Shown here piece by piece: positions 1-64,000 of a DNA stretch of 64,000 nucleotides. Under the pieces are notes generated by a model. It was not told where the DNA came from. It made no database searches and saw only the letters and a list, made by a program, of their open reading frames with translations. The DNA is from Sulfurivirga caldicuralii (GTDB taxonomy: Bacteria; Pseudomonadota; Gammaproteobacteria; Thiomicrospirales; Thiomicrospiraceae). The translations under genes and the position numbers were made by a program. The stretch's first letter is position 1. Each line of letters opens with the position of its first letter. Location of the stretch: contig NZ_FSRE01000003.1 in assembly GCF_900141795.1 (NCBI RefSeq), forward strand, positions 62,001-126,000, read 5' to 3'.

Positions 1-1064
1 CTGCCGGTGGTCGGATCTACAACATGCAGCAGTCCCTTCTCATCACCAAACACCACCTTGTCGTGCCAGACAGCCAGATCGGTCAGTTCGCGGTACTTCA
101 GCTCGCTGTTCTGCCACACCGGCGTGCCGGTAATCAGGTCAAAGGCGTGCAGCACATCGTCATCATCCACGGCGATCAGTTTGCCAGCCACCAAGGCCAT
201 GTCGCGGTAGGTGGAGAAATCCTTTACCCAGTAGAGCTGACCAGTGGCCGGATCCAGCGCCGCCAGCTTGCCGTGGAAGCCGCCCACAAACAGGCGCCCG
301 GCATACAGGTGCGGCCGCGCCTGAATATCCACCATGCGCTCCAGATCGGTACGTCCTTTCGGCGTGGCAATGCGCTGCTGCCACAGGCCGACACCATTTT
401 CCAGCGCCAGTCCTTCCACCAGGCCATTTTCCCACGCCACAAACAGACGGGAGCCGGCCACGGTAACCGCCGGCTCGCCCTGCAGGGCCAAAGCCGGCGC
501 CTCGTGCTCGACCTGCCAGACGATGTCACCATCACCGAGACGTATTGCGTAGAGCTTGCTGTCGAGAGTGCGCACCAGCAGCCAATCACCGGCAACGACC
601 ATGTCGGCATCCACGGAGCTGCTCAGCTGCTTCTGCCAGCGCACATGACCATCCACCGGATCCATGGCCACCAGCTTGCCCGAAGCTGTGCCTACATAGA
701 GCCTGTCATTGGCCAGCACCGGACCGGACAGCACCGGCGAAGGCAGTTTCACCTGCCAGGCTACCTGATCATCCCAGCTGGGCTTGTCGCTGCGGTAAAA
801 GGCGGTGACAAGACCATTGGGCATGCCAAGAAACACATAACGATCGCTTTCCGCCACGCCCAGTCCTTCCGCATCCGCACCGTTAAGGGGGGCGTAATAC
901 TGGGTCCAGTTCATGGTGGCATTGAGACGGTTGTCGATCTGTTTCAGGGCCACCGGCTGCGGCGCACGGGCGGGCTCCAGAAAGAAGTCGCCCACTTTCT
1001 TGAAGCTGCACCCGCTTAAAAACAAAAGCGCCAGCAGGCTGGCGCTCAGGGCAATTCGTCTCAT
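1..1064 (-). CDS. bamB: Outer-membrane assembly lipoprotein BamB (3' end outside window)
   Basis: BamB is the beta-propeller lipoprotein of the BAM complex, which inserts beta-barrel proteins into the outer membrane from the periplasmic side. The reading frame starts with ATG at 1064 and runs off the left edge, so the C-terminus is not seen. The first 19 residues form a lipoprotein signal with a lipobox ending LSGC (Cys19 would be lipidated). The rest shows repeated PQQ/WD-like blades such as LYVGTASGKLVAMDPVDG and LFVGGFHGKLAALDPATG, each a beta-strand pair followed by a D-x-x-T/D-G turn. Its ATG overlaps the yfgM stop (ATGA), and hisS-yfgM-bamB is a conserved order, so co-transcription is likely. 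The call is firm; only the missing C-terminus is unknown. Confidence 0.93.
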   Translation of the reverse strand, partial: MRRIALSASLLALLFLSGCSFKKVGDFFLEPARAPQPVALKQIDNRLNATMNWTQYYAPLNGADAEGLGVAESDRYVFLGMPNGLVTAFYRSDKPSWDDQVAWQVKLPSPVLSGPVLANDRLYVGTASGKLVAMDPVDGHVRWQKQLSSSVDADMVVAGDWLLVRTLDSKLYAIRLGDGDIVWQVEHEAPALALQGEPAVTVAGSRLFVAWENGLVEGLALENGVGLWQQRIATPKGRTDLERMVDIQARPHLYAGRLFVGGFHGKLAALDPATGQLYWVKDFSTYRDMALVAGKLIAVDDDDVLHAFDLITGTPVWQNSELKYRELTDLAVWHDKVVFGDEKGLLHVVDPTTG

Positions 1065-1714
1065 GAACGGTCCTCGGTCAAGTCATCCAATTGCAGCTGG
1101 GCCAGTTGCTTGAGGCCCACATCGGCCTTGTCGTTGTTCTGCACGGCTGCGAAGGCTTCACTCGCCCCCTTCAGGTCGCCTTTGAACAGGGCGATTTCGC
1201 CCCGCACATAGTCATAAAGTGCTCGGCTCTCTGCCGCCAGCCCCGCGACGGCGACATGCTTCAACTGCGCCTGCGCCTCGTCAAACTGGCTGGCATCCGC
1301 CAGCAGTCGCGCGGCGCGCAGATGGGCAATATCCTTCATGCCGGTTTCCGGCGCATGCTCGGTCACCCAGCCCAGCTGTTCCAATGCGCCTTTCAGATCC
1401 TTTTCTTCTTCATACAGCCAGGCAGCCAACAGCAATGCGGCACCGGACGCATAGGGGCTGTTTGGATGCTCGGCCATCAGCTTGCGAGCCTCGCGGGCCA
1501 CCTCCTTGAACTGGCCCTGCGCCGCCTTCATCTGCAGGATTTCAAAGGTAGCGGAGGCATTCACCGCCTTGGCGTACTGCACCTGCTGCCAGTAGTTCCA
1601 GCCGGTTACGGCCGCCAGCGCCACAATCACCGCCAGCAGCAGCTGCTTGCCATTCTCGTGCCACCAGCGCTTGATGGCTTCCCACTGTTCTTCGTCGGTT
1701 TCGTAACGACTCAT
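1061..1714 (-). CDS. yfgM: YfgM family SecYEG-associated TPR protein
   Basis: YfgM is an inner-membrane protein with a periplasmic TPR domain that works with PpiD at the SecYEG translocon and helps hand over exported proteins. The 217-residue product has a short cytoplasmic N-terminus rich in charged residues, one membrane segment at about residues 24-43 (LLLAVIVALAAVTGWNYW) and then helical TPR-like repeats. Length matches the family (about 206-220). The start at 1714 is preceded by AAGGA at good spacing. It lies 35 bases after hisS and overlaps bamB by four bases, the usual order. BamB and YfgM both act on envelope proteins in transit, which fits their coupling. Confidence 0.9.
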   Translation of the reverse strand: MSRYETDEEQWEAIKRWWHENGKQLLLAVIVALAAVTGWNYWQQVQYAKAVNASATFEILQMKAAQGQFKEVAREARKLMAEHPNSPYASGAALLLAAWLYEEEKDLKGALEQLGWVTEHAPETGMKDIAHLRAARLLADASQFDEAQAQLKHVAVAGLAAESRALYDYVRGEIALFKGDLKGASEAFAAVQNNDKADVGLKQLAQLQLDDLTEDRS

Positions 1715-1749
1715 CGCCTGTTCCTTTTAAAAGTCAATGCGGTGAAAGT

Positions 1750-3033
1750 TTAGCGCAAATAGCAGCCCATAATGCCGCCAAGGTGATCCGCCAGCTCGTC
1801 CCAGCTCACCACTTCCTGCTCACCCTGTCCGCGCAGCGGCTTGACCCCGGCGATTCGGCTTTCCACTTCTTCGTCGCCCAGCACTACTGCATAGGCGGCA
1901 CCGGACTTGTCTGCCTTCTTGAACTGGCTCTTGAAGCTGCCGCCGCCACAGTTGAGCTGAACATTCAGACCCGGCAGCTGTTCGCGCAGCTGTTCTGCCA
2001 GCACCATGGCCGGCTTGAGCGCCTTGTCGCCGGCGGCAACGATGTAGATGTCGGCATCGCTGTAATAGGGCAGGCGGTTCTTGTCCAGGATCAGCGCCAT
2101 GAGACGCTCGATACCCATGGCAAATCCGACCGCGGGTGTGGGACGACCGCCGATCTGCTCCACCAGTCCGTCATAGCGGCCGCCGGCACACACAGTGCCC
2201 TGCGCGCCCAGCTCGGTGGTGGTCCACTCGAACACTGTGCGGTTGTAGTAATCCAGCCCGCGCACCAGATTGGGATTCACTTCATAGGGAATGCCCAGTG
2301 CATCCAGATAGCCCAGCACCGCATCGAAGTGCTCGCGATCCTCCTGATGCAGGTAGTCGATCAGCTTGGGCGCCTCTTCGATCAACGGACGCATTTCCGG
2401 GTTCTTGGAGTCGAGGATGCGCAACGGGTTGGTTTCCAGACGGCGCTTGGAATCCTCGTCAAGCAATGACGCGTTGGCGCGGAAGTAATCCACCAGCACA
2501 TCACGGTACTGGGCGCGGGCGTGCAGATTTCCCAGAGAGTTGATCTCCAGCGTCAACCCGTCCAGCCCCAGCTCGTCCCACAGACGTGCAGTCAGTGCGA
2601 TCAGCTCGGCATCCACGTCAGGCGTAGCAATACCAAAGGTCTCCACGCCAAACTGGTGGAACTGGCGGTAACGTCCCTTTTGCGGGCGCTCATGGCGAAA
2701 CATGGGGCCGGTGTAGTAGAGCTTCTGCACCTGATTGTGAATCAAGCCGTTTTCGATCACCGCGCGCACGCAACCGGCCGTGCCTTCCGGGCGCAGGGAA
2801 AGGCTGTCGCCGTTGCGGTCCTCAAAGGTGTACATCTCCTTTTCCACAATGTCGGTGACATCGCCGATGGAGCGCACGAACAGCTCCGTCTTCTCCACCA
2901 CCGGCAGGCGGATGGGCTGATAGCCGTAGCGGCGCATCAGGCGCGTGGCCGTGTTGACCACATGGTCGAATGCGGCCGCCTCGCGGCCATAGATATCTTT
3001 CATGCCGCGCACAGCGGTAATCTGCTTACTCAT
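1750..3033 (-). CDS. hisS: Histidyl-tRNA synthetase
   Basis: This class II aminoacyl-tRNA synthetase charges tRNA-His in the cytoplasm. The 427-residue product has the expected class II motif 2 ([16 protein letters not shown], near residue 113), the histidine-specific segment [12 protein letters not shown] (near 258), the GGRYDGL segment (near 285) and motif 3 GFAMGIERL (near 303), then an anticodon-binding domain. Its ATG overlaps the stop of rlmN by four bases, so translation is probably coupled. In most gammaproteobacteria pilF (pilW), rodZ and ispG separate rlmN from hisS; here nothing does. That absence is discussed in the findings because a mevalonate operon lies in the same window. Confidence 0.97.
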
Positions 3034-4136
3034 ACTTTCAGCGTATCCAGTGAGATTTCCTGATATTTCTTCTGCCGACCGGTGCGGTCCTTCACCTTGC
3101 CGGCCAACTGACCGCAGGCAGCATCGATGTCATCACCACGGGTCTTGCGGATGGTGCAGTTCTGCCCTGCCTCCAGCAATACGCGCTGGAAACGGTGAAT
3201 CTGGTTGTTGCTGGAGCGACGGTAGCTGGAGCCGGGGAAAGGGTTAAACGGGATCAGGTTTACCTTGCACGGCAAGCCCTTGAGGATTTCCAGCAGCTGC
3301 TGCGCGTGCTCGAGCCGGTCATTGACGCCGTCGATCATCACATATTCGATGACAATATGCTTCTTGTGGCTGGAGGCGGCCACATAGCGGTGCAGCGCCG
3401 GCAACAGCTCTTCCAGCGGATATTTCTGATTGATGGGCACCAGCTCGTCCCGCAGCAGGTTATTGGGTGCATGCAGACTCACCGCCAGACAGGCATCCAG
3501 CTCAGCGCTCATCTTGTCAATGGCCGGTACCACGCCGGCCGTGGAAATGGTGACGCGCCGCTTGGACAGACCGTAGGCGTTGTCATCCATGAGGATGTTG
3601 GCCACCGGAAACACATGGGTCACGTTGAGTAGTGGCTCGCCCATGCCCATGAACACCACATTGGTGATCTTGCGGTTGCGCTTCGGATCTGCGTCCAGCG
3701 CCTTGGTGGCAACCCACATTTGCGAGATGATTTCCCAGTTTTCCAGATTGCGGTTGAAGCCCTGCTTGCCGGTGGCGCAGAAGCTGCAGTCCAGCGCACA
3801 GCCCACCTGCGATGAGATGCACAGGGTGCCACGATCCTTTTCCGGGATATACACGGTTTCCACAAAGTTGTGCTGGTCCACTTCCAGCAGCCACTTGATG
3901 GTGCCGTCGGCCGACTTCTGCTCGGTGACGATGCGCGGCGTGCGAATCTGCGCGACCTGCTTGAGCTTTTCGCGCAGCGCCTTGGACAGGTCAGTCATGG
4001 CATCAAAATCGCTGACACCGCGCTGGTGAATCCATTTCATCACCTGCACGGCACGGAACGGCTTTTCACCCAGCTCGGCGAAAAAGCCTTCCAGTGCGGA
4101 GCGATCCATGCCCAGCAGGTCGATCTTGTCGGCCAT
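3030..4136 (-). CDS. rlmN: Dual-specificity RNA methyltransferase RlmN
   Basis: RlmN is a radical SAM enzyme that makes 2-methyladenosine at A2503 of 23S rRNA and A37 of some tRNAs. The radical SAM cluster motif CX3CX2C reads CALDCSFC at about residues 113-120. The conserved GMGEPLLN and the C-terminal catalytic segment [15 protein letters not shown] are also visible. Length is 368 residues from the ATG at 4136. A GTG at 4148, inside the end of ndk, would add four residues; I prefer the ATG because MADKIDLLG aligns with the start of the conserved N-terminal domain. It is packed tightly between ndk and hisS, so a shared transcript is likely. The enzyme needs a 4Fe-4S cluster although the nearby isc operon is reduced. 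Confidence 0.95.
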
Positions 4137-4137
4137 C

Positions 4138-4566
4138 TCAGTGTTCACGGTAGTGCAGCTCCACGCCAGCGAAGAACCAGGCGATTTCGCGGGCAGCGCT
4201 TTCAGGCGAATCGGAACCGTGCACGCTGTTGCGCTCCATGCTCACTGCAAAGTCGCGACGCAGCTGACCCGGCTTGCCCTTTGCCGGATCGGTTGGCCCC
4301 ATCAGCTCACGCCAACGTTGGATGGCGTCTTCGCCACTGAGCACCATCACCACGCTCGGCCCCGCCGTCATGTTGCCCAGCAGGGTCTCCCAGAAGGGCT
4401 TGCCTTCGTGCTCGGCATAGAAGCCGGACGCTTCACGTCGGCTCATGTGCACCATTTTCATGGCGCATACTTCCAGCCCGGCCGCTTCAATGCGGCTGAC
4501 GATCTGGCCGATCAGGTTGCGTTCCACTGCATCGGGCTTGATGATGGCAAAGGTCTGTTGATACAT
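4138..4566 (-). CDS. ndk: Nucleoside diphosphate kinase
   Basis: Ndk transfers the gamma phosphate of ATP to nucleoside diphosphates, balancing NTP and dNTP pools. The product is 142 residues, the usual size, and carries the active-site motif NSVHGSDS with the phosphorylated His116. The N-terminus [13 protein letters not shown] is the classic ATP-binding start. I chose ATG 4566; an upstream TTG at 4578 would only add four residues. A terminator-like hairpin at 4582-4609 separates it from iscA, so ndk probably has its own promoter, or reads through from upstream, and leads the ndk-rlmN-hisS-yfgM-bamB group. Confidence 0.97.
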
Positions 4567-4581
4567 GGGAATTCTCAAATG

Positions 4582-4609
4582 AAAAACGCGGGTATTTTAC
4601 CACCCGCGT
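4582..4609 (-). terminator. Rho-independent terminator after iscA
   Basis: On the minus strand an 8-bp GC-rich stem (ACGCGGGT pairing with ACCCGCGT, 8-base loop) is followed directly by five T residues. It lies 27 bases past the iscA stop and 15 bases before the ndk start. It would end the trmJ-cysE-iscR-iscA transcript and separate it from ndk. Confidence 0.75.
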
Positions 4610-4636
4610 CAAATGTCTCCGAACATAAAGCGGTTT

Positions 4637-4963
4637 TCAGACGCTGAACGACTCGCCACAGCCACAGCTGTCCTTGACGTTGGGGTTGTGAAATTCGAAG
4701 CCCTCGTTGAGCAGACTCTCCTTCACATAATCCAGCGTCATGCCGTCCACAAACTTCAGCGCATCGCGATCCACGATGACCTTGGCACCGTGGGACTCGA
4801 ACACTTCATCGTTTTCACCCACTTCGTCAGCGAAGTCCACCACATAGCTATAGCCGGCACAGCCGGACTTTTTCACGCCCAGGCGCATGCCGATACCTTT
4901 GCCACGCTTGGCCAGCATGGTCTTGACACGTTCAGCTGCAGCCGGCGTCAGGGTTACTGCCAT
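4637..4963 (-). CDS. iscA: Iron-sulfur cluster assembly protein IscA
   Basis: IscA is an A-type carrier that holds iron or an Fe-S cluster and passes it to target proteins. The 108-residue product has the three invariant ligands: Cys35 in [10 protein letters not shown], and Cys100 and Cys102 in the C-terminal CGCGESF. The [10 protein letters not shown] start and GVKKSGC segment favour IscA over ErpA, and the position directly after iscR supports that. Its ATG shares one base with the iscR stop (TAATG), so the two are translationally coupled. The usual genes between them (iscS and iscU) and after (hscB, hscA, fdx, iscX) are absent. ErpA is the main alternative name. Confidence 0.9.
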
Positions 4964-5415
4964 TACACCACCTCGCGTTCAAACTTGATTTCTGCCGTCT
5001 GTGCTGCACCGGCGCGGCGCTGATCGATCAGTCCCTGCAGCGTAATGCCATGCAGATAGCTTTCGATCTTTTCACTCAGGTCGTTCCAAAGCTGATGGGA
5101 CAGGCATTCGCTGCCGTTATGGCAATCGCGGCCACCATTACAGTAGCGCGCATCCAGCACCTCGTCCACGGCATGAATGATGTCCGCAACGCTGATTTCC
5201 GCCGGCGGCCGCGCGAGACGATAACCACCGCCGGGCCCGCGCATGCTGGTCACCAGTCCTCCCTTGCGCAATCTGGCAAAAATCTGCTCCAGATACGACA
5301 GGGAAATATCCTGTCGCTGCGAAATTTCATTGAGCGTAATCCGTTCCTCCGGATCCCGCAGCGCCATGTCCAGCATGGCGGTCACGGCATAACGCCCACG
5401 TGATGTCAGTTTCAT
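4963..5415 (-). CDS. iscR: Fe-S sensing transcription regulator IscR
   Basis: IscR is an Rrf2-family winged-helix regulator that senses Fe-S status and controls cluster assembly genes. The 150-residue product has the N-terminal DNA-binding domain [18 protein letters not shown] and the cluster ligands Cys92, Cys98, Cys104 and His107, with the same numbering as in Escherichia coli. I set the start at ATG 5415; a longer open frame upstream lacks family similarity. It normally represses its own isc operon through promoter sites; here only iscA follows, so its targets must mostly lie elsewhere. It follows cysE (cysteine supply), as in many gammaproteobacteria. Confidence 0.95.
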
Positions 5416-5461
5416 AGTTGTGTTACCCGCTTGTCGTATTCTCTGTTTATTTCCGACTATT

Positions 5462-6235
5462 TTACTCGGAATTGCGACGGGTTTCATCACTCTTTTTGTC
5501 CAGCTCGGCATCATCCAGCTCTGGCAACTGCACCGGACCGACATCACCACCCAGCTGGCGCACCACTTCGGTCAGCTCTTCCAGCTTGCGATCCTGCGCG
5601 TGAATATGCTCCAGCAGGGAGTAGATGGCGTTCTCCACCGGGTCCGGCAGATCAGGCGTGATCCCGTAGGCGTCGAAGCCCAGCTGTTCGGCACGCTTGC
5701 GCTTTTGCGCCTGCTCCGCCTTGGCGCGCTTGACCAGATGACCGGGCACGCCCACGACCGTCTCCCCCGCCGGCACAGGACGCACCACTACCGCATTGGC
5801 ACCGATGCGGGCATTCTCGCCCACTTCGATGGGGCCGAGAATCTTGGCGCCGGCCCCCACCACCACACCATCGCCCAGCGTGGGATGGCGTTTGCCCGGC
5901 TGCCAGCTGGTGCCGCCCAGGGTGACACCGTGATACAGGGTGACATCGTCGCCAATTTCAGCCGTTTCGCCGATGACCACACCCATGCCGTGGTCGATGA
6001 AGAAACGGCGACCGATATGCGCACCGGGATGAATCTCGATACCGGTGATCCAGCGGGCGAAGGTGGAGAGCCAGCGCGCCAGCCATTTGAGATTGTGCTG
6101 CCACAGCCAGTGATTGATGCGATGCCAGATAATGGCGTGCACGCCCGGATAGGTGGTGAGCACCTCGAAAACGTTGCGCGCCGCCGGGTCGCGGTCAAAC
6201 ACGCAGCGGACATCCTCGCGAATCTGTTCCCACAT
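5462..6235 (-). CDS. cysE: Serine O-acetyltransferase
   Basis: CysE acetylates L-serine with acetyl-CoA, the first committed step of cysteine synthesis. The 257-residue product has an N-terminal helical domain and then a left-handed beta-helix of hexapeptide repeats ([22 protein letters not shown] and onward, about residues 125-215), with the typical catalytic His-Asp region. The start codon ATG 6235 shares a base with the trmJ stop (TGATG); a GTG three bases upstream is also possible. Cysteine is the sulfur source for Fe-S clusters, which fits its place before iscR. The C-terminal tail is long and charged (residues about 215-257), which may be a regulatory extension. Confidence 0.93.
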
Positions 6236-6999
6236 CACTCCAGCACTCCCATTTTGCGTTGGCAGGCACGGAAAATGCCGCGCAGAATATCCACCTCCTT
6301 CTGGTTCATGCCGGCGCGGTTGAACAGCTTGCGCAGGCGGCGGCGAAAATGCTCGTTCTTGTCGGGGTCCATGAATTCCGACTGCTGCAGCAGGGTAAAC
6401 AGGTGTTCATAAAAGCCTTCCATGACCTCTGCGCTGACACGCGGCGCCCCCTCAAACGTGGTGCTGACCGGCTTTTCGTCGCCCAGGTGCCGCCTGTAGA
6501 TTTCCCACGCCACCACCTGCACCGCCGCCGCCAGATTAAGGCTGCTGCACGCCGGATTGGTGGGAATATGCAGCAATGCGTGACACAGATCCAGCTCCGC
6601 ATTGGTCAGGCCCGACTTTTCCCGTCCGAACACCAGCGCCACCGCATCGCCCTGCTGAGCCCGCCCCAGCGTCAGCGCGGCGGCCTCGTCCACCGGCATC
6701 TGCGGCCAGCGGCTGGAACGCAGACGCGCACTGGCGCCCAGCACCAGCGAGCACGGCGCAATGGCCGCCTCCAGCGAATCGACCACCTGTGCCTGCTGCA
6801 GCACATCCAGCGCAGAGGTAGCACGCACCCGCGCCTGTTCGCCCTGCCAGTCCTCAGGCGGATTCACCAGCACCAGCTGGCAGATACCCATATTCTTCAT
6901 GGCGCGCGCCGTGCCGCCAATATTGCCGGGATGAGACGGCTCCACCAGCACGATGCGCAGTTGGCGCAGGTCCGGTGCCTCGCAATGATCAGGATTCAT
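6235..6999 (-). CDS. trmJ: tRNA (Cm32/Um32) methyltransferase TrmJ
   Basis: TrmJ is a SPOUT-class enzyme that 2'-O-methylates nucleotide 32 of tRNAs. The 254-residue product has the SpoU motifs: [16 protein letters not shown] near the N-terminus, [14 protein letters not shown] around residue 123 and [12 protein letters not shown] around residue 150, the last two forming the trefoil knot that binds S-adenosylmethionine. It is divergent from suhB with 41 bases between start codons and is followed immediately by cysE. The order suhB / trmJ-cysE-iscR is conserved in Pseudomonas and relatives. Confidence 0.93.
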
Positions 7000-7000
7000 T

Positions 7001-7006
7001 TATAAT
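7001..7006 (+). promoter_or_regulatory. Candidate -10 box upstream of suhB
   Basis: A perfect TATAAT lies 34 bases before the suhB start, in the 41-base gap between divergent trmJ and suhB. No convincing -35 hexamer is visible 16-18 bases upstream, so an activator or an extended element would be needed. A purine-rich AAGGA at 7030-7034 then serves as ribosome-binding site for suhB. Confidence 0.3.
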
Positions 7007-7040
7007 TCGCGTCAATTCAATTCAGTATCAAGGATTTGCC

Positions 7041-7841
7041 ATGCACCCGTTTCTCAATATCGCCACCGAAGCCGCGCGCAAGGCCGGTGCCCTGCTGGAG
7101 CGCTACTACCAGCGCCTGGATCAGCTTACGGTGGAGGAGAAAGGGCCCAATGATTTCGTCTCCGAGGCGGATCGTCGCGCCGAGGCCATTATCGTGGATA
7201 CCATCCACAAGTATTACCCGGACCACAGCATTATAGCGGAGGAAGGGCACGGCGAGCGCACCGACGCCGAGGTGGAATGGATCATCGATCCGCTGGATGG
7301 CACCACCAACTTTCTGCACGGCTTTCCCCACTTCGCCGTCTCCATCGCCGTGCGCGAGAAAGGACGCCTGACCCACGGCGTCATCTACGACCCGCTACGG
7401 GACGAGCTGTTTGCCGCCAGCAAGGGGGAAGGCGCTCGCCTGAACAACGTGCGCATCCGCGTGTCCGAACGCAAGAAGCTGGAGCATGCCCTGCTGGCCA
7501 CCGGCATCCCCTACCGGGAGTTCGACTATGTGGACAGCTACATGCAGAGCCTGCGCTACTTCATGATGAACACCGCCGGCATCCGCCGCCCCGGCTCGGC
7601 TGCGCTGGACCTGGCCTATACGGCCTGCGGACGTGTGGACGGCTATTGGGAGTTCAATCTGCGCCCGTGGGACATCGCCGCAGGTGCGATTATCGTGCGG
7701 GAAGCGGGCGGCATCGTCACCGACTTTGCCGGGGGTGACAACTATCTGAACTCAGGCAATATTCTTGCCGCCAACCCCTACCTGATTCGCGAAATGGCCC
7801 GGGTCATCGCCCGCACCATTCCGGAAGAATACCGCAAATAA
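7041..7841 (+). CDS. suhB: Inositol-1-monophosphatase family protein SuhB
   Basis: SuhB hydrolyses inositol monophosphate in vitro and in Escherichia coli also joins the rRNA antitermination complex. The 266-residue product has the metal-dependent phosphatase signature: Glu67, then DPLDGTTNF with Asp83 and Asp86, and the distal WDIAAGAIIVREAGG motif near residue 212. The start ATG 7041 has AAGGA seven bases upstream. It is divergent from trmJ and converges with the DUF523/DUF1722 gene with only six bases between stops. A second enzyme of the same superfamily, CysQ, lies at 43.5 kb. Confidence 0.95.
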   Translation: MHPFLNIATEAARKAGALLERYYQRLDQLTVEEKGPNDFVSEADRRAEAIIVDTIHKYYPDHSIIAEEGHGERTDAEVEWIIDPLDGTTNFLHGFPHFAVSIAVREKGRLTHGVIYDPLRDELFAASKGEGARLNNVRIRVSERKKLEHALLATGIPYREFDYVDSYMQSLRYFMMNTAGIRRPGSAALDLAYTACGRVDGYWEFNLRPWDIAAGAIIVREAGGIVTDFAGGDNYLNSGNILAANPYLIREMARVIARTIPEEYRK

Positions 7842-7847
7842 TCCCTG

Positions 7848-8834
7848 TCACCGCGTGGCGCTGACATCGGTGCGCAGCGCCAGCTGCGGTGGATAGGGGT
7901 TCCAGAAGACCTGATCGGAAAGGTAGGCGTCTGGATAGCGGTGCTGAAAACCCTCCAGCACCTTGATCACCGTGATCAGCGGCACAATGCCGTCCATGAA
8001 CTCCTGCACAGTGCGGGCGTAATAGGTCTTTTCCTCCGGATCCAGATGGGTCTTGTAATAGCCATAAAGATGGTCGAGGGCATTGCGCAAACGCTTGCGT
8101 GTTGACAGGGTCGCCATGGCCTCATGCAGGCGCTTGCCATAGGCATCCAGTGTTTCTTCCAGGCTTGCGTTTCGGGCCTCGGCCACAAGCGGCCCCATTT
8201 CGCGGTAAAGCTGTTCATTCTTCGCCATCAGCAGGAACTTATGACGACGATGAAAGTTCTGCAGCCCCTTTACACTCGGCGCCTGCGCCAGAAAAAGGCG
8301 CCAACGGGCACGCGTATAGACGCGCAGCATGAAATTTTCCCGCAGCCAGGCATCGTGCAGGCGCCCTTCGTCTTCAATGGGCAGCAACGGATCCGCCGCC
8401 TGGAGCCGGGCAGTAAACACGCCGGTCGTCATCGGGTCGCGCGAGCCATACCAGCTGCCATCCGGGTGATAGACCTTGATGCGCTCCAGCCCGCAGGTGG
8501 GTGATCTCGACTTGACCACGACGCCATCCGGATTGCTGACCAGCACCTTTTGCACCTGTTCGGCACTGCTTTGCTGCACCAGATCAGTCACGTCCTGCTG
8601 GCCTTTCGCCTCCTGAATGCGAATCTCGCCCTCCATATTCACCAGACGAATGGTTGGCCGCGGTGTCCCCAGCACCGGCGCTTCGGGGCAGAAAAGCGTA
8701 AAATCGGCCACACGCCTGAGCGTTTGGTTGACGAAGTCATCCTGCGCATGGCCGCCATTGAAACGAACCGGCTGCCCGGCAAGGCATGCACTCACTCCAA
8801 GATGAAGTCGGGGAAAATCTGGGGTTTCCAGCAT
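7848..8834 (-). CDS. DUF523-DUF1722 fusion protein (YbgA-like)
   Basis: The 328-residue product joins two uncharacterised domains. Residues 1-160 match DUF523: an N-terminal GVSACLAGQPVRFNGGH, then CPEAPVLGTPRPT and the CGLERIKVY segment, with conserved cysteines that suggest a metal or cluster site. Residues 180-310 match DUF1722 (E. coli YbgA), ending KTHLDPEEKTYYARTVQEFMDGIVPL. Genes of this kind often sit beside photolyase genes, and here a decayed photolyase starts just upstream on the other strand. No biochemical function is established as far as I know. Family assignment is secure; function is not. Confidence 0.85.
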   Translation of the reverse strand: MLETPDFPRLHLGVSACLAGQPVRFNGGHAQDDFVNQTLRRVADFTLFCPEAPVLGTPRPTIRLVNMEGEIRIQEAKGQQDVTDLVQQSSAEQVQKVLVSNPDGVVVKSRSPTCGLERIKVYHPDGSWYGSRDPMTTGVFTARLQAADPLLPIEDEGRLHDAWLRENFMLRVYTRARWRLFLAQAPSVKGLQNFHRRHKFLLMAKNEQLYREMGPLVAEARNASLEETLDAYGKRLHEAMATLSTRKRLRNALDHLYGYYKTHLDPEEKTYYARTVQEFMDGIVPLITVIKVLEGFQHRYPDAYLSDQVFWNPYPPQLALRTDVSATR

Positions 8835-8855
8835 GGACGCCTCCCTGGAGCATGA

Positions 8856-9384
8856 TGAATATGACCGCTCTTGTAGTATTACTCGATGTCAGCCTGTTGC
8901 ACAAGACTGCGCGCATTCCACGCCCGGATGCCTTCGCTACCCGGCCCCGCTGGCTGGAAGCGCTTGAAACAGCGCCGTGGGCCCGCAAGGTCATGCAGCA
9001 CTGGCAGGTAGGCGAAACGGCTGCACAAACGCAGCTGATTGACTTTCTCGAGCGGCGGCTGACTGACTACCCCGACAAGCGGGACATTCCGGCGGAGGAT
9101 GCCACCTCCAGACTCTCGCCCGCCCTGCATTTCGGGCACATGGCGCGCGCCAGCTCTTCTAGCGCGAGTTCTACCGCTATCTGCTCAACCACTTTCCCGA
9201 TCTGGAGGATGCGCCACATCAGTCGGCCTATCGCGCATTTCCATGGCGACGCGATGCCACGGAGACGGCCGACGACCGCACTCGCTGGCAACGGGGACTG
9301 ACCGACATCCCCATGGTGGACCTGCAGCAAAGCCGCACCGCACACCTGCAGCGGGTGGCCTGGCTCAAGGCACAAAAAACCTAG
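8856..9384 (+). pseudogene. phrB: Remnant of a deoxyribodipyrimidine photolyase
   Basis: The frame from about 8856 encodes a photolyase fragment: FLERRLTDYPDKRDIPAED followed by TSRLSPALHFGHM is the conserved entry to the FAD-binding helical domain. Just after HMARA the match moves to another frame, which reads QLF, a TAG stop where photolyases have the Trp of WREFYR, then REFYRYLLNHFP, WQRGLTDIPMVD and a stop at 9382-9384. So the gene lacks its N-terminal antenna domain (about 150 residues), has a frameshift near 9150 and a Trp-to-stop change, and lacks the last third of the FAD domain. It cannot make an active enzyme. The neighbours (DUF523/1722 and a TIGR01777 epimerase) are its usual company. 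Confidence 0.85.
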
Positions 9385-10244
9385 CCCACGCAGGCGGCCA
9401 TGGCCGCGTCGATATCCGCGTACCTGAAGCGAAAACCGGCCTCCAGCAGTCGCCTGGGTACCGCCGCATTGGACAGCAACAGCACAATCGCGCCCTCCCC
9501 ATACAGCGCCTTGAGCGCCACGGCAGGCATCGGTAGCCAGAAGGGACGTTTCAGCGCGTTTGCCAGGGCGCGCCCAAAACGTGCATTGCTGACAGGCTCA
9601 GGGCTGCACAGGTTGATCGGACCGACCATCTCATCCCGCTCGAGCAAAAAAGAGATGGCACGACAAAGGTCGTCGATGTGAATCCAGCTGATGCACTGGC
9701 GACCGCTGCCGACCGGACCGCCCAATCCCAGCTGAAACGGCAGGCGCATCTTGCTTAATGCGCCACCGTCCGGCCCCAGCACCACGCCAAAGCGCATGAT
9801 GGCGGGCTGCGGCGTGAGTTTTTCACTGGCAGCCTCCCATGCCGCGGCCAGTCGGCCGAGCGCATGCTCGCCCGGCTGCAGGCAGCCCTCATCACAGGGC
9901 GCATCGCAGTCCGCCTCCGGATAGAAACCCACCGCCGAGGCACTGAGGATGCGTTTTGGCGGCGTCGCGCTTTGAGCAAGCACCTCGGCCAGCAGGGCGT
10001 TGGTCTTGAGTCGACTCTCATACAGCGCCTGCTTGTGAGCGGATGTCCAACGTTCGCCCACATTCGCCCCCGCCAGCATAATGAGAACATCCACCCCTTC
10101 AACGGCCTGCGCCAGATGCGCAGCATCGGCAAACGCCGCGCGCCCATGCTGCGCCACTGCATGGCCCTCGCTGCGCAGGTGCGCCGCCAGATGCCGCCCT
10201 ACAAAACCAGTTCCACCCAATATGGAAATACGCTGCCCACCCAT
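9381..10244 (-). CDS. TIGR01777 family NAD(P)-dependent epimerase/dehydratase
   Basis: The 287-residue product is a short-chain dehydrogenase/reductase of the YfcH/SDR39U group. It starts with a Rossmann motif ILGGTGFVGRHLAAHL and has the typical family elements GANVGERWTSAHKQALYESRL and the SASAVGFYPE active-site region (Tyr in GFY). The C-terminus PAVALKALYGEGAIVLLLSNAAVPRRLLEAGF is the family's DUF1731 tail. Substrate is unknown. Its stop codon lies in a CTAG shared with the stop of the photolyase remnant on the other strand. Confidence 0.88.
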   Translation of the reverse strand: MGGQRISILGGTGFVGRHLAAHLRSEGHAVAQHGRAAFADAAHLAQAVEGVDVLIMLAGANVGERWTSAHKQALYESRLKTNALLAEVLAQSATPPKRILSASAVGFYPEADCDAPCDEGCLQPGEHALGRLAAAWEAASEKLTPQPAIMRFGVVLGPDGGALSKMRLPFQLGLGGPVGSGRQCISWIHIDDLCRAISFLLERDEMVGPINLCSPEPVSNARFGRALANALKRPFWLPMPAVALKALYGEGAIVLLLSNAAVPRRLLEAGFRFRYADIDAAMAACVG

Positions 10245-10252
10245 ATTCCCGC

Positions 10253-10711
10253 CTATAAAAAGGTGAACGCCATCACAATGGCATCCTCGCGGCTGCCGTC
10301 GGGATTGCGATAATAGTTAAGACGCAGGCCGACCTCATTGAAACCCGCTCCCTGATAAAGGCGAATCGCCGGTGTATTGCTGACGCGCACTTCAAGAAAC
10401 ATCTGCGCAAACCGCCCGCCGTCAAATCGATTCAGCAGCGCCTGCAGCGCCGCCTTACCAACACCACGCCCCTGAGCTTCCGGTGCCACGGTAAAGTTGA
10501 GCAGCTCCACCTCGTCCGCTGCCATCTGCACAAAACAGTAGCCCAGCGGCGCATCGTCGCGATCACAAAAGACAAAACCCATGCCGTGGCGCAGCGCCAG
10601 CTCCAGCCCCCTGCGGCTCCACGGGATGGGATAACAGTGCGGCTCGATGGCAGCAACCCAGTCCAGATCGCTTTGATCCATGACGCGCAGGTGGCTGAAC
10701 GATATGCTCAT
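10253..10711 (-). CDS. rimI: Ribosomal protein S18-alanine N-acetyltransferase RimI
   Basis: RimI is a GNAT acetyltransferase that modifies the N-terminal alanine of ribosomal protein S18. The 152-residue product has the acetyl-CoA loop motif EAQGRGVGKAAL (about residues 80-91) after a beta-strand ELLNFTVAP, and the C-terminal EVRVSNTPAIRLYQGAGF typical of RimI. It usually follows holD; here a small MNT gene and a HEPN remnant lie between holD and rimI, with a two-base gap to the MNT stop. Confidence 0.9.
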   Translation of the reverse strand: MSISFSHLRVMDQSDLDWVAAIEPHCYPIPWSRRGLELALRHGMGFVFCDRDDAPLGYCFVQMAADEVELLNFTVAPEAQGRGVGKAALQALLNRFDGGRFAQMFLEVRVSNTPAIRLYQGAGFNEVGLRLNYYRNPDGSREDAIVMAFTFL

Positions 10712-10713
10712 CT

Positions 10714-11019
10714 TTACGGATAAATCTGCACTCGATCCTGCTGGATCTGAGCCCTCAGGGTGGGATTGTCCAGCCGCTCCCAGTGGAGCAGATCCACCTT
10801 GAAGGCGATTGGAGAGCCATCAATGGCATCCCACAACCGGGCAAAGTCAGCCTCCGACATGGTCGGTGCCGATACCACCAGATCGATATCCGATCCTTCC
10901 CGTGCCGAGCCCCGCGCCCGTGATCCAAATAGCCACACAGCCTCGATCGCCGGAAACCGACGCAGGATATCCAGCAAGACTCGCCGCGTATGCAAGGGAA
11001 GGCGTGTGTGTTCAGTCAT
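10714..11019 (-). CDS. MNT-type minimal nucleotidyltransferase (antitoxin-like)
   Basis: The 101-residue product is a minimal nucleotidyltransferase. It has the signature GSRARGSAREGSDIDLVV: the G-S helix turn and the two metal-binding Asp residues in DxD, and a third acidic residue in KVDLLHWE. Such proteins pair with HEPN partners; in characterised HEPN/MNT toxin-antitoxin modules the MNT protein inactivates the toxin by adding AMP. Here the upstream partner is cut to 43 codons, so the pair is probably no longer a working module. The start ATG 11019 overlaps that partner by eight bases. Confidence 0.85.
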   Translation of the reverse strand: MTEHTRLPLHTRRVLLDILRRFPAIEAVWLFGSRARGSAREGSDIDLVVSAPTMSEADFARLWDAIDGSPIAFKVDLLHWERLDNPTLRAQIQQDRVQIYP

Positions 11020-11143
11020 AGGAGCGCGTCAGTGTCTGCGCCAGCGCCTCATCACGGATAAACTCATCCTTGGGCTGCGCGCAGGCAGCCTTCAGCCGCT
11101 GCAATGCCTGTACGAACAGCTCTCTACGGTCAAAGTTCGCCAT
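11012..11143 (-). CDS. Truncated HEPN-like (HI0074-type) partner of MNT
   Basis: A 43-codon frame, [18 protein letters not shown] then AACAQPKDEFIRDEALAQ, resembles the first 40 residues of HI0074-family nucleotidyltransferase-binding HEPN proteins, which have an F..AL.RL helix and a (V/I)RD motif followed by a helix QRFEFTFELAW. The match breaks after IRDEA and a stop follows eight bases inside the MNT gene. The rest of the roughly 130-residue partner is absent. It overlaps the holD stop by 14 bases. I infer an eroded HEPN/MNT module inserted between holD and rimI. A chance open frame is possible but less likely given order and spacing. Confidence 0.5.
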   Translation of the reverse strand: MANFDRRELFVQALQRLKAACAQPKDEFIRDEALAQTLTRSYD

Positions 11144-11564
11144 CACGCGCCTTTAGCAACGTCAAATAGGCCTGTTTCTTCAGCAGCGGTTCTTCGAGCA
11201 TGGCGTCAAGGTCCGGCAGTTGAATGCAGCGCACCGGCAGCTCGTCCGCACTTTCCCACCAGTCAGGTTCGCCGAAGACCCATGCCTGTCCGCTTTCAGC
11301 GCTCAGCGGCGCAGCCACGTCCGCGTAATCATGACGTTCTCCCAGCCAGGGACAAGCGCGCAGAATATTGGCAAGCAGGGCTTCTGCAGCCTCCGAGAGC
11401 GTTTCCGGCACAAAAAAACCCGAAAAATGGGCCGCAGGCCCCGTTTGTGCGGGTTCTGGCGCAGGAGGATTTTCCGCGCGCTGTAAAAAGTCGGGGACCC
11501 CCCTTCTCTGCCGCCACAGGGGCACGCTCCAGTGCAGCAGCAGTTCCGGTGGCAGCTTAGACAT
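11130..11564 (-). CDS. holD: Probable DNA polymerase III psi subunit (HolD-like)
   Basis: The 144-residue product resembles HolD, the small subunit that links the clamp loader to single-strand binding protein. The evidence is position (one small MNT unit away from rimI; holD-rimI is conserved), length (E. coli HolD is 137) and layout: a short N-terminus [13 protein letters not shown], a helix [16 protein letters not shown] and the C-terminal [23 protein letters not shown], which matches the HolD pattern of a hydrophobic beta/alpha end. The start ATG 11564 overlaps the end of leuA by eight bases. Residues RRGVPDFL come from an in-frame copy of the short repeat (11485-11505). Sequence similarity is weak, as usual for HolD. 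Confidence 0.6.
11485..11505 (-). repeat. Short repeat copy 1 (inside holD)
   Basis: Core AGGGGGTCCCCGACTTTTT, here with six G, read on the minus strand. It lies inside the holD-like gene near its N-terminus and is translated in frame as RRGVPDF. Confidence 0.85.
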
Positions 11565-13113
11565 CGGCCTCGCGCTGCGGATGAGCGCGGTCGTCATCCA
11601 CGCACAGCTTGTTCAACGCATTGATGTACGCCTTGGCGCTGGCGATGATGATATCCATGTCTGCACCCTGGCCATTGACGATGCGCCCGGCACGCTCAAG
11701 GCGCACCATGGTTTCCGCCTGCGAGTCGGTGCCGTTGGTGACATTGCTGACAGAATAGAGCTTCAGCTCGGCACCGGAGTGCACCAGGCTTTCGATGGCC
11801 TTGAAGGTGGCATCCACCGCACCGCCGCCCTGCGCCGTGGCGCGCTTCTCTTCCCCGTCGATCCACAAAGTCAGCTGCGCTTGCGGGGTTTCGCCCGTTT
11901 CCGCGCACACGTGCAGGCTCACCAGACGATAGCGTTCGTTTTCCGCCAGCAGGTTCTGTGCATCGGTGGCCAGCGCGATCAGGTCCTCGTCGTAAATCTC
12001 GTGCTTGCGGTCGGCCAGCTCCTTGAAGCGCATGAAAGCATCGTTGAGCGCTTCCTCGGAATCGAATTCGATGCCCAGCTCCTTCATGCGCGTGCGGAAG
12101 GCGTTGCGGCCGGAATGCTTGCCCAGCACCATCTTGTTGGCGCTCCAGCCCACATCCTCGGCGCGCATGATTTCGTAGGTTTCGCGGTGCTTAAGTACGC
12201 CATCCTGATGGATGCCGGACTCGTGCGCAAAGGCATTGGCACCCACGATCGCCTTGTTGGGCTGCACCGGGAAACCGGTGATGCTGGAGACCAGCCTTGA
12301 GGTGGCCAGAATCTCGCGGGTGTTGATCCGCGTATCCACCGGGAAGTAGTCCTGACGCACCCGCACCGCCATCACCACCTCTTCCAGCGCGGTATTGCCG
12401 GCCCGTTCACCCAGACCGTTGATGGTGCACTCCACCTGACGGGCGCCATTGCACACCGCCGCCAGCGAGTTGGCCACCGCCAGCCCAAGGTCATTGTGGC
12501 AGTGGGCCGAGAAAATGGCCTTGTCGGAATTGGGAATGCGCTCAATCAGTTGCTTGAACAGCGCGCCGAACTGTTCGGGCACGTTGTAGCCCACCGTATC
12601 CGGGATATTGATGGTGGTGGCGCCGGCATCGATCACCGCCTCGATAATGCGACAGAGGAAATCCAGCTCGGAGCGGCCGGCATCTTCCGGGGAAAACTCC
12701 ACATTATCGGTAAAGTCCCGCGCCCGCTTCACCGCCCACACGGCACGCTCCACCACCTCGTCGGGGGTCATGCGCAGTTTCTTTTCCATGTGGATGGGTG
12801 AAGTGGCGATAAAAGTATGAATACGCCCGCTGTTGGCTGGCGCAATGGCTTCGCCTGCGCGCACGATGTCGTTTTCCACCGCACGGGCCAAACCGCAGAT
12901 GGTGCTGTCCTGCACCACTTCGGCCACTGCCTTTACTGCCTCGAAGTCGCCTGGGCTGGCAGCGGGAAAGCCCGCCTCGATCACGTCCACACGCAGCTTT
13001 TCCAGCTGCTTGGCAATGCGCACCTTTTCATCCCTGGTCATGGAGGCGCCGGGGCTCTGCTCGCCGTCGCGCAAGGTGGTATCAAAAATGATCAAACGTT
13101 CCTTGTCACTCAT
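11557..13113 (-). CDS. leuA: 2-isopropylmalate synthase
   Basis: LeuA condenses 2-oxoisovalerate with acetyl-CoA, the first step of leucine synthesis. The 518-residue product has a TIM-barrel catalytic domain with [13 protein letters not shown] (residues about 9-21), [13 protein letters not shown] (about 202) and GLGERAGN, followed by the C-terminal LeuA dimer domain that binds leucine for feedback inhibition. I set the start at ATG 13113; the frame upstream is open but unrelated. The start overlaps the pssA stop by four bases. pssA-leuA adjacency occurs in other gammaproteobacteria. Confidence 0.97.
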
Positions 13114-13937
13114 GTTCGGTTCTCTCGTGTTGTGCGGTTTGGGGATTCTGCGGCTGTTGTTTCCTGGGCCGCCTGCGCCCGTTTTTTTCGTATGCGTTCG
13201 CGGGCCTGCGCCCGCAGTCGACGGCGCAGCTGCAGCTGGCGCAGGGTTATCACCGGCCCGCTGAAGGCATACACGGCAAAAAAGCCCCACAGCGTCAGCG
13301 GCGGTTCCAGCGAAATCACCACCAGCACCAGTACCACCACCAGCAGTGCCACGAACGGCACCTTGCGCTTGAGGTTGAACTCCTTGCCGCTGAAATAGCG
13401 CACGTTGCTCACCATCAGCACACCGGCCGCCACTAGCAGCCCGGCACCGATCAGATGCGCCGCCACATTCCACGGCAGGGCATGGTGCTCGATCACCCAC
13501 ACCCAGCCGGCCACCAGCACGGCCGCAGCGGGAGACGGCAGGCCCTGAAAGTACTTCTTGCTCAGGCTCGACGCCTGCACATTGAAACGCGCCAGACGCA
13601 ACGCCGCCCCGGCGGTATAGACAAAGGCCGCCAGCCAGCCCAGCTTGCCAAACTCATGCACGCCCCAGCTATACAGCAACAGCGCCGGTGCCAGTCCGAA
13701 CGAAACCATATCCGCCAGCGAGTCATACTCGGCACCGAAGGCGCTGGTACTGTTGGTCATGCGCGCGATGCGCCCATCCAGCCCATCGAAAATCATGGCG
13801 ATGAAGATCGCCACGGCACCGGCCTCATAGTGGCCGTTCATGCCCGCAATGACCGCGTAGAACCCGGCGAACAGCGCCGCTGTGGTCATCAGATTGGGCA
13901 GAAAGTAAATGCCGCGTTCAATGGACGTCTTTTTCAT
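13110..13937 (-). CDS. pssA: CDP-diacylglycerol--serine O-phosphatidyltransferase
   Basis: PssA of the integral membrane type makes phosphatidylserine, the precursor of phosphatidylethanolamine. The 275-residue product has the CDP-alcohol phosphotransferase motif spread over [13 protein letters not shown] and [10 protein letters not shown] (about residues 51-76), with the conserved Asp, Gly, Arg and Asp residues. Six to eight hydrophobic segments follow, and the C-terminus is a basic tail ([22 protein letters not shown]). It belongs to the small Bacillus/Helicobacter-like type II class, not the peripheral E. coli enzyme. Start ATG 13937 lies 34 bases from the end of pncC. Confidence 0.92.
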
Positions 13938-13970
13938 GGGATCGTTTCTTAATCGAAGAAGAAAGCTATT

Positions 13971-14450
13971 TTAACTTTTTTCAATCATGTGTACGACGCC
14001 GACCAGTGCCGCCCGCGCCGCCTGTTCGCGCACCGCCGCGCGCTCGCCGTCAAAATGATAGCACTGCGCCTCGGTGGTGCCAGACAGCGTCGCCCAGCCG
14101 ATCCACACCGTGCCTACCGGCTTGTCCGGCGTTCCTCCGCCGGGGCCGGCAATACCGCTCACCGCCACGGCAATGTGGGCATCGCTGCGGCGCAGGGCAC
14201 CCGCCGCCATTTCGCGCACGGTCTGCTCGCTCACCGCGCCATGCAGACGCAGGGTGGCGTCCTCCACCCCCAGCCAGCGCATCTTGGCTTCGTTGGCATA
14301 GGTGACGAAACCACCGAAAAACCAGCTGCTGGAGCCGGGGCGGTCGGTGCAGCGCTTGGCGATCAGACCACCGGTGCACGACTCCGCCGTCACCAGCATC
14401 CACTCGTGCGCCGTCAGTCGGTGAGCAAGGGTTTCAACAAGTGCGTCCAT
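13971..14450 (-). CDS. pncC: Nicotinamide-nucleotide amidase (CinA C-terminal domain)
   Basis: PncC deamidates nicotinamide mononucleotide to nicotinate mononucleotide, recycling NMN released by DNA ligase. The 159-residue product has the family motifs [26 protein letters not shown] (catalytic Ser in ESCTGG), [17 protein letters not shown] and TVWIGWA. It is the stand-alone form without the CinA N-terminal domain. I chose ATG 14450 because GAGGA lies six bases upstream; an ATG at 14468 lacks a ribosome-binding site. It is divergent from mutS, 72 bases away, as in many relatives where recA also joins the group. Confidence 0.92.
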
Positions 14451-14522
14451 GGCTGTCCTCGATTGCATGCAGGGTGTGTGTTGTTTAGCATATCACGCTT
14501 CCCGAACCGGATGCCCGCCCCC

Positions 14523-17087
14523 ATGAGCCAGAACCTGGACCAGCACACTCCCATGATGCAGCAGTACCTGCGCATCAAGGCGCAGTATCCCGACCACCTG
14601 CTGTTTTACCGCATGGGGGACTTCTATGAACTCTTTTACGAGGACGCCGAGAAGGCCGCGCAGCTGCTGGACATTACCCTCACCACCCGCGGCAAGTCCG
14701 CCGGCGCGCCCATTCCCATGGCTGGCGTGCCCTACCACAGCGCCGAAAGTTATCTGGCCCGCCTGGTCAAGGCCGGCATTTCCGTGGCCATCTGCGAACA
14801 GGTGGGCGATCCGGCCACCAGCAAGGGGCCGGTGGCGCGCAAGGTGGTGCGCATCGTCACGCCCGGCACCCTAACCGAAGACAGCCTGCTCGACGCCGCC
14901 CGTGACAATCTGCTCGCCGCGGTCTTCTCCCACAACGGCCGCTGGGGGCTGGCGTGGCTGGATGTCTCCAGCGGCCGCTTCGAAGGCTGCGAATGCGACA
15001 CACTCGCGCAACTGGAAGCCGAATTGAGCCGTCTGCGCCCTGCAGAGCTTCTTTTGCCGGAGAAACCGGACGCCGAAAAAATCGACCTGAAAAAAGTCGG
15101 GGACCCCCCTTGTACACCACTGCCGGCCTGGCATTTCGACCCGACCAGCAGCCGCGAGCGCCTGCTGCAGCGCTTTGCGGTGCAATCGCTGGACGCCTTC
15201 GGTCTGGAAAACAGCCCCGCTTTGCTCGGGGCCGCCAGCGCCCTGCTGCACTACGCCGAACAGATGCTGCAGCACGATCTGACCCACCTGCATCCACCGA
15301 AGCGCATCCATTTGGATGATACCCTCATCCTCGATGCCATCAGCCGCCGCAATCTGGAGCTGACCGAAAGCCTGCACGGCAATGACCGCCACACCCTTGC
15401 CGGCATTCTCGACACCTGCCGCACCCCCATGGGCAGCCGCATGCTCAAGCGCTGGATCAACCAGCCGCTGCGCGACCGCGCCACCATCAGTGCCCGTCAG
15501 GACGCCATCGCCGCGCTGCTGGAAAACTGGCGCTTCGAGTCCCTGCGCGACGCGCTCAAGCCGGTGGGCGATGTGGAACGCATTCTCTCCCGCGTCGCCC
15601 TCTATTCGGCGCGCCCGCGCGACCTGCTGCAGCTGGGTCAGGCGCTGGCGCAGCTTCCCACGCTGGCAGATCTGCTGGCGGAGATGCCCGCTCTTCATGC
15701 ACTGCAACAGGCGTGCGTACCCCAGCCAGAACTGGCTGACCTGCTGGCACGCGCCATCGTGGACAACCCCCCCATGCTCATCCGCGACGGCGGTGTAATC
15801 CGCGCAGGTTACGATGCCGAACTGGATGAACTGCGCGCTCTGCGCGACGAGGCCGGCGACTTTCTGCTGCAGCTGGAAGCGCGCGAGCGGGAACAGACCG
15901 GCATTCCCACCCTCAAGGTGGGCTACAACAAGGTGCACGGCTACTACATCGAAGTGAGCAAGAGCTACAGCGACGATGTGCCGCTGCACTATCAGCGCCG
16001 CCAGACCCTCAAGGGTGCCGAACGCTACATCACCCCCGAACTGAAAGCCTTCGAAGACAAGATCCTCTCTGCCGGCGAAAAGGCGCTGGCACGGGAAAAG
16101 TGGCTCTACCAGCAGCTGCTTGAGCAACTCAATGCACATCTGGCCACGCTGCAGCGCCTGGCTGATGCGCTGGCTGAACTGGACGTGCTCGCCACCCTGG
16201 CAGAACGGGCCGATGCGCTCGCGCTGAACCGTCCCACCCTGAGCGACACGCCAGGCATTCATATCGAGCAGGGGCGCCACCTCACCGTGGAAGCGCTTTC
16301 CAGCGAACCGTTCATCCCCAACGATACCGATCTTGTCGATGCGCGCATGCAGATCATCACCGGCCCCAACATGGGCGGCAAATCCACCTACATGCGCCAG
16401 ACTGCGCTGATCGTCGTACTGGCACACATGGGCGCATTCGTGCCCGCCCGACGCGCCGCCATTGGCCCGGTAGATCGCATCTTCACCCGCATCGGCGCCT
16501 CCGACGACCTGACCTCCGGCCGCTCCACCTTCATGGTAGAGATGACCGAAACGGCGAACATCCTCCACCACGCCACCGAACAGTCGCTGGTGCTGCTGGA
16601 CGAAATCGGCCGCGGCACCTCCACCTTCGACGGGCTGGCGCTGGCGTGGGCCGTGGCCGAAGCCATGGCACAGCGCGGCAGCTATACCCTGTTTGCCACC
16701 CACTATTTCGAACTGACCGCGCTGGCAGAACAGCTCAGCGGCGTGGCCAATGTGCATCTGGACGCGGTGGAACATGACGACCGTATCGTGTTCATGCACC
16801 AGGTCAAGCCCGGACCGGCATCCCAGAGCTACGGTCTGCAGGTGGCGGCACTGGCGGGCGTGCCCAAAGGGGTGATCCGGCGGGCACGAGCCAAACTGCA
16901 CGAGCTGGAGCAACAGGCGCTGGGCGCCTCGCCGACGCCACAGCTGGAGCTGTTCAGCGCCGTTGAAAACGCGCCGCCGGACCCCATATTGGATCTTATC
17001 GACACACTCGATCCGGACAGCCTCACCCCGCGCGAGGCGCTGGAGATACTATACAAGATCAAGGAGCTGCGTCATGCGTCAGAATGA
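14523..17087 (+). CDS. mutS: DNA mismatch repair protein MutS
   Basis: MutS binds mismatches and starts methyl-directed repair. The 854-residue product has the mismatch-probing Phe-x-Glu (F34-Y35-E36 in GDFYELFYE), the clamp and lever domains, Walker [10 protein letters not shown] (about residue 613) and Walker [11 protein letters not shown] (about 690). I chose ATG 14523; an in-frame ATG at 14511 would add four residues. Residues 190-196 (KKVGDPP) come from an exact copy of the short repeat, in the connector domain where E. coli MutS has a different loop, so the insertion seems tolerated. The end overlaps the next gene by 14 bases. Confidence 0.97.
15090..15111 (-). repeat. Short repeat copy 2 (inside mutS)
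   Basis: Exact core with six G and six T, read on the minus strand; on the coding strand it reads in frame as KKVGDPP, residues 190-196 of MutS. Confidence 0.92.
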
Positions 17088-17940
17088 GTTCATCGTCAAC
17101 GTCAATCAGGCCAATTTCAACGATGTCGTCATTGAGGGTTCGAAGGAACGCCCGGTGCTGGTGGATTTCTGGGCGCCGTGGTGCGGCCCCTGCCGCATGG
17201 TCATGCCCGTGCTGGAAAAGCTGGCCGCAGAAATGGCCGGTCAGTTCGTGCTGGCCAAGGTCAATATCGACGAAGAGCAGGCATTGGCCATGCAGTATGG
17301 GGTACGCTCCGTGCCCACCTTCAAGCTGTTCAGCAATGGCGAGGTGGTCGGCGAGCTGATGGGCGCTCAACCGGAAGCAGCGTTCAAGCAACTTCTGGAA
17401 CCCCATCTGAGCCGACCTTCCGATGCGCTGCGCCAGCAGGCCTGGGCCGCATTCAGCGCCGCTCAGGTGGAACAGGCCATCGGCCTGCTGAAGGAAGCCG
17501 CAGCGCAGGACCCCAACAATACCCGCATTCATCTGGATCTGGTGAACATGCTGCTCAAGAGCGGTCAGATCGACGCGGCGGCCGAAATCTACAACGCCCT
17601 GCCGCAGGCGGTGCGCGAATCGGAGCGCGGCAAGCCGCTGGGGCTGATTCTCAAGTTCGCCAGAACCGCCCAGAGCGCCGGTCCGCGCGAGGAAGTGGAG
17701 CGCAAGCTGGCCGAAGATCCCAACAATGTGGAGCTGAAAGTGGCACTGGCCGCGCACAAGCTGCTGGCGCAGGATTACGAAGGCGCACTGCAGACCTTTA
17801 TCGAGGCGCTGACGCCGGACGTCAATGTTATGGACGGTAAGGTGAAGGAATTGCTGCTGCAGGTGTTCGACATGCTGGTGGCCGAAGAACCGGAGCTGGT
17901 CAAGAAATATCGCCGCCGCCTGCAGATGCTCATGTTCTGA
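17074..17940 (+). CDS. cnoX: Thioredoxin-TPR chaperone (CnoX/YbbN family)
   Basis: CnoX joins a thioredoxin domain to TPR repeats and protects proteins from oxidative damage, passing them to GroEL and DnaK. The 288-residue product has a thioredoxin domain (residues 1-110) with WCGPC (Cys37, Cys40) and the cis-Pro in SVPTF, then TPR-like helices to the end, with the family ending [13 protein letters not shown]. coli CnoX has lost the CxxC pair, whereas this protein keeps it and may be redox active like the Caulobacter form. AAGGAG lies seven bases before ATG 17074, inside the end of mutS. A strong terminator follows. Confidence 0.88.
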
Positions 17941-17949
17941 TACACAAAG

Positions 17950-17975
17950 CCCCGCGCTCGCGGGGTTTTCTTTTG
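17950..17975 (+). terminator. Rho-independent terminator after mutS-cnoX
   Basis: A GC-only stem CCCCGC pairing with GCGGGG around a four-base loop is followed by TTTTCTTTTG. It starts nine bases after the cnoX stop and lies in the 56-base gap to the convergent folA. Confidence 0.88.
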
Positions 17976-17996
17976 TTTGCGCTGGCGGCACAACCT

Positions 17997-18491
17997 TCAA
18001 ACCGCCTGCTTCACCCAGGTCTCAAAGACAAACGGCCAAGGGTGACGCTCATCGGCGGCATGTTCGACTCGCTCCACACATTGCCAAGAGTGTGAATCCC
18101 ACTGCGGGAACCACGTATCTGCTCCCTCGATCTCCGCATCCACGCGCGTGACATACAGCCGCTGCGCCAGTGGCAACGCCTGGGCATAAATCTGCCCACC
18201 ACCGATAACCATCACCTCGTCGTGCATGGCTTCACCCGCCGCCAGTGCGGCTTCCAGTGTAGGAAAGGTCTGCACTGCCTCATGGGCAAACCCATTGCCG
18301 CTGACCACCAGATTGGGACGACCCGGCAGTGGGCGACAGCCCAGCGACTCAAACGTCTTGCGTCCCATCACCATCGGCTTGCCCAGCGTCAGCTCCTTGA
18401 AGTGCTTCAGGTCATCAGGCAGGTGCCACGGCAGCGCGTTGCCGCGGCCGATGGCGCGATTGCGGTCCATGGCGGCAATCAGGCTGATCAC
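17997..18491 (-). CDS. folA: Dihydrofolate reductase
   Basis: FolA reduces dihydrofolate to tetrahydrofolate with NADPH and is the trimethoprim target. The 164-residue product has the expected pieces: [15 protein letters not shown] start, the [14 protein letters not shown] substrate loop with the catalytic Asp in [13 protein letters not shown] and [12 protein letters not shown]. Its start is GTG 18491, which overlaps the thyA stop (GTGA) and has GGAGGTG upstream within the end of thyA. Thymidylate synthase makes dihydrofolate, which this enzyme then recycles, so thyA-folA coupling is functional. Confidence 0.96.
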
Positions 18492-19321
18492 ACCGCCACC
18501 TCCGCCTTGATGTGCGGGTGCGGGTCGTAATCACTGATCTCGAAGTCTTCGAACTGATAATCAAAAATACTGGCCGGCTTGCGCTTCAGCGTCAGCTTCG
18601 GCAGCAGCCGCGGCGCGCGGGTGAGCTGCAGCTTCGCCTGCTCCAGCGTGTTGTGATACAGGTGCACATCGCCACCGGTCCACACCAGCTCACCCGGTTC
18701 GTAGCCGGTCTGCTGCGCCACCATGTGCAGCAGCAGCGCATAGCTGGCGATATTGAACGGCACGCCGAGGAAGGTGTCCGCACTGCGCTGATAGAGCTGC
18801 AGGGATACACGCCCGTTGGCCACGTAGAACTGGAAGAAGGCGTGGCAGGCCGCCAGCGCCATCTTGCCGTGCTTGACATTCTCCTGGGGCGACAGGGACT
18901 CATCCGGCAGGTCGGACGGATTCCAGGCGGTGACGATCATGCGGCGGCTGTCCGGATTGGTCTTGAGGGTCTCGATCACCTCGGAAATCTGGTCGATGGT
19001 TTCACCGGAAGGCGTTTCCCACGCGCGCCACTGCTTGCCGTAGAGCGGCCCCAGCTCGCCGTCTTCCGTGGCCCACTCGTCCCAGATGGTGACGCCGTGG
19101 TCGTGCAGATATTTGATATTGGTGTCGCCCCGCAAAAACCACAACAGTTCGTAAATGATAGAGCGGATATGCAGCTTCTTGGTGGTCAGCAGCGGAAAAC
19201 CGTCCGCCATGTCAAAGCGCATCTGATAGCCGAACACGGAGCGGGTGCCCACACCGGTGCGGTCCGACTTGTCCGTGCCATGGTCAAGAATATGCTGCAA
19301 AAGATCCAGATACTGTCTCAC
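18488..19321 (-). CDS. thyA: Thymidylate synthase
   Basis: ThyA methylates dUMP to dTMP using methylene-tetrahydrofolate. The 277-residue product carries the active-site Cys159 in [10 protein letters not shown], the [14 protein letters not shown] segment, [12 protein letters not shown] with the phosphate-binding arginines, and LPSC-type context. The start is GTG 19321, chosen because AAGGAGG sits five bases upstream; the lgt stop codon TAA forms part of that ribosome-binding site, so lgt and thyA are closely coupled. Longer starts upstream lie inside lgt. Order lgt-thyA-folA is conserved. Confidence 0.96.
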
Positions 19322-19331
19322 ACTGCCCTCC

Positions 19332-20144
19332 TTACCAGGCAAATTGTCCGCGGTTGCGCGCATAGGCCCATGCCATCAGGGCGATGCCGGCCAGAATCAT
19401 CGGCGTGCTGAGCACCTGCCCCATGGTGAGCCAGCCCCACGCCAAATAGCCCAGCTGCGGATCCGGTGAGCGCCAGAATTCCACAATGAAGCGAAACAGG
19501 CCATACCCCGCCAGAAAGGCGCCCGAGAGCGCCCCCACGGGCGGGCGAAAGCGCGCGTAGAGATTAAGTGCCACGAATAACACCAGCCCTTCCAACAGGG
19601 CTTCCAGCAACTGCGTGGGGTAGCGCACCATCACTTCCTGGGTGAGCGGATCGACAATGCGCATCGCCAACGGGCTGTCCAGCGAGGCGACACGCCCCCA
19701 CAGCTCACCGTTGATGAAGTTACCAATGCGCCCGGCCAGCAGGCCCAGCGGCACCAGCGGCGCGATGAAGTCGCCGATGACCAGCAGCGGAATGCGGTAC
19801 TTGCGCTGAAACAGCCAGATGGCCACGATCACGCCCAGCAGACCGCCATGGAACGACATGCCGCCATGCCAGACCTCGAAAATCTCCAGCGGGTGTTGCA
19901 GATAATGGGGCAGGTTATAGAACAGCACATAGCCAAGGCGCCCGCCAAGGATGACTCCAAACGCCACATAGAATAGCAGATCATCCACCCGCTCTGCGTC
20001 CCAGATGTGCGAAGCCCGTGCACGCCAGCGGGCGATCAGCCAGCCGCCGCCGAGGCCGATCAGGTACATCAAGCCGTACCAGCGCACCTGAAAAACGCCC
20101 AGATCAAGGGCAACGGGATCAAGACGTGGGTAATCGAGCGCCAT
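19332..20144 (-). CDS. lgt: Prolipoprotein diacylglyceryl transferase
   Basis: Lgt moves a diacylglyceryl group from phosphatidylglycerol to the lipobox cysteine of lipoproteins such as BamB. The 270-residue product has about seven membrane segments, the essential [12 protein letters not shown] region (about residues 100-111) and the Lgt signature [14 protein letters not shown] (about 145-158). It starts with ATG 20144, 20 bases after the end of a broken sensor gene on the same strand. No strong ribosome-binding site is seen at ideal spacing. Confidence 0.95.
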
Positions 20145-20164
20145 AATAATCTGATTGCCTTGGG

Positions 20165-21517
20165 CTAATGCTTTGGGTTCTGTTTGATCTCTGGAGGCAG
20201 GTCGTCGAAACAGGCCACCGCATTACGCCCATTTCGTTTTACATAATATAGAGCAATATCTGCCTTTTTCAGCAAGGATGACAGTGTATCATCAGGGGTG
20301 GCCAGTGCAACGCCAATACTGTAATGGATCTGGTCGGGCACCCCTTCAAACACCTGCGGGAGTTGACCATGACACGCCCTGATATGTTCACAAACGTTTT
20401 CCGGTGGATCTTCGATCAGTAGCAGAAACTCTTCACCGCCCAGACGATAAACGGAAGACGACCAGCCCACACATGGACTGAAAAGCCTTTCCTACCTGAT
20501 TCAACACCAGATCACCCACGTCATGCCCAAAGCGGTCATTAAATGACTTGAAGTGATCGATATCCAGTATGACGGCTGCCAGAGAATGGATGCTACCCTG
20601 TTGAAGTGCGGCCAGCTTCTGCGGCAAGAGCGTCTGCAATCGGTGCCTGTTAAACAGGCCCGTCAGCGCATCCCGGTTGGCCAGATCAAACAACTGCCTT
20701 TTCTGCTCCAGAATAATGACACGATCTTTCATCAGCTGTCTGTATACCCAGATCACCGCAAAAGCAAGCACCATTAAAGCCCCAAACAACAGCACTGATA
20801 TTTGTACCATCCGGGACAGCGCCTCACTCCACAGGGGTTGCAGGTCCACCTCATAAACGCTGACCTCCCGGATCCACCCGAGCGACTCACCAAAAGCGTT
20901 GCTTCCGCCGTAAAGCTTGCGCAGCCCCGGCGGAGCCTGAACAGGGTTTCCATGACACCGCAAGCACGCCTGGGTATTGGGCTGTGAAGGGCGATAAAGT
21001 TTCAGGGTTGCTGGGACCCCCTTTTTTCTAACAGTTCGAAGTGCTCAGTAGTGGACGGATTCGCCCTGAAATACTGCAACCACTGCAACTCGTCAGCACT
21101 TGCACGGTTGGCAGGATTCAGGGGGTTGTCGGATACGATACGAAAACGGACACCGTTTTTCAGAAGGGCTTCCCGTGCCTGAATCGCCGCGTCGTAACGT
21201 TGAAAAACATGTCTGATGACATAGGTGGCCGAAAAGCCCTGAGGCGCATAATAGTCAGCGGAGATATGTCCTGCCTGTTGAAGTTGATAAAACAATGGTT
21301 TCAGCTCTTCATCCACATAACCCCGGATGGCCAGCTCCATCACTGTCATCTTGCGGACTTCGTTTTCTGCCCGCTCCAGCATGGTGTGCCAGGTCATCTG
21401 GTAAACGTAGTAACTGACGCCAACCCAGACAGAAAGAAAAACGAGCAGCACCCACGTCGCAAAACGGCGGGTTTTCCCCTTGAACAAAACGGCTTGATCC
21501 TGCCCCCACACCCGCAC
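20165..21517 (-). pseudogene. Frameshifted heme-sensor (DUF3365-like) diguanylate cyclase
   Basis: Three pieces in different frames make one sensor. 21517-21002: a membrane segment (TWVLLVFLSVWVGVSYYVY) and a periplasmic DUF3365-like domain. 20963-20433 (in frame from about 21000): a heme c motif CLRCH, a second membrane segment (VQISVLLFGALMVLAFAVIWVY) and the first half of a GGDEF domain (DALTGLFNRHRLQTLL, DIDHFKSFNDRFGHD). 20470-20165: the rest, with RLGGEEFLLL (GGEEF active site). Break 1, near 21013, is a one-base loss in a GGGGGTCCC tract, since adding one C restores the frame. Break 2, near 20450, is a net gain of one base just before GGEEF. Two shifts suggest a true pseudogene, though assembly error should be excluded. 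Confidence 0.8.
21013..21028 (-). repeat. Partial short-repeat-like tract at a frameshift
   Basis: On the minus strand AAAAAAGGGGGTCCC shares the AGGGGGTCCC part of the repeat core but then reads AGC instead of CGACTTTTT. It coincides with the one-base loss that breaks the sensor gene. It may be a decayed copy or chance. Confidence 0.35.
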
Positions 21518-21579
21518 CCAAAATCAAAAAGTCAATCTCTTAATGAAATTAGACGCAAAAGGAAGTGATTTGCACACAC

Positions 21580-23577
21580 TCACACTCTGAAATTGCGCAG
21601 CAGCGACTCCAGATGCTGGGCCAGCTGCTTGAGACGCTCGCCCTCTTCCCGGGTTGACTGAGTGCGGGTGACCGTCTCTTCAGTGACTTCACGAATCTGG
21701 GTAACCTGATCGCCGATGGTGCTCACCAAACTGGCTTCTTCCCGTGCCACGCGCAGCATCTCATCGCTGAGTGAATCCAGATCGTTCATGAGCACGGCCA
21801 CCGGCTTGAGTCCCTGCTCGGCCATCTCGATGGCGTGCACGCCCTGCTCGGTGGCCTTTTCGCCGGCAGCCATGCGTTCCACGGTCTTGCGCGTATTATC
21901 GCGGATACGGGTAATCACCTGCGTGATCTGATGGGTGGATTCCTGCGTACGCTGCGCCAGCTGCCGCACTTCATCCGCCACCACGGCAAAGCCGCGTCCA
22001 TGCTCGCCGGCGCGTGCCGCCTCGATGGCCGCATTGAGCGCCAACAGATTGGTCTGCTCCGCAATTTCCTCAATCACGTTCACCACCGAACCGATGGTTT
22101 CGCTCTCCTTATCCAGCAGAGTGATGCTCTCGCGCAGGCTGTGCATCACCTCGCTCAGCGTCTGCATGGTAGACTGGGCCTCGCCCACCACTTCGATACC
22201 CTTCTCCACGCGGGTGTGGGCATCCTTCGCCGCGCCGGCCGTATTGGTGCTGAAGCCCTCGATGCGGCGTGCCTCTTCGTGCAGGCGCTGCATGTAGTCG
22301 GTGAGCTTTTCCACGCTGGAGAACTGCGCTTCGATACCCTTTTCGGCCTGCTCGCTCTGCTCATACAAGGTCAGGGCGACGCGCTCCATATTCTGCGCAT
22401 CATTTACCAGCTGGCGAACCACGTTCTGAATGCGGGAGACGAACTGATTGAAACCGCGGGAGATTTCCGCCAGCTCGTCACGCCCGTCTTCGGGCAGACG
22501 CAGGGTGAGGTCGGCCTCCCCACTGGAGACCTTGTCCATGGCATGGCGCAGACGGTCCAGCGACTGCATGATGGAACGCATCACCACCGCCATCACCAGC
22601 AGACCCATCAGCAGACCCACACCGGCCAGTGAGCTCATGATCCAGATATTCTTGGAGGTGCTCGCCTCAACGGCCTCGCCCTTCTGGCGGATTTCATCCA
22701 GCACCACCTTCAGCAGCGCATTGAGCTCGGCGGTCATCTGTTCCAGCAGGGGATCCAGCTCATGCACCTGGGTCCACACGTCCATGCGCCACTTGGGCCC
22801 ACTGAGAATGCCCTTCAGCGTCATGTAGTTTTCCCGCCAAGTCTGATAGGCTTCACGAAGCCTGGGCAGGTTGTCTTCTTCTACAAGCATCAGGTCTTCG
22901 GCCTGAGACAACTTGTCCAGCTGCGACTCGAAGGTATCGAGAAAATTGTCGATGTTCTGCGCCATGTTCTCGCTGCGGAAGGCCACATAACCGCGCAGGT
23001 TGATCATGATATTGAGCCAGGTCTTCTGCATTTCGATGAGCTGCTGCAACAGGTCCACCCGGTCAGGATCCATTTCAGTCAATTCGGACAGCACCATTTC
23101 GGACAGACCGGTCTGGATCGTCTGAGCGGCACGGTCCATGCCGCTGCTCACCACTTTCAGCGCCGGGTACTTCAGCTGATTGTCCTGCTGCATCGCCTCG
23201 ATATGCGGCAACTTTTGTTCCAGCTCGTTCAGATAGGCAGCAATTTTTTGCAGGCGGGCACGGTTCTCTCCGTCAAAACGCTGCTCGAGCCGGGCCACTT
23301 TCTTCTTGAGTCCGGCAAGGCGCTTCTTCAGCTCGGCATATCGTTTTGGATCACCGGTAAGCATGTAGGTCACCAGCCCCACTTCGAAATGCTCGATCTC
23401 CTTGGCCAGCGTCAGCGTGCCGAAGGCCTTGGGCTGATCCACCCGAATCACGGTATTGACCTGCTTCTGCGCCATGTTCAGGCTTACCACCGCCATGGCG
23501 GTGATCACCACCAGCAGAATGGTGACGCCGACCATCCCCATGTAAAGCTTCTGTCGTATCGTCATGTTCTTGAGCAT
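21580..23577 (-). CDS. Methyl-accepting chemotaxis protein
   Basis: A 665-residue transmembrane chemoreceptor that would sense a periplasmic signal and control CheA. Segment order: TM1 (about residues 10-33), a helical periplasmic domain rich in coiled coil (about 35-305), TM2 ([23 protein letters not shown]), a HAMP domain with the [14 protein letters not shown] end, and the signalling hairpin with the near-invariant tip [19 protein letters not shown] and [18 protein letters not shown] (about 505-545). No C-terminal NWETF pentapeptide is present, and the protein ends LLRNFRV. I chose ATG 23577 because GGAGA lies nearby; an upstream extension has no support. Ligand unknown. Confidence 0.92.
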
Positions 23578-23643
23578 GGTGTCTCCGCCAAATTTCCAGC
23601 ACGCAAGTTTTCTCCACGCGAACCCAAGCAAGGCTCATGCCAA

Positions 23644-23672
23644 CAAAAAAGCGGCCCGCAGGCCGCTTTCCC
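23644..23672 (-). terminator. Rho-independent terminator after the peroxiredoxin gene
   Basis: On the minus strand AAAGCGGCC and GGCCGCTTT form a stem with a four-base loop, followed by TTTTTT. It lies 24 bases after the prx stop and before the chemoreceptor start, so the two genes are separate units. Confidence 0.85.
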
Positions 23673-23695
23673 TATTAGCGCAGAGAAAAACACGA

Positions 23696-24340
23696 TTACA
23701 GCGACTTGTGGCAGAACCACCAGTCAAAGCATTCGTACTGCGTGACGCGCTCATCCGCGGTTTTCTCGTCGGAGGCCGGCGGAATGATCACGTGATCACC
23801 CACCAGTTCGTTGTTCGGCCAGTTGGCCGGTGTGGCCACACCATTGGCATCGGAGGTCTGCAGTGCCTTGACCACGCGCACGATCTCGTCAATGTTGCGG
23901 CCGATTTCCTGCGGATAGTACAGGATGGTGCGGATCACGCCTTCCGGATCGATCACGAATACGGCACGGACCGTATTGCTGCCCTTGTTGGGATGCAGCA
24001 TGCCGATCTGTGCAGCAATGGTATCGGTCGCGGCAATAATCGGGAAGGTGATCTCGACACCCAGCTTCTCCTTGATCCACTTCACCCACTGGATGTGCGA
24101 GAACACCTGGTCCACGGACAGGCCGATCAGTTGACAGTTCAGCGCGGCAAACTCATCGGCACGCTTCTGGAAGCCGACAAATTCCGTGGTACACACTGGC
24201 GTAAAGTCAGCCGGATGACTGAACAGCACGGTCCACTTGCCTTTCAGATCGTCAGGCAAAGACATGGGACCATGGGTGGTTTGCACTTCAAGGGATGGAA
24301 AGGTTTCGCCCAGCAATGGCATACGGGTTTCGGTTGTCAT
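23696..24340 (-). CDS. Peroxiredoxin of the Prx6 (1-Cys/archaeal) class
   Basis: This thiol peroxidase reduces hydrogen peroxide and alkyl hydroperoxides. The 214-residue product has the peroxidatic site [12 protein letters not shown] (Cys50) and the long Prx6 C-terminal domain. The C-terminus has two more cysteines, CFDWWFC (Cys204, Cys210), as in archaeal-type 2-Cys Prx6 members where one acts as resolving residue. A very strong ribosome-binding site AAGGAGGTG precedes ATG 24340, which suggests high expression. Upstream is an AT-rich gap of 208 bases shared with the divergent mevalonate operon. Confidence 0.93.
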
Positions 24341-24482
24341 GATTCACCTCCTTGGCGAATGGGTTGAAAAAGACTCAATAACACTTTCTGAACATGGGGG
24401 CATCTCATTTTATTTTCAACAGACAGTCATTATCAACATTTAAAGTTTAATTAAATTTTCATATAACAATGATGAACGTTTC

Positions 24483-24511
24483 TTGACAGCCACCCACTTG
24501 CCTTTAATAAT
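24483..24511 (+). promoter_or_regulatory. Sigma-70 type promoter of the mevalonate operon
   Basis: TTGACA (24483-24488) and AATAAT (24506-24511) are separated by exactly 17 bases. The expected start of transcription is near 24518, about 31 bases before the HMG-CoA reductase ATG. The region upstream (24400-24480) is AT-rich and could also hold the divergent peroxiredoxin promoter. Confidence 0.7.
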
Positions 24512-24548
24512 GCCGAAACGCTTCATACTCAAGGACCGAGTCGCTTCC

Positions 24549-25580
24549 ATGCAGTTTGCACAGATTCCCATGCAGTGGGTGGGCCCCCTGCTTCTTCGCG
24601 GCGACATTGAGGACCGCGTGGAAGCCCCCATGGCTACCTATGAAACACCGCTATGGCCGTCGGTCAATCGAGGCGCCCGCGTGACGGAAAAGGCCGGGGG
24701 CATACGCATCACGCTGATTGATGCGCGCATGAGCCGCTCCATCACCCTGCAGGCTGTCAATGCCCATGAAGCGCACCAGGCAGCACAGGCCATCCTCGAA
24801 CAGCAGGACCGTCTGCAGGCGGTGGTCAGCCAGAGCAGCCGCTTCGCCCGCCTGATCGAAATCCACCCTAAAATCATCGGCAACCTGCTTATTCTGCGGC
24901 TCGAGTTCACCACCGGCGATGCCTCCGGGCACAACATGGTGACCCATGCAGCCGATCAGCTGATTCCGTGGCTACTGCAACATCACCCGCAGTTGCGCTA
25001 CGTCTCTATTTCCGGCAACTTCTGCACCGACAAGAAGGTTTCCGCCGTCAATGCTCTGCACGGTCGTGGCAAGAACGTGGTCGCGGAAACCTGGCTGCCG
25101 GAAAAACTGGTGCGACGGTATCTAAAGACCACACCGGAAAAACTCGTGGAGCTTCACATCAAGAAAAACCTGCTGGGCAGCATCGCCGCTGGCAGCCTGA
25201 TGAGTGCCAACGCCCACGCCGCCAACATGCTGCTCGCCTTCTATCTGGCCACCGGGCAGGATGCTGCCAATATCGTGGAAGGCTCCCAGTGCATTGATCA
25301 CGCCGAAGTCCACGACAACGGCGATCTCTATTTTTCCACCACCCTGCCCAACCTGATCGTCGGCACCGTCGGCAACGGCAAGGGGCTGGATTTCGTGCAG
25401 GAAAATCTGGCGCGCATGGGTTGTACAGATCCCGACGCCCTCCCCGGCGAAAACGCCCGGCGCCTGGCAGGCATCTGCGCCGCCACGGTGCTGTGCGGCG
25501 AGCTGTCCCTGTTGGCGGCGCAAACCAATCCAGGCGAGCTGATGGCCGCCCACCTGAAACTGGAGCGCAAAGGCTCATGA
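24549..25580 (+). CDS. mvaA: Hydroxymethylglutaryl-CoA reductase
   Basis: The enzyme reduces HMG-CoA to mevalonate, the committed step of the mevalonate pathway. The 343-residue product shows the class I type pattern: catalytic Glu32 in ATYETPLWPSVNRG, Lys162/163 in SGNFCTDKKVSAVN followed by GRGKNVVAE, Asp238 in ATGQDAAN, the GTVGNGKGL loop and His335 near the C-terminus. There is no membrane anchor. I chose ATG 24549, since upstream in-frame starts overlap the predicted promoter. Its stop overlaps the isomerase start (ATGA). It leads a nine-gene operon. Class assignment (I or II) rests on motifs only. Confidence 0.92.
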   Translation: MQFAQIPMQWVGPLLLRGDIEDRVEAPMATYETPLWPSVNRGARVTEKAGGIRITLIDARMSRSITLQAVNAHEAHQAAQAILEQQDRLQAVVSQSSRFARLIEIHPKIIGNLLILRLEFTTGDASGHNMVTHAADQLIPWLLQHHPQLRYVSISGNFCTDKKVSAVNALHGRGKNVVAETWLPEKLVRRYLKTTPEKLVELHIKKNLLGSIAAGSLMSANAHAANMLLAFYLATGQDAANIVEGSQCIDHAEVHDNGDLYFSTTLPNLIVGTVGNGKGLDFVQENLARMGCTDPDALPGENARRLAGICAATVLCGELSLLAAQTNPGELMAAHLKLERKGS

Positions 25581-26593
25581 GCTCGCTGCAGCAGCGCAAG
25601 GAAGACCATATCCGCGTGGTGCTTGAGGACACAGCGGTGGATCGCCGCCAGAGCGGCCTGGAACAGATTCGCCTCATGCACCGCGCCCTGCCCGAGCTGG
25701 ATTACGACGCCGTCGACCCCCGCTGCACCTTTCTCGACTACACGCTCAGCTTTCCATTCCTCATCAGTTCCATGACCGGCGGGCAAGGGGATGCGCTGGG
25801 GCGTATCAACCGGCACCTGGCCGAAGCCGCCGAAGCCATGGGCGTGGCCATGGCCGTAGGCTCGCAGCGCATCATGCTGGCGCATCCGGAAGCGGCGGAA
25901 AGCTTTCGCCTGCGCCGCTACGCGCCATCGGTTCCGCTGATCGCCAACCTGGGCGCCGTACAGCTTAACGAAGGCATTACCCTGGACGATATCGACCGCA
26001 TTGTGGATACGCTGGAAGCAGATGCCCTGTATCTGCACCTTAATCCCCTGCAGGAAGTCATCCAGCCCGAAGGCGATCGCAACTTTGCCGGGCTGGCCGA
26101 CAAAATTGCCGAAGTGACTGACTATCTCCCCATTCCCGTTATTCTCAAGGAAGTGGGCTGCGGCCTCTCCCCTGCAGATATTGAGCTTGGCCTACAGGCG
26201 GGCGTGCGCTACTTCGACGTGGCCGGGCGTGGCGGCACCAGCTGGAGCCGTATTGAGGCCCACCGCAGCGATGACGATCTGGGCATCACCTTTCAGGACT
26301 GGGGGCTGACCACGCTGGAAGCCCTGCAGCTCGCCCGCCCCTATCGGGAGCGTGCCCACCTCATTGCCAGCGGCGGACTGCGCTCCGGTGTGGATCTTTA
26401 CAAATGCGTTATAATGGGCAGCTTTATGTGCGGGGTCGCCGGCCCACTGCTGCAGGCCGCCACCGAATCCACCGAAGCGGTCATTCAGGTCATCGAACGC
26501 TTTTATCGGGAATACCGCACCGCCCAGTTTCTAACCGGCGCCGCCACCTTTGAGCAGGCGTATGACAACGCGCAGCTCATTCTGCGCGCATGA
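25577..26593 (+). CDS. fni: Type 2 isopentenyl-diphosphate delta-isomerase
   Basis: This FMN enzyme interconverts isopentenyl and dimethylallyl diphosphate. The 338-residue product has the type 2 features: [12 protein letters not shown] at the start, [49 protein letters not shown], the glycine-rich [11 protein letters not shown] and the flavin phosphate site IASGGLRSG. Bacteria that use the mevalonate route often carry this type. The ATG overlaps the reductase stop by four bases. Because the decarboxylase makes only isopentenyl diphosphate, an isomerase is essential in a mevalonate pathway, which fits its presence here. Confidence 0.95.
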
Positions 26594-26612
26594 CAGCGAG
26601 ACAGTCTCATAT

Positions 26613-27788
26613 ATGAATGTAGGCATTGATCTGATCCACTTCGCCACCTCGGACTACTATCTGGGGCTGGACACCTTCGCCGAAGAAAAAGGCATCGATG
26701 TCAACAAGTTCTACGTGGGAATCGGTCAGGAACGCATGTCCATTGCGCCCCCTGACGAGGACATCGTTACCCTCTCTGCCAAGGCCGCCGCCCCCCTGCT
26801 GGATCAGATCGAACGCGACAAGATTACCGCCGTGCTGCTGGCGACCGAAAGCGGCGTGGATCAGTCCAAGTCTGCCAGCGCCTATCTGCATGGCCTGCTG
26901 GGCCTGCACAAGAACTGCCGCCTGATCGAGCTCAAGCACGCCTGCTATGCCGGTGCCGCCGCCCTGCAGATGGCGCAGGGCCTCGTGCACGCCAACCCCA
27001 ACGAAAAGGTGCTGGTCATCGCTGCCGACATCGCCAAGTACGATGTGGACTCCTCCGGCGAAGCCACCCAGGGGTGCGGCGCGGCCGCCATGATCATCAA
27101 GAAGGATCCGCGCCTGCTGGTGCTGGAGCCGGGCTCCGGCTTCTACGCCGACGACGTGATGGACTTCTGGCGCCCCAACTACCGCGAAACCGCGCTGGTG
27201 GACGGCAAGTATTCCACCAAGGTCTATCTCAACAGCCTCAAGGAAACCTGGAAGCACTTTACTATCAATACCGGTCGCGGCTATGAGGATATCGACTACT
27301 TCTGCTACCACCTGCCGTTTACCAAAATGGCAGAAAAGGCACACAAGGCCCTCACGAAAGTTGCCGGCGTTTCCCTGAGCGACGAGGAGATGAAGGCGCT
27401 GCTGGCACCCGGGCAGGCCTATAACCGCCAGCTGGGCAACAGCTACACCGCCAGCCTGTTTATCGGGTTCGCCTCTCTGCTGGACAACGCCAGCGAAGAC
27501 CTGACAGGCAAACGCATCGGTCTGTTCAGCTACGGCTCCGGCTGCGTGTCCGAATTCTTTACCGGCGTCGTCCAGCCCGGTTATCAGGATCACCTGTTCA
27601 GCGACGATCACCGCTGGCAGATCGAACACCGCGCACCGCTCAACTACGCCGAGTATCTGCAGCTGTACCACACCCAGCCCGAGGGCCTTTACGAGGGTCA
27701 GGTGGTGCTGCCCGAATACAACCGCGGCCCCTTCCGGCTGAAGGCCATCAAGGATCACAAGCGCCTGTACGAACGCCGCGAGGCATGA
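26613..27788 (+). CDS. mvaS: Hydroxymethylglutaryl-CoA synthase
   Basis: MvaS condenses acetoacetyl-CoA with acetyl-CoA to HMG-CoA. The 391-residue product keeps the catalytic triad at the positions known for the Staphylococcus enzyme: Glu79 in ATESGVD, Cys111 in KHACYAG and His233 in CYHLPF. Further family segments are GQERMSIAPPDEDIVT and QLGNSYTASLF. It starts at ATG 26613, 19 bases after the isomerase stop, with only a weak ribosome-binding site. It ends one base before the GTG of the mevalonate kinase. No acetoacetyl-CoA thiolase gene is seen in the window. Confidence 0.96.
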   Translation: MNVGIDLIHFATSDYYLGLDTFAEEKGIDVNKFYVGIGQERMSIAPPDEDIVTLSAKAAAPLLDQIERDKITAVLLATESGVDQSKSASAYLHGLLGLHKNCRLIELKHACYAGAAALQMAQGLVHANPNEKVLVIAADIAKYDVDSSGEATQGCGAAAMIIKKDPRLLVLEPGSGFYADDVMDFWRPNYRETALVDGKYSTKVYLNSLKETWKHFTINTGRGYEDIDYFCYHLPFTKMAEKAHKALTKVAGVSLSDEEMKALLAPGQAYNRQLGNSYTASLFIGFASLLDNASEDLTGKRIGLFSYGSGCVSEFFTGVVQPGYQDHLFSDDHRWQIEHRAPLNYAEYLQLYHTQPEGLYEGQVVLPEYNRGPFRLKAIKDHKRLYERREA

Positions 27789-27789
27789 C

Positions 27790-28776
27790 GTGACCACGGT
27801 TTCCGCGCAGGCGCCCGCCAAGGCCATCCTCAGCGGCGAACACAGCATTGTCGCCGGCGCACCGGCCATTGCCGTCCCCCTTCCCCTACAGACCACGGCT
27901 GAAATCACCTACTGCGAAAGGGGGTCCCCGACTTTTTTCATCGACCTGCCTGACCTCGATGCACAGTGTGCCCTGCCCTGGGACGTCTGGGCCGCACAAT
28001 GCGCCCAAAAACATGCCCTCTGGCAGCAGACACAGCGGGCCGTGCTTGAATCCCCTACCGATCTGGTCGCCCTGACGCTGTGGCAATATCACGCCCTGCT
28101 GCCACTGCCGGAAGGTCAGTGGCAGGTACGCATCAGTGGACATCCGTGGCAGGGGCGCGGCCTGGGTAGCTCCGCCAGCGTGGTCGCGGCACTGCTCAAG
28201 GCACTGAATGAATTAGTGGACACACCGCTGGCCGATGATGCTTTGCTCGCCACTGCCATCCGCAGCGAGCACTACGCCCACGGCCGCAGCAGCGGGCTGG
28301 ACCCGGCCACCATCCTGCACAATACGCCGCTGTGGCTGACGCGCAGTCCGACCGGACTGGAATGGGAACCCATCGACCTTGCGCTTCCCCGTTTCTGGCT
28401 TGTCGACACGGGCCCACCCGATGCCAGCACCGGTGAGTGCGTATACGCCGTGCGCCAGCGCTTTCCTGCTTCACATTCCATCTGGGAGGCTTTTGCCGCC
28501 ACCACAGAAACCGTTAGAACTGCACTGGAAAGGCACGACATGCAGCAGCTGCACGAGGCCATTCAGACCAATCACGTGCTGCTGCGCAAGATCGGTGTGG
28601 TGCCCGACCGCGTCAATGCCCTGATTCGCAAACTGAACCGCAGCGGTGCCGCGAAGGTTTCCGGGGCCGGCAGCGTACGCGGAGTGGCAGCCGGCATGGT
28701 GCTATACTTTGGTGAATCACCCCCCGACAAGGTCCTGCTGCATGACTTCAATGCCACCGCCCTCCCGCTGGGTTAG
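27790..28776 (+). CDS. mvk: Mevalonate kinase
   Basis: A GHMP-family kinase that phosphorylates mevalonate at C5. The 328-residue product has motif 1 APAKAILSGEHSIVAGAPA, motif 2 GRGLGSSASVVAA (residues 122-134, ATP phosphate loop), a GRSSGLDPAT segment typical of mevalonate kinase (catalytic Asp) and motif 3 KVSGAGSVRGVAAG. It starts with GTG 27790, one base past the mvaS stop. Residues RGSPTFF (44-50) derive from an in-frame copy of the short repeat in a variable beta-turn region. The end overlaps the next kinase by 35 bases. Choice between mevalonate and phosphomevalonate kinase rests on the SGLD segment. Confidence 0.85.
   Translation: MTTVSAQAPAKAILSGEHSIVAGAPAIAVPLPLQTTAEITYCERGSPTFFIDLPDLDAQCALPWDVWAAQCAQKHALWQQTQRAVLESPTDLVALTLWQYHALLPLPEGQWQVRISGHPWQGRGLGSSASVVAALLKALNELVDTPLADDALLATAIRSEHYAHGRSSGLDPATILHNTPLWLTRSPTGLEWEPIDLALPRFWLVDTGPPDASTGECVYAVRQRFPASHSIWEAFAATTETVRTALERHDMQQLHEAIQTNHVLLRKIGVVPDRVNALIRKLNRSGAAKVSGAGSVRGVAAGMVLYFGESPPDKVLLHDFNATALPLG
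27919..27938 (+). repeat. Short repeat copy 3 (inside mvk)
   Basis: Exact core with six T on the plus strand, read in frame as RGSPTFF in the mevalonate kinase. Confidence 0.92.
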
Positions 28777-29686
28777 TCGCGCCCCGGCCAGCACCATGGT
28801 GCTGGGCGAACATGCCGTGGTCTATGGCGAACCGGCGCTGGTCAGCGCGCTGGACCAGTGGCTCACCATCCGCTGGCAGCGTCTGGACGCGCGTGAGCTG
28901 CGTATCACCTCGGCTCTGGCCGACTATGCCGCGCCACTGGACGACCTGCACGACGACCCCAAGCTGCGCTTTGTGCTGGCACCGCTGCGCCAGCAGGCGC
29001 ACTGTCTCACCTCCGGCGTCGAGCTCACCATAGAAAGTGACATTTCCCCCACCATGGGGCTTGGCAGCTCCGCCGCCGCGTTGGCGGCAACGCTGGTGGG
29101 TCTGCAGCCACTGCTGACGGGGGCAGCTGCCCACAAGCTACACCTGTTTCAGCAGGGACGCGAACTGATTCAGATGATCCAGGGGCGCGGCTCCGGTGCG
29201 GATCTGGCTGCCAGCCTCTACGGTGGCACCATTCTGCTGGATCCGAAGCTGCCCGCCATCACCCCCATTCCCTTCTGCGAACGGGTCACACTCATTTACA
29301 GCGGCTACAAGACGCCCACCGGCGAAGTGCTGGAGCGCGTCGCGCAGGCGTGGGATCCTGTGCCGGAGCTGCGCGACGATCTCTACCACCTGATGGGCGA
29401 AACCACCCGCCGCGCCGTCAAGGCGCTGGCCGATGAAGACATCACCCACCCGCTGTTCAACCGGCTGTTCAATGTCTATCACGGCCTGATGGACGCCTTG
29501 GGCGTGTGCGACCTGACCCTGGCGAAAATCGTCTATGAAGCGCGCGAGCTGGGCCACGCCGCCAAAATCAGCGGCTCCGGTCTGGGCGACTGCGTGCTCG
29601 CTCTGGGTGAAGTCAATCTGCCCGGTTATGAGTGTCTGACACTGGACATCAGCGAAGACGGCGCCGAATGGTGGACGGAAGCATGA
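28742..29686 (+). CDS. Phosphomevalonate kinase (GHMP family)
   Basis: A second GHMP kinase, 314 residues, most likely converting phosphomevalonate to diphosphomevalonate. Motif 2 PTMGLGSSAA is at 103-112; GSGADLAASLYGG (150-162) and the C-terminal ISGSGLGDCVLAL follow the phosphomevalonate kinase pattern (the GDC end differs from the mevalonate kinase ending). The N-terminal GEHAVVYGEPALVSAL, however, looks like mevalonate kinase, so ancestry is mixed. AAGGT lies eight bases before ATG 28742; ATG 28751 is an alternative. The order kinase-kinase-decarboxylase supports the call. A pathway variant kinase cannot be excluded. Confidence 0.75.
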   Translation: MTSMPPPSRWVSRAPASTMVLGEHAVVYGEPALVSALDQWLTIRWQRLDARELRITSALADYAAPLDDLHDDPKLRFVLAPLRQQAHCLTSGVELTIESDISPTMGLGSSAAALAATLVGLQPLLTGAAAHKLHLFQQGRELIQMIQGRGSGADLAASLYGGTILLDPKLPAITPIPFCERVTLIYSGYKTPTGEVLERVAQAWDPVPELRDDLYHLMGETTRRAVKALADEDITHPLFNRLFNVYHGLMDALGVCDLTLAKIVYEARELGHAAKISGSGLGDCVLALGEVNLPGYECLTLDISEDGAEWWTEA

Positions 29687-30669
29687 ACCGCAAAGATTTT
29701 GTCACCCAACTGGTGCCGCACTGCACCGGCACGCCCGGCCAGCACGGCGAAGCCTGGGCACCGGTGAATATCGCGCTGGCCAAATACTGGGGCAAACGCA
29801 ATGCCGAACTCAATCTGCCGCAGAACAGCAGCCTCTCCATCAGCCTGCCAGAGCTGGGCACCCACACCCGTCTGACGCTCACGGAAGGTGCGGACACCGT
29901 CACGCTCAATGGCGCTTTAGCCCCGGAAGCTTTTGCGCAGCGTCTTAGCCGTTTTCTCAACCTGTTTCGTCCCGACGGGCTGGGCTTTGCGGTGGAAACC
30001 ACCAATACCGTCCCCACGGCTGCCGGTCTGGCCAGCTCCGCCTCCGGTTTTGCCGCGCTGATCAAGGCGTTGGACGCCCTGTTCGACTGGCAACTGGACT
30101 ACAAGACGCTGTCCATGCTGGCACGCATCGGCTCCGGCTCCGCCAGCCGTTCCCTGTATGATGGCTTCGCCGTCTGGCATCGAGGCGAGAAAGACGACGG
30201 CACGGACAGCTACGCCGAAGGCCTGCCCGAGACCTGGCCAGACCTGCGCATCGGGCTGGTAGAGGTGGACACCTCGCAAAAGCCCATCGGCTCCACCGCC
30301 GGCATGCAGCAGACTGTCAACAGTTGCCCGCTGTATACCGCCTGGCCGACATTTGCCGAACAGAGCGTGCAGACCCAACTGGCGGCCATCCGCGACCACG
30401 ACATGGAAAAACTGGGCGACAGCGCCGAGCACAATGCGCTGACCATGCACGCCACCATGATTGCCACCCGGCCCACTATCCTTTACTGGACACCCGAGAC
30501 CGTGCAAGCGATTCACACCGTACAGCAGCTCCGTGCCAGCGGCACACCGGTGTGGTTCACCATGGACGCCGGCCCCAATCTGAAACTGCTGCTCCCTCAC
30601 ACGGCGGCAGCCGCCGTGCAGACCTCCTTCCCCGAGGTGCGCATCCTGGCGCCCTTTGCGACGGCATGA
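29683..30669 (+). CDS. mvaD: Diphosphomevalonate decarboxylase
   Basis: MvaD converts diphosphomevalonate to isopentenyl diphosphate with ATP. The 328-residue product has the family motif APVNIALAKYWGKRN (residues 26-40), NSSLSISL, the phosphate loop PTAAGLASSASGFAAL (about 108-123) and SGSASRSLYDGF with the substrate-binding serine/arginine, then the DAGPNLKLL segment near the C-terminus. It overlaps the preceding kinase and the following PAP2 gene by four bases each. It completes the classical pathway encoded in this operon. Confidence 0.94.
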   Translation: MNRKDFVTQLVPHCTGTPGQHGEAWAPVNIALAKYWGKRNAELNLPQNSSLSISLPELGTHTRLTLTEGADTVTLNGALAPEAFAQRLSRFLNLFRPDGLGFAVETTNTVPTAAGLASSASGFAALIKALDALFDWQLDYKTLSMLARIGSGSASRSLYDGFAVWHRGEKDDGTDSYAEGLPETWPDLRIGLVEVDTSQKPIGSTAGMQQTVNSCPLYTAWPTFAEQSVQTQLAAIRDHDMEKLGDSAEHNALTMHATMIATRPTILYWTPETVQAIHTVQQLRASGTPVWFTMDAGPNLKLLLPHTAAAAVQTSFPEVRILAPFATA

Positions 30670-31265
30670 GACCACGCCTGCGCCTCACCCTTGCTGCCCT
30701 GTTGCTGCTGCTGACCGCACTGACGCTGGGCGTCACGATCCAAGTGCCTGCAGTGCAAGCACTGGATACTGCTGTCTCGCACTGGGCGCGCGACAATGCC
30801 GCCCAGCATGCACTGCCTGTGTGGATTGCCCTCACCCAGCTGGGTTATCGCGTCCCGGACCTGCTCTGGCTGGCGTTTCTCTCCTTGCTTTTCTGGCAAC
30901 GGTACCGGCATCTGGTGTGGCAGCTCTGGTGTGCCACTCTGAGCAGTGCGCTGCTGATAGAAGGACTCAAGCGGCTGTTTGCACGCCCTCGACCGGATGG
31001 CATGCTCTTTGATGCCAGCGGTTTCAGCTATCCGTCCGGCCACGCCGCCGTCGCCATCGCTCTGTATGCCTTCAGCGGCTGGCTGCTGTGGCGTGTCCAT
31101 AAGCACCTAGTAGCGGTGATGCTGGGCGTGCTGGCGCTTCTTATCATCGCCAGTCGCGTTATACTCAATGTGCATTATCCGAGTGACGTGATCGGCGGTG
31201 CGCTGATTGGCCTTGCCGCGATTGCATGCGCCCGCGCGTTGATTTCGGAGCCCAGGTTGCCATGA
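30666..31265 (+). CDS. PAP2-family membrane phosphatase
   Basis: A 199-residue integral membrane phosphatase with the three PAP2 motifs: KRLFARPRP (102-110), PSGH (123-126) and SRVILNVHYPSD (163-174). About five membrane segments are visible, including an N-terminal LTLAALLLLLTALTLGV. The family dephosphorylates lipid phosphates; members include PgpB-type undecaprenyl diphosphate phosphatases. It overlaps mvaD and dgkA by four bases each, so it is translated with the mevalonate genes. I infer a role in dephosphorylating a prenyl or phosphatidyl lipid, but the substrate is not determined by sequence. Confidence 0.88.
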   Translation: MRPRLRLTLAALLLLLTALTLGVTIQVPAVQALDTAVSHWARDNAAQHALPVWIALTQLGYRVPDLLWLAFLSLLFWQRYRHLVWQLWCATLSSALLIEGLKRLFARPRPDGMLFDASGFSYPSGHAAVAIALYAFSGWLLWRVHKHLVAVMLGVLALLIIASRVILNVHYPSDVIGGALIGLAAIACARALISEPRLP

Positions 31266-31618
31266 AAAACCGTCCCTTCCTGCAACGCCTCCGCCACGCC
31301 CTGCACGGCGGCTGGTATGCGTTTCAGCGCGAAAACAGCCTGCGCACGCAGGTGCTGCTGGCAGGTGCGGGAAGCCTGTGGCTGCTGGGCTGGCAGGCCA
31401 GTGCGACACACTGGCTACTGTTTGCACTGGCAAGCGCGCTTATGCTGGCGGCAGAACTCTTCAACAGCGCCATCGAAGCGCTGTGCGACCATCTTCACCC
31501 CGAACGCCACCCCGCTATCGGCCGTATCAAGGATATGGCCGCGGCTGCGGTGCTGATCACCACGCTCCCCTTCGTGCTCAGCCTGCTGGCGCCGTTGTGG
31601 GTCTATATTGGATCATGA
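31262..31618 (+). CDS. dgkA: DgkA-family lipid kinase
   Basis: A 118-residue small membrane kinase of the DgkA family, which phosphorylates diacylglycerol in Proteobacteria and undecaprenol in Gram-positive bacteria. The signature ELFNSAIEALCDHL has Glu65, Asn68, Glu72 and Asp76, and ENSLRTQ near the N-terminus is the second conserved part. Three membrane segments are predicted. It overlaps both neighbours by four bases. In this operon, next to isoprenoid synthesis and a PAP2 phosphatase, undecaprenol kinase activity is an open alternative to diacylglycerol kinase. Confidence 0.88.
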   Translation: MKNRPFLQRLRHALHGGWYAFQRENSLRTQVLLAGAGSLWLLGWQASATHWLLFALASALMLAAELFNSAIEALCDHLHPERHPAIGRIKDMAAAAVLITTLPFVLSLLAPLWVYIGS

Positions 31619-31971
31619 AAGGCTTTTCCCGCTGGCTCGGACAGAAAAAGGAACAGGCGGCCAAGCGTTGGCTTGAGCGTCAGGGGATCGAAATCGTGGC
31701 GGAAAACTATGCCTGCCGCGGCGGCGAACTGGATCTGCTGGGCTGGGACGGCAGCACGCTGATCTGCTTTGAAGTGCGCTACCGCAAAAACAGCACGCAT
31801 GGGTCGGCCATGGAAAGCGTTACCCCACATAAGCTGCAGCGCTTGATGCACTGCTTTCAACGCTTTGTGCAGCAGCACCCGCGCTATGCCAACGCCAGCT
31901 TGCGCATTGATGTCATCGCCTGGGACGGCGATGCGAACACGCCGCAGTGGCTAAAGAATGTCACCGGATAA
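31615..31971 (+). CDS. yraN: UPF0102 family protein YraN
   Basis: A 118-residue predicted nuclease-fold protein of unknown role. It has the UPF0102 pattern: GEQAA-like start (KKEQAAKRWLERQGIEIVAENY), then RGGELDLLGWDG and FEVRYRKN, which place Glu, Asp and Glu-x-Arg as in PD-(D/E)XK nucleases, and the HGSAMESVTPHKLQRL segment. yraN normally lies near rsmI/diaA; here it is the last gene of the mevalonate operon, overlapping dgkA by four bases. No clear terminator is visible after it. Confidence 0.88.
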   Translation: MKGFSRWLGQKKEQAAKRWLERQGIEIVAENYACRGGELDLLGWDGSTLICFEVRYRKNSTHGSAMESVTPHKLQRLMHCFQRFVQQHPRYANASLRIDVIAWDGDANTPQWLKNVTG

Positions 31972-32117
31972 ATGCCAGGGACAAATGCCGAGCCGCACAG
32001 AGCGACTGCCTGCGCCTTTGGGAGCAGGCATACGTGCTTTCCGCTGTAAAAAGATTGGCCGTTTTTACCAAAGCCTTGGCATGAAAAGGCGCAAGACGAA
32101 CCGGGCAAAACAAAGGA

Positions 32118-32678
32118 TCAATGCTTGCCGGGCACCTCTTTTTGCCGGCGCTGCAGGTGCACCGGTGGCGGCCCCACCTTTTCCAGCTCCTGCACAAAAC
32201 TGCGCCAGCGGCTGATGGTGCCCAGCCACTTCAGCATCTGCCGCGGCAGCGGCGGCGCTGAAAGCACATAGCGTACCTCTTCCACCGCCTGCCATGCGCC
32301 TTCACGGGCCGGCGATGCCAGCACCGCTACGGGCGTCTCGCCCAGCACCGGGTTAATGCGCAGCGCCGAGCGCCAGCGGGGCAGAATGGCCTCAGCCAGC
32401 GGCTCGTCGATCAGGATGGCCAGATAGACCCGTTGCGTGCCCAACAGGCGCTTTTCGATCTCCGCTTCAATCGCAGCGGCACTGTCCAGCAGCGTCACAT
32501 CCACGCCATAGCGGCGCAGAAAGCCGGCCAGCTCGTCCCGCAGCGCCGCATCTTCACTGGCCACCACCATCTTGCGGCCATACAGGGTGCGCAGTCCTTC
32601 GGCAAAACGGTTCACTGGTCGATAGGTGTCCACAGGGTTTTTGACTACAATACCATAATCAAACGTACCGAGGGACAT
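32118..32678 (-). CDS. Hypothetical protein with a receiver-like domain
   Basis: I do not recognise this 186-residue protein. From about residue 36 it has alternating strands and helices like a response-regulator receiver domain: [24 protein letters not shown], then [11 protein letters not shown] and [10 protein letters not shown], but the phospho-acceptor Asp and acidic pocket are not clearly placed, so phosphorylation is doubtful. The C-terminus is basic. Its ATG at 32678 is only two bases from the nrdB ATG on the other strand and overlaps the nrdB ribosome-binding site; a start near 32570 (KMVVASED) is an alternative and would leave room for a promoter. Confidence 0.6.
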
Positions 32679-32680
32679 CC

Positions 32681-33814
32681 ATGAGCTGCAAGGAAAACCA
32701 CCGTTATACCACGTTCTGTCGCGCGCCCAACGACGCGCTCAAGGAGCCCATGTTCTTTGGTCAGAACGTCAATGTGGCCCGTTACGACCAGCAGAAACAC
32801 CCCATCTTCGAAAAGCTGATCGAGCGTCAGTTGAGCTTTTTCTGGCGCCCGGAAGAGATCGATCTGACCAAGGACCGCGCCGATTACACCAAGCTGCCCG
32901 ATCACGAACGCCACATTTTCCTCTCCAACCTGAAATATCAAACGCTGCTCGACTCGGTGCAGGGCCGCTCACCCAACGTGGCGCTGCTGCCGCTGGTGTC
33001 CATTCCGGAGCTGGAAACCTGGATCGAAACCTGGTCCTTTTCCGAAACCATTCACAGCCGCTCCTACACGCACATCATCCGCAATATCGTCACCGACCCC
33101 TCCAAGGTGTTCGACGACATCGTCACCAACCAAGCGATCATCGAGCGGGCCATTTCCGTCACCGAGCACTACGACCGCCTTATCTACCTGACCAACAAGA
33201 TGTACGCGGACGAGATCGATCTGGACAGCAACGACGACTTCCGTCGCAAAATCAAGAAGGCGCTGTTCCTCACGCTGGTATCGGTCAATGTACTGGAGGC
33301 GATCCGCTTCTACGTCTCCTTCGCCTGCGCCTTCAGCTTTGCCGAGCGCTCGCTGATGGAAGGCAACGCCAAGATCATCAAGCTCATCGCCCGCGACGAG
33401 GCACTGCACCTGTCCGGCACCCAGCACATGATCAATATCATCCGCGACGGCAAGGACGACCCGGAAATGGCTCAGATCGCCCACGAACTGGACGATGAAG
33501 TACGCCGCATCTTTCTGGAGGCCGCCGAGCAGGAGAAACGCTGGGCCGACTATCTGTTCAAGGACGGCTCCATGATTGGTCTCAACGCCTCCATTCTCAA
33601 GGATTACGTGGAATACATCACCAATATCCGCATCCGTGCCATCAACATGGAGCCGCTGTTCCCGAAGCGCTCCAATCCGCTGCCATGGATGAACAACTGG
33701 CTGGTGTCTGACAATGTACAGGTGGCGCCGCAGGAGTCCGAAATCACCTCCTACCTGGTCGGTCAGGTGGACAGCGACGTGGATGTGGAAGACTTCAAGG
33801 ACTTTGACCTGTAA
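32681..33814 (+). CDS. nrdB: Class Ia ribonucleotide reductase beta subunit
   Basis: NrdB holds the diiron-tyrosyl radical used by NrdA to reduce ribonucleoside diphosphates. The 377-residue product closely follows E. coli NrdB: Asp91 in LLDSVQG, Glu122 and His125 in [10 protein letters not shown], and radical Tyr129, plus the later ARDEALHL ligands. The C-terminal tail [10 protein letters not shown] is the NrdA-binding type. GAGGGA lies five bases before ATG 32681. nrdA, normally adjacent upstream, is not here. It is followed 11 bases later by the amphi-Trp gene, with TAAGGAG as ribosome-binding site overlapping its stop. Confidence 0.96.
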
Positions 33815-33825
33815 GGAGCGCTGCC

Positions 33826-34101
33826 ATGAGCCACAAGCCGCAGATTTTCGAGCACGAGTCCCTGCAGGACGCCGACAATCTGGCGGCCTTCCTCAAAGCG
33901 ATCGCCAAGGGCATCAAAAAGGGCGAAATCACCTTTACCGACGAAGACGACACCCTCACTTTGCGTCCCAAGGCACTGGGGCGCTTTCGCGTCAAGGTGC
34001 AAAAGTCGCCCAAGAGCCAATCGTTACGCCTCAAGATCACCTGGCAGGGTGACGACGAAAGCGATATCGACGATACGCCCCTATTTATCGAAACCCGATG
34101 A
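33826..34101 (+). CDS. Amphi-Trp domain protein
   Basis: A 91-residue soluble protein matching the amphi-Trp domain: FEHESLQDADNLAAFLKAIAKGIKKGEITFTDEDDTLTLRP-type layout of helix then beta strands, and the amphipathic ending LRLKITWQGDD with the conserved Trp. The domain has no known enzymatic function but occurs in the GAK gene system, together with an ATP-grasp enzyme and a kinase, and in archaea. Here both partners follow directly: it overlaps the APH-fold kinase by four bases. Family call is from motif memory, with no search run. Confidence 0.8.
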   Translation: MSHKPQIFEHESLQDADNLAAFLKAIAKGIKKGEITFTDEDDTLTLRPKALGRFRVKVQKSPKSQSLRLKITWQGDDESDIDDTPLFIETR

Positions 34102-35681
34102 AACCCACCACACCGCTGGCGCCCCTGCACTTCAGCTTTGCCGCCCTGCATCGGCAGTTGGAAGCATTAGGGCGCTGGTGTCTGCAGCAGACGGATCCCG
34201 ACCCCGTCCTGCAACAGGCGCGGCTGGCGCTGGATACCCAGCAGGTGGCGCTGTGGGATCTGCTCGGCCCCGATCTGGCGGACGACTCGCGCCGCATGCC
34301 GGCATTGGGGCTGATCCAGCTACAGCTGGGCCTGCGCGCCTGCGGCCTGCAACTGGCGGAACAGGGGCAGCTGATTAGGCGCGGCAAGCTGCTGAAAAGC
34401 CTGCGCAAGCGACTGCCTGCCTTTTTCGCCCCCCTGCAGCACCTGTTGCGCCGCCTCGAAGAGGGCGTGGAGCAGAGCCTCTCCCCCGAGGAACTCAACA
34501 AAGCCCTGCAGGCGTTGGCGCCACCGCTGCAAAGTCTGCATCGCCTGCTCGACAAGCGTTTCAAGAGCGGACAAAATGCCCCTTTCATCCTGCGCCAGTA
34601 CCAGTGGCTGTGGCAGCTGGAAGCGCTGGACGGGCCGCTTACCCAGGCCATCGAGGGCCTCATGACCTGGCAGCTGGGCAGCCCGCAACGGCTGGAGGCC
34701 GCCATTCTGTTCAAGCCCCTGAGCGATCAGGTCAAGGGCGAACTGCACTTCGAACCCATCCCCCATACCCGCTCCGGCGCGCTGGTACATGAAGTGGCCG
34801 ATGGCGAGCAGAGCATCATCGTCAAGCAGGGCACGGCAGAAAAACTGGCGCAGGAGCACAAGCAACTGCAGCAATGGGCCAGACGGTGGCCGGAACGGGT
34901 GCCCGAAGTGCTCGCCTTCAAGCGCAACCGAAAACAGGCGGTAATGGCGCTGACCAGTGCGCCGGGCGAAACCCTTGAACACTGGCTGCTGGCTGATGAC
35001 GAATCAGCCCTTTACAGCGGACTGGCTGCCCTCTTTGCCGCACTGGACGAGATATGGCAGCCAGGCAAGAAACGCGCCGAGCCGCCGCGTTTCATGGCGC
35101 AACTGCGCCGGCGGCTGCCCGATATCTACCGCGTGCATCCCGAATTCAAAAAGGGGCTGCAGGGCATAGGCGAAGCCAACATCCCCACGCTGGAGAAACT
35201 GATCGAGCGCTGCGAACGGCTGGAAAGAAAGTTCGCCCCGGTGCTGGCGGTCCCCATTCACGGTGACCTCAATATTGACAATGTGCTCTACGATCCTGAC
35301 AGCGACACCCTGACGCTCATCGACCTCAATCGCGCCAGCGAGGGCGACTACATTCAGGATCTGGCCATCCTCATGGCATCCTTCTACCGCACGCCCAATT
35401 ATCAGCGCACGGTGCGGCGTCGCATCGTCAACGCCATGTCCCGCGTGCACCGCTTCGCTCACCACGTCGGCCCCCGTCTGGAAGATCCCGCCATTGACGC
35501 CCGTCTTGCGCTGGGACTGGCCCGTGGCCTGATTACCAGCACCCGCTTCGTGTATGAACCCTGGCACGCCCAGCGCCTGCTGGAACTGGGACAGGTGCTG
35601 CTCGCCAGTCTGGCACGCATGAAACGAAAAGACCTGCCACGCTATACCCTTGATGAGGCCCTGTTCCATGAGCACCCCTAA
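34098..35681 (+). CDS. APH-fold kinase-like protein with N-terminal extension
   Basis: A 527-residue protein. Residues about 225-500 form an aminoglycoside-phosphotransferase (APH) kinase fold: SIIVKQGTAEKLAQEHKQL (ATP lysine and helix), the catalytic HGDLNIDNVLYD (388 onward) and the metal site LIDLNRASEGDYIQDLA (about 406). Residues 1-220 are helical with no domain I recognise. It overlaps both the amphi-Trp gene and the ATP-grasp gene. Substrate is unknown; APH-fold enzymes phosphorylate small molecules or proteins. The classical GAK system uses an HprK-related kinase, so this would be a different kinase type. Confidence 0.78.
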   Translation: MKPTTPLAPLHFSFAALHRQLEALGRWCLQQTDPDPVLQQARLALDTQQVALWDLLGPDLADDSRRMPALGLIQLQLGLRACGLQLAEQGQLIRRGKLLKSLRKRLPAFFAPLQHLLRRLEEGVEQSLSPEELNKALQALAPPLQSLHRLLDKRFKSGQNAPFILRQYQWLWQLEALDGPLTQAIEGLMTWQLGSPQRLEAAILFKPLSDQVKGELHFEPIPHTRSGALVHEVADGEQSIIVKQGTAEKLAQEHKQLQQWARRWPERVPEVLAFKRNRKQAVMALTSAPGETLEHWLLADDESALYSGLAALFAALDEIWQPGKKRAEPPRFMAQLRRRLPDIYRVHPEFKKGLQGIGEANIPTLEKLIERCERLERKFAPVLAVPIHGDLNIDNVLYDPDSDTLTLIDLNRASEGDYIQDLAILMASFYRTPNYQRTVRRRIVNAMSRVHRFAHHVGPRLEDPAIDARLALGLARGLITSTRFVYEPWHAQRLLELGQVLLASLARMKRKDLPRYTLDEALFHEHP

Positions 35682-36579
35682 GATCGCCGTCGTCGGCCTG
35701 CCCGGCAAATGGTCCACCGAAGCCCTCGCAGACGCGTTGGAAGCCCGCACCGGCTTCCGCGCCATCCTCGACCCGGCGCACCTGCGCGTGGAGTTGGATG
35801 GCCGCGTTATCCACAGTGACCGCCACGACCTGTGTAAACTGGACGGCATCGTCATCAAGAAGGTCGGCCCGCAATACAGCCCGCTCATGCTCGACCGGCT
35901 GGAATTGCTGCAGTTTGCGGAAGTCTGCGGCGTGCCCGTCTTTTCCCGTCCTGAGCGCATCGCCCGGCTAGTAGATCGCCTCAGCGGCACGCTCACCCTG
36001 CGCCGCGGGCAGATTCCCATGCCGCCCACCGTCATCACCGAGCAGGTGGACGAAGCTATCGACGTGGTGAATCAGTTTGGCAGCGTCATCCTTAAGCCCC
36101 TCTATTCCACCAAAGCCAAGGGCATGGTGGTGCTGGAGGCCGGCAAACTGAATAAAAAGCAGCTCATGAGCCGCCTCGCCGCCTACAAGAGTCAGCACGG
36201 CATCCTCTATCTGCAGAAAAAGCTGGAGCTGCCCGGACAGGACATGGGACTGGTGTTTCTCGGCGGCGAATATCAGGGCGCCTACGCGCGCGTGAAGGGA
36301 GAGCAGTGGCATACCAGCACCAGCGGGGGCGGCAAGTATGCCGAGGCACACCCCACCGACGAGACCATCGAAATCGCCCGCCGGGCGCAGGCGCTGTTCG
36401 GGCTGGACTTTACCACTGTGGACATGGCGGAAACCGCTGACGGCCCCGTCTGCTTTGAAGTGAGCGCCTTCGGCGGCTTCCGCGGCGCGCTGGAGGGGCT
36501 GGGGCTCAATATGGCAGAAAAATACGCCGACTACGTGCTTGCACGCATCGATGCGAAGCGCGCAAAAAACGGCAACTGA
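35668..36579 (+). CDS. RimK-like ATP-grasp enzyme (GAK-type)
   Basis: A 303-residue ATP-grasp ligase related to RimK. Visible parts: an N-terminal domain (KIAVVGLPGKWSTEALADAL), the ATP-lysine strand SVILKPLYSTKAKGMVVLE (about 139-157), YLQKKLELPGQDMGLVFLGG and the metal site GPVCFEVSAFGGFRG (about 264-278). Such enzymes join a carboxylate to an amine, often on proteins or peptides. The start ATG 35668 lies within the end of the APH-like gene. Genes order amphi-Trp, kinase, ATP-grasp matches the parts of the GAK system. Its stop codon TGA merges with a copy of the short repeat. Confidence 0.8.
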   Translation: MSTPKIAVVGLPGKWSTEALADALEARTGFRAILDPAHLRVELDGRVIHSDRHDLCKLDGIVIKKVGPQYSPLMLDRLELLQFAEVCGVPVFSRPERIARLVDRLSGTLTLRRGQIPMPPTVITEQVDEAIDVVNQFGSVILKPLYSTKAKGMVVLEAGKLNKKQLMSRLAAYKSQHGILYLQKKLELPGQDMGLVFLGGEYQGAYARVKGEQWHTSTSGGGKYAEAHPTDETIEIARRAQALFGLDFTTVDMAETADGPVCFEVSAFGGFRGALEGLGLNMAEKYADYVLARIDAKRAKNGN

Positions 36580-36598
36580 AAAAAGTCGGGGACCCCCT
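36579..36598 (-). repeat. Short repeat copy 4 (at the ATP-grasp stop codon)
   Basis: Exact core read on the minus strand. Its A-run on the plus strand begins with the last base of the TGA stop codon of the ATP-grasp gene. Confidence 0.9.
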
Positions 36599-36740
36599 AT
36601 CAAGCGATGCAGATATTCGTATCCAGCTGATACGGCATCAGAAACTGTCCCGCTGTTGCAGCAAGCCATCTTCTTCGCGCCTCTCCTGCCGACACTCACC
36701 GTATATACATTTTGTAGATACACAATCTATTGTCAGGCAC

Positions 36741-36765
36741 AAAAAAACCGCCTTGCGGCGGTTTT
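36741..36765. terminator. Bidirectional terminator
   Basis: AAAACCGCC and GGCGGTTTT form a stem with a TTGC loop, flanked by A and T runs on both sides. It can end the minus-strand YihY/hypothetical transcript (stop at 36788) and the plus-strand nrdB operon, although the latter is about 160 bases away. Confidence 0.85.
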
Positions 36766-36787
36766 ATGCTGAGACCAAAAAGTGCGA

Positions 36788-37090
36788 TCAGCCGTTATTG
36801 CGCACGGCCGCAGCAGCCAGAAATGCCTGATCCCGTGTCAGCGTACGCTGCTGCTGTTCGGCCTGCTGATCCTCCACCTGCGACTTGGCCAAGGTTGCCT
36901 TCTGCGCCAGGGCGCGGTAATCCTCCACCGCCTTGCTCTCCTGCGCCTGCTGCGTCTGCCCCAGCGACACCTTTACGCCTTCCGCTTCGCGCTCCACGCG
37001 CTGCTGTGCGGGCGCTTCACGCGCCTCTTCATTTTTGGGCACCACGCTCTGCAGTGCAGACTGCAGACCTTCGTTAATGCCGTTGATCAT
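36788..37090 (-). CDS. Hypothetical small helical protein
   Basis: A 100-residue protein I do not recognise. It starts MINGINEGLQSALQSV (an amphipathic helix) and is rich in Gln, Glu and Ala, with a predicted coiled coil from about residue 50 (YRALAQKATLAKSQVEDQQAEQ). No signal peptide or cysteine is seen. A good ribosome-binding site (GGAGGGG) lies upstream of ATG 37090, and the start overlaps the yihY-like stop by four bases, so it is the second gene of a two-gene unit ending at the terminator near 36750. Confidence 0.7.
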   Translation of the reverse strand: MINGINEGLQSALQSVVPKNEEAREAPAQQRVEREAEGVKVSLGQTQQAQESKAVEDYRALAQKATLAKSQVEDQQAEQQQRTLTRDQAFLAAAAVRNNG

Positions 37091-37989
37091 CGTTTTACCC
37101 CTCCGTTTTGCCGGTCCATTTCATTATAGCCCGTTTTCAACGACTTACCCAACAAAACCCGATCCAGCCCCCACACCACCGCCGCACTGAACAGCACCAG
37201 CACCCACAGCAGGTAGAGCCACACCAGCAACAGCGGCACCGCCGCCAGCGCGCCATAGATCACCTTGTAGGTGGGCACCCACTGGGCATACAGGCTGAAG
37301 CCGAACTTAAGCAACCCCAAAAGCAGAGTGGCCAGCAACGCACCCAGCAGCGCGGCTCGTGGCTTGACCGGCACCGGCGGCGCATAGCGATAAAAGAGGT
37401 AAAAACCGACCACAGTCAGCAGCGTCGGCACACCCTTCAGCAACTGATAGCGGGCCTGACTGATCAGGTCGGAATCGGTCAGCCATGGCAGCGCCAGCAG
37501 CCAGGAACTGATCGCCAGGCTCGCCACCAGCAGAATCGGCCCCAACAGGCTCACTCCCAGATAATGCAGTACGCGCACCCACCAGCGAGAACGCTCGGCC
37601 TCCAGCCAGATGGCTGCCACCTTCTTGTAAACCGCATCCAGCAGGAACACCACCGTCACCGCCAGAAAGAGCAGGCTTGGGCCTTTCAGCGCCGCCGCCT
37701 GACGGGAAAAGCTCACCAGCGCCGCCTCCACCCGGTCCAGCGCCTCGGGCGAAAGCATGCGCACGAACGCATGTACGATCTCATCACGCCAAGCGTCAAA
37801 CCAGTGGCTCACCGACAGCACACTCAGGACGAGCGCGATCAGCGGCACCAGCCCAAGCAGGGTGGTATAGGCCAATGCGGCGGCGCTGTCAAGCCCGCCA
37901 GCCTGAACAAAACGCGCCCACACAGATCGCCAGAAGGCGCCCTGAAACACGATTGGCCAGAGGTTGGTGTTTGTATCCGAACTGGGCAT
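37087..37989 (-). CDS. YihY/BrkB family membrane protein
   Basis: A 300-residue inner-membrane protein with six segments, including the family start GLDSAAALAYTTLLGLVPLIALVLSVL, the central VKPRAALLGALLATLLLGLLKFGFSLY and the conserved VIYGALAAVPLLLVWLYLLW. The family was once called ribonuclease BN by mistake; its role in the envelope is unsettled, with links to lipid transport or homeostasis. It is divergent from the cation efflux gene by 57 bases and coupled to the small helical protein downstream. Confidence 0.92.
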   Translation of the reverse strand: MPSSDTNTNLWPIVFQGAFWRSVWARFVQAGGLDSAAALAYTTLLGLVPLIALVLSVLSVSHWFDAWRDEIVHAFVRMLSPEALDRVEAALVSFSRQAAALKGPSLLFLAVTVVFLLDAVYKKVAAIWLEAERSRWWVRVLHYLGVSLLGPILLVASLAISSWLLALPWLTDSDLISQARYQLLKGVPTLLTVVGFYLFYRYAPPVPVKPRAALLGALLATLLLGLLKFGFSLYAQWVPTYKVIYGALAAVPLLLVWLYLLWVLVLFSAAVVWGLDRVLLGKSLKTGYNEMDRQNGGVKR

Positions 37990-38046
37990 GGCACCATCTT
38001 ACCGCTCCGAGAAGCCGGGGAGGAGGCAGTTGATTATAATGCTCCC

Positions 38047-38963
38047 ATGACCGCGAACAACGCTCTGCTGCGCCGCATCACCCTCGCCTCGTTCCTCACC
38101 GCGTTGCTGCTGGTGAGCGTCAAGGCGGTGGTATGGTATGTCACCGGCTCGGTCAGCCTGCTGGCCTCCCTGCTCGACTCCGGCATGGATGCCATCGCTT
38201 CGCTCATCATCCTGCTGGCGGTGCGCTACGCCCTGCGGCCCGCCGACGAAGATCACCGTTTCGGCCACGGCAAGGCAGAACCGCTGGCGGCGCTGGCACA
38301 GAGCGTATTTATTCTTGGCTCGGCCATTTTTTTCCTCCTGCACGCGCTCGATCGCCTGTTGCATCCGCAGCCGCTGCAGCACGATGAATGGGCGATCGCC
38401 GTAATGTGGTTTTCCCTCGCCGTAACCCTCGTCCTCGTCAGCTTTCAGCGCCATGTAGCCAGAAAGACCGGCTCCACCGCGGTGGCGGCCGATGCCCTGC
38501 ACTACGCCAGCGATATCGCCAGCAATCTGGTCATTCTGGCTGCCCTCTATTTGGCCCATTTCGGCTGGACACAGGCGGATGTCTGGCTCGGCCTGCTGGT
38601 GGGCCTGTGGATCGGCTACAGCGCCCTCGAAGTAGGCCGGGATGCCCTGGATCAACTGCTGGACAAACAGCTTCCGGAAGAGACGCTCGAACAGATTCGC
38701 AGAATTGTCCTCACCCATCCCAGGGTGTGGGGCTTCAATGACCTGCGCACCTTCCGTTCCGGTCCGACGCTGCATATCCAGCTGGACCTGGAGCTGGACG
38801 ACCACCTGCCGCTGGTAGAGGCGCACCGGATTGCCGAAGAGGTCACCGAAGCATTGAAACAGGCTTTCCCGCAGGCGGATGTAATGATTCATCAGGAGCC
38901 GGTGAGCAGCCGCACCGATGCGGCCCATCACCGCTGGCAGGGCGCACAGAGGGGAGACGGCTG

Positions 38964-38964
<1 letters not shown>
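38047..38964 (+). CDS. Cation diffusion facilitator (FieF-like) metal exporter
   Basis: A 305-residue CDF antiporter that exports Zn2+, Fe2+ or similar ions using the proton gradient. It has six membrane helices, the metal motif [11 protein letters not shown] in TM2, [18 protein letters not shown] in the first loop and [13 protein letters not shown] in TM5, which gives the Asp/Asp/His/Asp site of FieF/YiiP. The cytoplasmic C-terminal domain ends with histidines (DAAHHRW). I chose ATG 38047; upstream codons of the long open frame lie antisense to yihY. The stop shares a base with the next start (TGATG). Confidence 0.93.
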
Positions 38965-42520
<3,556 letters not shown>

Positions 42521-42533
<13 letters not shown>

Positions 42534-43441
42534 TGCTGCTTTTGTGTGCATGCTGCCTGCCGCTCACCCTCCACGCGGCAACGGACAGTTGGGTTGATCG
42601 ATCGCATACGCGCATGACGGTGTGGGTCAGCGAACTGGGTCGCTGGGTCGATGCACGCCTGTCGGGTGAAACCGTGCCAGAAAGCAACCTTTCCCGCCTC
42701 AAGCTGGGTTACGGCGTCACCCTTTCGCGGCTGGACAAGCCCGACTGGAAACCCCGCATCGGGCTCGACCTGAGCCTGCCGGTGAGCGAGCGCAGGCTCA
42801 AGCTGTTCGTCACCCGCCAGCTCAACGACACCAGCCGCGCACCGCAGCCGGAACAACTGGGCGGCCATGCTTCCAACAGTAGCACCGACGATCAGACCTT
42901 CGTGGGCATCCGCAGCATTGAAAAGCGCACCGCCCGCATTCTGCGCACGCTGGATTTCGGCGCCAACTTTCACGGCATCACGCCGGGCGTATTCGTGCGC
43001 TGGCGCAACCGAGACCGCCAGCCGCTCACGCCCAGCTGGCAATGGACCACCCATCTGCAGTGGCTGTGGGAAAGCGACCGCGGCCTTAGCGGGCGTTACG
43101 CCTGGCTGTTTGACAGGGGGCTGGACAGCCGCCGCCTGTGGCGTCAGCGGCTGCAGCTCGACGGCTATCTGGATTCGCAGACGCTCGACTTCACCGCCAG
43201 CGAAGAACTGTTCGTCTGGCTGCCTGCCGCCCATTCTCTCAATGGCCACCTGAGCGCCCAGTGGAGCAATCAGCCTCAGCCTGAGCTGGTGTGGTGGGGG
43301 CCAGGCATGAATTACAGCCGTCCGGTGCTGCGCCGCTGGCTGCTGCTGAGCATTTCACCGGAGATCGCCTTCGAACGGCAGCACGACTATGCCGCCAATG
43401 CGCGCCTCAGCCTGCAGCTGACAGCCCATTTCAGCCAGTAA
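42521..43441 (+). CDS. Predicted outer-membrane or periplasmic beta-rich protein
   Basis: A 306-residue exported protein of unknown function. A signal peptide ends near LPLTLHAA (residue about 20). The mature part has many short alternating strands with aromatic ends ([45 protein letters not shown]) and ends [11 protein letters not shown], the kind of C-terminal beta strand found in outer-membrane barrels, although the very last residue is not Phe. It overlaps the oxoprolinase gene; that pairing may be positional. AAGGGA precedes ATG 42521. Confidence 0.7.
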
Positions 43442-43483
43442 GTTCGCACCGACAGCATCATTGTTCTTGAATGAACGAAGGAA

Positions 43484-44311
43484 CTAGCCCTGCGCGGCCA
43501 GCTGGGCGGCTACGGCCAGCGCCTCGGCTGGAATGACCGGTCCACGGGCTATAAAGAATGGATTGAGCAGGTCTTCGCTCTGCACATAGCGCAATGGCTG
43601 GCCGTGCATGTCCACAATGTCACCGCCGGCGGCGCGCAGCACTGCATGCCCTGCGGCAGTATCCCAGTAGGAAGTGGGGCCAAAGCGCGGATAGTAGTCG
43701 GCCTCACCGCTGGCCACCAGACAGGTTTTCAGTGCGGAGCCCATGTGTACCGTTTCCGTGGGCACCGGCAAGGCCTCGGCAAAGGCGTCGGCGCGCTTGC
43801 CATGGCGGCGGCTCATGGCCACCCGAGCTGGTGCCAGCAGCGTCTTGCGCGCACGGATCGGCGTGACGTGCGCCCCCTGTTGCCGCCAGGCGCCCAGCAG
43901 CGGGCCACCAAAATAGAGCGTGTCCAGACAGGGGCCATACACCACGCCGAGCACCGGTTTGCCATCGACGACCAGGCCGATATTGACACTGAATTCATCG
44001 GTGCGGGCAAGAAACTCACGCGTGCCGTCCAGCGGATCCACCAGCCAGTAGGTGCGCCAGTCGCGGCGGCGCTCGAAGGGAATCTCGGCCAGTGTTTCTT
44101 CCGTCACCACGGGAATGTCAGGGGTCAGCGCCTGTAGCCCCGCGATAATGATGGCATCCGCCGCGGTATCCGCCGTGGTGACCGGCGAGCCATCCGTCTT
44201 GCGCGTGGTGTCATAGTCATGACTGCGGTAGATCTCCAGAATGCTCGCCCCGGCTTTCTCTGCCAGCGCACACACCTGAGGCAGCCACAGGCGCAGATCA
44301 ACGTTATTCAC
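43484..44311 (-). CDS. cysQ: 3'(2'),5'-bisphosphate nucleotidase CysQ
   Basis: CysQ hydrolyses 3'-phosphoadenosine 5'-phosphate, a by-product of sulfate assimilation, to AMP. The 275-residue product has the metal-binding motif VTEE (Glu71, Glu72), DPLDGTREF (Asp92, Asp95) and the C-terminal SYWDTAAGHAVLRAAGG. It starts with GTG 44311, which overlaps the nudE stop (GTGA). The trio cysQ-nudE-yrfG is a conserved gammaproteobacterial arrangement, and all three act on nucleotides. Confidence 0.94.
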   Translation of the reverse strand: MNNVDLRLWLPQVCALAEKAGASILEIYRSHDYDTTRKTDGSPVTTADTAADAIIIAGLQALTPDIPVVTEETLAEIPFERRRDWRTYWLVDPLDGTREFLARTDEFSVNIGLVVDGKPVLGVVYGPCLDTLYFGGPLLGAWRQQGAHVTPIRARKTLLAPARVAMSRRHGKRADAFAEALPVPTETVHMGSALKTCLVASGEADYYPRFGPTSYWDTAAGHAVLRAAGGDIVDMHGQPLRYVQSEDLLNPFFIARGPVIPAEALAVAAQLAAQG

Positions 44312-44853
44312 AACATTTCCTTATGCAGTAGCGTGCGCAATAGCGCGGCATAGGCGCGCCCCTCGCTGAATTCCGGCTCGTCCAGCAGCGCCTTCCAGTC
44401 CCCGAGGGGCCAGTGGATAACATCCAGCGGCTCCGGCTCATCGCCGGGCAGCGTGGCCGGCACCAGCGCTTCCGCCGCCACCAGGTGGGTGACATGGTTC
44501 ATGTAACCGGCCGACAGCGAGACGCTATCCAGCAGCGTCACCTGGCCGGGGCGGTAGCCCGCTTCCTCCATGCACTCGCGCACGCTGGCTTCACGCCAGC
44601 CTTCGCCCGCGTCCACCTTGCCCTTGGGAAAACCCAGTTCGTAGCGCCCCATGCCCGCAGCGTATTCGCGGATCAGCACCAGTTGGTCATCGTCGGTGAT
44701 CGGCACGATCAGCACCGCCCCATTCAAGCCACTTTGCAGGCGTTCGAACCCCACCTCGGCTCCATTGGAGAAACGCAGGTCAAGCGCCTCGACGGTGAAT
44801 ATGCGTGAGCGGGCCACCACGCGCTGGGATAGAATCTGCGGCAAGGTTTTCAT
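44308..44853 (-). CDS. nudE: ADP compounds hydrolase NudE
   Basis: NudE is a Nudix hydrolase that splits ADP-ribose, NADH and diadenosine triphosphate. The 181-residue product carries a full Nudix box from Gly78 to Tyr100: GKVDAGEGWREASVREC then MEEAGY, with REx2EE geometry. I chose ATG 44853; ATG 44862 is an alternative that adds three residues. It is divergent from yrfG with 15 bases between starts, so the promoters must lie within the partner genes or be absent for one of them. Confidence 0.92.
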   Translation of the reverse strand: MKTLPQILSQRVVARSRIFTVEALDLRFSNGAEVGFERLQSGLNGAVLIVPITDDDQLVLIREYAAGMGRYELGFPKGKVDAGEGWREASVRECMEEAGYRPGQVTLLDSVSLSAGYMNHVTHLVAAEALVPATLPGDEPEPLDVIHWPLGDWKALLDEPEFSEGRAYAALLRTLLHKEML

Positions 44854-44868
44854 GGGAGTCATTCTACG

Positions 44869-45534
44869 ATGGTCAAGCTGCCTTGGGAAGCAATCGATAC
44901 CGTCCTGCTGGACATGGACGGCACGCTGCTGGATCTCTACTTCGACTGGCACTTCTGGAGGGACTACCTGCCCCGCCTTGTGGCGGAAAAGGAAGGGCTG
45001 CCGCTGGAAGCGGCCAGAGAAAAGGTAACCCGCGCCATCGAAGTCAAGCAGGGCACGCTGGAATGGTACTGCACCGACTACTGGTCACAGGTGTTTGACC
45101 TGCCGGTGGCGCAGCACAAGCATGACCTGAAACACCTGATCCGTCCCCACGCCGGCGTGGAAACCTTTCTGCAACGGCTGCGTGCGCTGGGCAAGCGGCT
45201 GGCGCTGGTCACCAATGCGCATCGCGACAGTCTGATGCTCAAGCTGGAGCAGACCGCCATCGGCGACCATTTCGACACCATTCTCTGCGCCCACGACTAT
45301 GGCATGCCAAAGGAAGATGCCCGCATCTGGGCAGCCATCCGCCGGGATTTCAGCTACAACCCGGTACGCACGCTACTGATCGACGACAATATCCACGCGC
45401 TGCAGACCGCGCAGCAATATGGCATCCGCCATCTGCTGGCCGCGAGCCACGTGAGCCCGCACATGCCGCCAGTGGATCCCAGGGGCTTCCCCAGCTTTCA
45501 CAGCTTCGATGAGATCATGCCCCCCGCCCCCTGA
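44869..45534 (+). CDS. yrfG: HAD-family GMP/IMP nucleotidase YrfG
   Basis: A 221-residue haloacid dehalogenase-type phosphatase that dephosphorylates purine nucleotides. Motif I is LLDMDGTLLDL (nucleophile Asp15, Asp17), motif II LVTNAH, and motif III/IV lie around MPKEDARIW and LLIDDN. The substrate cap (DWHFWRDYLPRLVAEKEG) matches YrfG. The conserved position beside nudE supports the name. A copy of the short repeat starts five bases after its stop. Confidence 0.92.
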   Translation: MVKLPWEAIDTVLLDMDGTLLDLYFDWHFWRDYLPRLVAEKEGLPLEAAREKVTRAIEVKQGTLEWYCTDYWSQVFDLPVAQHKHDLKHLIRPHAGVETFLQRLRALGKRLALVTNAHRDSLMLKLEQTAIGDHFDTILCAHDYGMPKEDARIWAAIRRDFSYNPVRTLLIDDNIHALQTAQQYGIRHLLAASHVSPHMPPVDPRGFPSFHSFDEIMPPAP

Positions 45535-45538
45535 AGAG

Positions 45539-45557
45539 AGGGGGTCCCCGACTTTTT
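45539..45557 (+). repeat. Short repeat copy 5 (after yrfG)
   Basis: Exact core on the plus strand, beginning four bases after the yrfG TGA. Confidence 0.92.
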
Positions 45558-46119
45558 GCAATGGCAATTTTTGCCGCTCAAGGCTGGCAAGCGAAATACC
45601 ATCGTGGGAAGCGTGCCCCCTTGCCCAAAAAACCATTTGACTGTGCTGGGCCAAAACCTGACACGGACGATCGATCTTCTGGTCGTTGGTGGGATGCTAG
45701 CTCACCCCCCCATAAACGGAGCAGGATAACAGGCTGCACCGCTGATGCAGCTGTCGGCGTGACCATTTCGAGAATAAAAACACCCTGCACGCTAGCAGGG
45801 GATGGTTTTTTACACGGCTACCGCAACCGGTTTTTGTCTCATGCCGAACACACTCAGGGCACCCCTGCAAACCCTATAATGCGCTCGCGTTGCTGGCGCG
45901 ACGCTGACCGCTACAAGACGCACGTCGCAGGGTTTGGCAGGCTCAAATCCAGGACACGCGGCGCCGTCGATGCTGCCGTACCGCCGCATCCTGCCAAGAC
46001 AGGACGATTCTCGGTCAAGGCTGCGTTGCAGCTGACTCCCATGAAATGCCCCACGTTGGGAGCGCCCTTGCACAAGAATCACCCCTGTAACAGCCGTTGA
46101 GAGGGTTTGCGCAAGCGCC
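45558..46119. other. 562-base gene-free stretch, possible leader or RNA region
   Basis: No convincing protein gene is present. The minus strand from the chemoreceptor stop (46120) to a strong terminator at 45776-45800 is about 320 bases long and holds several short hairpins (GCTGC-GCAGC near 46022-46034, CCTG-CAGG near 45995). A TATAAT lies at 45875-45880 on the plus strand without a good -35 box. A minus-strand frame runs through the stretch (45810-46119) but has no start of its own. It may be a long 3' untranslated region, an RNA gene or a decayed gene; I cannot decide. Confidence 0.4.
45776..45800 (-). terminator. Terminator downstream of the PAS/chemoreceptor pair
   Basis: On the minus strand CCCTGC pairs with GCAGGG around a six-base loop, followed by TG and TTTTT. 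It is the first clear stop signal for the 48082-46120 transcript, about 320 bases past the chemoreceptor stop. Confidence 0.75.
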
Positions 46120-47592
46120 TCAGCGGTCGCTCTCCTGCAGAACCTTTTCCTCGAAACGCTGCAGCAGCTGATCCAGCAGGCCAAACAGGATATCCGAGGC
46201 TTCTTCCACCCGGGTGAAGTGGTGCAGAATCTCATCCCTATGCTTGATGATGGTTTCGTCATCCACCACATACTCCAGCGCATCCTTGATGTGTGCATGG
46301 AAGTCGGCATGGGGTGGCTCAATGCGGCGGTAGATGTCCATGAAGTCCTTGAACTGCTGCTGACCTTCATTGTAATACCACTTGCCAAAAGCGCAGCTGG
46401 TGTGGTCGGTCTGCTGCAGCTCAATTTCACCATTAAACACGCTACTGAACGCCTTGCTCTTGTAGATGATGTGATCGAGCTTGACCATGGCCAGATGCAC
46501 GGTTTCGAACATTACCCGGGCATAGGCACTGGAGAAGTTCGCGTTTTCGTCCACTTCCTTCAGCACCTCACGGAACTTGTCCATAAAGTCCTGCACCGTG
46601 GCCGCGCTACGCGCCATTTCCCGCGTTCGGTCACTGGTATTACGTGCTTCATGCACCAGCTGTTCTACAGTGGTTGTCACCTCATTGGCCGCTTCCTGCG
46701 TGCGGTTGGCCAGGCCGCGTACCTCGTCTGCCACCACAGCAAAACCGCGGCCATATTCACCGGCGCGGGCCGCCTCGATGGCCGCATTGAGTGACAGCAG
46801 ATTGGTCTGCTCGGCAATGTCCTTGATCAGATTGACGATGTTATTGATGCTTTCGGCCTTTTCGCTCAGCTTCTGCACCACTTCGTCCGACTGCGCCACT
46901 GAGTGGATCAGCGAATCCAGAATTTCAGACATGCGCGAAAGTTCCCGATTGCTGCGATCAGCAACTCGGGCGGTCTCTTCGCTGGCTTCACGAATACGCT
47001 GCGCCTTTTCGTTACTGCGCAGCAAATCCTTCTGCAGGATCACCAGCCCCTTGCTCATCCCACCACCCAGCTTGCTCAGCTCACTGTTGAGGGTGACACG
47101 CTCGATAAACAGCTGGTTCTGCTTCATCGCCTCCAGCGGCTTGGCAATCTCTTCAGCAGCTTCCTTGAAGTCACCCCGGAAACCGGTTGCCACCATCGGG
47201 CGGTAGAAATTGCCCTTGGCCGCTTCGTGGATTGGTGTGCGCAATTCACGCATAAAGGCATCAATCTCATCGAAAAAATAGTTGAGGTTGTCAACGACTT
47301 CTCTTACGTGGCCCTTGTCTTTGAACCCCACGATACGGGGTTCAAGATTGCCATCTGCACCCTGTGCGATCTGACTCGAAATGGTCTTGAGACTCTCTCG
47401 CATGCTGAGGACATTGATAAAGATCATCCACGCGAACAGAAAGTTGAACAGTCCCAGCGCCGTGGTCCAGTCCATATTGCCTTCAACCACGTCCGCACCT
47501 TCGGCGATGGCAAACAGCGCCAGTGAGGCGTAGTTGGCATAGCGAATCTTGTCGAGGGAAGACCAGTTCTTACAGGCTGAACACAAATTCAT
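46120..47592 (-). CDS. Chemoreceptor with C-terminal CZB zinc-binding domain
   Basis: A 490-residue methyl-accepting protein. Two close hydrophobic segments near the N-terminus ([17 protein letters not shown] and [20 protein letters not shown]) leave almost no periplasmic domain, as in Aer and CetA energy-taxis receptors. The signalling hairpin has [20 protein letters not shown] and [18 protein letters not shown]. From about residue 360 a CZB domain follows: [17 protein letters not shown], then CAFGKWYY (Cys near residue 399) and [10 protein letters not shown], giving the His/Cys/His/His zinc site. I chose ATG 47592 (AAGGGAG upstream). It overlaps the PAS gene by 23 bases. Confidence 0.9.
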
Positions 47593-48082
47593 CGTAGCGA
47601 CTCCCTTCTTTGTCAAGCATGTCGTTCAAAAAGGCCTCGGCAGCGGCCATGCCGCCCTGGGCTTCCAGCTTGCGCAGCGTTGCATAAAGCTGTTCAACCT
47701 TTGCCAGCGCGCTCTCCTTGGGTGCACGGCGGTCAGAGTGATAGCCGATAATGGTTCCGGCGGTATCAAACGTCGGTGTCACATGGGCGAACACCCAGTA
47801 ATAGCCGCCATCACGACTCAGGTTTTTCACATAGCCCCAGAACTCGTGCCCGCTCTGAATATGCTCCCACAGCAGCTTGAAGACAATTCGGGGCATATCA
47901 GGGTGACGCACGATATTGTGCGGTTGGCCGAGAAGTTCTTCTTCGCTGTACCCTGCGATCTGGCAGAAGGCCGGATTAGCATACTTGATGGTTCCATGCG
48001 TATCCGTCTTGGAGACGAGAATCACATCCTCGTCAAAGGTATGGCGCACGCCGGTGGGCGCGATCGGACTGGATTTGCTCAT
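47570..48082 (-). CDS. PAS-domain sensor protein (Aer/CetB-like)
   Basis: A 170-residue soluble PAS protein. The PAS core runs from [23 protein letters not shown] to [24 protein letters not shown], with the Aer-type [32 protein letters not shown] segment that binds FAD in Aer. A helical tail follows. The start codon ATG 48082 is divergent from the TlpA-like gene. It precedes and overlaps the CZB chemoreceptor, so the two genes probably form a split energy-taxis receptor like CetA/CetB. Cofactor binding is inferred only. Confidence 0.88.
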
Positions 48083-48144
48083 GGTGCGTTGCTCCTATGC
48101 GTAAAATGACTGCTTCCAAAAAGATGCAAGGTCAATGCCAACTT

Positions 48145-48663
48145 ATGGAGTCAAAAACAATCAGGACAAAAATCAGGGCATTTCTGCGTCAACTGCTGGG
48201 CACACTCCTGCTGATGGTGCTCGTCTTCCAGGCCGTGCAGTGGTGGCAGACGCGCCAGCTGGCCCATGACCGTTTACCGGTCGAAGCGTTGACGACTTTA
48301 ACCGGCAAGCCCTTGCCGCTGGACAGCCTGCCGCACCCCTATCTGATTCACTTTACCGCCAGCTGGTGCCCCATCTGCAAGCTCACGGCGCCAGCGATTG
48401 CCAGCATCAATGAGCAGTGGCCGGTTGTTCAAATTATTACACAAAGCGGCAACAAAGATGCCGCCATTGAGTATGCAAAAGACCATGACATTCCACTGGA
48501 TCGAGCAGTCAATGACCCGGACGGTCGTTTATTGAAACTTTTTGGTGCCGAAGCCGTGCCGGCCGATTTCTTTGTGGGCAGGGATGGCACCATCCGGATG
48601 AACGCCGTGGGCATTGGCACCGCATGGGGCTATCGTCTGCGCCTGTGGTGGCTCAGCCTGTGA
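48145..48663 (+). CDS. TlpA/DsbE-like membrane-anchored thioredoxin
   Basis: A 172-residue protein with an N-terminal membrane anchor (LLGTLLLMVLVFQAVQWW) and a periplasmic thioredoxin-like domain with WCPIC (Cys75, Cys78) and a cis-Pro region EAVPADFFVG. It resembles ScsD/TlpA-type thiol-disulfide reductases. In-frame ATGs at 48124, 48106 and 48097 could extend the start; I prefer 48145 because it begins just before the anchor. Its stop overlaps the GTG of the next gene. Confidence 0.8.
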   Translation: MESKTIRTKIRAFLRQLLGTLLLMVLVFQAVQWWQTRQLAHDRLPVEALTTLTGKPLPLDSLPHPYLIHFTASWCPICKLTAPAIASINEQWPVVQIITQSGNKDAAIEYAKDHDIPLDRAVNDPDGRLLKLFGAEAVPADFFVGRDGTIRMNAVGIGTAWGYRLRLWWLSL

Positions 48664-49310
48664 AGCACCTGCAGGTCGTTTTCGCCACGCGCGACCCGTT
48701 CGGGCTGATTCAGGTGCGCCAGGACCGTCAGCACACCGTGCGCACCCTGCATTTCGGCACGCCGGTAGAACAGGGGCGCTACTATCTCAATGCACCTTTT
48801 ACCCTCGGTTTTGAATACCAACAGACCGTATTTGATCTGCTGATGCAGCAGCGCCCTGCCCGAGTGCTCACGCTCGGTGTGGGCAGCGGGTGCCTCAATA
48901 CCCAGCTGCACATGGCCCTGCCCGAGTGCCGACAGACGCTGGTGGAGCTGCGCGAAAAGGTGATCAAGGTGGCGCAGGAGTGGTTCCATTTGCCCGAAGA
49001 ACTGGCGCAACAGGCGTACATTGAGGACGCCTTCCACTTTACCCTCAGCAACAGCGAGCGCTTCGATGCCATTTTTGTGGACCTGTACGATGACATCGGC
49101 ATGCCGACGCAATTCACTTCGGACGCCTTTATACAGCCCCTGCTGGATGCCCTCACTCCACAGGGCACGCTGTTGATCAACCTGTGGCAGCACGATGATG
49201 CCGCCAGATACGTCCTGCTGCCCTGGCTGCGCCGCGAAGCGACTGTGCAAACCTACCTGCACACCATGCGCTCCAGTCCCAACTGGATTCTGGAAGTAAA
49301 ACACCGATAA
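48660..49310 (+). CDS. Spermidine synthase-like methyltransferase-fold protein
   Basis: A 216-residue protein of the SpeE-like fold. It shows a short N-terminal beta region (VRTLHFGTPVEQGRYYLNAPF), the glycine motif RVLTLGVGSG (about 68-77), an acidic strand end TLVELRE and FDAIFVDLYDD. It lacks the full polyamine-binding signature, so it may be one of the many SpeE-like proteins of unknown substrate. It starts with GTG 48660, overlapping the TlpA-like stop (GTGA), and ends seven bases before uup. Confidence 0.75.
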   Translation: MKHLQVVFATRDPFGLIQVRQDRQHTVRTLHFGTPVEQGRYYLNAPFTLGFEYQQTVFDLLMQQRPARVLTLGVGSGCLNTQLHMALPECRQTLVELREKVIKVAQEWFHLPEELAQQAYIEDAFHFTLSNSERFDAIFVDLYDDIGMPTQFTSDAFIQPLLDALTPQGTLLINLWQHDDAARYVLLPWLRREATVQTYLHTMRSSPNWILEVKHR

Positions 49311-49317
49311 TACCGCC

Positions 49318-51264
49318 ATGGCCCTGATGACCCTGCACAACCTCTCCATCGCCTACGGCGACAAGCCCCTGCTCGATCACCAGAACATGGAAATCGAGGC
49401 CGGCGAGCGCATCTGTATCGTCGGACGCAACGGCGAAGGCAAATCCACCCTGCTTAAAATCATCGCCGGGCAGATCCAGCCGGACGACGGCGAAATCATC
49501 ACCGCCGACAACATGCGCGTGGCCATGATGCCGCAGGAGGTGCCTGAGCACCTGCCCGGCAGCGTATACGACCAGATTGCCACCGGCGCGGGCGACATCA
49601 GCGCCCTGCTCTCCCGCCACCATGCCCTCAGTCAGCAACTGGCGCAGACACCGGACAACAAGGCGCTGCTCAGCGAGCTGGAAAGCATCCAGCACGAACT
49701 TGATGCCCGTGACGGCTGGCGCCTGTCCAATCAGGTGGATACCATCATCACCGAGATGAACCTGCCCGCCGAGGCTCGCTTCGACGATCTTTCCGGCGGG
49801 CTCAAGCGCCGGGTGCTGCTGGGGCAGGCGTTGGTGCAGCAGCCGGATATCCTGCTGCTGGACGAGCCAACCAACCATCTGGATATTCCTTCCATCGAGT
49901 GGCTAGAAAAGTTCCTCAAGAGTCTCGATATCGCCATCGTCTTCATCACCCACGACCGTGCCTTTCTGCAGAAGCTGGCCACGCGCATCGTCGAACTGGA
50001 TCGCGGCAAGCTGCAGAGCTTCCCCGGCGACTGGAACAACTACCTGCGCCGCAAGACCGAGCAACTGGCCGCCGAAGAAAGGGCCAATGCCGAGTTCGAC
50101 AAGAAGCTGGCGCAGGAAGAAGCCTGGATCCGCCAGGGCATCAAGGCCCGGCGCACCCGCAACGAGGGCCGTGTGCGCGCCCTCAAGGCGCTGCGCGAAG
50201 CCGCCGCCAACCGCCGCAAGCGCAAGGGCAGGGCCAGCATCAGCGTGAATGCTGCCGACAAGAGCGGCAAAAAGGTCATCGAAGTGGAGCACCTCAGCTA
50301 CAGCATCGACGGCAAGCCCATCGTGCAGGATTTGAATACGCTGATTCTGCGCGGCGACAAGGTGGGCATTCTCGGCCCCAACGGCTGCGGCAAGACCACC
50401 CTGCTCAAGCTGCTGCTGGGACAGCTCAAGCCCGAACGCGGCAAGGTCAAGCTGGGCACCCGCCTTGAGATCGCCTATTTCGACCAGCACCGCGAACAGC
50501 TGGATCCCGGCAAGAGCGTCGCCGACTCCGTGGTGGACGACTCCGACTGGGTGCAGATTGGCGAGCGCAAGGTGCACGTGATGCGCTACATTCAGGATTT
50601 CCTCTTCAGTCCCGAGCGGGCGCGCCAGCCGGTGTCTGCCCTCTCCGGCGGCGAGCGCAACCGCCTGCTGCTGGCCCGTGTCTTCGCCCGCCCCTCCAAT
50701 CTGCTGGTGCTGGATGAGCCCACCAACGATCTGGATATGGAAACCCTTGAGCTGCTGGAAGAAAAGCTGCTGGAATATCCCGGCACGCTGCTGCTGGTGA
50801 GCCACGACCGCGCCTTTATCGACAATGTGGTCACCAGCACGCTGGCGTTCGACGCCCCCGGCGTGGTCAACGAATATGTGGGCGGGTATGAGGACTGGCT
50901 GCGCCAGCGGCCTGAACAGTACAAAAATGCCTGGGAAAACCCGGGCAAGAAGCCGGCGCAAAAATCGGCGGCAAAAAAAGTCGGGGACCCCCCTTCTGCC
51001 ACCCGAAAAAATCAGCCGCCCAAGCTCACCTTCAAGGAGCAGCGCGAATACGAACAGCTGCCCGAGCACATCGAAACGCTGGAGGCCGACATTGCCCAGC
51101 TGCACGAGCAGATGAGCGATCCCGCCTTTTTTCAGCAGGCCCCCGACGCCATCAAGGCAGCGCAGCAAAAACTGGAAGCGCTTGAACAGGCGCTGGAAGC
51201 CGCCTTCGAGCGCTGGGAAGCGCTGGAAGCCAAGCAGCAGGCATGGCTTGCACGGCCCCGTTAA
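49318..51264 (+). CDS. uup: ABC-F ATPase Uup
   Basis: Uup is a cytoplasmic ABC-F protein with two ATPase domains and a DNA-binding coiled coil at the end; it influences transposon excision and ribosome function. The 648-residue product has Walker A GRNGEGKS (36-43) and GPNGCGKT (about 353), two LSGG signatures and Walker B segments LLLDEPTNHLD and LVLDEPTNDLD. The linker RQGIKARRTRNEGRVRALK is the Uup type. Residues 553-559 (KKVGDPP) are an in-frame repeat copy in the flexible linker before the C-terminal coiled coil (from about 575). Confidence 0.94.
   Translation: MALMTLHNLSIAYGDKPLLDHQNMEIEAGERICIVGRNGEGKSTLLKIIAGQIQPDDGEIITADNMRVAMMPQEVPEHLPGSVYDQIATGAGDISALLSRHHALSQQLAQTPDNKALLSELESIQHELDARDGWRLSNQVDTIITEMNLPAEARFDDLSGGLKRRVLLGQALVQQPDILLLDEPTNHLDIPSIEWLEKFLKSLDIAIVFITHDRAFLQKLATRIVELDRGKLQSFPGDWNNYLRRKTEQLAAEERANAEFDKKLAQEEAWIRQGIKARRTRNEGRVRALKALREAAANRRKRKGRASISVNAADKSGKKVIEVEHLSYSIDGKPIVQDLNTLILRGDKVGILGPNGCGKTTLLKLLLGQLKPERGKVKLGTRLEIAYFDQHREQLDPGKSVADSVVDDSDWVQIGERKVHVMRYIQDFLFSPERARQPVSALSGGERNRLLLARVFARPSNLLVLDEPTNDLDMETLELLEEKLLEYPGTLLLVSHDRAFIDNVVTSTLAFDAPGVVNEYVGGYEDWLRQRPEQYKNAWENPGKKPAQKSAAKKVGDPPSATRKNQPPKLTFKEQREYEQLPEHIETLEADIAQLHEQMSDPAFFQQAPDAIKAAQQKLEALEQALEAAFERWEALEAKQQAWLARPR
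50973..50995 (-). repeat. Short repeat copy 6 (inside uup)
   Basis: Core with six G and seven T read on the minus strand; on the coding strand it reads KKVGDPP in the same frame as in mutS. Confidence 0.92.
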
Positions 51265-51322
51265 ACGCCCCCGATCCGCCAATCTTATGCTATGATTAAA
51301 TCAAAACATTTAAAGACGAGAC

Positions 51323-53299
51323 ATGCTGTTGGCGGAAGAAATCATCGACGCGCTGATGGAGGAACTGGCGCAGTTCCGCCAGCAACATCCCTTGAGCGCG
51401 GAACTGCAGGCGCTGTACGACAAGGCACCGGTAGATCGCATGGTGCGCACCTTTCTGCGCACCTTCCTCAACCCGCAAGAAACCTTGGACGTTGCCAGCG
51501 CTCTGGCGGAAGAAGCCATCGCCAACGATCTGCCTTATGCCCTGCTGATGGGCGACATCAATGCCCTCAAGGCAGCATTGTTCCGTTATGAGCGCACACA
51601 TCAGCAGGATACGGACCTGATCGCTCTGTTTGATCGTATCGATACCGCCTTCGAGACCACCAAAAACGCCATCGCCTGGCACTATCTCGCCCACTTGTCT
51701 CAGAATGGCGACGTTTTCCCCAAGAATTCGCGCCTGGCGGACCGTGTCCTTATCCAGCGCTATCAGGCGTGGTATCAGCAGCTCATCCATGCACTCAACA
51801 CCAAGGCCGTCGCCGATTTTGAGCAGCTCGCACCGCTCAGCGATGCCTTTGAGACAGCGTTGAGCTACCCCGAATCCCTCATGGTATGCACTGATCCCCA
51901 GTCCACCCGGGAGATCCGCAACCTGCATGGCAACGTGCTGCGCCTGGCGGCCCTGATCGGACAGAAACTGCTGCAGCAAGCCTATGAACAAGCCTACCTG
52001 CTGTTTGAAGATGTAAAGGTCAATGTCAAGCAGCTCGTGGCGCTGCTGATCACCCTGTATTTCAATTACGAAACCAATCGCTTCAGCCAGTTCGTCAAAT
52101 TTCTTGAATCCGCGCCCACACTCAGCGATCATTGCTACCTCACCATTGTTCGCCATGACTGGCTTCAGCAATTGGCAGCCGCACAGGGGGAGGAAGCTAG
52201 AGATGCTCATCTGAGCCGGGAAGAGCAGCGCGTGGCACAGCTGGTTGCCCGCCACCCGCAACACCTCTGCTACGCTCACGGGCTGGACAATGCTTTCTAT
52301 CTGCTCAGCCTGGATCTGGACGGTGAGGCGCTGCAACAGATCCTGCAGGCGTATGTAGAGGCATCCAACGAAGCGAGCCCACCCACCTGCATTGCCGTGC
52401 AACTCAATGCCCTGCCGGCGGTGGATCGCCTCGTCCTCAAACGCCTGCTCAGCCATCCGCAAACCTTCAAGGCAGCCACCCTCATCGCCCGCCTAGATAG
52501 TGAAGCAGCACTGAAAGCGCTGCTGAACCGGATTGAGGAAGACCTGTTCAAGGAAAGCACCCTCCGCCATTTCCTTTCGAATGGGCAGGTGACGCTGTGT
52601 CTCCAGCCGCTGGTTAATCTGAAAACGCAGGAACGCACCGCCTTCGAGATTCTGGCGCGCGTACCGAGCGAAGAAGGGCTGATCAGTGCAGAGCTGCTGC
52701 TGCCGCGCATCCACAAACTTGGGCTGAGTGCCGCCTTTGACGAAAAGGTGATTCGGCAAATCGCAGAAGAAGCCGAGGAACTGAAAAAGCTCGCGCAAAT
52801 CTTCTTTATTAATGTGCTGCCCGACTCACTCGAAGATGAAACCTTTCTGACCGCTCTGCATCACCTCACCCATCGGGTGCTCAATGACCGCCTCGTCATT
52901 CTGGAAATCAACGAAAAAGACGCGGCAGCCAATCCCCGGCACCTGATCGAGCTGCACAAACGCCATGGGTTTCTGTTTGCCATCGACGATTTTGGTGCGG
53001 GCTATGCGTCGCTGAGCACTGTGGTAGATCTTGTCGATACCGAAGCCGTGCGCTTTGTGAAAATTTCCGCCGAACTGACGCAGCGGATGGAGACCCACCC
53101 CAAGGCCGAACGCCTCTATCGCCTGCTGGTGGAAATCGCCCACATTCTCGAGCTGCGCAGTATCAGCGAGGGCGTGGAAAAGCAGGTTCAACTGGAGATT
53201 GTGCAGAAGGCCGGCAGTGATATGGGGCAGGGTTTCCTGCTCGGCCTTCCTGAAAGCATCGAAACCTGGGTGCTGCGTCAACACCTGAAGATCGCCTGA
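51323..53299 (+). CDS. EAL-domain cyclic-di-GMP phosphodiesterase candidate
   Basis: A 658-residue protein. The last 250 residues form an EAL domain: FEILAR (in place of EAL, about 442), FFINVLP, LEINEKD, AIDDFGAGYASLS, VRFVKIS, ISEGVE and GQGFLLG, so the catalytic Glu, Asn, Asp-Asp, Lys and Glu are in place and activity is likely. Residues 1-400 are helical, without any domain I recognise, and no membrane segment or GGDEF is present. It lies alone between uup and the convergent fxsA. Confidence 0.85.
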   Translation: MLLAEEIIDALMEELAQFRQQHPLSAELQALYDKAPVDRMVRTFLRTFLNPQETLDVASALAEEAIANDLPYALLMGDINALKAALFRYERTHQQDTDLIALFDRIDTAFETTKNAIAWHYLAHLSQNGDVFPKNSRLADRVLIQRYQAWYQQLIHALNTKAVADFEQLAPLSDAFETALSYPESLMVCTDPQSTREIRNLHGNVLRLAALIGQKLLQQAYEQAYLLFEDVKVNVKQLVALLITLYFNYETNRFSQFVKFLESAPTLSDHCYLTIVRHDWLQQLAAAQGEEARDAHLSREEQRVAQLVARHPQHLCYAHGLDNAFYLLSLDLDGEALQQILQAYVEASNEASPPTCIAVQLNALPAVDRLVLKRLLSHPQTFKAATLIARLDSEAALKALLNRIEEDLFKESTLRHFLSNGQVTLCLQPLVNLKTQERTAFEILARVPSEEGLISAELLLPRIHKLGLSAAFDEKVIRQIAEEAEELKKLAQIFFINVLPDSLEDETFLTALHHLTHRVLNDRLVILEINEKDAAANPRHLIELHKRHGFLFAIDDFGAGYASLSTVVDLVDTEAVRFVKISAELTQRMETHPKAERLYRLLVEIAHILELRSISEGVEKQVQLEIVQKAGSDMGQGFLLGLPESIETWVLRQHLKIA

Positions 53300-53312
53300 G
53301 CGACGCTGGACG

Positions 53313-53777
53313 TTATGAACGCTCGTTATGGTCTTGGGGCGGCAAGGCAGACGCAGGCCGCTCATCCCAATCGACCACTTCACCATCGATGATCACGGTG
53401 GTGCGGTAGCCAGCCGCACCGGGACCGAAACGGCGCACCACAAACCGTTCGGCAAGCTTTTTGCGCAACGGCGGAATCAACAGGGCAAAGCCCAGCGCGT
53501 CGGTCATCAGCCCCGGGATCAACAACAGCATGCCGCCGAGCAGAATCAGGCCGCCTTCCACCAGCGACAGCTGCGGGGGCTCACCCATGGCCAGCTGTGC
53601 CTGCAGCCGCTGCAGCGTCATCAGGCCCTGACTGCGCATCAGCCACGCACCCACAACGGCGGTGAACAGGGTCAACAGGATAGTGGGCAGAGCACCGATC
53701 ACACTACCCACGCTGATGAGCACATACAGTTCCACCAGCGGGATCAGCAGCAGCGCAAGAAAAATCCATTGAAACAT
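53313..53777 (-). CDS. fxsA: FxsA family membrane protein
   Basis: A 154-residue inner-membrane protein of the FxsA family, whose overexpression relieves exclusion of phage T7 by the F plasmid. It has three to four hydrophobic segments: WIFLALLLIPLVELYVLISV, GALPTILLTLFTAVVGAWL and LLGGMLLLIPGLMTDALGFALL, the last being the family hallmark. AAAGGAG precedes ATG 53777. It converges with the EAL gene. Confidence 0.9.
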   Translation of the reverse strand: MFQWIFLALLLIPLVELYVLISVGSVIGALPTILLTLFTAVVGAWLMRSQGLMTLQRLQAQLAMGEPPQLSLVEGGLILLGGMLLLIPGLMTDALGFALLIPPLRKKLAERFVVRRFGPGAAGYRTTVIIDGEVVDWDERPASALPPQDHNERS

Positions 53778-53873
53778 TCCATACTCCTTTCCGACTCATC
53801 CATTGTAGCCAATTTGTCTTGACACACCCCAAAACGCCATTAGAATGAACATTCAATCTACGCGAGGTGCTAC

Positions 53874-54293
53874 ATGATTCGTTCCACCCTCATTGCCATT
53901 TTTCTGGCTTTCTTCCCCCTGACGACACCCGCCGCACAGCCGGAGAAACAGCCATACTATGTAGTGCTGTTTACTGTTGATGGCTGCGCCTTTTGCCAGA
54001 TGCTGCGCGAACGCGTCATGGAACCCATGGTTGCCAGCGGCGAACTGCCTGCCGACCAGTTTTATGAAATCAACATGACCGACAAGAGTGAATGGTTCTA
54101 CTTCGACCCCATGAACGACTATATCCAGAAACGGGACCTGTATAAAAAATACGCTCTGGGCCTGTTCCCGACCACGGTTATCCTCGATAACCGGGCTGAA
54201 CTGCTCGCTCCGCCACTGGTAGGAATCACCACGCCGGAAAAGTTCCAGCGCCAGCTGCATGACGCCATTCATAAGCTGGACACACGACCATGA
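53874..54293 (+). CDS. Periplasmic thioredoxin-like protein
   Basis: A 139-residue exported protein with a signal peptide ending near TTPAA (residue about 21) and a thioredoxin-fold site TVDGCAFCQMLRERVMEPM (CxxC) and a cis-Pro in LFPTTVIL. It resembles SoxW-like or thioredoxin-related periplasmic reductases that draw electrons from DsbD-type proteins. A dsbD gene lies less than 1 kb downstream. GAGGTG precedes ATG 53874, and its end overlaps the TetR gene by four bases. Confidence 0.8.
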   Translation: MIRSTLIAIFLAFFPLTTPAAQPEKQPYYVVLFTVDGCAFCQMLRERVMEPMVASGELPADQFYEINMTDKSEWFYFDPMNDYIQKRDLYKKYALGLFPTTVILDNRAELLAPPLVGITTPEKFQRQLHDAIHKLDTRP

Positions 54294-54907
54294 GCGCGCA
54301 ATCTGCCGAGCAGCTGCTGCACCTTGAAACCCTGTCTGAAACCGAGCGGAAAATTCTGCTGGGTGCGCTGCACTGCTTTATCCAGCAGGGCTATTTCAAC
54401 ACCCGTATTCCGGACATTGTCGCAGCAAGCGGCGTGAGCACCGGCTCCATCTACCACCATTTCAAGGACAAACAGCATCTGGCTGAAGCGCTGATCACGC
54501 AGCTGATTAACGGACTGGATCAGGCCATGGCGAAGCTGATCAGCCAGCATGAAACGCCCATGGAACAGATCCACGCCCTGATCGAATGGATGCTCACGCT
54601 CACTGATGCCGAGCCGGAACTGGTCAGTTTCATTCTGTATGCGCGTCACCGTGAATTTCTGCCGCACCAGCCACCGCTGTGCACCCAGCAGCCCTTTGAA
54701 AAAATGCGCAGCCTGGTGGTGCGTGCCCGGGAAAACGGCGATCTGCCACCACTGGATGAAATGGTCCTGACTGCGGCCGTATTCGGCCCAACCCTGCGAA
54801 TCATGCAGGCCGCCGTTGACGGCGTCCTTCCCCGCCCCGCACATACCTACAGCGCAGCGCTTTTCGCCACCATTGAACGACTTTCAACCGCTTCAGCAGA
54901 GGTGTGA
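54290..54907 (+). CDS. TetR/AcrR family transcription regulator
   Basis: A 205-residue regulator with an N-terminal helix-turn-helix: RKILLGALHCFIQQGYFNT, IPDIVAASGVSTGSIYHHFKDKQHLAEAL (the TetR DNA-binding motif). The C-terminal ligand domain is variable, so the effector is unknown. It is translationally coupled to the thioredoxin-like gene (ATGA) and could control the local thiol genes or the upstream promoter. Confidence 0.92.
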   Translation: MSAQSAEQLLHLETLSETERKILLGALHCFIQQGYFNTRIPDIVAASGVSTGSIYHHFKDKQHLAEALITQLINGLDQAMAKLISQHETPMEQIHALIEWMLTLTDAEPELVSFILYARHREFLPHQPPLCTQQPFEKMRSLVVRARENGDLPPLDEMVLTAAVFGPTLRIMQAAVDGVLPRPAHTYSAALFATIERLSTASAEV

Positions 54908-54910
54908 CCC

Positions 54911-55138
54911 ATGCGAGGATCCGTTCTGGCACTGACCGTTTTGTTCATCAGCAATGCGCTGGCGGATACGGCTACTGTGCAACACCGGCGGGATGCGCAC
55001 GGCAGGGAAATCGAACGCTGGCCCATGAAAGCCCTGCCCACCACATTCAACCGCAATGGGCGTCCATTCAGTTGGCAACTGGTCAAAGAGACGATCCTGC
55101 GCCCGCCAGTCACTGGTTCCATCCGCAATACGGTATGA
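54911..55138 (+). CDS. Small exported protein of unknown function
   Basis: A 75-residue protein with a signal peptide (MRGSVLALTVLFISNALA, cut before DTATV) and a short basic mature part ending PPVTGSIRNTV. I do not recognise it. GAGGTG upstream and three-base spacing from the TetR stop suggest that it is translated from the same transcript, 34 bases before dsbD. It could also be chance coding. Confidence 0.55.
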   Translation: MRGSVLALTVLFISNALADTATVQHRRDAHGREIERWPMKALPTTFNRNGRPFSWQLVKETILRPPVTGSIRNTV

Positions 55139-55172
55139 TAACGATTCTCACTCGCTGCCCGAAGGAGCTGCC

Positions 55173-57404
55173 ATGATGCGCTTACTAATAACTCTTGTGC
55201 TTACCCTTTTGACTACATGGGCCAACGCCGAAGATCCTCTGCCCGTTGACCAGGCCTTCGAGTTTCAGGGCGTAACCGTTGAAAACGGCCAGCCCGTGGC
55301 CCACTGGCGCATCGCCGACAGCTACTATCTCTACCGCGACAAACTGAAATTCAGCGCCAGTCAGGGCACGGTTGAGCCGCAGCTGCCCAGGGCGGACATC
55401 AAGGACGATCCCATTTTCGGCAAGACGCCCGTCTATCACCGCAATCTGGATGTGCCGCTGACCATCAAGGGGGCTGCGGGTGAGGTCAAGCTCACCATCG
55501 GCTATCAGGGCTGCTGGGAAGGGGGCGTGTGCTACCCACCCCAGACCCGCACCGTGAGCGTCACCCTGCCCGAACAGGCCGCCGCGGACCAGGCCCATGG
55601 CGACAACCCACTGGCGGCGCTGCAATCGCTGATCACGCCCGACGGCAGCGATGACGACGAGCCCTTGCCCGTGGACAAGGCCTTTGCCTTCAGCACGGAA
55701 CAGAAGGATGACGTGCTTTCGCTGCGCTGGGCCATCGCACCCAAGTACTACCTGTACAAGGACAAGATCAAGCTCACCCCCGGCACGGGCCTGAAGCTGG
55801 GCAGCTGGGCGCTGCCGCCGGCAGACATCAAGGATGATCCCATTTTTGGCAAGACCGAGGTCTATCACCGCGGTCTGGCAATCGAAGTGCCCGTCTCCGG
55901 CAGCGGCACGCTCACCGTGCACTATCAGGGCTGCTGGGAAGGCGGCGTGTGCTACCCACCACAGGAAAAAACTCTGACGATAAAAGCCGCTGCAGCGGTC
56001 ACCACCTCAGCCGAGCAGGCGCCGCCCCGGCAGGCAGAGACCGCACCCAAAGGCCCGGCCTCTCAAGCCGCCTCTGCAATGCAGGCGAGGCAGGACGGCG
56101 CCCTGTCCGAAACCGACCAGATTACCGAAACCCTCAAGCACAGCGGCTTCTGGGTCATTATCGGCACCTTCTTCATCTTCGGCCTGCTGCTGGCGTTTAC
56201 GCCGTGCGTCTTCCCGATGATTCCCATTCTCTCCAGCATCATCGTCGGTCAGGGCGAGCAGATCACGCCGCGCCGCGCCTTTGTGCTCTCGCTCACCTAT
56301 GTGCTCGCCATGGCGGTGGCCTATACCGTGGCCGGCGTGCTGGCGGGCCTGTTCGGTGCCAACCTGCAGCAGGCGCTGCAGAACCCCTGGGTGCTGGGCG
56401 CCTTCTCACTGGTGTTTGTGGCGTTGGCACTGTCCATGTTCGGATTCTATGAACTGCAGCTGCCCGCCAGCCTGCAGACGCGCATCAATGCCCTCGCCAA
56501 CAAACAGAAAGGCGGCACGCTTACCGGCGTGGCCATTATGGGTGTGCTTTCTGCCCTGATTGTGGGCCCCTGCGTGGCGCCGCCGCTGGCCGGTGCACTC
56601 ATCTACATCGGTCAGACCGGCGATGCCGTGCTGGGCGGTGCCGCGCTGTTTGCCATGAGCATGGGCATGGGCCTGCCGCTGATCGTGGCCGGCACCCTCG
56701 GCGGCAAATACCTGCCGCGCGCCGGCGGCTGGATGGATGCTGTTAAAGCCGTATTCGGCGTGGTCATGCTGGGACTGGCGCTGTGGATCGCCGATCGCAT
56801 TTTGCCCGACTGGCTCAGCGTCCTGGGCTGGGCGCTGCTGGCCATCAGCTCGGCCATCTACCTGGGTGCGCTGGAACCAGTAGGCGAAAAATCCGGCTGG
56901 TGGAAGCTGTGGAAGGCGCTGGGCGTGGCCCTGCTGGTGTGGGGTATCGTCCTGCTGATCGGCCTGGCACGGGGCACACCGGATCTGCTCACCCCGCTGA
57001 AGCCAGTGAGCGGCGGCACGGCAGCTGCCACTGCCTCGGCGCACGACCTGTTTGAAAAGATTGACAGCTTCGAGCAACTGCAGGCGCGTCTGGGTCAAGG
57101 TAAGCCGGTGCTGCTGGACTTCTACGCCGACTGGTGTGTCTCCTGCAAGGAGATGGAGCGCTTCACCTTCAGCGACCCGCAGGTGCAGACGCTGATGAAG
57201 CAATTTGTCACGCTGCAGGCGGACGTCACCGCCAACACGGCTGAACACAAGGCACTGATGAAAAAGCTGGGGATCATCGGTCCGCCGGCCATTCTCTTCT
57301 TTGACCCGCTGGGGCGCGAGATCAAGGCGCTGCGCGTGGTGGGCACCCAGTCGCCGGAAGAATTTGCCGCCACCTTGCGCAAGGCGCTCGCCGGGCGCCG
57401 CTGA
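55173..57404 (+). CDS. dsbD: Thiol:disulfide interchange protein DsbD with duplicated N-terminal domain
   Basis: DsbD carries electrons from cytoplasmic thioredoxin to periplasmic partners. The 743-residue product has a signal peptide (to ANA), two tandem copies of the N-terminal domain, each with YQGCWEGGVCYPP (Cys114/Cys120 and Cys254/Cys260), then eight membrane helices with FTPCVFPMIPI and VGPCVAPPLAG, and a C-terminal thioredoxin domain with WCVSC (Cys655, Cys658). The family normally has one N-terminal domain (about 570 residues total). The copies are 420 bases apart and nearly identical in several blocks. AAGGAG precedes ATG 55173. A repeat copy starts one base after the stop. Confidence 0.93.
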   Translation: MMRLLITLVLTLLTTWANAEDPLPVDQAFEFQGVTVENGQPVAHWRIADSYYLYRDKLKFSASQGTVEPQLPRADIKDDPIFGKTPVYHRNLDVPLTIKGAAGEVKLTIGYQGCWEGGVCYPPQTRTVSVTLPEQAAADQAHGDNPLAALQSLITPDGSDDDEPLPVDKAFAFSTEQKDDVLSLRWAIAPKYYLYKDKIKLTPGTGLKLGSWALPPADIKDDPIFGKTEVYHRGLAIEVPVSGSGTLTVHYQGCWEGGVCYPPQEKTLTIKAAAAVTTSAEQAPPRQAETAPKGPASQAASAMQARQDGALSETDQITETLKHSGFWVIIGTFFIFGLLLAFTPCVFPMIPILSSIIVGQGEQITPRRAFVLSLTYVLAMAVAYTVAGVLAGLFGANLQQALQNPWVLGAFSLVFVALALSMFGFYELQLPASLQTRINALANKQKGGTLTGVAIMGVLSALIVGPCVAPPLAGALIYIGQTGDAVLGGAALFAMSMGMGLPLIVAGTLGGKYLPRAGGWMDAVKAVFGVVMLGLALWIADRILPDWLSVLGWALLAISSAIYLGALEPVGEKSGWWKLWKALGVALLVWGIVLLIGLARGTPDLLTPLKPVSGGTAAATASAHDLFEKIDSFEQLQARLGQGKPVLLDFYADWCVSCKEMERFTFSDPQVQTLMKQFVTLQADVTANTAEHKALMKKLGIIGPPAILFFDPLGREIKALRVVGTQSPEEFAATLRKALAGRR

Positions 57405-57405
57405 G

Positions 57406-57424
57406 AGGGGGTCCCCGACTTTTT
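57406..57424 (+). repeat. Short repeat copy 7 (after dsbD)
   Basis: Exact core on the plus strand, starting one base after the dsbD TGA and before the aroQ leader. Confidence 0.92.
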
Positions 57425-57554
57425 CACGGGCCGTTTTTTCGCCAGTCGTCCCGGATGTCGCAAAGAGGCCGTTTTTGGGCATTTTTACCGCATTTTCGCG
57501 CCTGTTTGCTTCACGAATCGCTATAATCTGAACAAATTCGTGAAGGAATTCGCC

Positions 57555-57992
57555 ATGCGCAGAGTGCTGGTGCTCAACGGCCCCAATCTCAATATGCTCG
57601 GTGTCCGCGAGCCGGACAAATACGGCCATCTCAGCCTCGATGAAATCGTCGAACAGCTGGAAAATCTCGCCGATGTCTATCACGTGCGCCTGGACCACTT
57701 TCAGAGCAACAGCGAAGCCGAACTGATCGAGCGCATTCATGAAGCGTGGAAGGATGGCACCGACTTCATCCTTATCAACCCGGCCGCCTTCACCCACACC
57801 TCGGTGGCATTACGGGACGCGCTGGCAGCGGTGCGCATTCCCTTTATCGAAATCCACATCAGCAACGTGTATCAGCGCGAACCCTTCCGCAAGCACAGCT
57901 ATTTTTCCGATCTGGCTCAGGGCGTCATCGCCGGGCTGGGTCCCCAGGGCTACCTGCTGGGTCTGCAGGCGGCCGCCGAACTCATGAAATAA
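57555..57992 (+). CDS. aroQ: 3-dehydroquinate dehydratase, type II
   Basis: AroQ dehydrates 3-dehydroquinate in the shikimate pathway. The 145-residue product has the type II signature [18 protein letters not shown] with the catalytic Tyr, [17 protein letters not shown] and the [19 protein letters not shown] segment with the active-site His. I chose ATG 57555 (GAAGGA at seven bases); a GTG at 57540 is less likely. dsbD-aroQ-accB-accC-prmA is a conserved gammaproteobacterial order. Confidence 0.97.
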
Positions 57993-58011
57993 ACAAGCGA
58001 GGATACCTCCC

Positions 58012-58497
58012 ATGGATTTACGCTCCATCCGTAAACTGCTGGAAATCGTCCAGAGCCACGACATCTCCGAAATCGAGATCAAGGAAGGCGACACCAACAT
58101 CCGCATCACCAAAAACAAGGAGCCGGTAATCATGCAGGCACCGACCCAGCAGGTGGTGCAGGCCGCCCCGGCACCTGCTGCGGCGCCGGCACAGCCACAG
58201 ACAGCTGCACCCAGTGCGGAAAGCAGTGCAGCGGCCCCGGCCGCAGCGGAAGAGAGCGGCTTTGTGGTCAAATCCCCCATGGTGGGCACCTTTTATGCCG
58301 CTCCCGCGCCGGATGCCGACCCATTCGTGCAGGTGGGCGATCACGTCAATGTGGGCGACACCCTGTGCATCATTGAAGCCATGAAGATCATGAACCCCAT
58401 CGAGGCCGAAGTATCCGGCACCATCAAGAAGATTCTGGTGCAAAACGCCGAGCCGGTGGAATTCGGCCAGCCGCTGTTCATTATCGAGCAGGACTGA
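58012..58497 (+). CDS. accB: Biotin carboxyl carrier protein of acetyl-CoA carboxylase
   Basis: AccB carries the biotin used to carboxylate acetyl-CoA to malonyl-CoA, the start of fatty acid synthesis. The 161-residue product has a short N-terminal dimer domain, an Ala/Pro linker (about residues 45-83) and the biotinyl domain with Lys125 in EAMKIMNPI. The gene follows aroQ by 19 bases and precedes accC by 12 bases, with GGAGG as the accC ribosome-binding site. Confidence 0.97.
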
Positions 58498-58509
58498 GCG
58501 GAGGCTTGC

Positions 58510-59856
58510 ATGGAAAAGATTCTGATCGCCAACCGCGGTGAAATCGCCCTGCGCGTGCTGCGCGCCTGCCGGGAAATGGGGCTGAGGACCGTGGCGGTAC
58601 ACTCCGAAGCAGACCGCGAGCTTAAACATGTCCTGCTGGCGGACGAGTCGGTGTGCATCGGCCCGGCCAGTTCCACTGACAGCTACCTGAACCAGCCTGC
58701 CATTATCGCCGCAGCGGAAGTCACCGACGCCGAAGCCATTCACCCGGGCTACGGCTTCCTGTCCGAAAACGCCGACTTCGCCGAAAAGGTTGAGAACTCC
58801 GGTTTCATCTTTATCGGCCCGCGCCCGGAGACCATTCGCCTAATGGGCGACAAGGTCTCCGCCATCAAGGCGATGAAAGCGGCGGGCGTGCCCACCGTGC
58901 CCGGGTCCGGCGGCCCGCTGGGGGATGATGACGAGGAAAATAAGCGCATCGCCCGCGAAATCGGCTATCCGGTCATTATCAAGGCCTCCGGCGGCGGCGG
59001 TGGCCGCGGCATGCGTGTGGTGCATACCGAGTCCAATCTGATCAAGTCGATCCAGATGACCAAGACCGAAGCGCAGGCCGCGTTCGGCAACCCGGAAGTC
59101 TATATGGAGAAGTTCCTCGAGAACCCGCGCCATATCGAAATCCAGGTGCTGGCTGACGGCCAGGGCAACGCCATCCACTTGGGCGAACGGGACTGCTCCA
59201 TGCAGCGCCGCCATCAGAAGGTGGTGGAAGAGGCCCCCGCACCTGGCATTACCGAAGAACAACGCCAGCGCATCGGCGCCGCCTGCGTGCAGGCGTGTCT
59301 GGATATCGGCTACCGCGGGGCCGGTACCTTCGAATTCCTGTATGAAAACGGCGAGTTCTACTTCATCGAAATGAACACTCGCCTGCAGGTGGAACACCCG
59401 GTTACCGAGCAGGTCACCGGCATCGACCTGGTGCGCGCCCAGATCGAAATCGCCATGGGCAAGCCCCTGTCCATCAGACAGAAAGACGTGCAGCTGCGTG
59501 GCCACGCCATTGAATGCCGTATCAATGCAGAAAACCCTGCGAAGAACTTCATGCCCTCACCCGGCACCATCAAGCGCCTGCACCTGCCAGGTGGCCCGGG
59601 CGTGCGCTGGGACAGCCACATCTATACCGGCTATACAGTGCCGCCCTACTACGACTCCATGATTGGCAAGCTGATCACCCATGGGGAATCCCGTGACGTA
59701 GCCATCGCCCGTATGGAGCATGCCCTGCAGGAGCTGGTGATTCTCGGCATCGATACCAACGTGCATTTGCAGCGGGAGATCATGGCCGATGGCGGCTTCC
59801 GCGAAGGCGGCCAGAACATCCACTACTTGGAGCACCGGCTGGAACACCTGGTCTGA
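58510..59856 (+). CDS. accC: Biotin carboxylase of acetyl-CoA carboxylase
   Basis: AccC uses ATP and bicarbonate to carboxylate AccB-bound biotin. The 448-residue product has the ATP-grasp and carboxylase motifs: [28 protein letters not shown], the glycine loop [46 protein letters not shown] and [13 protein letters not shown]. Length is standard. A terminator follows 20 bases after the stop. Confidence 0.98.
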
Positions 59857-59876
59857 TCAAGCCCGTATGAGTTTGC

Positions 59877-59905
59877 AAAAACGCCCTGCGGGGCGTTTTT
59901 CTTTT
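59877..59905 (+). terminator. Rho-independent terminator after accC
   Basis: ACGCCC pairs with GGGCGT around TGCG and is followed by TTTTTCTTTT; flanking A and T runs extend the stem. It ends the aroQ-accB-accC transcript and lies just before the small gene leading into prmA. Confidence 0.9.
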
Positions 59906-59918
59906 GAGAGATAACGCC

Positions 59919-60110
59919 ATGAAACATGCTCACACAGTCCAACAGCACGCCTCGGATACGTCACAGCCTTCTCATCAGTCCGACTGGCTGTCTCGCTTTC
60001 TGGCTGATCCACCAGAGCCACTCACAGAAGAAGAGCTGGCGTGGCTAAATTTCACTGATCAGGAGACCCTGTGGCATGAAAGCGAATCATGGGATGACGA
60101 TTGCGCATGA
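59919..60110 (+). CDS. Small hypothetical protein coupled to prmA
   Basis: A 63-residue acidic protein I do not recognise; it starts MKHAHTVQQHASDTS and contains WLSRFLADPPEPLTEEELAWL, with three Trp in the second half. No cysteine motif or signal peptide is present. Its stop overlaps the prmA ATG (ATGA), which supports translation. It sits between the accC terminator and prmA, so it may be the first gene of the prmA-rlmD transcript. An upstream TTG at 59904 is possible. Confidence 0.6.
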   Translation: MKHAHTVQQHASDTSQPSHQSDWLSRFLADPPEPLTEEELAWLNFTDQETLWHESESWDDDCA

Positions 60111-60994
60111 GCTGGATACAGATTACCGCACAGGTTCCGGAAGCCCAGGTAGAGCCCCTGAGTGAAGCGCTCATGGCGCAGGGGGCGCTTTCCGTCACCC
60201 AGGCCGAGGGCGGCGGGCAGGAAATTTTTGAACCGGATTTGGGCACCACACCCCTGTGGCAGCAGACCCACGTCACCGGCCTTTTTTCCGCTGACGTGGA
60301 TGGCAAGGCCATCGTACAGGCACTTAAACACGCCCTGCCGGTACTGAAAGACACGCCGTTCAAGGTGGAAATACTGGAGGACAAGGACTGGGTGCGCGCA
60401 TGGATGGATCAGTTCCAGCCCATGCGCTTTGGCGAGCGGTTGTGGATCGTACCCAGCTGGTGCGAACCACCCGAAACCGACGCGGTCAACCTGCTGCTAG
60501 ACCCGGGCATGGCCTTCGGCACCGGCACCCACCCCACCACTGCCATGTGCCTGCGCTGGCTCGATGCCCACCCGCCTGCCGGACAACAGGTCATCGATTA
60601 TGGCTGTGGCTCGGGCGTGCTGGCCATTGCCGCGACCAAGCTGGGCGCTCAGGCCGTTTACGGTACCGACATCGACCCACAGGCCATTCTCGCCAGCGAA
60701 GAAAACGCCCGTCGCAATGACGTAACCATCGATTTTCGTCTGGTAAAGGACTTTGAAGCAGCCCCCCCACAACCGGCTGACCTGGTCATGGCCAATATTC
60801 TCGCCGGCCCGCTCAAGGAGCTAGCGCCCACTCTGGCGCAGCATCTCAAGCCCGGTGGAAGCCTCATCCTCTCCGGCCTGCTCACGGAACAGGCGGCCGA
60901 TCTGATCCAGCACTACGCCAACCATGGCATCGTGCTGACGCTGCACGACGAGCAGGACAACTGGACGTTGCTGGCAGGACAAAAGCGTGGCTGA
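60107..60994 (+). CDS. prmA: Ribosomal protein L11 methyltransferase
   Basis: PrmA trimethylates ribosomal protein L11 in the cytoplasm. The 295-residue product has the family segments WVRAWMDQFQPMRFGERLWI, LDPGMAFGTGTHPTT and the SAM loop DYGCGSGVLAIAA, with VMANILAGPLKEL for the catalytic NxLAxP-like site. It starts at ATG 60107 and overlaps the rlmD start by eight bases. Confidence 0.95.
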   Translation: MSWIQITAQVPEAQVEPLSEALMAQGALSVTQAEGGGQEIFEPDLGTTPLWQQTHVTGLFSADVDGKAIVQALKHALPVLKDTPFKVEILEDKDWVRAWMDQFQPMRFGERLWIVPSWCEPPETDAVNLLLDPGMAFGTGTHPTTAMCLRWLDAHPPAGQQVIDYGCGSGVLAIAATKLGAQAVYGTDIDPQAILASEENARRNDVTIDFRLVKDFEAAPPQPADLVMANILAGPLKELAPTLAQHLKPGGSLILSGLLTEQAADLIQHYANHGIVLTLHDEQDNWTLLAGQKRG

Positions 60995-62153
60995 AACCCT
61001 TATGCTTGAAATCACCGGCCTCACCCACGATGGCCGCGGTGTTGGCCGCCACGACGGCCTGGCCGTGTTTGTGGCCGGCGCCCTGCCCGAGGAAACGGTC
61101 CGCGCGCGCATCACCCGGCGCAAGCGCCGCTTTGCCGAGGCGGAGCTGATCGAAATCCTGACGCCTTCGCCCCAGCGACAAACCCCCTTTTGTCCCCATT
61201 TCGGACGCTGCGGCGGCTGTCAGCTTCAACACCTGCAGCCGGCCGCCCAGCACCACTGGAAACAGCACAATCTGCTGCAGCAGCTCGCCCGCCATGGGCT
61301 GGACGACCTCCTGCGCTGGCACGAGCCGATCATCGGACCGGATCAGGGCTATCGCCGCCGAGCACGTTTTGCCGGGATCAGGACACGAAAAGGCGGCCAG
61401 CTGGGGTTTCGTGCTGCAAGGAGTCGGGACATAGTGGATATTGAATCATGCCCCGTGCTGGAGGAACCGCTTAATGCCGCCTGGCAGCAGCGGCGCAGTG
61501 CGTTGAGCGGTCAGCTCGGACGCAGTCCGCAGGAATGGACGCTCGTCAATGCAGACAATGGCGTGTTCTGGGCGGATCAGCACGCTGAAACCCTGCCCGA
61601 ATACCAGGTGGACGGTCTTGCCCTGCAGTTTGATCCTGCCGGCTTTATTCAGGTCAATCGTACCATTAACGCGTCCATGGTGGCACAGGCAGTTGCATGG
61701 CTTGCACCGACGGCGGGTGACCATGTGCTGGATCTTTTCTGCGGAGTGGGCAATTTCAGTCTGCCGCTGGCCAAACGTGCCGCCGCTGTGGTGGGTGTGG
61801 AAGGACTGGACAGCCTGGTAGCGCATGCACGCGCCAATGCAGCACGCAATGGTCTCAACAATGTACGCTTTTTCAAGAGCAACCTGTTCAATCCGCCGCA
61901 GGAAAGCCTGTGGGCCGGGGTGCGCTTCAACAAGGTGCTGCTGGATCCGGGGCGCGAAGGTGCCGAAGCCGTGAGCCGCTGGCTGACGCCTAAAATGGCA
62001 GAAGCAGTGGTTTATGTCTCATGCAATCCGGCCACCTTAGTTCGCGATGCTGTACTGCTGAGGGAAAACGGCTGGCGGCTGCATGACATTCGCCTGCTGG
62101 ACATGTTCCCTCATACCAGCCATGTGGAAGTGATGGCGCGCTTTGAAAGCTGA
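60987..62153 (+). CDS. rlmD: 23S rRNA (uracil-1939-C5)-methyltransferase RlmD-like
   Basis: A 388-residue RNA 5-methyluridine methyltransferase. It has a TRAM-like N-terminal domain, the Fe-S cluster cysteines CPHFGRCGGCQLQH (Cys69, Cys75, Cys78, with Cys154 in ESCPVLEEP), the SAM motif VLDLFCGVGNFSL, LLDPGREGA and the catalytic YVSCNPATL. It starts with GTG 60987 (AGGAC upstream); ATG 61002 is an alternative. The stop is directly followed by the stop of the convergent GGDEF-EAL gene. RlmCD-type double specificity is possible. Confidence 0.9.
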   Translation: MAETLMLEITGLTHDGRGVGRHDGLAVFVAGALPEETVRARITRRKRRFAEAELIEILTPSPQRQTPFCPHFGRCGGCQLQHLQPAAQHHWKQHNLLQQLARHGLDDLLRWHEPIIGPDQGYRRRARFAGIRTRKGGQLGFRAARSRDIVDIESCPVLEEPLNAAWQQRRSALSGQLGRSPQEWTLVNADNGVFWADQHAETLPEYQVDGLALQFDPAGFIQVNRTINASMVAQAVAWLAPTAGDHVLDLFCGVGNFSLPLAKRAAAVVGVEGLDSLVAHARANAARNGLNNVRFFKSNLFNPPQESLWAGVRFNKVLLDPGREGAEAVSRWLTPKMAEAVVYVSCNPATLVRDAVLLRENGWRLHDIRLLDMFPHTSHVEVMARFES

Positions 62154-64000
62154 TCAATGAATATGGCCAGCGCGCTGTTCTATGCTGGTCACTTCAAGGC
62201 GCTTTTCCAGCTCCATCCAGAAGTCTTCGCTTAATAGCACATCAAGCTCAACGGGTGGAGAGAAATAGTAGCCCTGTCCATAGGCTATGCCCATGGAACG
62301 CAACAGTTGCACCAGCTCAGCGTTCTCCACATACTCGGCCACCACCGTCAGTCGCATCTCGCGGCAAATCCTGGCCGTGGCTTCCACCATGGCGCGATCC
62401 ACCTGGTTTTCCAGCATGCCCTTGATGAACTCGCCATCGACCTTGACGTAATCCACCGGCAACGCCTTGAGGTAGTTGAAGGACGCATAGCCGGAGCCGA
62501 AATCGTCAATGGCCAGCTTGCAGCCCAGTGCACCCAGCTGCTCAAGCAATGCCCGTGTTTCTTCCACATCCCCCAGATGGGCCGATTCCGTCACCTCGAA
62601 GCACAGCTTGCGGACATGCGCAACCGGCAGGCGTTTTAATTGAGCGATCAGGACATCGCGATAAAGTGGCGAAGTCAAGGTCGCCGCAGAAATGTTCAAA
62701 TTGAGCTGATCGATTGTAGCGCCGTGTGTTTTCAACCAATCCAGCGCTTTTTCGAAAATACGCTTTTCCAGCTCGGGCATCAGGCCAAACCGCTCCGCCA
62801 CCGGCAGGAAGTGATAGGGCGCGACCAACTCACCCTGATCGTCCCGGATCCGCACCAAAGCCTCTGCCTTGCGCAAAAACGGCGGCTGCAGCGAGACGAT
62901 GGGCTGGGCGACCAAAGCAACGCGATCTTCCTGCAGGGCCTTTTTCACTTCCTGTAGCCAGCTCACCTGAGCCAGCTTCCGATCCAGCAGCGCGTCCGTA
63001 TCATGCAGGAGCACAACAAACTGCCCGCGCATGGAATGCTTCAGTTCCTGCATGCCAAAATCCAGCTTGAGCAGGATTTCTTCCGGGGTCATGTCCACTT
63101 CCTGCAGCGCCAGTGCCACCCCACTGGCATCCAGGGAAATACGGCGGCCATTGATCACGATTGGCTTACGACATTTCTCCTGAAAGTCTGCAACCAGTGC
63201 GCGAATTCCCGCTTCAGTCATGGGCTCGCGAGACACAAAAACAAAATCATCCCCGCCCAGGCGGCCAAGCACGCCCTTGTCTGCAAAGTGCTGACTGAGC
63301 ATGACCGCCACGATCTGCAGCACCTCATCACCGCCTGCGAATCCGAGCATCTCGTTAATGGAGCGGAAATGGTCCAGATTGATCTGAACGGCCCAGCAGG
63401 CATTCTCCGATGGTGCCTGCTGGTCAAGCCCCTCCCGCATCTGCTCCAGATGTGCAAGAATACCTTGACGATTCAACAGACCTGTCAGCGGGTCATGACG
63501 CTGTTGCCAGGCGATTTCCTGCAGCAGGTAATTATCCCTTTCCTCAGGTTGCATCAGCAGGATGACATGACGCCGCCCCGCCTCATCGGTGATGGGCAAC
63601 ATGTTGACATCCACCGCTTCCTCGCGTTCTCCACCTTCAAGCCGGGCGCTGAACTGACGTGGCCTGTTCACCAGCGCAAGGGCATGGCGGTCCAATGAAA
63701 TGGGCGTGTCCGTCTCAGTAGAGACCAACTGAGCGATCTGCTCGAAAGGCACGTTTCGGTTGGCCGGGCTCAAGTGGGTAATGCGGTAAAAACGCGGGTT
63801 GCCGTATTCAATATGCCCGTTCTCGTCCAGTTCCACGATGTAAAGCGGCAGCATGTCAAAAATGCGCTTGAGGCGGTCATGGGCTTGAATGAGTGCCTGC
63901 TCCTTTCTCTGCAGCTCAGCGAGCATGCTTTGAAAACTGGCGGTAAGATGGGCCAGTTCATCCGCATAGCCCGGCTCGTCCTCAAACTGAACCGATCGCT
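62154..64000 (-). CDS. HAMP-PAS-GGDEF-EAL protein (5' end outside window)
   Basis: The frame runs off the right edge, so the N-terminus is missing. From the edge the order is: the end of a HAMP domain (YADELAHLTASFQSMLAEL), a PAS domain (DMLPLYIVELDENGHIEYGNPRFYRI), a GGDEF domain with GRLGGDDFVFV and an EAL domain with KAEALVRI, FEVTESAHLG, AIDDFGSGYASFNYLK, DYVKVDGEFI and GQGYYFSPP. The GGDDF form of the cyclase site may be active; the EAL residues are complete. A membrane sensor that makes or degrades cyclic-di-GMP is likely. Confidence 0.9.
   Translation of the reverse strand, partial: RSVQFEDEPGYADELAHLTASFQSMLAELQRKEQALIQAHDRLKRIFDMLPLYIVELDENGHIEYGNPRFYRITHLSPANRNVPFEQIAQLVSTETDTPISLDRHALALVNRPRQFSARLEGGEREEAVDVNMLPITDEAGRRHVILLMQPEERDNYLLQEIAWQQRHDPLTGLLNRQGILAHLEQMREGLDQQAPSENACWAVQINLDHFRSINEMLGFAGGDEVLQIVAVMLSQHFADKGVLGRLGGDDFVFVSREPMTEAGIRALVADFQEKCRKPIVINGRRISLDASGVALALQEVDMTPEEILLKLDFGMQELKHSMRGQFVVLLHDTDALLDRKLAQVSWLQEVKKALQEDRVALVAQPIVSLQPPFLRKAEALVRIRDDQGELVAPYHFLPVAERFGLMPELEKRIFEKALDWLKTHGATIDQLNLNISAATLTSPLYRDVLIAQLKRLPVAHVRKLCFEVTESAHLGDVEETRALLEQLGALGCKLAIDDFGSGYASFNYLKALPVDYVKVDGEFIKGMLENQVDRAMVEATARICREMRLTVVAEYVENAELVQLLRSMGIAYGQGYYFSPPVELDVLLSEDFWMELEKRLEVTSIEQRAGHIH

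Follow-up and report, generated by a model that had tools for sequence, protein, structure and literature searches.

The three overlapping genes at positions 33826 to 36579 of the window (the whole analysed stretch of 64,000 nucleotides of DNA of Sulfurivirga caldicuralii, a small sulfur oxidiser) are a real GAK (grasp, amphi-Trp, kinase) locus in its most reduced form, and not one with a newly swapped-in kinase: the locus is a variant of a known, functionally uncharacterised system. Comparison with about 100 relatives shows that a kinase combining a PhoU-type and an APH-fold domain is a constant, unnamed part of GAK systems, and the window locus has merely lost the HprK-related kinase B (HprK-B, TIGR04355), which we take to be the "K" of GAK. 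What the analysis adds is a list of the parts, the recognition of the PhoU-APH kinase as constant, a minimal core, a PhoU domain that has been remodelled and a hypothesis on the pathway that can be tested.

A sequence-only reading had described the trio as overlapping genes behind nrdB and as a GAK system, and both descriptions hold: the open reading frames, all on the forward strand, match family models, and both GAK models with a match exceed their curated cut-offs. The amphi-Trp protein (33826..34101; 91 amino acids) reaches 68.9 bits with TIGR04354 (cut-off 31) and 44.7 bits with Pfam PF20068 (cut-off 27) and is encoded by the only amphi-Trp gene of the genome (1.67 Mb, 7 contigs). It overlaps by 4 bp with the gene of the APH-fold kinase (34098..35681; 527 amino acids; Pfam APH with 62.4 bits at residues 245-431), which in turn overlaps by 14 bp with the gene of the GAK ATP-grasp enzyme (35668..36579; 303 amino acids; TIGR04356 with 430 bits, cut-off 300). 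The latter starts with the ATG at 35668, the mechanically called frame beginning earlier with a TTG at 35650, and its product is 74% identical to the ATP-grasp enzyme of an S. caldicuralii isolate (L093).

The gene for the class Ia ribonucleotide reductase beta subunit, nrdB (32681..33814, forward strand; PRK09101 with 666 bits, cut-off 346), ends 11 bp upstream of amphi-Trp. The proposal that nrdB heads the transcript survives in part: it is an upstream neighbour that probably shares a transcript with the trio, but this neighbourhood is lineage-specific and we do not count nrdB as a GAK part. It is present in the fetched flank of 15 of 22 Thiomicrospiraceae loci with good flanks (at least 5 kb on either side of the locus) and of none of 46 such loci outside the family, and it is not adjacent to the GAK locus of another Sulfurivirga (L076). 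Downstream of the trio, a symmetrical hairpin (AAAACCGCC-TTGC-GGCGGTTTT, 36744..36765) is visible in the sequence and is a possible end of the transcription unit; the scan reports it for the minus strand alone, and sites of this kind do not exceed chance in the region. Elsewhere, the window contains a mevalonate-pathway cluster (24483-30666: HMG-CoA reductase, type 2 IPP isomerase, HMG-CoA synthase, two genes of the mevalonate kinase family and diphosphomevalonate decarboxylase), although gammaproteobacteria normally use the MEP pathway, and an open reading frame of 1189 amino acids (38964-42533) that resembles fused alpha and beta subunits of the caprolactamase/hydantoinase type, far below curated cut-offs.

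GAK ATP-grasp enzymes (>300 bits) were found in 13 of 398 Pseudomonadota genomes, with one more, incomplete, at 274 bits; other RimK-like proteins of this sample reach at most 112 bits with TIGR04356. The loci of this survey were read together with 80 named loci and 18 loci from Thiomicrospiraceae, and 68 loci are well-flanked. Kinase, ATP-grasp and amphi-Trp occur together in all 68, which bears out the expected co-occurrence of the trio and defines these three as the GAK core. HprK-B is present in 66 of the 68 and is therefore a usual but not universal, dispensable kinase; a metallophosphoesterase, weakly related to ApaH, is found in 62 and a histidine phosphatase in 60. Amphi-Trp is encoded in 12 of the 13 genomes with GAK ATP-grasp (in the 13th the contig ends) and in nine further genomes, one of which (G184) has a cut-off GAK locus.

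The usual gene order is PhoU-APH kinase, ATP-grasp, HprK-B, histidine phosphatase, metallophosphoesterase and amphi-Trp. In many loci a SixA-Nudix gene separates HprK-B from the histidine phosphatase; about 25 loci have a Nudix gene directly 5' of the kinase and 25 have a CofD-like gene (TIGR04357). The order in Thiomicrospiraceae is nrdB, histidine phosphatase, metallophosphoesterase, amphi-Trp, kinase, ATP-grasp and HprK-B. The window trio keeps the same relative gene order as the other loci of this family and, as in the GAK system defined by the NCBIfam models (TIGR04354, TIGR04355, TIGR04356, TIGR04357), its amphi-Trp and ATP-grasp proteins are above the cut-offs; it differs in having no HprK-B and no apparent CofD-like gene at the locus, and for the kinase, a part of every such locus, the GAK families include no model at all. 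Public annotation of plasmid loci independently agrees with our parts list; complete GAK operons are carried by large plasmids of Rhodobacterales (L217 and L218, Tritonibacter and Qingshengfaniella). In one Thiomicrospiraceae locus (L087, 7882-10429) kinase and ATP-grasp are each split into two open reading frames, by frameshifts or assembly errors. Phage records contained no match to the GAK ATP-grasp. Our search of the available literature for GAK, its families and combinations of its parts found no relevant study, in agreement with the earlier statement that no function is known.

The APH-fold kinase had been thought to substitute for HprK, and this idea has to be given up: the kinase is encoded in every adequately flanked locus, nearly always beside HprK-B. 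Of the 398 genomes, its profile finds the very 13 that the GAK ATP-grasp model finds and no others, and its gene is normally directly upstream of the ATP-grasp gene. As the profile was partly built from these 13 genomes, distant homologues could be missed, but nothing elsewhere reaches 1e-30. Public records list the protein as 'phosphotransferase' or 'aminoglycoside phosphotransferase family protein'. The predicted APH fold is supported by the AlphaFold2 model (pLDDT 91.4), which has an all-helical N-terminal part followed by the APH fold and finds APH(3')-Ia (4ej7) as its best match in the PDB (E 3.9e-9). The catalytic loop HGDLNIDN (residues 388-395; 35259..35282, forward strand) reads HGDxNxDN in 103 of 103 relatives, and the protein thus has both the fold and the catalytic HxDxxxxN of an APH-fold phosphotransferase. 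GAK kinases share fold and HGDxNxDN loop with the APH(3') aminoglycoside phosphotransferases but differ from them in the PhoU-type N-terminal domain, and the window kinase, with 54 bits, is below the equivalog cut-off of 205. Aminoglycoside resistance is not implied, because the kinase sits in a conserved system context.

The N-terminal domain (residues 1-212; 34098..34733, forward strand) had been regarded as unknown, which is true insofar as the approximately 212 residues of the window kinase alone match no family model. They are, however, linked to PhoU through the N-domain of the kinase family. Pfam PhoU matches 59 of 83 kinase family members (best 1.6e-16), and in an hhalign comparison spanning 213 columns the N-domain of the family aligns to genuine PhoU proteins (98.3%, E 1.3e-14). 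Five kinases have strongly diverged N-domains, those of the window, of two other Sulfurivirga and of two Thiomicrospira, and these five together align with the family N-domain at 92.3% (hhalign, E 5.6e-7). Against an N-domain profile of non-Thiomicrospiraceae kinases they score only -1 to 17 bits (window: -1.0), compared to 98 to 156 bits for all other relatives, while their catalytic domains still reach 257-315 bits. On this sequence evidence, we read the N-terminal domain as a PhoU domain throughout the family that has diverged beyond recognition in the window. All five loci with a diverged domain lack both phosphatases, but the correlation is not strict, as two loci of the Thiomicrorhabdus type (L106 and L098) have no local phosphatase genes and yet a normal PhoU domain. 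In the ATP-grasp tree, the Sulfurivirga sequences form a clade of their own (100/99), as do those of the two Thiomicrospira (100/100); the diverged state requires a minimum of two changes on this tree, whose deep branches are weakly resolved.

HprK-B, histidine phosphatase and metallophosphoesterase have been lost genome-wide in the lineage of the window. The best score for HprK-B in the window genome is 17.7 bits (cut-off 200), GAK-type metallophosphoesterases and histidine phosphatases are absent from this genome and from that of one congener (G398) and do not rise above background in a second (G400), and no remnants of the three genes were found directly 3' of the window ATP-grasp gene. By inspection, there is also no apparent CofD-like gene (TIGR04357) among the open reading frames around the window locus. 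In another genome (G426), a metallophosphoesterase homologue of the GAK type (364 bits) with an in-frame TAG lies at a second site (C5:853776-854894), and the GAK locus of that genome has none; this copy is probably a decaying leftover.

The retained genes are under constraint: in three Sulfurivirga genomes the frames of the whole trio are open, and dN is well below dS for all three genes among Sulfurivirga relatives (about 0.2-0.4 versus about 0.7-1.3 for ATP-grasp and kinase), so these are functional genes rather than chance open reading frames. Within the genus the N-domain is as conserved (58%) as the catalytic domain (52-59%), indicating that it was remodelled rather than abandoned.

The amphi-Trp protein is modelled by AlphaFold2 as one helix with four strands (pLDDT 84.8), and a fold search of the PDB returned no match with E<=0.001. 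Residues 8-15 (33847..33870, forward strand) form the GAK-specific motif F-x-H-E-S-L-Q-D: in the core HxSLQD, histidine and serine are each conserved in 75 of 78 GAK amphi-Trp proteins, and the motif is missing from three aligned non-GAK amphi-Trp proteins. His10 and Ser12 may be regarded as candidate phospho-acceptors. A role as LysW-like carrier was considered and rejected, as the C-terminus is not conserved. One non-GAK amphi-Trp gene (L186, 1453-3084) adjoins a gene for a Ppx/GppA phosphatase; the other non-GAK contexts examined differ.

The ATP-grasp enzyme belongs by sequence to the RimK/LysX/MptN branch, but falls outside the ordinary RimK and glutamate ligases, as the sequence-only reading had supposed: the window protein is below the cut-offs for rimK_fam (101 of 143 bits), MptN (138 of 350) and LysX (90 of 276). 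Aligned with RimK-like paralogues, it reads D192-M-G194 (36241..36249, forward strand) in place of D-x-R and E264-V-S266 (36457..36465, forward strand) in place of E-[VI]-N. Both differences are general: GAK ATP-grasps have D-x-G at the first site, and FEVSAFGG is found at the second in 110 of 110 sequences. Presumably these are substrate- or metal-binding positions of ATP-grasp ligases, and the exchanges of arginine to glycine and of asparagine to serine make glutamate ligation of the ordinary kind doubtful.

The neighbourhood of complete loci points to phosphate. Among flanking families outside the GAK core, CHAD is the most frequent (9 of 108 flank genes), and it is found near GAK in 11 non-redundant loci; with about 0.8 CHAD genes per GAK genome (19 in 24), roughly 0.3 loci among 69 would be expected (19 kb in 3.5 Mb), an estimate that, like all our neighbour counts, ignores shared ancestry. 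In nine loci, of which eight are non-redundant, CHAD is found together with a ParA gene; this pair beside GAK (L037, L039, L123, L130, L138, L152, L156 and L158) could be one for the positioning of polyphosphate granules. PhoU and Na/Pi cotransporter genes are among the neighbours too, and four non-redundant loci, one of them from a Sulfurivirga, have ppk1 within 9 kb of GAK. As a discriminator ppk1 is uninformative: every sampled member of the Thiomicrospiraceae has it, whether or not GAK is there too.

CHAD is a polyphosphate-binding domain, and genes that encode it alone are often part of polyphosphate operons (PMC6537752); genes for Nudix enzymes and histidine phosphatases are common behind ppk (PMC8003754). 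Complete GAK loci of several lineages share CHAD, Nudix, histidine phosphatase and occasionally ppk with such operons, but no polyphosphate enzyme is constant in GAK and none of these neighbours occurs at the window locus. Complete GAK systems are thus at present best placed in phosphate or polyphosphate physiology, as these neighbours suggest, with the link resting on the relatives: the genome of the window carries ppk1 and lacks CHAD, and its trio has no phosphatase.

Our preferred reading, which we hold tentatively and with slightly less than an even chance of being right, is that the window trio is a reduced core GAK system in which kinase and ATP-grasp act on amphi-Trp or on a molecule bound to it, and that complete systems work in phosphate or polyphosphate homeostasis. 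The three proteins would act together: the kinase would phosphorylate amphi-Trp at or near HxSLQD, or a small molecule bound to amphi-Trp (it is the conserved motif that points to the protein itself), and the ATP-grasp enzyme would perform a second ATP-dependent step on the target of the kinase, different from the usual ligation of glutamate. The PhoU domain of complete systems may sense a phosphate-rich ligand, HprK-B may provide another input and the phosphatases would reverse the modification; the Sulfurivirga version, with its sensing and reversal parts gone, would have fewer controls. A more far-reaching version, which we consider unlikely, makes GAK a widespread phosphate-sensing signalling system, in which PhoU-kinase and a chemically unusual ATP-grasp reversibly modify HxSLQD of amphi-Trp, a small protein dedicated to this acceptor role, and phosphatases of several classes erase the modification, controlling polyphosphate stores or granules, and of which Sulfurivirga keeps the writing core only.

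It is possible, if somewhat unlikely, that the trio instead makes or modifies a small metabolite, phosphorylated and with an amide link, that serves as cofactor or osmolyte, with amphi-Trp as structural or scaffold subunit and the phosphatases in biosynthesis or recycling. The nearest sequence relatives of the ATP-grasp enzyme are the small-molecule or protein ligases MptN, LysX and RimK, small molecules are the usual substrates of APH-fold kinases, many loci encode a CofD-like protein (CofD makes a cofactor phosphodiester) and the amphi-Trp C-terminus lacks the conservation of a LysW-type carrier; yet the enzyme is without the DxR and ExN of all well-aligned RimK-like ligases, the loci conserve no further biosynthetic enzymes and a pure scaffold has no obvious need for HxSLQD. 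Eukaryotic PPIP5K combines ATP-grasp and histidine phosphatase, and DIPP is a Nudix enzyme. The presence of ATP-grasp, RHG phosphatase, Nudix and PhoU in complete loci, with a metallophosphoesterase weakly related to ApaH, would also fit a messenger resembling inositol pyrophosphates or diadenosine polyphosphates that is made or read, PhoU being the reader; we regard this as improbable, given that the ATP-grasp is RimK-like by sequence, that no inositol genes were seen among the conserved neighbours and that the window genome lacks the phosphatases.

Still less probable is decay, with the window trio as a functionless remnant. The loss of several partner genes and an N-terminal domain no longer recognisable as PhoU would agree with decay, but not the open frames in three genomes, dN < dS, the intact catalytic residues and the equal conservation of N-domain and catalytic domain within the genus. 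Least of all do we expect the trio to serve nucleotide metabolism with nrdB: the short gap and the frequent nrdB flank in Thiomicrospiraceae are set against its absence from all 46 well-flanked loci outside the family and from beside the L076 locus.

Planctomycetes and many bacteria that live in the sea or oxidise sulfur have GAK genes. For these systems, the comparison identifies the PhoU-APH kinase as the constant part that was missing, ties complete loci to phosphate and polyphosphate genes and names specific residues. Natural gene loss defines a minimal core of three genes, and the Sulfurivirga trio is the smallest version of GAK for biochemistry.
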